IMG/VR virus record: IMGVR_UViG_3300036791_000233
Location: 1 to 23,439 of that record
Source of the DNA: a virus
Direction: 5' to 3' (one strand)
DNA: 23,439 bases
The first letter of the stretch is position 1. Every line of letters starts with the position of its first letter. Shown piece by piece: positions 1-23,439 of this stretch. The position numbers and the translations under genes were made by a program. The notes beneath the pieces are model-generated. The model was not told the origin of the DNA and did not search any database. It was given only the letters and a program-made list of their open reading frames with translations.

Positions 1-337
1 ACACTTGCGGAAATAGATAGCCGCCTAGCTCCATGCCACCTAAATGCACCACGTCGCCCGGTTTGACTTCGGTCGGCGTGAAAACTTTCGATTGCCGCAC
101 GCGCCGGTAGGGCTTGCCGTCTTTGAACCCCTTTTCGTGGATATTCAAGTAACACCCGGGGCCGGTCGCAACGACGCGACCCCGGACCGGCAGGCCGCCC
201 CACTCTGCGGTGACGCTATCGGAAAGCGCCACCGGCAAAGGCTTGACTATGATTTGATCCCGTAACGGGCGCACACGACGCCCCGGCGCAACGAAATTAA
301 CGGATTTATCCGCTAACCGTACGCCCTCAACTTTCAT
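1..337 (-). CDS. GroES-like (Cpn10) co-chaperonin, partial at window edge
   Basis: The frame opens at an ATG (335-337) and runs off the left edge, giving 112 codons of the N-terminal part. Residues 22-33 (VRPLRDQIIVKP) match the opening strand of Cpn10, followed by GRVVATGPG and VKPGDVVHLGG, which match the family's 'G.V.A.G.G' and 'VK.GD.V.F.' blocks. The family forms a heptameric lid on GroEL; phage versions help fold coat or other phage proteins. About 20 residues precede the domain and it looks longer than the 97-residue host protein, as phage versions often are. The ATG overlaps the upstream stop as ATGA, and a purine-rich stretch (AAGAAGG) serves as ribosome binding site. No GroEL is visible. 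The C-terminus lies outside the window. Confidence 0.75.
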   Translation of the reverse strand, partial: MKVEGVRLADKSVNFVAPGRRVRPLRDQIIVKPLPVALSDSVTAEWGGLPVRGRVVATGPGCYLNIHEKGFKDGKPYRRVRQSKVFTPTEVKPGDVVHLGGMELGGYLFPQV

Positions 338-483
338 GCCTTCTTTTTCTTTCTCTCTCTAAATTCCGAATACGCGACGGCCGCGCGCTGCGATTGTTTC
401 GGGAAGCTTTTGCGCGCTTCGCCGCTGCCCATGTAGCGGCTTACGAAGTCGCTTAATTTCTCGCCTTTAACCGGTTCGGGCAT
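334..483 (-). CDS. Small phage protein with FP.QRAAVAYS motif, 49 aa
   Basis: A 49-residue ORF with ATG directly next to the stop of the upstream gene and a TGA that overlaps the GroES-like start (ATGA), so it is embedded in the operon. The sequence has a short helical N-terminus (KLSDFVSRYMGS), then EARKSFPKQSQRAAVAYSEF and a Lys-rich tail. Similar 'F....QR.AVAYS' peptides recur as short uncharacterised phage ORFs, often near structural genes; that is recollection and the function is unknown. The Lys tail is encoded by the same purine-rich stretch that supplies the ribosome binding site of the GroES-like gene. Confidence 0.65.
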   Translation of the reverse strand: MPEPVKGEKLSDFVSRYMGSGEARKSFPKQSQRAAVAYSEFRERKKKKA

Positions 484-849
484 TTACTTAGGCGGGGCGT
501 CTTGGTCAATTTCTTTCGCTTCGTTTTCGCCAATGCGAAAGCGCATACCGTCGTTACCTTCGCGCGGGCTTGATACGAAGCGGTCTTTATTTTGCTGGAT
601 CGAATCGCGGCCCTTAGCTTCCTGCCTTAGCATCACATCGCCGACTTCGCGCGCGTTGTTCGCGGCGTTGTCCGGCGCGTGTCTGGGGTCGCCGCTTACC
701 GTGTTAGAGCGCGTATCAAAGGCTATCGGGTCTTTGCCACCGTACACACCGCCCGCGCCCTTCGGCGTGCCTTTGCCAATCGTATCGCGCCCGCGCATGT
801 TGCTAGCCCGCTGGTTACGATTCGCGGCTTGGGATGGTGTCATGACCAT
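484..849 (-). CDS. Hypothetical protein, polar and probably disordered, 121 aa
   Basis: This 121-residue protein is rich in Gly, Asn, Arg, Asp and Ser, with no predicted membrane segment, Cys pair or recognisable fold. It begins MVMTPSQAANRNQRASNM; the second Met at residue 3 is an equally good start. It lies 6 nt from the upstream gene and directly abuts the downstream 49-residue ORF, consistent with co-transcription. The opposite strand is also open over much of this stretch, but spacing and operon direction favour the minus strand. Not recognised. Confidence 0.6.
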   Translation of the reverse strand: MVMTPSQAANRNQRASNMRGRDTIGKGTPKGAGGVYGGKDPIAFDTRSNTVSGDPRHAPDNAANNAREVGDVMLRQEAKGRDSIQQNKDRFVSSPREGNDGMRFRIGENEAKEIDQDAPPK

Positions 850-855
850 TTGGCG

Positions 856-1050
856 CTACTCTTTGCCGATAGAGCCGCGCACGTTGGAATGGTCGCACAC
901 CTCATGTTGCTTGGGTAAGCGGAATGAATGCGTGCCGGGGCCTTTGCCGCCTACATGTTCCTCGGAATGAATCGTTCCCGAGCCCGCGCTTTTCTTGGCG
1001 TGAACCATGCCGCGCTCGGAAGCTTTGTTTTGCACTTCACCGGATTTCAT
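856..1050 (-). CDS. Hypothetical small protein, 64 aa
   Basis: A 64-residue Lys/His/Gly-rich polar protein (MKSGEVQNKASERGMVHAKK start). It ends six bases before the next gene and begins at the base after the stop of the antiterminator-like gene. Its composition resembles the neighbouring 121-residue protein, with no hydrophobic core obvious by eye. Possibly a virion-associated or nucleic-acid-binding peptide, but nothing in the sequence proves this. Confidence 0.55.
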   Translation of the reverse strand: MKSGEVQNKASERGMVHAKKSAGSGTIHSEEHVGGKGPGTHSFRLPKQHEVCDHSNVRGSIGKE

Positions 1051-1542
1051 TTAGCTTACCTCTAGGGGTTGGTAGCGGGTTGCCGAGTCGCGCGGCCTTT
1101 CGGGATTATGAGTCCCGCGTGACACTGGTTCACTTACCCGCAATTTATTGGCTTGGTGGACACCAAGACCATTCTGCGCGCGAATTTCGGTTTTTTCGGG
1201 AAGGTTGTCAAGGGTCGAATGGACGTAGTAGTCGGCCCGATCTATCTTTCTGCGTAGGCTTTTGCGATCTAACCCGAAGGCGATGGCTTTATCTTGGAAG
1301 GTGCCGCCCGTGCCGTAAAATTTGATGAGGGCGTGGCGAATGTCGGGCGGGGCAATACAGATTATATGATCGATTTCTTGAATATGCGGCGGCATTTCCC
1401 GTAAATCTTGCGCGCCGCGCCCGAACATCGAGCGGAACATACTTGAAAGTTGCGGCTCGCCGCCGCAAGCCCATATGCCCCATTCTTTAAGCCGTCTTCG
1501 TGTTTCGCTAATCATTGGCGCGCAATGTATATGCGCACACAT
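1051..1542 (-). CDS. Phage antitermination protein Q-like
   Basis: This 163-residue protein has an N-terminal segment RRLKEWGIWACGGEP near residues 15-30, a glycine/serine stretch, an acidic 'IQEID' helix, and a helix-turn-helix-like segment (DKAIAFGLDRKSLRRKIDRA, about residues 82-101). The order 'R..L..WG.W', central 'ID..+..L.P..R..L...Y', then a C-terminal HTH is the layout of lambda-82 Q-type and related sigma-4-like phage antiterminators, which load on RNA polymerase to allow late transcription. Two starts are possible: residue 1 (1542) or Met10 (1515); neither has a strong Shine-Dalgarno. About 45 C-terminal residues are polar and probably disordered. A generic HTH regulator is the alternative. 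Confidence 0.55.
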   Translation of the reverse strand: MCAHIHCAPMISETRRRLKEWGIWACGGEPQLSSMFRSMFGRGAQDLREMPPHIQEIDHIICIAPPDIRHALIKFYGTGGTFQDKAIAFGLDRKSLRRKIDRADYYVHSTLDNLPEKTEIRAQNGLGVHQANKLRVSEPVSRGTHNPERPRDSATRYQPLEVS

Positions 1543-1557
1543 TACAACGCAAAAAGC

Positions 1558-1803
1558 TTACTTACATGATGCGTTTAAATGCGCGAATTTACGCGGATGC
1601 GCGCAGCTAACGGCATGCAAGCCATTGCCGCCGCAATATTCGCACCCGCCCCGGTACGCTTCGATGCGCGCGCGGTGCATCTTTTCGTAGCGTAACCCAA
1701 AGGTACGCGGCTTTAAGGATAAGCACGGGTGCCCCGGCTGCGCGCCGCATGTCGGGCATGGAAAGGTACGGATTGCCGCGCGGCGGCTAGGTGGCGGCGT
1801 CAA
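1558..1803 (-). CDS. Phage zinc-finger protein (CPxC..PGxxC), 81 aa
   Basis: Two candidate metal sites are visible: CPTCGAQPGHPC followed by an 'H.AR.EAY' helix, and a C-terminal CEYCGGNGLHAVSC ribbon. The first, with the Gly-His before the last Cys and a following His, is a small zinc-binding module common in phage and actinophage proteins. A frame upstream extends to 1887, but that would overlap the upstream gene by about 100 bases. I chose TTG at 1803, preceded by GTGGAATGG, which leaves a 17-base overlap. A paralogue with the same first module is encoded on the opposite strand at 5921-6109. The molecular role is unknown; nucleic-acid binding is a reasonable guess. Confidence 0.65.
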   Translation of the reverse strand: MTPPPSRRAAIRTFPCPTCGAQPGHPCLSLKPRTFGLRYEKMHRARIEAYRGGCEYCGGNGLHAVSCAHPRKFAHLNASCK

Positions 1804-2077
1804 TTTTCCATTCCACAACAAAAACCGCCGCGCGCGGCTTGTTATCCCATTCGACAAAGTAGCCGACGCCGTGCTGTGGAGTCCCAATAGAGCCTAATAT
1901 GATGCCTTCAACGCCATTCGCCGTGCTGTCGCCGTCTTCGGATTTTGCCTTGATGATGCGCGCGCCATTGGTGAATTTGGCTAGCGGCGATTGCTGGCGC
2001 GTAAATGGGCCGCTCCATCCATCGTGGTAATCGATATTGAATGGGTCGGCTATGTCGGTAACGTCTACTATGCGCAT
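1787..2077 (-). CDS. Conserved-looking hypothetical protein, 96 aa
   Basis: A 96-residue protein beginning MRIVDVTDIADPF. Its C-terminal half (GVEGIILGSIGTPQHGVGYF followed by VEWDNKPRAAVFVVEWKI) is strand-rich and looks like a small SH3-like barrel of the kind found in short phage proteins that end in 'W/YFVEWD..P..AVFV'. No catalytic motif is seen. It overlaps the upstream gene by 11 bases and the downstream zinc-finger gene by about 17, indicating translational coupling. Function not recognised. Confidence 0.6.
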   Translation of the reverse strand: MRIVDVTDIADPFNIDYHDGWSGPFTRQQSPLAKFTNGARIIKAKSEDGDSTANGVEGIILGSIGTPQHGVGYFVEWDNKPRAAVFVVEWKIDAAT

Positions 2078-2340
2078 GGGCCGTCTGTAAAGCCCACGGG
2101 GCCGAACTTTTCAATGGTTACAATGTGCGTATCCCATTTGATGCGCTCGTCATAGTGGTACTTTTCGACCTTCACCGTATCATCATCGATGCGCGGGAAG
2201 TTATGCTCTAAGCCCGGCACTTGTTTATTCCACGCGTCAAAACTCATGCGCAAATATTTTATTAAGGCGGCCTTGTCGGCAAGCTCTATAACTGTCGCCA
2301 TGCTTTCGGCAAGGCCGCCGCGATGTTCCCTATATTTCAT
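2068..2340 (-). CDS. Hypothetical protein, 90 aa
   Basis: A 90-residue soluble protein with an N-terminal helix (Met14 onward, MATVIELADKAALIKYL) and a C-terminal strand-rich region (KVEKYHYDERIKWDTHIVTI). Met14 is an alternative start. The upstream ATG at 2340 overlaps, as ATGA, the stop codon of the -1-frame reading at 2337-2567, which argues for that start and for translation of the upstream frame. No family recognised. Confidence 0.55.
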   Translation of the reverse strand: MKYREHRGGLAESMATVIELADKAALIKYLRMSFDAWNKQVPGLEHNFPRIDDDTVKVEKYHYDERIKWDTHIVTIEKFGPVGFTDGPCA

Positions 2341-2567
2341 CCCGTTGAGCCCGCCGTATTAGTGAAGGCATTCGCGCTGTAGCTCGTCGTATTCCCTAAC
2401 GATTTTAAATATTTAACCCCGGTATCGAGTGTGCTAGACCCATAAAAGGCATCATGCCCCGCCGCCTCTTGCATGGCTTGCACTAATTGCGGATTGCCCG
2501 CCGCCCGCACACGTTGCGCCGCCGCTTCGGCCTTAGCGGTTACGTTTGGATATGCGGGCGTTACGCA
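2337..2567 (-). CDS. Probable -1 frameshift extension of the 64-aa gene (76 codons)
   Basis: This frame is open for 76 codons after the slippery site, ends in TGA overlapping the next ATG (ATGA), and encodes a coherent peptide (helical Ala-rich AKAEAAAQRVRAAG, then AFYGSSTLDTGVKYLKSLG). It has no well-placed start: the first in-frame ATG (2474) is late and lacks a Shine-Dalgarno. The upstream gene ends ...CGC CCT TTT GCG TAA, so the heptamer C CCT TTT (2573-2567) is a canonical X XXY YYZ -1 slippery site two codons before the stop. GGAGG (2588-2584) sits exactly 10 bases upstream with no start codon in range, as in the dnaX frameshift signal. The fused product would be 139 residues. A sequencing error or internal GTG start (2510 or 2483) is the alternative. 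Confidence 0.5.
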   Translation of the reverse strand, partial: CVTPAYPNVTAKAEAAAQRVRAAGNPQLVQAMQEAAGHDAFYGSSTLDTGVKYLKSLGNTTSYSANAFTNTAGSTG

Positions 2568-2755
2568 AAAGGGCGTATGAGTACCTCCGAGCGGTTAAGG
2601 TCCACGTTTTGGCCCATGACTGCCATCATGCCCGCCGCTTGTTCATTCTTGGCAAGCACGGTTTTTGGCCCGAAAAGTAATTCTTCGGTGCCGGTGCCCT
2701 CGTCAATTTCCTTTTTAGTCGGCTTCTTGATTATCGCGATTTCGAATAAAGGCAT
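2561..2755 (-). CDS. Small phage protein, 64 aa, candidate 0-frame product of a frameshift gene
   Basis: A 64-residue protein starting MPLFEIAIIKKPTKKE, with GTEELLFGPKTVLAKNEQAA and a conserved-looking C-terminus DLNRSEVLIRPFA. Short proteins of this pattern (an N-terminal strand, 'GPK.VLAKN...A', ending 'VL+RPF') are familiar in tailed phages but uncharacterised. The start has a good ribosome binding site (AGGGGAAACAAAATG). It overlaps the end of the upstream membrane protein gene by 41 bases. A slippery heptamer lies at its last codons, so both a 64-residue and a 139-residue form may be made. Confidence 0.65.
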   Translation of the reverse strand: MPLFEIAIIKKPTKKEIDEGTGTEELLFGPKTVLAKNEQAAGMMAVMGQNVDLNRSEVLIRPFA

Positions 2756-3035
2756 TTTGTTTCCCCTTCACGTAATTTAGGAAAAAAAGATATTCTTTGC
2801 AGAAACGGCGGCCACCCCACGCGGTTACCACGTTGCCGCCATTCACAAATAGCAAAATGATTTGCACTAAGGGCCATAGCCACGTCAAAGAATCGTGCAT
2901 CAAATCCCAATACAGAAATGCGAGACACCAAACCATCGCCATTAGCGACACGTTTAGATTCCACGTCCAAGAGCGCAGCAAGTCGCGCACTTCTTTTTCC
3001 CGTCGTTGCAATTCATCCGCGCTAATAAAAAACAT
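2715..3035 (-). CDS. Two-helix membrane protein, 106 aa
   Basis: This 106-residue protein has a charged amphipathic N-terminus (residues 1-25) and two hydrophobic segments, roughly residues 28-47 (LNVSLMAMVWCLAFLYWDLM) and 50-72 (LTWLWPLVQIILLFVNGG). A basic tail ends in NRDNQEAD. The layout fits a small inner-membrane protein. A holin-like role is possible from topology alone, but it sits among accessory genes with no endolysin nearby. Its 3' end overlaps the next gene by 41 bases in another frame. Confidence 0.55.
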   Translation of the reverse strand: MFFISADELQRREKEVRDLLRSWTWNLNVSLMAMVWCLAFLYWDLMHDSLTWLWPLVQIILLFVNGGNVVTAWGGRRFCKEYLFFLNYVKGKQNAFIRNRDNQEAD

Positions 3036-3353
3036 AAGACCCGCCCATACCGGGAAGCCTGTAGAGAATTGATGGCGATAACAAACCTAACTCCAAACCA
3101 GGGTTTTGCCGATTGACCGGCCTAGCCTTGGGCACTTGCAACATGCACCTTAAATTTTCTAAACCTTGTGCCGTGGTTGTCTGCATACCTTGAAACTTTA
3201 ATTCACCTTATGGCGATGGTTTCGAACCATCACTGCATTACAAGTGCAGTGCTTCCTTTCCCTTGAGGGGGAATAAGCGATTACCGTTCTTTCGCGGCGG
3301 TAGCGTGTTATCAATTTCCAATTTTTACTCTAGTACGTCGGGCCAAAACTTAT
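3036..3353. other. Largest gap of the left operon (318 bases)
   Basis: This stretch separates two parts of the minus-strand operon. It contains the tRNA-Thr-like element (3207-3277). Downstream of that is one weak minus-strand frame (3022-3186, 54 codons) with atypical codon use and no clear ribosome binding site, which I do not call. No intrinsic terminator with a T-tract is visible, and I could not fix a promoter. The base texture is less GCG/CGC-rich than the flanking genes. Confidence 0.6.
3207..3277 (-). tRNA. tRNA-Thr(UGU)-like element, degenerate
   Basis: On the minus strand, a 5-bp stem CTGCA/TGCAG (extendable to 7 bp) encloses the loop CTTGTAA, identical to the anticodon loop of bacterial tRNA-Thr with anticodon UGU. 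One base later comes a perfect T-arm, GATGG-TTCGAAA-CCATC. The 3' sequence GCCATAAG pairs only partly with 5' CTTATTCC: four or five outer pairs form, then mismatches. The variable loop is one base instead of about five, and the D-arm region (CCCTCAAGGGAAAGG) does not give a regular D-stem. Best read as a decayed or highly divergent phage tRNA, or a tRNA mimic. Confidence 0.35.
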
Positions 3354-3893
3354 TTACGCCGCTGCGCTTACCGGTGCGTCGCCTTCCATTAGATCGGTTA
3401 CCGCGTTGACAACTTCTAACGTGCCGTCAATCAATGCCGGTTCCGAGCGGTAAAGCTCATGGCGCCGGTCACGCTCGGCGGCATCGAAGTAACGCCTTAT
3501 GCGCACTTCGGTTACCGGCCCGCCTTGTGCGGTTTGCACGTTAGATTCCTTCAAACCCCGGTCACTCAACTTTTGCCACATGTTCATTTCAAGCGTAGCC
3601 AAATCGCGGCGCCGATGAATCCACGCGGAAATATTTTTCGTAACCGTGTTGCCGTCGATGACCATCGCAACATTAGTTGCCAAGTTGGTGCGCTGTATCG
3701 CCACCCGAAGGCGCATTATTTCCTTCAAAATGTCGTGGTGCGCCTGTATCCATTCGGCTATTTGCGCCTTGGTGTCTAAGTAAGTTTCCGTTTCGATATT
3801 CAAATTAGCGCAGTTTTTGCCCACCTTTTCGCGCAAATCCGCCGCCTTTACACTTAGGTCTTTAATCTGTTTCATCGCTTGTATAATTTTCAT
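3354..3893 (-). CDS. Conserved phage helical protein (DUF6847/DIP1984-like pattern), 179 aa
   Basis: A mostly helical protein starting MKIIQAMKQIKDLSVKAADL, with an N-terminal coiled-coil-like repeat (residues 1-35), a 'LRVAIQRTNLAT' segment, an 'SAWIHRRRDLATLE' helix and a C-terminal 'VRIRRYFDAAERD' stretch. The 'I.RTN..T' and 'W..RR..L' motifs recall DUF6847/DIP1984 family proteins, a link from memory that an HMM search could settle. I start at Met (3893), which has GGATTTGGAA upstream, and not at the earlier Met (3938), which would overlap the upstream gene by 35 bases. It is the first gene downstream of the main part of the operon before the 318-base gap. Molecular function unknown. Confidence 0.7.
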   Translation of the reverse strand: MKIIQAMKQIKDLSVKAADLREKVGKNCANLNIETETYLDTKAQIAEWIQAHHDILKEIMRLRVAIQRTNLATNVAMVIDGNTVTKNISAWIHRRRDLATLEMNMWQKLSDRGLKESNVQTAQGGPVTEVRIRRYFDAAERDRRHELYRSEPALIDGTLEVVNAVTDLMEGDAPVSAAA

Positions 3894-3903
3894 TTCCAAA
3901 TCC

Positions 3904-4374
3904 TTACGCGGGGGCCATTTCGTAGCTATCGGTTGCAATGTTGTAGAACGCGCCTTTGGGCATCGGGGGTGCAGAAAAGCCCGGCATTACCGACCATGTA
4001 ACGACTTTGAACGGCAGGCGCGGCGGGTTGAAAATCGCCCGCACTTCATCCGGGATGCCTTCGTAGCGCTTGGCAAACTTGCGAAGTAGCGGCACGCCCA
4101 CGCGCGGGTCATTAGGATCGAATTGCATGGGCACGCCGCCGCCGTGGATCTTCGCTAGCTCTTCGAAAAACGCCCCTTCCCTAAGCCCAAGCATCGATTG
4201 CGTGAAGTCGCCCACGTTAATGCCCTTGGTCACGCCCAACACGCGCAGCATTTCGCCCAAGTAGCATGCCGGGTCATGCTCATTTTGCGGCAAGCGCGTC
4301 ACTTGGAAGTTAAAGCGCCCCGGGTATTTTTCGATGTTATCCGCTGCCCTCATGATCATTTCGTATGCGTTCAT
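3904..4374 (-). CDS. Hypothetical protein, 156 aa
   Basis: A 156-residue soluble protein. It opens MNAYEMIMRAADNIEKYPGR, then has a 'DPACYLGEMLRVLGV' segment, a Gly-rich loop (IHGGGVP) and a Pro-rich C-terminus (FSAPPMPKGAFYN). The start 'AYEMI.RAAD.IE' with a later Cys-containing helix is reminiscent of small phage proteins grouped as DUF6197, but I cannot confirm that. It overlaps the upstream DUF2493 gene by 38 bases and ends 10 bases before the start of the next gene. No catalytic motif seen. Confidence 0.6.
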   Translation of the reverse strand: MNAYEMIMRAADNIEKYPGRFNFQVTRLPQNEHDPACYLGEMLRVLGVTKGINVGDFTQSMLGLREGAFFEELAKIHGGGVPMQFDPNDPRVGVPLLRKFAKRYEGIPDEVRAIFNPPRLPFKVVTWSVMPGFSAPPMPKGAFYNIATDSYEMAPA

Positions 4375-4750
4375 TTCTCGCCCCTTGATTTGTGTCTATT
4401 ACTCGCGCCTTTGCTTTCCTAGCAATACTCATCATGTGTGCGGTCCCTGCGCCGCCTGCAAATGCAATCACAAAATCCCTTTCCAAATCGAGTAACGCTA
4501 ACATCCGAGCGTTACGTATCGCGCCCGCTTTGGGCCCGAACAAATCCCACAACGCGGGCACCCGCACCGGTTGCACGCCATGCAACACCGCCCAACCATG
4601 CGCCAAATGATCGGCGCCGCGTGCATCACCATGGATCAAATGCGTGAGCTTCACTTCGCCCCATTCCCACGTTTGCCGGAACCCATCCAAGTAGTTATAC
4701 AAAAAATCTTTGTCGGCGTACTCGCGCCCGCCGCAAACTAAAATTTTCAC
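4337..4750 (-). CDS. DUF2493 / YAcAr-type SLOG-fold protein
   Basis: The 137-residue sequence begins MKILVCGGREYADK, a Rossmann-like strand with the GGR signature. Then come HGDARGAD (about 40-47), AGAIRNARM (75-83) and a late FAGGAGTAHM (97-106). These are the ordered motifs of the DUF2493/YspA branch of the SLOG superfamily, thought to bind or process nucleotide-derived ligands. Such proteins are common in phages; proposed roles include nucleotide signalling or NAD-related chemistry, but none is proven for this branch. The length matches the family. It overlaps the upstream gene by 4 bases (ATGA) and the downstream gene by 38. Confidence 0.85.
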   Translation of the reverse strand: MKILVCGGREYADKDFLYNYLDGFRQTWEWGEVKLTHLIHGDARGADHLAHGWAVLHGVQPVRVPALWDLFGPKAGAIRNARMLALLDLERDFVIAFAGGAGTAHMMSIARKAKARVIDTNQGARNERIRNDHEGSG

Positions 4751-5283
4751 GCCATCGCCGCCAACTGCCGCGCCAAAAAACTAACTTCGCGCTTCACGTA
4801 AGCTAAATCCCGATATTTTTCATACTCGCCAAGCATTTGCTGCAACGTACTGCGCTGCGCGCGGTGTTCGGCGATGGAAGGAATCGCGCGCAAGGTTGAA
4901 TCGAGCATCGGCGAGAAGTCGCCCGCGTGGCTGCAATCAAACCCAAGCCACCACACGTGGGGCTCTTCGCCTAAGCTCACGACATGGCAAATATCGCGCG
5001 CTTCATCGGCGTTAGGGCGGCAGAAATTGCCAAACGTGATGCCACCATGCACGCGCAATTTATCCACCGGGTTGCGCTTGCCACCCTCGTACTTACCGAA
5101 GCAACGATGCCCCTTAGGTACGCCGACATAACCGCATAGCGCGCCCGTGACATGCACGTTGCGCACGATGAGACAGGGCAAGCCGCTAGCGCGATGGCGC
5201 CATTGCAGCTTATCCGGTTCGCTAGTCCACGGGCCTTCGCCCCATACGCTTTTCTCTAGCGTGTTGTAGCTTATGGTTTTCAT
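4747..5283 (-). CDS. Conserved phage hypothetical protein, 178 aa
   Basis: Starts at MKTISYNTLEKSVWGEGPW; four upstream codons are also open. Key blocks are SGLPCLIVRN, GALCGYVGVPKGH, VHGGITF, a Cys/His-containing DICHVV, and WWLGFDCSHAGD, followed by a helical C-terminus with YVKREVSFLARQLA. This set ('LPC...N...G.LCGYV.VP..H', 'VHGG+TF', 'W+GFDC.HAGD') is a well-known uncharacterised family of phage and prophage proteins. The His, Cys and Asp residues suggest metal binding or catalysis, but no activity is established. The 5' end overlaps the preceding zinc-ribbon gene by about 62 bases in another frame. Confidence 0.7.
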   Translation of the reverse strand: MKTISYNTLEKSVWGEGPWTSEPDKLQWRHRASGLPCLIVRNVHVTGALCGYVGVPKGHRCFGKYEGGKRNPVDKLRVHGGITFGNFCRPNADEARDICHVVSLGEEPHVWWLGFDCSHAGDFSPMLDSTLRAIPSIAEHRAQRSTLQQMLGEYEKYRDLAYVKREVSFLARQLAAMA

Positions 5284-5476
5284 TTCGCCCCTCATCTTTC
5301 TTTAGCATCATTAGCGTTAGCGTCTTTCTCGAACTTTGCCCGGTTAGCGCCATTTCGAGGTGGCACTTTTGGCAGTACTGCGCGCTTTGCTCGCCGCGCG
5401 GCGCGCCGCACTGCTCGCACAATGTCGTGATTCGCAGACAGTTGCGCGCCTTGTCCCATGAATACCGGTAGCTCAA
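5222..5476 (-). CDS. Zinc-ribbon protein, 84 aa
   Basis: The protein carries a four-Cys ribbon, CEQCGAPRGEQSAQYCQKCH, at residues 20-39, within an N-terminal region beginning MSYRYSWDKARNCLRI. A basic C-terminal tail (GRNENHKLQHAREKRMGRR) follows. The fold suggests a small zinc-stabilised nucleic-acid or protein-binding module. It starts with a 4-base overlap with the upstream gene, typical of this operon. The last 20 or so codons overlap the next gene in another frame, which is long for this operon; the C-terminal tail could be less conserved. Confidence 0.6.
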   Translation of the reverse strand: MSYRYSWDKARNCLRITTLCEQCGAPRGEQSAQYCQKCHLEMALTGQSSRKTLTLMMLKKDEGRNENHKLQHAREKRMGRRPVD

Positions 5477-5787
5477 TGGCTCACCGGCAAGCCATCAAGC
5501 TCATGCCCCGAAGCCTTAAGCTCTTCCACGCCCGCCAGTTGCGCGCGCAGCATGGCTAGCAGCGTATCAATGGGGACATTGGAAATTGATGCGCCAATCT
5601 TCTGCCCTTCATTGGTTTGCACCGCTATAAATAGCGTATACACCGCGTGCATGCGTTTAACGTGCGGGCGGTGCGTCGCGGCGCGCAGCGCTGCGCCCGC
5701 TTCGCGGACTAGCTCGCTAAACCCTCTAACCTCTTCGGGCAAATCCTCTTCGCTCGGTAGGTCGATTAATTCGGTGGTTTCGGTCAT
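5473..5787 (-). CDS. Hypothetical protein, first gene of the left operon, 104 aa
   Basis: An acidic N-terminus (MTETTELIDLPSEEDLPEEV) precedes an alpha/beta region with 'AVYTLFIAVQTNEGQKIGAS' and a leucine-rich helix 'IDTLLAMLRAQLAGVEEL'. No family recognised. It is the first minus-strand gene after the divergent control region at 5788-5920, so it probably sits at the head of the operon transcript. A candidate promoter (TTGCCT, 16-base spacer, TAAACT; 5845 to 5818) lies 31-58 bases upstream of its ATG. Confidence 0.6.
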   Translation of the reverse strand: MTETTELIDLPSEEDLPEEVRGFSELVREAGAALRAATHRPHVKRMHAVYTLFIAVQTNEGQKIGASISNVPIDTLLAMLRAQLAGVEELKASGHELDGLPVSH

Positions 5788-5920
5788 ATATGGCGGGGGG
5801 TCTAGCGCCGGGGGTTAAGTTTAGTTTAAAGTCAATGTTAGGCAAATGTCTACACACCTAACCCATGTGTTTTAGGGTTGCGCCGCAAAACGGGATGAGG
5901 GCGCGAAGCAAGAAGGAAAA
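5788..5920. promoter_or_regulatory. Divergent control region with TACACACCTA motif
   Basis: It separates the minus-strand left operon from the plus-strand small-protein operon. Minus-strand -35 TTGCCT (5845-5840) and -10 TAAACT (5823-5818) have a 16-base spacer. The motif TACACACCTA (5851-5860) followed by CCCATGTGTTTTAGG forms an imperfect inverted repeat and recurs upstream of two other plus-strand units (9028-9036, 18625-18634). This makes it a likely operator for a phage regulator. The plus-strand promoter is not obvious. Confidence 0.5.
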
Positions 5921-6109
5921 GTGCGCAAAATCGACCCAAATAAAGCCTACCCCGGGGCGTGGCCCACCGCTAGTGCCGTGCGCTCTATTGCCTGCCCGCG
6001 CTGTCATGCTTCCCCGGGGCATCGCTGTATTGACACCCGTTCGCGTATCACAAGAAGTGTTAACCACGCACAACGTACCCAAGCCTATAGGGATTCCATA
6101 CGAACATGA
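5921..6109 (+). CDS. Phage zinc-finger protein (CPxC..PGxxC), 62 aa
   Basis: GTG start with AAGAAGGA a few bases upstream. The core CPRCHASPGHRC is followed by 'RS.NHAQRTQAYRDS', the same metal-binding module as in the minus-strand gene at 1558-1803, so the two are paralogues. Here there is no second C-terminal ribbon. The three Cys plus the downstream His could make one zinc site. It is the first gene of the plus-strand operon, and its TGA overlaps the next ATG (ATGA). Function is unknown; the family occurs widely as small phage proteins. Confidence 0.7.
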   Translation: MRKIDPNKAYPGAWPTASAVRSIACPRCHASPGHRCIDTRSRITRSVNHAQRTQAYRDSIRT

Positions 6110-6486
6110 GCGGACAATTAACCGACGCCGAAGACTTCGGCAAAGAAATAGACCGGCTACGGCGCGAAAACGACTTCTTGCGGGCGCACTGCGGCACGTC
6201 GGCGAAGTCGTGCGTCTATTGCGGTTTGGGCTCAGAAGAGCAAGGCAAGTGCGTTTTAGGCTTCCCCGGTTGCTCACGCGCCGATGACCAACAATTGTGC
6301 CGCGAAGTCTTTACCGCGCAAGAGCGCGACGAATATAGAAAGGCGCTCGAAGAAATCGCCGAGATTGCGCGCACTGGGTGCAATGCGGTCGATGAGCTAG
6401 CCGACGACCATAAAGAAATGCTACGCGTATTGGTATTCAAAATGGGCGAAGTCTTAGGCGTTGCCGATAGGGTGCTAGACAAATGA
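6106..6486 (+). CDS. Coiled-coil/Cys-rich hypothetical protein, 126 aa
   Basis: It begins with a charged helical segment (LTDAEDFGKEIDRLRRENDF, residues 5-24), followed by a Cys-rich patch with CVYCG and further Cys at GKCVLGFPGC and QLC that may bind metal. The C-terminal helix pair 'YRKALEEIAEIARTG...VLGVADRVLDK' is repeated in the next gene ('YRQALTEIAEICRA...WGLTSKVLDP'), indicating a duplicated domain. Both ends overlap neighbours by 4 bases, so translation is coupled. No function assigned. Confidence 0.65.
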   Translation: MSGQLTDAEDFGKEIDRLRRENDFLRAHCGTSAKSCVYCGLGSEEQGKCVLGFPGCSRADDQQLCREVFTAQERDEYRKALEEIAEIARTGCNAVDELADDHKEMLRVLVFKMGEVLGVADRVLDK

Positions 6487-6713
6487 GCGAGCTAGAAGAC
6501 ACCGCCGCGCGCGCACTGCGCTTTGCGAATCGCATGGACGCCGCCGAAGTGCTGTGTAACCGCTACCGGCAAGCACTCACGGAAATTGCGGAAATCTGCC
6601 GCGCAACCTACGCCGAAAGCAAAGACAACCCCACCGACCCCGCGCAAGCAAGCGTGACGGCGCTGCGTATGGGTATGATCTGGGGACTAACCTCCAAGGT
6701 GCTAGACCCATGA
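6483..6713 (+). CDS. Helical hypothetical protein, paralogue of upstream C-terminal domain, 76 aa
   Basis: A short all-helical protein, MSELEDTAARALRFANRMDA..., whose second half (YRQALTEIAEICRATYAESK ... MGMIWGLTSKVLDP) aligns with the C-terminal half of the preceding protein, including the terminal 'VLD' tripeptide. This looks like a tandem duplication with loss of the Cys-rich domain. It overlaps the genes on both sides as ATGA. Function unknown; a protein-protein interaction role is only a guess. Confidence 0.65.
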   Translation: MSELEDTAARALRFANRMDAAEVLCNRYRQALTEIAEICRATYAESKDNPTDPAQASVTALRMGMIWGLTSKVLDP

Positions 6714-6877
6714 AGCGCGGGCGCCCGCCGATCTACGGGGCGCGCGGGCAGCGCTACCAAGTGCATTTGCCGCCCGAGCTTGCGGTGAAGCTGCGCGCCA
6801 TCGGCGAGGGCTCACTCTCGCAAGGCATCGTGCGCGCTTACGCAATCGCGAGCTTTCGCGCCAAGGGGGGCAAGTGA
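6710..6877 (+). CDS. Ribbon-helix-helix-type small DNA-binding protein, 55 aa
   Basis: A 55-residue basic protein: an N-terminal GRPPIYG arm, then the strand 'RYQVHLPPELAVKLRAIG' and the helix 'SLSQGIVRAYAIA'. This is the pattern of Arc/MetJ-type ribbon-helix-helix repressors (a short strand with alternating residues, LPPEL, a first helix, a turn with G.GS.S, a second helix). Such proteins dimerise and insert a beta ribbon into the DNA major groove. A paralogue with about half its residues identical is encoded on the opposite strand at 8260-8424. Overlaps of 4 bases at both ends place it inside the operon. It could act on the operators described here. Confidence 0.7.
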   Translation: MKRGRPPIYGARGQRYQVHLPPELAVKLRAIGEGSLSQGIVRAYAIASFRAKGGK

Positions 6878-7149
6878 AAACAAATAAATTCTGTCCGGTT
6901 CATGGCGACAGTGCGCAAGCGCCGCACATGGTTAGTCACTGCACATGCGAACGGGAGCATAAAGTACACATCGGGGGCCTCATGCGTTGTTGCATCGACA
7001 CGCTAAACCAGGCGAGCGACTTGGACGAATTTAAAACGATAGTCTGCAAATACTGCGGCTCATCGGTGAGCCGCGACAGCAAAGATGTATGGCGTTGGGA
7101 CCCGGAAAAGCCGATTGAGAAAAGACGCAATGAAAAAGCCAAAGCGTAA
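6874..7149 (+). CDS. Cys/His-rich putative zinc-binding protein, 91 aa
   Basis: GTG start overlapping the upstream stop (GTGA), with AAGGGGGG as ribosome binding site. Cys/His clusters are CPVHG (8-12), HCTCEREH (about 22-29), RCC and CKYCGSSVSRD near the C-terminus; the last CxxC with an upstream Cys could form a ribbon. The tail is strongly basic (EKRRNEKAKA). No family is recognised. A small metal-binding accessory protein, co-translated with the ribbon-helix-helix regulator. Confidence 0.6.
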   Translation: MKTNKFCPVHGDSAQAPHMVSHCTCEREHKVHIGGLMRCCIDTLNQASDLDEFKTIVCKYCGSSVSRDSKDVWRWDPEKPIEKRRNEKAKA

Positions 7150-7369
7150 AGCCCACCCGTGGCGCGCTCTTCGCCCGGCGCCGCCGCCCATATCCGGCGC
7201 AGCGCTCGCGCCCATGACGGATGCGCAAGGCAACTGCCGCGAGCTAACCGCCGAAGACTTCGCCCGCCCGGGATGGGTCCACCGCTTCAACGGCAAAGAA
7301 GTTAGCAAAGAAGAAATGGAAAACATAAAAAAAGAAATCGAGCGAAAACAAAACTTTAAAAAAACCTAA
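7130..7369 (+). CDS. Hypothetical protein, last confident gene of the plus operon, 79 aa
   Basis: I start at ATG 7130 (MKKPKRKAHPWRALRPAPPP), which overlaps the upstream gene by 20 bases; an earlier in-frame ATG at 7085 would overlap it by 65. The N-terminus is basic and Pro-rich, the middle 'DAQGNCRELTAEDFARPGWV' is polar, and the C-terminus is a charged helix (KEEMENIKKEIERKQ). Not recognised. Downstream DNA becomes A-tract-rich. Confidence 0.5.
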   Translation: MKKPKRKAHPWRALRPAPPPISGAALAPMTDAQGNCRELTAEDFARPGWVHRFNGKEVSKEEMENIKKEIERKQNFKKT

Positions 7370-7450
7370 TGCGTTTAAATGTTTCTATGACCACACAATG
7401 GACAAAAAAAAAGAAACTAAATCGATTTTTAGTTGTCTACGCACTCCTAA

Positions 7451-7687
7451 GTGCGCGAGAAAAAAGTTAGAGCTAGGAAATTAAGAACGCGGGCACAACC
7501 GCGTAAAAAAAAGGCGCCGCAAAATGGCTTACGCAAGATACAACACTCGCTCACCGCAATGGTGGAAACACTTGCGCGATTGGAAGCGAGTGTTCTGGAA
7601 ACGCGTGCGCCAGCGCTCAAAAAAAAATACGTCGGACCCGGAAAAAAATTAACGCGACGGCGAATAAAAAAAGAGCGCCAACCCTAA
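7451..7687 (+). CDS. Possible very basic small protein in an A-tract-rich region, 78 aa
   Basis: A frame that begins with GTG immediately after an in-frame stop, without a visible Shine-Dalgarno. It encodes a Lys/Arg-rich peptide with one amphipathic central helix (LRKIQHSLTAMVETLARLEA) flanked by basic stretches (RKKKAP, GKKLTRRRIKKERQ). This resembles a histone-like or RNA-binding peptide. The DNA carries six runs of 7-9 adenines between 7398 and 7692, so composition alone could produce such a frame. I give it moderate-to-low weight. Confidence 0.35.
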   Translation: MREKKVRARKLRTRAQPRKKKAPQNGLRKIQHSLTAMVETLARLEASVLETRAPALKKKYVGPGKKLTRRRIKKERQP

Positions 7688-7913
7688 AAAAAATTAGTGT
7701 GAGTGACCACCCCAAATGAAACCGGGATGGGGGGTGCCGAAATTAAGGTGACCCCCCGTCGAAAGGTACTACTTCGGGCGTCCCCCTCCCAAATGAAGCC
7801 TGCTAGCCCGGCGCCCTATCACTTATAAAGGATGCGGCACAATAAGCCCAAGGCATTCAAGTAGTTAGCGAAGCGGGTAACACAAGCGGGTAACACTCGC
7901 ACGGTAAGCACGC
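7688..7913. other. Convergent intergenic region with GC-rich repeats
   Basis: No gene seen. It contains two copies of CCCAAATGAA (7711-7720 and 7788-7797), each next to a C-rich tract. CACCCC/GGGGTG (7708-7713 with 7731-7736) can pair. The tandem AAGCGGGTAACAC repeat ends the region. It lies between the end of the plus operon and the end of a minus-strand HTH gene. No T-tract follows the hairpin, so it is not a classic intrinsic terminator. Confidence 0.5.
7871..7896. repeat. Perfect tandem 13-bp repeat AAGCGGGTAACAC x2
   Basis: Two back-to-back identical copies of AAGCGGGTAACAC (7871-7883, 7884-7896). The decamer core GCGGGTAACA recurs at 18327 and 18509 upstream of the integrase, with a one-base variant at 18317. 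The dispersal in non-coding DNA points to protein-binding sites. Confidence 0.75.
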
Positions 7914-8180
7914 TTAGCCAGGCTCAGCGGGGTCGGGCGGCTCGGCGGTGTCGCCCGCTGGCGTTCCCCCGTGGGCGTGTCTCTCGGCGCTCTTCCCTAG
8001 GAAGCGGCTTCCTATGCCTTCCAGGGCTAGCCAAATGACACGCGGCACGGGGTAGGCGCCCGCGCAGTAGTAACGAATCATGCGCTCGTCAAACTGTATC
8101 GCGCGGGCGAAGGCGCGTTGCGATAAGCCTAGCTCAAAGATTGCGTTGCGTAGCTTGTCGGCGTCGGTCAAGCGGGGCAA
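7914..8180 (-). CDS. Small XRE-like helix-turn-helix protein, about 88 aa
   Basis: The segment DADKLRNAIFELGLSQRAFA...IQFDERMIRYYCAGAYPVP has the Cro/CI (XRE) helix-turn-helix layout: helix 1, 'LSQRAFARAI' as helix 2, 'DERMIRYYCAG' as recognition helix, then 'P..IWLALEGI'. The C-terminal 30 residues are polar and Pro-rich. A longer frame reaches ATG 8246, but that would place its 5' end across the intrinsic terminator at 8209-8236. I therefore prefer TTG at 8180 (GAGGGC upstream) or TTG 8171. It is a candidate phage regulator. No separate C-terminal dimerisation domain is present, so it is not a full CI repressor. Confidence 0.55.
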   Translation of the reverse strand: MPRLTDADKLRNAIFELGLSQRAFARAIQFDERMIRYYCAGAYPVPRVIWLALEGIGSRFLGKSAERHAHGGTPAGDTAEPPDPAEPG

Positions 8181-8208
8181 GCCCTCGCGGTGTCGCCTAT
8201 CGCGGAAC

Positions 8209-8236
8209 AAAAAAAAGCCCTCATGTAAGAGGGCTT
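8209..8236 (-). terminator. Intrinsic terminator, minus strand
   Basis: A perfect 8-bp stem AAGCCCTC/GAGGGCTT with a 6-base loop is followed on the minus strand by eight T residues. It lies just downstream of the minus-strand genes at 8260-8888 and should end their transcript. Confidence 0.85.
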
Positions 8237-8259
8237 GAGAATACATCGACGCGGGGCGC

Positions 8260-8424
8260 TTAGGCGAGCGTGGCGGCCTTAACGATACCGGCGCTTAGGT
8301 TGCCATCGCCGAGCTTGCGCAACTGCGCCACCACGTTGGGCGGTAGATATACGTTATACCGTGCGCCGGTTTGCCCGTGCTTGGGCGGGCGCCCAACGGG
8401 CGGCGCCTTGCTCTTGCGTTTCAC
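8260..8424 (-). CDS. Ribbon-helix-helix-type small DNA-binding protein, 54 aa
   Basis: GTG start overlapping the upstream stop (GTGA). After a basic N-terminus (MKRKSKAPPV) comes GRPPKHGQTGARYNVYLPPN, then 'VVAQLRKLGDGNLSAGIVKA'. It aligns with the plus-strand protein at 6710-6877 (GRPP, RY.V.LPP, LR..G.G.LS.GIV.A), so the two are paralogues of a ribbon-helix-helix family. It is co-transcribed with the 155-residue gene upstream and closed by the terminator at 8209-8236. Likely a repressor of its own or neighbouring promoters; target unknown. Confidence 0.7.
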   Translation of the reverse strand: MKRKSKAPPVGRPPKHGQTGARYNVYLPPNVVAQLRKLGDGNLSAGIVKAATLA

Positions 8425-8888
8425 GACGGCACGCCCGCGAGGTCACAAAAGGCGTTAACGGCGGCAGGCTCGTACACCTTGGCGTAGGACATGAGCCGCG
8501 TGACTTCGTTGTACCAAGCGACGCGCGACACGTCGTTAACAATGACATTGGTGCCGGGCAGCACGGCGGGGCGGCCCTTGCGTAGCTCTTGCGCAATGAG
8601 GGCCTGCGTGGGCGACAGCGGGCCCGCCACCGGGGGCGCTTGCTCGCGATCTGCGCCCACGATGGGGGCCATGGAGTAGGACCCATGCGGCTTGACCTGT
8701 TCGATTGAATCCAAGCCGCTGCGGTCCGCGTATTCGCTCACGCGCAAGGTTTTGGGCTCGCCGCGCCCATCGATCTGCGCTTTGATCGTTTTGGCAGTGC
8801 GGCTAATTATCCTCACCGTGAAGATAGCGTCTTGATTGCAAGCGCTGCGGGTGTAGTAAGTGCGGCCCGCGATGAATTTAAAAACCAT
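8421..8888 (-). CDS. Conserved hypothetical protein (phage/plasmid type), 155 aa
   Basis: The N-terminal half is a strand-rich module: YYTRSACNQDAIFTVRIISR, TAKTIKAQIDG, KTLRVSEYADRSG, then GSYSMAPIV. This 'Y.TRS.CD...F...V..RTAK', 'K+LR+..Y', 'YSMAP' series is familiar from small phage and plasmid proteins of unknown function. The second half (LSPTQALIAQELRKGRPAVL onward) is helical and may be a fused domain. It is the first gene downstream of a promoter with a perfect TATAAT box and a TATACAC inverted repeat at the predicted start of transcription, so it is probably tightly regulated. Confidence 0.65.
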   Translation of the reverse strand: MVFKFIAGRTYYTRSACNQDAIFTVRIISRTAKTIKAQIDGRGEPKTLRVSEYADRSGLDSIEQVKPHGSYSMAPIVGADREQAPPVAGPLSPTQALIAQELRKGRPAVLPGTNVIVNDVSRVAWYNEVTRLMSYAKVYEPAAVNAFCDLAGVPS

Positions 8889-9093
8889 GATATATGACTC
8901 CTTGTCGCGGCGTTATTACCGCTTGCCCAGTAATATACACACATAAGTAAGCGGTGTATACAATTATATCAAAAGTGCGAAATAGCGCGCAATTCCGGTG
9001 TATTACCTCTGTCTGCCATGAAATACCTACACACCTGTAGGTTATGTGTGTATAGTTGTCAGCACGCCCCAATCCCGGGGCTACATGGAGTAA
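8889..9093. promoter_or_regulatory. Divergent control region with two operator-like inverted repeats
   Basis: Between the minus gene at 8888 and the plus gene at 9100. It carries TATACAC-N13-GTGTATA (8934-8960), ACCTAC-N6-GTAGGT (9025-9042), and an overlapping TACACAC-N11-GTGTGTA (9028-9052). The TACACACCT element matches those at 5851 and 18625. A possible plus-strand -10 is TATAGT (9051-9056) with no good -35. Confidence 0.6.
8963..8992 (-). promoter_or_regulatory. Sigma-70-type promoter for the 155-aa gene
   Basis: On the minus strand, -35 TTGCGC (8992-8987), an 18-base spacer and a consensus -10 TATAAT (8968-8963). Transcription would start within the TATACAC inverted repeat (8934-8960), so a protein bound there would block it. 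Confidence 0.6.
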
Positions 9094-9099
9094 ATGCAA

Positions 9100-9369
9100 A
9101 TGACCACAGTAAACAACGCGCCGAAGCTCACCTCTGCTAATACCCACGAACTGGCAAGCGGGAACATTGTCCATTGCCACGGCTCGCGCTTTGAATTGAC
9201 CACGCGTAACAGTGCGGCAGATGGTTGCGTCTGGTTTCTCACGAAGTATTTAGGCGCAGTCACCTACGCGGACGGCAGTGCGGCGCATGAAATCATGCCG
9301 AAGCACTGGCGCGATGATTGGACAGTGCAAGGCAACGAGCTTGCGCGTTGGACGGTAGAAAGCGCATGA
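9100..9369 (+). CDS. Hypothetical protein, 89 aa
   Basis: An 89-residue strand-rich protein starting MTTVNNAPKLTSANTHELAS, with GNIVHCHGSRFEL and a C-terminal HWRDDWTVQGNELARW. The GGAG at 9087-9090 is 9 bases before this ATG and 3 before an ATG two codons upstream (9094), so I prefer 9100. The pattern 'G.IVHCHG.RF.L' resembles short phage proteins of unknown role. It overlaps the next gene by 4 bases. Confidence 0.6.
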   Translation: MTTVNNAPKLTSANTHELASGNIVHCHGSRFELTTRNSAADGCVWFLTKYLGAVTYADGSAAHEIMPKHWRDDWTVQGNELARWTVESA

Positions 9370-9644
9370 GCAAACGCAACGTAGGCGAGCAATTCGCCAA
9401 GGCCTTGGAGCTACTCGAAGAGCGCGAGCGCAAGCTTGCCCGCGCTTTCAACGCATGGAACAAAACCCGCAACATGGTGCGCGCGCTGCAAAAGCGCATC
9501 GACCAAGAAACCGCCGCCGACATGGAGGCGCGCGCGGCGGGGAAATTCCCCGGGAAGTGCATCATGTGCAAGCGCGAGTGCGACGGCTCGGAAGTGAACT
9601 TCTTAGGCGTGTGCGAGAAGTGCGCGCCGCCGCCCATTATCTAG
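9366..9644 (+). CDS. Coiled-coil plus zinc-ribbon protein, 92 aa
   Basis: Residues 5-55 form a long charged helix (ALELLEERERKLARAFNAWN ... LQKRIDQETAADMEARAAG), followed by a four-Cys ribbon CIMCKRECDG...GVCEKC near the C-terminus. This is a common design in small phage proteins that bind nucleic acid or a host complex, but no family name can be given. It starts in an ATGA overlap with the upstream gene and is followed 24 bases later by a strong terminator, so the two form a short operon. Confidence 0.65.
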   Translation: MSKRNVGEQFAKALELLEERERKLARAFNAWNKTRNMVRALQKRIDQETAADMEARAAGKFPGKCIMCKRECDGSEVNFLGVCEKCAPPPII

Positions 9645-9668
9645 GGCGCTAAGCGCAAGCAATCCCAA

Positions 9669-9690
9669 GGGGCCGCAAGGCCCCTTTTTT
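9669..9690 (+). terminator. Intrinsic terminator, plus strand
   Basis: GGGGCC-GCAA-GGCCCC hairpin (6-bp GC stem, GNRA-type tetraloop) followed by six T residues. It closes the 9100-9644 operon and abuts the 3' end of the convergent PP-loop gene. Confidence 0.92.
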
Positions 9691-10474
9691 ATACCCCGCA
9701 AAGCCCTTCGCATTCGTTGTTAAATAAATCCAATTGGCCCATATCCACGGCATTGCGAAAATCTACCTCGCCAAGCGGTTGCATTGAGCGATGCAAATAG
9801 GTTTGCCCCTTTACTCCCGGTAGCCCGCTGCGTATGGCTTTATCAAACGCGATAGCCTTTTGCCATTCCGGCGAATCGCTTACGCGCATCTCACGCCAAC
9901 GTGAGTCATGCGTATACGGGCAAAAATAACACGCGCTCTTTTGTGGTTCTGGATAGCCGTGTGCGCCCATCCAATTAAGGCAATCTTGACGCGATATATT
10001 GTTATCGATTAGCGGGAATTCATTAATAATATATTTGACGCGTGATGGCTTCATGCGTAGCGCTTCATCGGTTGAAATACCAATAAGCATGGTGACCCGC
10101 TTTAGTCCATGCGTGCGCATTAATTCTTTAGCCTTGCGGCGCAGTGGATTTAATTTGTAATCCCCAGTGCATTGCCGCCACAACATGCCGCCATCACTGT
10201 TACTGCTGCTAACGAAAAACGGGGCTTGCCCTACGCGGCGGCGTTTTGGATCATTAACGGATTGCAGTATGTCGCGCTCCAATGAGCCATGCGTGACGCG
10301 AAAGACGGGAAAGGGTAGTAGCTTCTCAAGCCAATCAAGCCACGCATAAACGTGCTGCGGCTCGGCTTGCGTGTCGGCAAAGATAGCCGCGTGCGGCGCT
10401 TCAATTTCACCGCGCGCCATCATTAACGCTAAGGTCGAAGATTGCACGCCCGCGCCGAGCGATAAAATCCTCAT
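9689..10474 (-). CDS. PP-loop ATPase, PAPS-reductase-like family
   Basis: A 261-residue protein from MRILSLGAGVQSSTLALMMA, where SLGAGVQSS (5-13) is a PP-loop (SGGxDS-like) for ATP pyrophosphate chemistry. Then come FADTQAEP (32-39), a TGGS-like THGSL (61-65), QCTGDYKLNP (101-110) and ACYFCPYTH (181-189), with more Cys at 165, 255 and 259. The paired Cys and 'CT..YK..P' suit the PAPS-reductase/DndC-like branch, which handles sulfur or activates a carbonyl by adenylation. An earlier ATG (10522) would overlap the previous gene by 52 bases; the chosen start makes an ATGA overlap with it. Probably works with the TGT-like neighbour. Confidence 0.8.
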   Translation of the reverse strand: MRILSLGAGVQSSTLALMMARGEIEAPHAAIFADTQAEPQHVYAWLDWLEKLLPFPVFRVTHGSLERDILQSVNDPKRRRVGQAPFFVSSSNSDGGMLWRQCTGDYKLNPLRRKAKELMRTHGLKRVTMLIGISTDEALRMKPSRVKYIINEFPLIDNNISRQDCLNWMGAHGYPEPQKSACYFCPYTHDSRWREMRVSDSPEWQKAIAFDKAIRSGLPGVKGQTYLHRSMQPLGEVDFRNAVDMGQLDLFNNECEGLCGV

Positions 10475-11211
10475 CCGAATAACTCTAGGTTTTGTTGCAC
10501 GCCCGATGACTCGCCCGACCAACGCGCCGCGCTGGCGTGCATTTCGATACGATCAATCATAATCGCCGCACGCGCCGCCCGTGAGGTAGGCGCATAAGGG
10601 CCTAACCAACGGCTATCTATGCCAACATTGCGCGCAACGTTGCAACTATCGGCGCTTGAAAAGGGGATATGTGCGAATAGTACCGGGTCCAACATTCTGA
10701 GCCCATGCAATTTAGTATCGGGCGTGCCGTCTTTGTCGCATGCGTGTTGCATCGCTTCGGCCATGCGTGCCCACCATTGCGGGGTAGCAATCTGCGCGTA
10801 TTGCCCGGAAGAGCCCAAACATACGCGCGGGAATGCTTCGCACAAGTTTTCCAGGCGCTGCATTGATTCGTTCATATGCCATACAGGCGCGCTGTAATCT
10901 TGCCAAGGCCAATCGTTTATGAGCTTGTCGTTTTCTTCTTCGGTGCCATCGATAACATCGGGAATCACGCAAAAATCTACGGCGGGATGGGCGCGCCATT
11001 TCTCGCAAAAATCTAGATAACCCGCAAAGTTGTAATCCTCATCGGCGCGCCACGCGCTAAAGGCGCCGTTATCAATCGCAATCGATTGACAGATTTCGGC
11101 CGCTTCGGCGATCTGCAAGGGATGCGCATAGCTCACCATGCAATGCCGCCCGCGCATACACTTGAGCATGTCTAACGTAGGGGTTAGCGGCAAGCCGTGG
11201 TAATGAATCAA
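10471..11211 (-). CDS. tRNA-guanine transglycosylase (TGT)/DpdA-like protein
   Basis: A 246-residue protein with a TIM-barrel-like run of motifs: SIAIDNGAFSAW (43-54), FCVIPDVID (80-88), PRVCLGSSGQY (128-138), LHGLRMLDP (168-176) and FSSADSCNVARN (184-195). The series 'DNGAF', 'PDV..', 'LG..G', 'HGL', 'S.DS' parallels phage and archaeal-type queuine tRNA-ribosyltransferase relatives, including DpdA, which insert 7-deazaguanines into DNA or tRNA. It is shorter than full-length TGT and may be an atypical member. Its stop overlaps the start of the PP-loop gene, so the two are translationally coupled. No preQ0 synthesis genes are visible in the window. Confidence 0.6.
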   Translation of the reverse strand: MIHYHGLPLTPTLDMLKCMRGRHCMVSYAHPLQIAEAAEICQSIAIDNGAFSAWRADEDYNFAGYLDFCEKWRAHPAVDFCVIPDVIDGTEEENDKLINDWPWQDYSAPVWHMNESMQRLENLCEAFPRVCLGSSGQYAQIATPQWWARMAEAMQHACDKDGTPDTKLHGLRMLDPVLFAHIPFSSADSCNVARNVGIDSRWLGPYAPTSRAARAAIMIDRIEMHASAARWSGESSGVQQNLELFG

Positions 11212-11409
11212 CTAGCCCTGCCTTGGCGGCCAATTGATTAGCTCGGATAACCTAACGTGCATGCGCTCGGCGCTATCGCGATTGCGCGGGCGTGCGAAGT
11301 AATTATCATCGGTGAGTATGCGTGATAGCAGCGCTTCGGATTCGCGCAAGCATGCGCGCAAGATTTCTATTTCGTTGCGCGCATTTGTAATGTCTAGCGG
11401 CGCACTCAT
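11212..11409 (-). CDS. Small helical hypothetical protein, 65 aa
   Basis: A 65-residue protein starting MSAPLDITNARNEIEILRAC, with one long helix (EIEILRACLRESEALLSRIL) and a polar C-terminus. The 'L.E.EALL..I' helix suggests a coiled-coil partner protein. It abuts the TGT-like gene and overlaps the preceding membrane protein by 4 bases. No family recognised. Confidence 0.55.
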   Translation of the reverse strand: MSAPLDITNARNEIEILRACLRESEALLSRILTDDNYFARPRNRDSAERMHVRLSELINWPPRQG

Positions 11410-11594
11410 CGCAAGCTAAAGTGCAGGCCGCCGCCTTGCACTTGCCCCAATAGCCAAAGCAATACCAACACGCCGACCACGACATAAATAACGACTTTGA
11501 TAATGGGCGGAATGCCGGGCACTTGCCCAATACCCCAAACTATCAAGCCGACAATGCAAAGCACTAGAAACAACGTTAGTAACGTAATGATCAT
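11406..11594 (-). CDS. Thivi_2564-like two-helix membrane protein, 62 aa
   Basis: Two hydrophobic segments, residues 1-22 (MIITLLTLFLVLCIVGLIVW) and about 30-51 (PIIKVVIYVVVGVLVLLWLL), are joined by GQVPGIPP and end in QVQGGGLHFS. The 'GIPPIIK...Y...V' linker and GGG tail match a small phage and bacterial membrane protein group annotated Thivi_2564 family; that match is from memory. The role is unknown; holin activity is conceivable from size and topology. The start overlaps the previous gene by 4 bases. Confidence 0.65.
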   Translation of the reverse strand: MIITLLTLFLVLCIVGLIVWGIGQVPGIPPIIKVVIYVVVGVLVLLWLLGQVQGGGLHFSLR

Positions 11595-11815
11595 TTGGTG
11601 TCCCCTTGTGTATCACTGCGCACGGTTTTTTGCCGGTCGGTAAATCCGCCCTTGTAGCCGCACACGCTGCATAGATGCCAATCATTGGCGATTAAATAAA
11701 CCATCCACCCCAATTCACAGTTGGGGCATTGAATGCAGCCGATTTCTAGCGCCGCATCATGGCGGTTTTTATCGGGCGGTATGCGCTTCGCTAGTGTTTG
11801 GTAATCCCATGCCAT
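11591..11815 (-). CDS. Zinc-ribbon protein, 74 aa
   Basis: The ribbon CPNCELGWM...HLCSVCGYKGGF (about residues 30-57) has four Cys in two CxxC knuckles. The N-terminus is polar (MAWDYQTLAKRIPPDKNRHD) and the C-terminus is basic. GAGGTAA precedes the ATG by a few bases. Likely a small zinc-stabilised nucleic-acid or protein-binding module. It lies in the early leftward operon between a conserved 113-residue protein and a membrane protein. Confidence 0.65.
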   Translation of the reverse strand: MAWDYQTLAKRIPPDKNRHDAALEIGCIQCPNCELGWMVYLIANDWHLCSVCGYKGGFTDRQKTVRSDTQGDTK

Positions 11816-11819
11816 GACG

Positions 11820-12161
11820 TTACCTCACGACGCGCCAAACATGGCCCGGCGAGCGGTGGCTTTTAGGGTCGCGTTGTTGCGCGATATGATCGAATGCAAT
11901 TACACCAAGCTTCTTAGCGCGCACCGCTACCGCACCCCATGCGCGCCGGTCGGGCGGCTCCACAATCAAGCGCCGCGCATGCGCCCAAGCGCGCACGTCT
12001 TCGGTCATGAATACATCATGCGTAAGGGCGTACTGCTTGAACAAATCAAAGGCACGCGCCTGCCATTGCTCGCCCGCATGGCGCGCCGCGCGGCTTATCC
12101 CATCATCGCGCAAGCGCTTGGCGCGCGGTACGTCGAATAGGTCACGTTGTTCGGCACTCAT
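11820..12161 (-). CDS. Conserved phage protein of the early operon, 113 aa
   Basis: Sequence blocks: SRAARHAGEQWQARAFDLFK, DVFMTEDVRAWAHARRL, EPPDRRAWGAVAVRAKKLGV, then SHRSPGHVWRV. Proteins reading 'A..A...W...A......A.....F..EDVR.WA...G+..P.D.RAWG.+...A+..G.I...G.....SH..P..VW' are frequent in phages, often near replication genes, with a winged-helix-like helical core. No activity is established. Stops a few bases before the zinc-ribbon gene; the stop GAGGTAA doubles as the latter's ribosome binding site. Confidence 0.65.
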   Translation of the reverse strand: MSAEQRDLFDVPRAKRLRDDGISRAARHAGEQWQARAFDLFKQYALTHDVFMTEDVRAWAHARRLIVEPPDRRAWGAVAVRAKKLGVIAFDHIAQQRDPKSHRSPGHVWRVVR

Positions 12162-12166
12162 GCGCT

Positions 12167-12325
12167 TTATCTGTGCTTGCGGCGGGGCTTATCTTCGCCT
12201 TCGCCTTCCGTGGGCGCTTCGGGCTCATCGTGCATGGCATCGGCGGCGGCTTTCGCTTGCACGCAATGCGGGCAGCTTTCGGTGAATTCGTTGTGAAAGT
12301 TGCAATGATCTGGCGCGGTTTCCAT
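12167..12325 (-). CDS. Small Cys/His protein, 52 aa
   Basis: The ORF encodes METAPDHCNFHNEFTESCPH and continues CVQAKAAADAM, then an acidic C-terminus ending in PRRKHR. The HC.FH...SCPHC arrangement may bind one zinc. AGGAG lies 8 bases before this ATG; an ATG two codons upstream (12331) is only 2 bases from it and is less likely. Five bases separate its stop from the next start. Function unknown. Confidence 0.6.
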   Translation of the reverse strand: METAPDHCNFHNEFTESCPHCVQAKAAADAMHDEPEAPTEGEGEDKPRRKHR

Positions 12326-12359
12326 GGGCATTACTCCTTACAAAATGAAAAGACAATAC

Positions 12360-12479
12360 TCAAACAGATTTCCAGAATAGGACGGCGATAATTAGCAATA
12401 GAACTTCAACCAACACGGCGCAGATAAAGCCGCGCCAGAATTCCAAATCAACGGGGTTTCGAAAGCGGCGGTTAATCAT
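12360..12479 (-). CDS. Single-helix micro-membrane protein, 39 aa
   Basis: A 39-residue ORF: a basic N-terminus (MINRRFRNPVDLEFWRG) and one strongly hydrophobic helix (FICAVLVEVLLLIIAVLFW), ending in KSV. Its ATG overlaps the TGA of the upstream nuclease gene (ATGA), which supports translation. Predicted type II-like orientation with the N-terminus in the cytoplasm (positive-inside rule). Function unknown. Confidence 0.55.
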   Translation of the reverse strand: MINRRFRNPVDLEFWRGFICAVLVEVLLLIIAVLFWKSV

Positions 12480-12760
12480 TTCATCGCCCGCAATTGGTTA
12501 CGGAAGGCGGCTAGCACGTCTTCGGTGCTGCGCGCCAAAATGATGGGGCCGCGCCAATGTGTCGCGAAATCGTTTTGATCGGCGCTTAACTTGCCGTCTT
12601 TCGTTTTAACTTCGACCAACATGTTAAGGGCGTTGCGCGCCACGACTAGATCCGGGAAGCTGCCGCCGACTTGGGACGTGTCCGCGACGCTAAAGCCGCA
12701 TGAGATTAATTCACGCACCAACGTAGATTGGTTTAAATCGCGTCTATGGGTTTTTCTCAT
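12476..12760 (-). CDS. VRR-NUC / PD-(D/E)xK-type nuclease
   Basis: A 94-residue protein. GGSFPDLVV (residues 32-40) supplies the catalytic Asp37, and MLVEVKTKDGKLSADQNDF (47-65) supplies Glu50 and Lys52 of the (D/E)xK motif with a following Gln62, as in VRR-NUC nucleases. The size matches phage stand-alone VRR-NUC proteins, thought to process branched DNA during phage replication or recombination. The N-terminal helix (STLVRELISCGFSVADTSQV) is a normal part of the fold. It lies directly downstream of the replication-like gene in the early leftward operon. Confidence 0.85.
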   Translation of the reverse strand: MRKTHRRDLNQSTLVRELISCGFSVADTSQVGGSFPDLVVARNALNMLVEVKTKDGKLSADQNDFATHWRGPIILARSTEDVLAAFRNQLRAMK

Positions 12761-12832
12761 GGGGGGCGCTCAACGGTAGCGGGTCGGCAATGATCGCCGC
12801 ATGGCGGCCCGCCTATTGCGTTCTATGCACAC

Positions 12833-13756
12833 CTATTGCCCCGCCCCACGGGTAGGCACGCCAATGGTTTTAATATTTTTGAATAGCTCGCGGTATTGCT
12901 GCGGTTTGGTTTCCCATAGTTTCATATCGGTTCGGTACGCCCCGGGAGCTTCCAGGGGATGCGGGTCACGAAAGCCAATCGCGTGAGCATGGCGCCGTAG
13001 CGCGTCTAGCTCGGCGTTTTGGTCATTGGGCTTAACGTGCTGCGTGCCGTTGCCATTTTTCGGGGCTATTAGCCCTTGGTACCCGTTTGCCATCGAAAAA
13101 TTAACCGCCGCGCCTTGCCCCGTGCCGAGTGCGGCCATTTGTTTCGCGGCGGCTAGCAGCGAAGGGCCGCGAATGGCGGGCTTGCGCTCCTTGCGGTAGG
13201 TAACCCATGCATCCCATGCGGCAACGTCCAAGCCGGGCACGGTGTCGGGCGTGATTTGAATTTGGGTTTTGCGTTTTCTTTTTTGTTTAGTTTTTTCTTT
13301 TCTTAGGTCTAGGTCTTGGTCTAGGTCTGGTACATGCTCAAGCGTTGCAGCCTGTAACGGTGCCGCCGTGACAGTGCGTAACGGTGAAGCGTTACTTTTC
13401 TTTCGAAAGCGTGTAATACGTTGATTGTTTAGCGCTCTTTCTTTCGCAATGGTGCCGTTATGAACATGGAAATTGGGCAGCTTTACATGATTAGTGTCGA
13501 CAACTTGAAACCAGTCGCTCGGCAAGATTTGGCCGAAATTTTCAATCCCGACGATTTGATTTATCAATTCGACGCTAAGCGGCAACACGTCATCATCGTT
13601 GATGTGTGTGTCGCCCAAGATCCAAAGTCGGGCGAGGGCGCCAACAATTAATGTGATGCCATGTTGTAACGGTTGCCCGTTACACACCTGTAACGCCATC
13701 GCATATACACGCGGGTCCGACGCCAAATCTTTTTCCATTTTGATCCAACCGCCCAA
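12833..13756 (-). CDS. Phage replication-initiation protein (DnaD/DnaT-like, lambda O analogue)
   Basis: The N-terminus MGGWIKMEKDLASDPRVYAM ... LVGALARLWILGDTH is the 'W.K+.KDL..+P+V' winged-helix seen in phage replication proteins. A basic linker at residues 150-166 (LDLRKEKTKQKRKRKTQ) follows, then a C-terminal domain with AAWDAWVTYRKERKPAIRG ... VNFSMANGYQGLIAPK that resembles the DnaT/DnaD-type ssDNA and helicase-loader domain. It probably binds the phage origin and recruits the host replicative helicase. The linker is encoded by a near-repetitive CTAGAC/AAGAAA stretch, a possible in-gene origin-like element. Two bases separate it from the upstream cro-like gene. No separate lambda P analogue is visible. 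Confidence 0.7.
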   Translation of the reverse strand: MGGWIKMEKDLASDPRVYAMALQVCNGQPLQHGITLIVGALARLWILGDTHINDDDVLPLSVELINQIVGIENFGQILPSDWFQVVDTNHVKLPNFHVHNGTIAKERALNNQRITRFRKKSNASPLRTVTAAPLQAATLEHVPDLDQDLDLRKEKTKQKRKRKTQIQITPDTVPGLDVAAWDAWVTYRKERKPAIRGPSLLAAAKQMAALGTGQGAAVNFSMANGYQGLIAPKNGNGTQHVKPNDQNAELDALRRHAHAIGFRDPHPLEAPGAYRTDMKLWETKPQQYRELFKNIKTIGVPTRGAGQ

Positions 13757-13758
13757 AG

Positions 13759-13959
13759 CTAGTGCGCCCCCTCTTTTTGTTGCGCCGCATAGAGCCCGGG
13801 CTTTACCTGTAGTCGCCCGCCTGTAAGCACTTGTAATTTATAGGCGGTGCCCTCCGGCACGACTTCCCCCCATTGGCTCACGGCGCTCTTAGATATTTGC
13901 AATGCGTTGGCGACGCCTTCGAGCGTTTCGAAATGTTTTAGAACATCGGCTTTGAGCAT
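13759..13959 (-). CDS. cro: P22 Cro-family DNA-binding repressor
   Basis: A 66-residue protein: MLKADVLKHFETLEGVANAL, then QISKSAVSQWGEVVPEGTAY and KLQVLTGGRLQVKPGLY. 'GVANALQISKSAVSQWG' is the helix-turn-helix and 'VPEGTAYKLQVLTGGRL' the signature C-terminal half of the P22 Cro group. It acts as a dimer at early operators to turn down early transcription and favour lytic growth. It is the first leftward gene after the divergent promoter pair, the standard position for Cro. No matching CI-type repressor with a C-terminal domain is seen on the other side of the operators. Confidence 0.85.
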   Translation of the reverse strand: MLKADVLKHFETLEGVANALQISKSAVSQWGEVVPEGTAYKLQVLTGGRLQVKPGLYAAQQKEGAH

Positions 13960-14057
13960 GAAGCGGCCTAAAAGAAATCAACCGGGGAAAAAGTACGTTG
14001 TGCAGTGCCGTCTAATGGCGCCCCGCCCAGTTATGTAGCCATATATTCGGCTTTGGG

Positions 14058-14085
14058 AAAATACGCCAACCCGCGCGGGCGTCAA
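14058..14085 (-). promoter_or_regulatory. Early leftward promoter for cro/replication operon
   Basis: On the minus strand, -35 TTGACG (14085-14080), a 16-base spacer and -10 TATTTT (14063-14058). The -10 lies inside GAAAATACGCCAA (14057-14069), one arm of the 13-bp inverted repeat. The spacer contains the palindrome CCCGCGCGGG. Confidence 0.6.
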
Positions 14086-14104
14086 TAGCTTCCGTTAACT
14101 GCTC

Positions 14105-14132
14105 TTGTTAAAAAAATGTCTTGGCGTATTTT
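14105..14132 (+). promoter_or_regulatory. Early rightward promoter for erf/yqaJ operon
   Basis: -35 TTGTTA (14105-14110), 16-base spacer, -10 TATTTT (14127-14132). The -10 lies in TTGGCGTATTTTC (14121-14133), the mirror copy of the leftward element, so one regulator should bind both promoters. Confidence 0.6.
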
Positions 14133-14161
14133 CACGCAACCAACAACACCGGGGGCCATCC

Positions 14162-14320
14162 GTGAACATAGTTTTAATTCTAGGTTGGGCAATCGTGGGC
14201 GCTATATGCGTGGGCTTTGCCGTGGTGATTGGCTTCGGGGTTATGGTCATGCTGGATGACTGGCGCGAGCGCCGGGGCATCATCCGCGAGCCGCGTAACT
14301 TGTTCGGGTCGCGCAAATGA
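14162..14320 (+). CDS. Single-helix small membrane protein, 52 aa
   Basis: GTG start with GGGGG upstream. One long hydrophobic segment (residues 2-30: NIVLILGWAIVGAICVGFAV followed by VIGFGVMVML) is followed by a charged tail (DDWRERRGIIREPRNLFGSRK), predicted to face the cytoplasm. It is the first gene of the rightward early operon, and its TGA overlaps the erf start. A frame upstream (TTG at 14105) would start inside the promoter, so I reject that start. Function unknown; the position recalls lambda's small early membrane proteins. Confidence 0.6.
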   Translation: MNIVLILGWAIVGAICVGFAVVIGFGVMVMLDDWRERRGIIREPRNLFGSRK

Positions 14321-15075
14321 GTACCGATACGACCGAGTACACCCGGGACGTAGCCCTAACGGCTACTGCGCCGCCGCAAGCCACGCTCATGCACATTATT
14401 GAGCGCGCCGCACAAGCCCCGGAATTCGATCTAGACCGGCTTGAAAAACTTTTGGCACTGCGGGAACGTTGGGAGTCAAACGCCGCACGGCAAGCCTACG
14501 TCGAAGCTATGGCGGCCTTCAAAGCCAATCCGCCGCGCATCACCAAAAATAAACACGTTCGCTTTGTCACTAACCGGGGCGTCACGGAATACGACCACGC
14601 GACGCACGCCGAAGTAGTGGGCAAGATTACCGAAGGCCTTAGCGCCAATGGCTTTAGCCATGCGTGGCTAAACGATCAAAACGCCGATACCGGCATCATT
14701 ACGGTTACTTGCGTCCTAACCCATATCGGCGGCCATAGCGAGCGGGCACACATGAGCGGGCGCGCCGATGAGTCGGGCGGCAAAAACGCGATACAGGCGA
14801 TAGCGAGCGCCATCACCTACCTACAGCGCTATACGCTGCTATCGGTTACCGGCATGACTAGCGAAGACCTACCCGACCATGACGGCAAGGCGGCGCCCCC
14901 CGAGCTTCCCGACGTGCCGCCCGATGCGTGGACGGTGCTAACGGAGGCGGCCAAAGAGAATAGCGAAGCGCTGCGCGCGGCGTGGCGCTCGCTTACCGAT
15001 GAGACGCGCAAAAACATTTCGCTTAATTACACCGACAAATGGGCGGCCTTGAAGGCCGAAGCGGCGAAGAAATGA
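14317..15075 (+). CDS. erf: Erf-family ssDNA annealing protein
   Basis: 252 residues. After a disordered start, the ERF core has AARQAYVEAMAAFKANPPRI, ITKNKHVRFV, a TEYDHATHAEVVGKI block, 'GIITVTCVLTHIGGHSERAH' and 'GGKNAIQAIASAITYLQRYTLLSVTGM'. These blocks in order identify the P22 Erf/ERF superfamily (PF04404), ring-forming single-strand annealing proteins used for phage recombination and circularisation. The linker is Pro-rich (PPELPDVPPD) and the C-terminus is a helical tail. It overlaps both neighbours by 4 bases and works with the YqaJ exonuclease 92 bases downstream. Confidence 0.93.
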   Translation: MSTDTTEYTRDVALTATAPPQATLMHIIERAAQAPEFDLDRLEKLLALRERWESNAARQAYVEAMAAFKANPPRITKNKHVRFVTNRGVTEYDHATHAEVVGKITEGLSANGFSHAWLNDQNADTGIITVTCVLTHIGGHSERAHMSGRADESGGKNAIQAIASAITYLQRYTLLSVTGMTSEDLPDHDGKAAPPELPDVPPDAWTVLTEAAKENSEALRAAWRSLTDETRKNISLNYTDKWAALKAEAAKK

Positions 15076-15170
15076 AAATGCGAGCGGCGGCAATCATTGC
15101 CGGTTTGTACTTCGCGGGCTTGCTGGTCTTGCTCTACGTGGCGGCGCACTTCATTAGGAAATTTTGGTGA
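15072..15170 (+). CDS. Micro-membrane protein between erf and yqaJ, 32 aa
   Basis: A 32-residue ORF: MKMRAAAIIAGLYFAGLLVL then LYVAAHFIRKFW, a single hydrophobic helix with basic ends. Its ATG overlaps the erf stop (ATGA) and its TGA overlaps the GTG of yqaJ (GTGA), so the only reason to keep these bases in this order is translation. Function unknown. Confidence 0.6.
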   Translation: MKMRAAAIIAGLYFAGLLVLLYVAAHFIRKFW

Positions 15171-15814
15171 AAAACTTTACCGTTATCGACTTCCCGCAAC
15201 AATCGCCGCAATGGCGCATAGCGCGCGCCGGTCGGCTCACGGGGTCCATGGCGCATACCATCCTAGCCACCGGGCGGGCGGGCAAAGAATCGGTTATGCG
15301 CCGCGACTACCGCTTACAGTTGGTAAGCGAGCGCATCGCCGGGGAAGCGCAAGAGAATTTATTTTTTACCCGCGATATGGAACGCGGCGTGGTGATTGAG
15401 CCGCAAGCCTTCGCCGCCTACGAAGCGCAAACCGGCGAGCTAGTGCGCAAAACCGGTTTCCTGCAACACAATTCAATCATGGCGGGTTGCTCGCTGGATG
15501 GGGACATAGGCGACTTTTCCGGCATCGTTGAATTGAAATGCCCGAAGATGGCAACGCACTTAACGTACCTTGCGGACCCTTCGGCACTTGCCGGCGAATA
15601 TGACGCACAAGTGCGGCACAACTTATGGATTAGCGGCGCCGCGTACTGCGATTTGATTAGCTTCGATGACCGCATGCCGCCGCATAAACAGTTACTGCGC
15701 GTGCGCGTTGAAGCGTTCAACGCCCGCCTGGATGAGTACGAGGTCGAAGCAAAAAAGTTTCTCGCCGAAGTAGAAACGCACTACTGCTTAATTATGGACG
15801 GTGCCTATGGCTAA
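15167..15814 (+). CDS. YqaJ-family viral recombinase/exonuclease (lambda Exo-like)
   Basis: From the GTG at 15167 (overlapping the upstream stop) the protein has 215 residues. Motifs of the PD-(D/E)xK exonuclease fold are present: QQSPQWRIARAGRLTGS (11-27), MERGVVIEPQAFAAYE (71-86, with Glu78), AGCSLDGD (106-113, with Asp111) and GIVELKCPK (119-127, with Glu122 and Lys124). It degrades 5' strands of dsDNA ends to make ssDNA for the Erf protein. The length matches the family. The pair Erf-YqaJ forms a complete two-component recombination system. The metal-binding Glu/Asp/Lys set is intact, so it should be active. Confidence 0.93.
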   Translation: MKNFTVIDFPQQSPQWRIARAGRLTGSMAHTILATGRAGKESVMRRDYRLQLVSERIAGEAQENLFFTRDMERGVVIEPQAFAAYEAQTGELVRKTGFLQHNSIMAGCSLDGDIGDFSGIVELKCPKMATHLTYLADPSALAGEYDAQVRHNLWISGAAYCDLISFDDRMPPHKQLLRVRVEAFNARLDEYEVEAKKFLAEVETHYCLIMDGAYG

Positions 15815-16064
15815 CAAAGAATGGGATAACAACATGCGCGGCGTGTTGTTCGTGAACGATAAAAAAGGCATCCCAACGCGCGCCGACTACACCGGTACTT
15901 GCGAAATAAATCACGTTGAATATTGGATGGATGTTTGGCTAGCCAAATCCCAATACCCCGACCTTTTTTCTAACGTGCGCTTTAGGGTGAAAGGCGTCCG
16001 CGCGTCGCGCCCGCAAGAATCGGTAACGCCACCGCTCGATTTTGATGATGAGATCCCCTTTTAA
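15807..16064 (+). CDS. Small ssDNA-binding-like protein with SSB-type acidic tail, 85 aa
   Basis: MANKEWDNNMRGVLFVNDKK starts an OB-like stretch; 'ADYTGTCEINHVEYWMDVWL' and 'RFRVKGVRA' are strand-rich. The tail LDFDDEIPF matches the conserved SSB C-terminal peptide (D-F-D-D-(D/E)-I-P-F) that binds SSB partner proteins. Small proteins of this layout ('WDN..RG.LF.N.+K....PDY.G...+.G.EYW...W') accompany phage recombination genes. An upstream GTG (15801) is two codons earlier. It overlaps yqaJ by 8 bases and touches the next gene at a shared base. The precise function is inferred. Confidence 0.65.
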   Translation: MANKEWDNNMRGVLFVNDKKGIPTRADYTGTCEINHVEYWMDVWLAKSQYPDLFSNVRFRVKGVRASRPQESVTPPLDFDDEIPF

Positions 16065-16954
16065 TGGCTACCAAAATAAATGGGTCGGCGAATCCCAAAA
16101 TTATAAAATTCCCAAACCCGGCGAAAATCTACGGCACCGATCAAAATATCGTGGCCGAAGTCATGACCATTACGCCGAGCGATGCGACGGCGTGGCTTCG
16201 CTGCAATAAAAATAACCGCCCGCTTCGCAAGCGGCACATAGAATTTTTAGCAAGCGAAATCACTAACGGCAATTGGCAGATTAACGGGCAAGCCATCGTC
16301 ATCGCCGATGATGAGCAAATCTTGGACGGGCAACACCGCTTGTTTGCCATCATTGAGGCGGGCAAGCCGATTAAATCGATGGTTGTTTATGGCATCACGC
16401 CCGATGCCTTTAAGACTATCGACACGGGCGCGGTGCGCACGGGCGCCGATGCGCTTTGCTTGTACTTCAAAGACGTTCCGAACTACATAGTTAAAGCCGC
16501 CGCTACAGCGGTGCAATGGTGCAACCGCTTAGAGCGCGGGCAAATCCACTACGCCGAAAAATTATCGAATACCGATGTAATCGAATATGTGAATCATCAT
16601 AGGTCGCTACTGCAATGTGCCGAAACCTTGGCGAGCTACCCAACCGAAGCACGCCCGCTATCCCTTGGGCCCGGCACCGCGCTTTATGAAATGTTCCAAC
16701 GCAAAAACCATGAGCAAGCCGAAAACTTTATGCGCCGCTTTTACACCGGGGAAGGCTTAACCCGGTCCGATGGGGAATATATCTTGCGCGCGGCATTCAT
16801 GAAGGATTCCGAAAAGGTCGCCAAATACCCGCAAGCGATCCGCGTGCGCATGATCATTAAGGGTTGGAACTGGTACCGGCGCGGCAACAACACCGCTACG
16901 CGCCAAGTCGTCAGCGTAACGCCCGCCGATGAACAAAAGATTAGGATTTATTAG
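16064..16954 (+). CDS. DGQHR/ParB-like phage protein
   Basis: A 296-residue protein. Residues 85-110 (QILDGQHRLFAIIEAGKPIK, then SMVVYGI) contain the DGQHR motif of ParB/Srx-like and DndB-related folds, followed by 'AFKTIDTGAVRTGADAL' (115-131), a conserved extension in this phage group. The rest is helical, with a basic C-terminus (WNWYRRGNN). Members are common in phages and integrative elements next to recombination genes and are presumed DNA-interacting, possibly ATP-dependent nucleases; the role is unproven. Good coupling to the upstream gene (1-base overlap) and 2 bases to the next. Confidence 0.75.
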   Translation: MATKINGSANPKIIKFPNPAKIYGTDQNIVAEVMTITPSDATAWLRCNKNNRPLRKRHIEFLASEITNGNWQINGQAIVIADDEQILDGQHRLFAIIEAGKPIKSMVVYGITPDAFKTIDTGAVRTGADALCLYFKDVPNYIVKAAATAVQWCNRLERGQIHYAEKLSNTDVIEYVNHHRSLLQCAETLASYPTEARPLSLGPGTALYEMFQRKNHEQAENFMRRFYTGEGLTRSDGEYILRAAFMKDSEKVAKYPQAIRVRMIIKGWNWYRRGNNTATRQVVSVTPADEQKIRIY

Positions 16955-16956
16955 CA

Positions 16957-17277
16957 ATGAACAAACGCAAATACGCGCCGCGTAAAAAGCATGCCCCGCC
17001 GAATTATGATGTTTACCCGTGGCTACCGTTGAGTATTGCGTGCGACATGTTCGGCATGACGTATAACAGCGCGCGCAACGCCGTACTACAAGAGCGCTTC
17101 CCGGTCATGACGTACCGGCTTGGGCGCTATATCGTGGTGGACAAGGATGTAATGCAGAATTATTTCAGGGAACAACGCGAGCGGGGTTTAAAGAAACTAC
17201 AAGAGCCGCCGCGCGAAGACCGGCGCAAGGGGCATAGCGGGCGGCGGAAGAAATCCGCCGCCGCCGCCAACGCCTAA
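16957..17277 (+). CDS. Excisionase-like / PrtN-type helix-turn-helix protein
   Basis: The segment YPWLPLSIACDMFGMTYNSA ... RFPVMTYRLGRYIVVDKDVM is a MerR/Xis-type winged helix-turn-helix ('+P+..AC..+G.+..+AR......FP......G+.++V...V'), similar to pyocin activator PrtN and phage excisionases. The C-terminus is long and basic (residues 74-106). It sits at the end of the early rightward operon and ends tail to tail with the integrase gene (overlap of three bases), the usual xis-int arrangement. Likely a directionality factor that bends attachment-site DNA, or an activator. Confidence 0.65.
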   Translation: MNKRKYAPRKKHAPPNYDVYPWLPLSIACDMFGMTYNSARNAVLQERFPVMTYRLGRYIVVDKDVMQNYFREQRERGLKKLQEPPREDRRKGHSGRRKKSAAAANA

Positions 17278-18275
17278 GCGCGCTTGCGCATCGGCCCATC
17301 ATGCAACCTCTCGGCGCGGATATGCAGATAGCGCATAAGGGTATTGACTTGCTTATGCCGCGACACTTTCGCTAGCTCTTCGATTACATAGCCTTGGTCG
17401 GAAAGGCGCGACAAGGCTTCATGGCGCAAGTCGTGAAAATGGATATTTTTGATACCCACCTTGCGCGCCGCCGTGCGGAAGCGGTTCGAAATGGTGACCC
17501 CCGAGCAAGGGAAAATCCGCGCTTCGCCCGCTATCTTCGGTTGGCGCTTCAAGATTTCATAGGCGCCATTCAAAAGCGGCACGTTAAAGTCGTTGCCCTC
17601 TTGGTTCTCCGGGTCTTTGCAATCGCGTAACCAAATCATCGGCATTTTTTCGATGAAGTTAATTTCGTGCCAGCTAAGGCGGGTTATCTCGCTGCGGCGC
17701 ATGCCGCTAAGCACGGCGAAGTCAACAATGTCATTAAAGGGAATTTCGCACTGCGCGGTATTGGCTAGCTTGATGGCCGCTAACTCGGCATCCGTTATGC
17801 GCCTATCGCGCTTACGGCTAGCCTTCATGGCGCCTTGGTCCCATAGCACCGACTTGGCGGTATCCATGCTGGCGAAGTCTAGGGTTAGCTCTAAATCCTC
17901 GTAAGTCGCTTGCTTCATGGCGCCGCGCAAAATCATGAAGTAGTTAGTACGCGATGAGGGCGACACGTTCCAAGCCTTGGCGGTAGCGATCCACCATTTA
18001 GCGGTCATGTCCTTTAAGCTCACATCGGCGTAGAGGCGGGCGAAATGGCGCAGCATTTCCTTGGCGCTCTTGGCGCACCCGGAGAGCAATAAGACCTTTT
18101 GCAGCAATTCGCCGAAGCTGCCCCGGGTAAGCTTCGAGCGGTTGCGCAAGTCGACTTCGCGCGCTACCGCCCAAGCTTGGGCATCGGCCTTGGTGTCGAA
18201 AGTTTTAGTTTCGGTTTTGTCGTCAATGCGCACGACGGCGCGCACCCGATTATTTCTCTTAACGTATGTAGCCAT
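17274..18275 (-). CDS. int: Tyrosine site-specific recombinase (integrase)
   Basis: 333 residues. An N-terminal arm-type/AP2-like DNA-binding region (about 1-50, with KTFDTKADAQAWA), a SAM-like core-binding domain (50-150) and the C-terminal catalytic domain. Catalytic residues are visible: Arg193 (SGMRRSE), Lys220, His281 and Arg284 (HDLRHE), His307 and Tyr316 (LMRYLHI). All are present, so it should be active. GGAG lies 9 bases before the ATG. It is transcribed towards the excisionase-like gene, and repeated GCGGGTAACA sites lie upstream, possible arm-type sites. The attachment core cannot be fixed from this sequence. Confidence 0.95.
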   Translation of the reverse strand: MATYVKRNNRVRAVVRIDDKTETKTFDTKADAQAWAVAREVDLRNRSKLTRGSFGELLQKVLLLSGCAKSAKEMLRHFARLYADVSLKDMTAKWWIATAKAWNVSPSSRTNYFMILRGAMKQATYEDLELTLDFASMDTAKSVLWDQGAMKASRKRDRRITDAELAAIKLANTAQCEIPFNDIVDFAVLSGMRRSEITRLSWHEINFIEKMPMIWLRDCKDPENQEGNDFNVPLLNGAYEILKRQPKIAGEARIFPCSGVTISNRFRTAARKVGIKNIHFHDLRHEALSRLSDQGYVIEELAKVSRHKQVNTLMRYLHIRAERLHDGPMRKRA

Positions 18276-18316
18276 GTGATTGCACTCCTTGTGATTGAAA
18301 ATAACTTAGATTGAAA

Positions 18317-18341
18317 ACGGGTAACAGCGGGTAACAGTGCT
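18317..18341 (+). repeat. Tandem (A/G)CGGGTAACA sites upstream of int
   Basis: Two adjacent copies, ACGGGTAACA (18317-18326) and GCGGGTAACAGTGCT (18327-18341). The second is repeated exactly at 18509-18523. Related tandem copies lie at 7871-7896. Confidence 0.7.
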
Positions 18342-18508
18342 AAATTAAAAACTTGATGCGATTGAATGAAAAGCCTATAAAACCAGTGTTTGCGAATTTG
18401 CCCGAATTTTCACGAAATGCACTATTTCCCGGGGTTTTATTGTATGCGTTTGATGTTCAATAAACAACCTAAGCCTGTAAGTCATTGAAATTAAAAGATT
18501 CGTCGGGG

Positions 18509-18523
18509 GCGGGTAACAGTGCT
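18509..18523 (+). repeat. Third GCGGGTAACAGTGCT site
   Basis: Exact 15-bp copy of 18327-18341, 182 bases away in the same orientation. Could be an integrase arm-type or regulator site. Confidence 0.7.
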
Positions 18524-18617
18524 TGGTACAGTGTTTCGCGCATTCGTTGAAATTTGCTCGCATCATGTTTTAGGCTAGGGAACTTGGCAACGCAAAGGGT
18601 GAGAGTTAAGCTCTCTT

Positions 18618-18631
18618 GTGTGTATACACAC
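18618..18631. promoter_or_regulatory. Palindromic operator before the zinc-finger/HTH/csrA operon
   Basis: GTGTGTATACACAC is a perfect 14-bp palindrome followed by CTA, forming TACACACCTA as in the control regions at 5851 and 9028. It lies 17 bases before the first ATG of the operon. Confidence 0.6.
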
Positions 18632-18647
18632 CTAAAGGGGTTTAAGG

Positions 18648-18950
18648 ATGAAATGCCCGACCTTCCGCTGCCCGGAATCTTTGCCCGTACATGGCCGAAA
18701 AAAATACTGTCAGAAATGCCGCCAATCAATGTACTACTGGGATAAGAAGACGCCCGCCGAGCTAATCGACGCACGCTATAAGCGCGAAAAAAGCTTATTT
18801 CGAATTACCAACTTTGAAGACCGGAAAGCCGACCAAGACTTAGCGTCATTTAGGAAAGAGAAACGCGACAACAAAACAATGAGGGTTGCATATGGCAGAA
18901 AACGCCCCCCAACAACTACCCGAAGGCGTGACGCTAACGCGAGCCGGTAA
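18648..18950 (+). CDS. Zinc-finger protein heading the csrA operon, 100 aa
   Basis: Start ATG with AAGG a few bases upstream. The N-terminal treble-clef-like cluster CPTFRCPESLPVHGRKKYCQ followed by KCRQSMYYW (residues 3-29) is a Cys4-type finger. Then comes a charged helical region (ELIDARYKREKSLFRI; DLASFRKEKRDN) and an Arg-rich tail. The last 20 codons overlap the next gene in another frame, so the tail may be under weak constraint. A DNA- or RNA-binding regulator is likely from the cluster and basic charge; no named family. Confidence 0.6.
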   Translation: MKCPTFRCPESLPVHGRKKYCQKCRQSMYYWDKKTPAELIDARYKREKSLFRITNFEDRKADQDLASFRKEKRDNKTMRVAYGRKRPPTTTRRRDANASR

Positions 18951-19824
18951 GCACGCCTATACCCATGCCTTCAAGCTAAAGGTCATTGAGCGCATTAAGG
19001 GCGGGGAAACCGCGCGCGCCGTAGGCGAAGAGCTAGGCGTACACCCGACGCACGTTAGGCAATGGGTACGCGGTAAGGGCATGGACGTAGATAAACCGGA
19101 AACGGGCTTTATCGTCGGGCCATCGGGTAATAAGGTTTATTCGGATGCCTACAAAAAAGAAGCCGTCGCGCGGCTCATGTCGGGCGAGATTAATAGCGCC
19201 GATCTAGGCCGCGAGCTAGATGTACGCCCAAGCATTCTTTCGGCGTGGCGCCGAATGATTGGCGAAGGCCGCGAGCCCTACCACAAAACGCGCGACCCGG
19301 CGAAGCACAAGGGCGGGCGAAACTATAAAAAAGAATGGGCGCGGCGCAATGAATTGATGCAACAAAAAAAGGCGAAAATGACAACCCAAAAAAAGGATGT
19401 AAAGAGGGGAAGCTATACAGCGCTCTACAAGGTGGCGGCGCTCAAGCGATTGAAGGCGGGAGAAACGGCGAAACAAGTAGCAGACAGCTTAGGTATCGAC
19501 ATTTCGAACGTTTACAATTGGAGTAGCGACAAGAATAAACAACATGCGTGGCGAGCGGCGGCGGGGCGCAAAGGCGGGTTAATGAACAAAGGAAAGCCAA
19601 AAAAGAATGGAGGCGGCGCGCGCATCGGGGTTAGTTACGGCGACAGTAAGAAGCAAGTCGAAGAAACGACGGCGGTATTATCCACGCGCATGCGCGATGC
19701 GGTAGCACTCTTGAAGCACGCGAAGGCGGCGGCTTATGCGGATTTACAAAACGGAGTGATTAAAGAATTCAACGAAATGCATCTATTAGTCTTGCAGGCC
19801 TTGCGTACACTTACAGGGGAATAG
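18892..19824 (+). CDS. Protein with three tandem HTH modules (IS3 OrfA-like), 310 aa
   Basis: Three copies of one module are visible: [20 protein letters not shown] (23-42) continuing to [27 protein letters not shown] (83-102) continuing to LSAWRRM; and [20 protein letters not shown] (175-194) continuing to VYNWSSD. Each has the 'Y...+K..A+.R+..GE.....LG+....V..W' pattern of the helix-turn-helix in IS3/transposase OrfA and HTH_28 domains. There is no DDE catalytic domain. A basic linker (139-175) separates modules 2 and 3, and a helical C-terminus (258-308) may mediate oligomerisation. ATG 18892 has GAGGG 7 bases upstream. Followed 22 bases later by csrA. Confidence 0.75.
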
Positions 19825-19846
19825 TTTTGAAGCCAGGGGGGCGACA

Positions 19847-20038
19847 ATGTTGATTCTTACAAGGCGGGTCGGCGAGTCGTTAATGATTGGCGACACGGTG
19901 ACGGTAACGATTCTTGACGTGAGGGGCAATCAGGTGCGCGTAGGCATTGCGGCGCCGAAAACTCTTGAAGTACATCGGGAAGAAATCTACCAGAAGATAC
20001 ACCCTGACTATGTGTCGCCCGATTGGGGTAACCGCTAG
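19847..20038 (+). CDS. csrA: CsrA/RsmA-type RNA-binding regulator
   Basis: 63 residues: [34 protein letters not shown], then [17 protein letters not shown]. It matches CsrA along its full length, including Leu4 and Arg6 in strand 1 and Arg44 (VHREEI) in strand 5, the two residues needed for RNA binding. CsrA dimers bind GGA in mRNA leaders and control translation and stability of host genes for carbon storage, motility and biofilm. A GGGGGG ribosome binding site precedes the ATG. It ends overlapping the tail of the convergent membrane protein gene. Phage copies are known and could reprogram host mRNA. This one looks fully functional. Confidence 0.95.
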
Positions 20039-20250
20039 ATTTTAGGCGGCGGCAACTGTTTCGATAGCGTGAAGGCGCGAACGATAAGCAAGATTAGCGC
20101 GACTACTACGCCCTCATATTCGGTTGTCTTGCCGTCTAACTTTAGAAATTCCATGAGCCCCGACCAATGCGGCGCGATAGCGCTTAGTGCGCCCAAAGCT
20201 ACGGCGCACCACGCGAGAAAATCTTTAATTAGCGATTTGATTAGCATCAT
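20035..20250 (-). CDS. Two-helix membrane protein (possible holin), 71 aa
   Basis: Starting at ATG 20250 ([12 protein letters not shown]), residues 11-33 ([23 protein letters not shown]) and about 45-64 ([19 protein letters not shown]) are hydrophobic, with a KLDGK linker. Size and topology fit class II holins, and it sits at the end of the tail module, where lysis genes often lie. No endolysin is found beside it, so the role is uncertain. An upstream extension of nine codons would overlap the previous gene by more. Confidence 0.55.
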
Positions 20251-20407
20251 TTTTCGGTTGCTCCATGACGGCGCCATTACCGAGTGTTACCGGCTTTTGA
20301 TAGCGCGCCATAATTTGATTGATGAGCGTGAGCGATGTTTTCACGGGTAGCTCGGACAAGCCCGCGAGAATCAAATTCATTTCTTGGTCGGTGAAATCGA
20401 ATTGCAT
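20225..20407 (-). CDS. Small phage protein downstream of tail fibre, 60 aa
   Basis: A 60-residue protein: MQFDFTDQEMNLILAGLSEL followed by PVKTSLTLINQIMARYQ. The 'F+.+E.N.IL..L.ELP...S..LI..I..Q' pattern is seen in short phage proteins near tail fibre and lysis genes. These are of unknown function and mostly helical. It starts 3 bases after the tail fibre stop and overlaps the next gene by 26 bases. Confidence 0.65.
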   Translation of the reverse strand: MQFDFTDQEMNLILAGLSELPVKTSLTLINQIMARYQKPVTLGNGAVMEQPKNDANQIAN

Positions 20408-20410
20408 ATT

Positions 20411-21544
20411 TTAAGCTCCATAGAAACCCAAGGCTTTTAACGTCGCGACGATTTGCGCGACAACATTTGATGTTTGCACTAGCGTTGCCGTAGCGCCCGG
20501 ATAATTCGCAATGACGGCGTTACCGGTCGGGGTGCCCCAACCGTTGAGCGGCGCGGCGCCAGCGGCGCCATTGAAAGCAATCACGCCGCCCGCTCCGAGC
20601 GATAATCGATCCGAGATTCCTAGCGTTTGGCTTGACGCAAAATGTAACGCCCCATCGGCGCGAGAATTACCCAAAACCCAATTTTGTACGCCGAAGGTAT
20701 CGAAGTTTATCTGTGCATTGCCTGCCGTGGTCGTGTTAATGCCTAACCGTGAATCGCCCGCACCGCTGCCGACAATCGTCATAGAGCGATCATTTACGCC
20801 AGCGGGCGTAATACTATTAACGATTAGCGACACGCCGCCAGTCGGCGCGTTAATGGTTACATTACCCGCCGCGCTAATTACTTGCACGGCGGTGAAACTT
20901 GTCCCCAGCACTAATGGTATTGGGCCATTAGTAAGAACACCCGCGCTTGTCCCGATTGGGCCGCCCGGTACGAATGCGCCGGTAAATCCGCTCCCGCTCA
21001 TGCCAACAATAAAAGTAGCGGTTGCGTTTTGGATGTCTATGACTATGCCAGCGGCAGGGCCTAAACTTTGGTTTTGCAGGACTAAGCCGCCAGCAACGGC
21101 ATTGGCTACAACGTGCGATTGCAGCGCCGACGTGCCGCTAGTGGTATCCGCATTAATTAGTATGCCTTGCTGCCCGGAGGCAGCGTTAACAGTCAAGGCA
21201 AGGCCGCTAGTCGGTGGGCCTATGGTGACATTGCCCGCCGCCGATACCGTGATACCAAAGGGCAAATTGTTGCCCGCGATTTGATCCACCGACCAAATGA
21301 GATTACCTAGCGCATCTTGTAGCAGTAACTTATAAGTTAGGCCTTGCACTAGCCATACATTCGCTTCGCCGCGCGAATTTAAAATTATGGGGTTAGTGTT
21401 CGGCGTCGTTTGCGTCGAATCAACATAGGTCGCTTGCGGCGTCGTGGTGCCCGCTATGTAGGTAAAAAGTTTCCCGCCGCTTAACGCGGTGCCGTCATTC
21501 GCGACGGCGCGAAAGACCGGTGATGGTGCTAGCTGTACGCTCAT
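20411..21544 (-). CDS. Tail fibre / receptor-binding-like protein, 377 aa
   Basis: The N-terminal domain (about 10-65: GGKLFTYIAGTTTPQATYVD ... NPIILNSRGEANVWL) recurs in the adjacent 630-residue protein and is a common phage tail fibre attachment module. The middle is beta-rich with an internal repeat, ITVSAAGNVTIGPPTSGLAL (98-117) and VISAAGNVTINAPTGGVSLI (222-241), typical of a trimeric fibre shaft. The tip ends in PGATATLVQTSNVVAQIVAT with a C-terminal GFYGA. It overlaps the previous gene by 4 bases. It probably binds a host surface receptor. No peptidase or chaperone domain seen. Confidence 0.75.
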   Translation of the reverse strand: MSVQLAPSPVFRAVANDGTALSGGKLFTYIAGTTTPQATYVDSTQTTPNTNPIILNSRGEANVWLVQGLTYKLLLQDALGNLIWSVDQIAGNNLPFGITVSAAGNVTIGPPTSGLALTVNAASGQQGILINADTTSGTSALQSHVVANAVAGGLVLQNQSLGPAAGIVIDIQNATATFIVGMSGSGFTGAFVPGGPIGTSAGVLTNGPIPLVLGTSFTAVQVISAAGNVTINAPTGGVSLIVNSITPAGVNDRSMTIVGSGAGDSRLGINTTTAGNAQINFDTFGVQNWVLGNSRADGALHFASSQTLGISDRLSLGAGGVIAFNGAAGAAPLNGWGTPTGNAVIANYPGATATLVQTSNVVAQIVATLKALGFYGA

Positions 21545-23433
21545 ACGGAGTAAGAGAAGACAACGATTCCGACATTGCCGTTACGCGCGCCGCTCAAAGC
21601 GCTAGAGCCCGTGGCGCCGTTGTTACCGCCATCGTTAATGCCCGGGATACCCAAGCCGCCCGCGCCGCCAGCAAAGCCGGTGGACGCACTGCCGCTATTG
21701 CCGTTGGTGTTGGTGACGTTGCCACCCGTGGCGGGCGTGCCGCCCGGGCCGCCTATGGGGTTAATGCTGCCGTTGCCGCCCGTGGTCCCCCCGGGCGCGT
21801 TCATCGTGGTTATAGCCATCGTGCCGCTAGACGCGCTAGACGCGGCGCCATTGATACCGCCGCCGACACCGGCAACGCCCACGGTAAAGTTAAGCGTGTT
21901 GCCGCCTTGCCCGGTGACCGAGTAGGACGACAAGCAATAGGCACCCGAGCCGCCGCCGCCGCCGCCTTGCGTGGCGCCATCACCTAAGCCGCCGCCGCCC
22001 GAGCCGCCCCACACTTCAAGTGTGAGCGTGTTGTAACCCACCGGCACCGTTTCAACGAACGTGCCCGGGGTAATGTAGATATGCGTGATAGTGGTCGATG
22101 ACGTGCCGGTGCTAACCAACGTCATTTGCAAATAGCTACCGGCGCGCAGCGTGGTATTACTCCCGTTTAGCGTGTTTTGTGCCCACGAAATACCAAACGT
22201 GCCAGCGCTACCGACTAGCAGCGAACCCTTGAACATGGCTTCGTTGCTATTCGCGGTAATCGAAACATTGGCAAAAGGCACAACGGTTGCGTAAAAGCTT
22301 TGCCCGTTCGGGCCATAGGCAACGCCGTTGACAAACCCTAAACCGATGGCTGGGCCCGCGCCGCGCGAGTCAAGCGCCGTGCCGTCGTTGGTGAATTTAA
22401 AACCCGCGCCCGCTACGACAGAATCGAAGAGCAAATAAAGTTCGTAGACGTAACGCCCTATTGCAAGCGTGGGCGTTTGCAGATCCGGGTCGGGCGTTAG
22501 TGTCGTGGTGCTTACGCGCGTGGTGTCGCCAGGTTTTACCTTCGACGTTGAAACGCTGCCCGTGGTGCTTTGGTAGAAGTTAACTTTCCAATTTCCATTA
22601 CCAAGGTATTGCGCTAGCAGTGCATCGCCCGGTTGCGTGATGATGCTAGCGGCGCCCGGTAGATTTAAGCTCACGGCGTTGTAGGTAAGCGTTAGCGAAC
22701 CGGTAAAGCGGACGTGATAGATAGGCGCGGTTATGTTCGCGGAATTGCCAAAACTAGTTATGGTTGTCGTGCCGGTGATTTGCACCACGTGCGCGGCGGC
22801 GGTGCCGAGATCGGTAACGGTGGCCGATGCAATCGGGGTTTCTTGTCCGAATGTGCCTATCGTTACGCCGCTAAATGAACCAATGGAAATTAGTTGAAAA
22901 TTCCCGTTGTAATACATGACTTGGGTTGTTTGGCCCGCCGTGATTTGTCCGGCGCCCAACGGCGTGCCGTTGATATTTACAATCGGGATGGGCCCAAGCC
23001 CGTTAACGTTTAGCGTCGATGGCCCGGAATTGGTGAAGCTCGGAATAAAATAGATGACTTCGCCATTCGCGTAGGAAGTGAACGGCGTGGCGAAATTCAA
23101 GACATAGGCATTAGCTGCCCCGGTGTCGACGCCACCAAAAAGGGTTAGCAGTTGAGAGTTAAAAATCTGGTCGACTGTCCAAAGCGTATTACCCGCCGCG
23201 TCTTCCAAAATAAATTTGTAGCCGACGTTAGGCAAAATCCATACGTTTGCCTCACCCCGAGAATTCAAAATGACCGGGTTAGTGTTAGTCGTCCCGCCCG
23301 TGTTATCGGTGTAAGTAGCAATCGGGGTAGACGTGCCAGCGCTGTAGGTGAAAAGCTGCCCCCCGGCTAGGGGCGCGCCGCCGTTCGCAAATGCGACGAA
23401 TTTGGCATTTGGCGAAAGAAAGGCGGTTGTCAT
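21541..23433 (-). CDS. Tail fibre-like protein with glycine-rich adhesin tip, 630 aa
   Basis: Starts at ATG 23433, six bases from the window end. Residues 1-90 carry the shared module (GGQLFTYSAGTSTPIATYTD ... NPVILNSRGEANVWI). The shaft is Thr/Ser/Gly-rich beta sequence with a strand-rich core near 140-290. The last 168 residues (463-630) are glycine-rich (VWGGSGGGGLGDG, GGPGGTPATGGN, AGGAGGLGIPG), ending NGNVGIVVFSYS. This ending is seen in polyglycine-helix adhesin tips such as T-even gp38-like adhesins. Likely the main receptor-binding protein, first of the tail genes here. It overlaps the 377-residue gene by 4 bases. Confidence 0.75.
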   Translation of the reverse strand: MTTAFLSPNAKFVAFANGGAPLAGGQLFTYSAGTSTPIATYTDNTGGTTNTNPVILNSRGEANVWILPNVGYKFILEDAAGNTLWTVDQIFNSQLLTLFGGVDTGAANAYVLNFATPFTSYANGEVIYFIPSFTNSGPSTLNVNGLGPIPIVNINGTPLGAGQITAGQTTQVMYYNGNFQLISIGSFSGVTIGTFGQETPIASATVTDLGTAAAHVVQITGTTTITSFGNSANITAPIYHVRFTGSLTLTYNAVSLNLPGAASIITQPGDALLAQYLGNGNWKVNFYQSTTGSVSTSKVKPGDTTRVSTTTLTPDPDLQTPTLAIGRYVYELYLLFDSVVAGAGFKFTNDGTALDSRGAGPAIGLGFVNGVAYGPNGQSFYATVVPFANVSITANSNEAMFKGSLLVGSAGTFGISWAQNTLNGSNTTLRAGSYLQMTLVSTGTSSTTITHIYITPGTFVETVPVGYNTLTLEVWGGSGGGGLGDGATQGGGGGGSGAYCLSSYSVTGQGGNTLNFTVGVAGVGGGINGAASSASSGTMAITTMNAPGGTTGGNGSINPIGGPGGTPATGGNVTNTNGNSGSASTGFAGGAGGLGIPGINDGGNNGATGSSALSGARNGNVGIVVFSYSV

Positions 23434-23439
23434 GGTGTT

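Follow-up and report, generated by a model that had tools for sequence, protein, structure and literature searches.

The closest described counterparts of the locus presented here are DpdA of phage 9g, whose histidine at position 196 tells DpdA from DpdA2, which lacks it (PMC6884629), and a described group of phages that encode DpdA and no preQ0 genes (PMC6884629). Host preQ0 has been proposed earlier as the supply for such a lone DpdA, and in the DNA of Salmonella phage 7-11, a member of the DpdA-only group, 50 dADG per 10^6 nt have been reported, with dPreQ0 not above the limit (PMC6884629). On the side of the PP-loop proteins, a 2024 study of Thermus phages has described a gene of this kind as an insert differing between related phages, with homologs in defence systems (PMC11437467). 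Both kinds of gene, the lone dpdA and the PAPS-reductase-like PP-loop gene, were known before; here they stand together in a swap slot.

The window analyzed in this work comprises 23,439 bases and is the whole of its source record, a virus contig that is probably a fragment of a phage genome. The phage resembles the temperate type, as an integrase and the recombination genes Erf and YqaJ are present; among isolated phages no near relative of the record was found. A sequence-only reading had singled out a TGT/DpdA-like gene and a PP-loop gene at 9689-11211, overlapping by four bases and closing the early operon, and had suggested that they form a self-contained two-gene system of base modification. 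The arrangement proved to be exactly as read; the proposed unity of the pair found no good support when relatives of each gene were surveyed.

An exchangeable slot at the end of the early operon

Both genes lie on the minus strand. The dpdA-like gene (10471-11211) encodes 246 aa from a TTG start, and its relatives share this starting residue (MIHYHG). The PAPS-reductase-like PP-loop gene (9689-10474) encodes 261 aa, its ATG start lying inside the dpdA stop codon, with the four bases ATGA (10474-10471, minus strand, as read from the sequence) shared by the two; this overlap suggests coupled translation. A longer, TTG-started version of the PP-loop ORF, reaching to 10522, was rejected, since the starts of homologs fall on the ATG at 10474 or close to it. 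Upstream in the same early operon an ORF of 65 aa (11212-11409, minus strand) ends with a stop codon that abuts the TTG start of dpdA, and on the other side of the pair lie a convergent ORF (9318-9644, plus strand) and a terminator-like hairpin (9667-9686, plus strand). As the sequence-only reading had noted, preQ0 genes are missing: QueC, QueD, QueE, YhhQ and FolE were not found in the 23,439-base record, which is probably a fragment, so that their absence from the whole phage is not proven by it.

One sister phage (G002), 78-96% identical in the aligned stretches, aligns on both sides of the pair and keeps both flanking ORFs as well as a similar hairpin. Positions 9630-11212 do not align, and in their place the sister phage has about 690 other bases with another small ORF. 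The slot holds exactly two genes, dpdA and the PP-loop gene, which are present or absent together; the hairpin bounds them on the left, and on the other side they end at the upstream ORF's stop codon. This comparison with one sister phage shows joint exchange, not joint function.

Several other features of the window were recorded. At 19847-20035 on the plus strand the phage encodes a homolog of CsrA, a translation regulator of host type (PF02599, 1e-24). The product of 18886-19821 (plus strand) has three transposase-type HTH stretches (HTH_Tnp_1) in an unusual repeat layout and is possibly a small terminase or a regulator, and that of 16064-16951 (plus strand), a phrog_5931 protein with a DGQHR motif (ILDGQHRLFA), is reminiscent of DndB/ParB-like proteins and has no Pfam or PADLOC match. 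Two tail-fibre-like ORFs within 20411-23433 (minus strand) have similar N-termini (FxAxAxxGxxLxGGxLFTYxAGT) and are apparently paralogs.

The TGT-like protein and the neighbours of its relatives

Neither of the two proteins is recognized by Pfam or NCBIfam, and the assignment of the TGT-like one was built on its relatives. It matches family phrog_887 far beyond chance (3.7e-68), with related proteins in 106 records of isolated phages and, as a lower bound, at over 500 confirmed sites in IMG/VR. The TGT motifs that had been picked out from the single sequence vary little or not at all among 46 relatives (D47 N48 G49 A50, P84 D85, G133, H169 G170 L171, S186 D188 S189), and the active-site aspartates, named beforehand as a check, are kept: D47, D85 and D188 are invariant, and the first and last of them align with the D72 and D216 motifs of 9g DpdA. 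When the profile of the 46 relatives was aligned with 9g DpdA (hhalign), an E-value of 1.7e-10 over 148 columns was obtained, with the DNGAF/DSGAF, HG and (A/C)DS motifs colinear and the invariant H169 placed on the HG histidine of 9g DpdA, residue 196. Because of this profile match, the colinear motifs, the His196 equivalent and the invariant aspartates we call the protein DpdA; judged by its sequence it belongs to the DpdA family, 9g type, in line with what had been read initially, and for the predicted enzyme homology gives good support to a base-exchange mechanism. Structure prediction is compatible with the assignment: the AF2 model (pLDDT 87.5) matches generic TIM barrels, among which Foldseek placed archaeosine TGT modestly at rank 21 (TM 0.55). 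A PDB sequence search with the DpdA profile gave nothing useful.

The neighbours of dpdA were surveyed in up to 5 kb of flank at 200 further viral and prophage loci, amounting to 166 non-redundant groups at 95% identity. With models that had been seeded from dpdA neighbours and then searched over whole flanks and control loci, QueC, QueD, QueE or YhhQ was found in 27 of the 166 groups; in 26 of these 27 (26/166 overall) such a gene lies within 100 bp of dpdA, often overlapping. None of the four genes was found at 80 RusA control loci, and at VRR-NUC control loci they occurred only where dpdA was also present. This adjacency, set against the controls, ties the dpdA family to 7-deazaguanine. Frequently a relative has only one or two of QueD, QueE, QueC and YhhQ beside it; these partial sets suggest that phages top up part of the host pathway only, and they offer a testable pattern. 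Genes for the preQ0 transporter YhhQ/VUT stand beside dpdA in phages and prophages at nine loci (L091, L092, L171, L315, L317, L330, L385, L394 and L397), mostly directly adjacent; YhhQ has earlier been found not to correlate with any phage group (PMC6884629). The protein of Salmonella phage 7-11 is itself a relative (34.6% identity).

An enzyme of this superfamily might act on host tRNA instead of DNA, with a queuosine change at wobble positions favouring phage translation. Homology to the TGT superfamily is in keeping with such a target, as are the mere traces of dADG in phage 7-11 DNA, but the validated enzyme nearest to the protein, that of phage 9g, works on DNA, no direct profile match of the family to E. 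coli TGT was detected, and DNA methyltransferase genes are frequent neighbours of the dpdA relatives. We consider a tRNA target unlikely.

The PP-loop protein

The second protein matches phrog_424, again far beyond chance (6.6e-40). It carries the PP-loop motif SLGAGVQSS and a C-terminal ECEGxCGV tail, and the PAPS-reductase-like cysteine motifs pointed out in the sequence-only reading are borne out by five cysteines (102, 182, 185, 255 and 259) invariant in 39 relatives. The PADLOC profile of SspD matches most of the protein (2.9e-18), a match common to all 39 relatives. The AF2 model (pLDDT 91.6) finds its best fold matches in PAPS reductases and weaker ones in the sulfur enzymes LarE and TtuA. 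QueC is absent among the 50 PDB fold matches listed, and the profile of the family has no similarity to E. coli QueC (hhalign probability 0.3, 33 columns). The protein is PAPS-reductase-like and not QueC; it represents a family common in phages that would handle ATP and probably sulfur too, and a putative role in sulfur chemistry is plausible. A PDB sequence search with the profile gave one sub-threshold match, a 'PptA' entry (21fy, E 0.037), on which a literature search found no relevant paper.

A complete Ssp or Dnd system was considered and rejected, as the partner genes (desulfurase, nickase, ATPase) were not recognized: in the ten other proteins scanned from the record, a probable fragment, PADLOC found no match to SspA, SspB, SspC or Dnd partners.

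The gene could also be a true CysH-like auxiliary metabolic gene for sulfate assimilation, placed beside dpdA by chance and having no role with nucleic acids. Its PHROG name and the fold match to CysH speak for this, and reports of cysH among viral auxiliary genes are common. Against it, no Pfam family scores above the cut-off and PAPS_reduct does not recognize the protein, the profile match to E. coli CysH is weak (E 0.004 over 61 columns), and the family has extra invariant cysteines, an SspD match in all members and C5-cytosine methyltransferase genes (called from sequence motifs) nearby in 9 of 48 lineages. A role in sulfate assimilation is therefore doubtful. Proteins of this family are often labelled 'cysH' in viromes, and the SspD match and the methyltransferase neighbours argue that the label may be wrong.

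Linkage of the two genes and the proposed reading

Were the two genes partners, DpdA would insert a 7-deazaguanine derived from the host, which the PP-loop enzyme would then alter, for example by ATP activation and the addition of sulfur or nitrogen, in a two-gene hypermodification. The ATGA overlap and the exchange of the pair as one unit agree with this, and the association is not unique. In a Cupriavidus prophage (L293, 4015-5760) a PAPS-reductase-like PP-loop gene of another subfamily shares an ATGA overlap with dpdA in reversed order; such genes also adjoin dpdA at L151, where QueC and QueE are present too, and at L361. A viral contig (L083, 1-2990) carries in a row QueC, a divergent DpdA and a PP-loop gene of the same type as in the window, which may likewise be counted in favour of a joint pathway; this divergent DpdA had no match among isolated phages.

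The survey of relatives points the other way. In the flanks or records covered, relatives of either gene mostly stand without the other, and a single lineage out of the 39 PP-loop records contained a DpdA. Of the 166 dpdA groups, 22 have a PP-loop gene of some subfamily in the flanks, and only in 3 of the 22 is it adjacent to dpdA; this is near random placement, whereas the Que/YhhQ genes are adjacent in nearly every group that has them. Broad flank counts of PP-loop genes are biased upward, as their models came from dpdA loci. At the level of whole records of at least 10 kb, counted with the neutral model phrog_424, a gene of this type is present in 9 of 59 records holding dpdA and in 1 of 46 RusA control records. 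This apparent enrichment (Fisher p 0.02) was dropped once VRR-NUC records of the same phage type, sampled regardless of dpdA, showed the gene in 9 of 50; the difference from the RusA records reflects phage type. Recurrent adjacency of dpdA and the PP-loop gene above background was not found, and comparison with hundreds of relatives gave no good sign of the two as one dedicated system. The self-contained pair suggested by the sequence-only reading is thus not supported, and a joint pathway appears quite improbable. Equally improbable is a minimal cassette in which DpdA would insert host preQ0 and the SspD-like PP-loop enzyme would turn this, once in the DNA, into a new base such as a sulfur-bearing 7-deazaguanine.

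Very improbable, too, is a replacement of QueC, in which the PP-loop protein would turn CDG into preQ0 for use by DpdA. In its favour, QueC belongs to the PP-loop enzymes, the viral fold list includes some phage QueC models, ranked under the PAPS reductases, and at one QueE-dpdA locus (L112) a PP-loop gene lies 1.2 kb away with no QueC found in the contig. Against it, besides the missing profile and fold similarity, the cysteine pattern is that of a PAPS-reductase-like family, a genuine QueC accompanies the PP-loop gene at L083 and L151, and nearly all loci of the family are without another 7-deazaguanine gene in their flanks.

We favour, with a probability of about 0.56, the reading in which a lone DpdA inserts a host-made 7-deazaguanine that protects the phage DNA, and the PP-loop enzyme next to it acts independently. 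DpdA, a predicted TIM-barrel base-exchange enzyme, would remove guanine at selected sites and insert a 7-deazaguanine, preQ0 or a derivative of it. As the phage fragment is without preQ0 genes, the host's queuosine pathway would supply the precursor, and the level of modification would therefore probably be low. Protection of the phage DNA from restriction is the likely purpose. The PP-loop protein would be a PAPS-reductase-like ATP pyrophosphatase, most likely acting on its own account on a nucleic acid, by adenylation or thiolation, and not standing in for QueC. That the two genes share an exchangeable slot may be explained by the slot collecting host-evasion genes.

Set beside known systems, the PP-loop protein shares its superfamily with QueC and differs from it in cysteine pattern, fold neighbours and the lack of a profile match. 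It resembles SspD of the SspABCD system of DNA phosphorothioation over most of its length, whereas no companion of that system was recognized in the record proteins scanned. Its nearest likeness is to the phrog_424 proteins of Thermus phage P23-77 and Pelagibacter phage HTVC034P, with full-length homology, 44-47% identity, the same cysteines and a GxCGV-type C-terminal tail, although neither of these phages has dpdA beside its PP-loop gene. The TGT-like protein places the locus with the DpdA-only group of Salmonella phage 7-11 (PMC6884629), to whose protein it is homologous and with which it shares the lack of preQ0 genes beside dpdA. Unlike DpdA of phage 9g (317 aa), it has 246 aa and a TTG start and is followed by an overlapping PP-loop gene; the two have in common the colinear motifs, the equivalent of His196 and the active-site aspartates.
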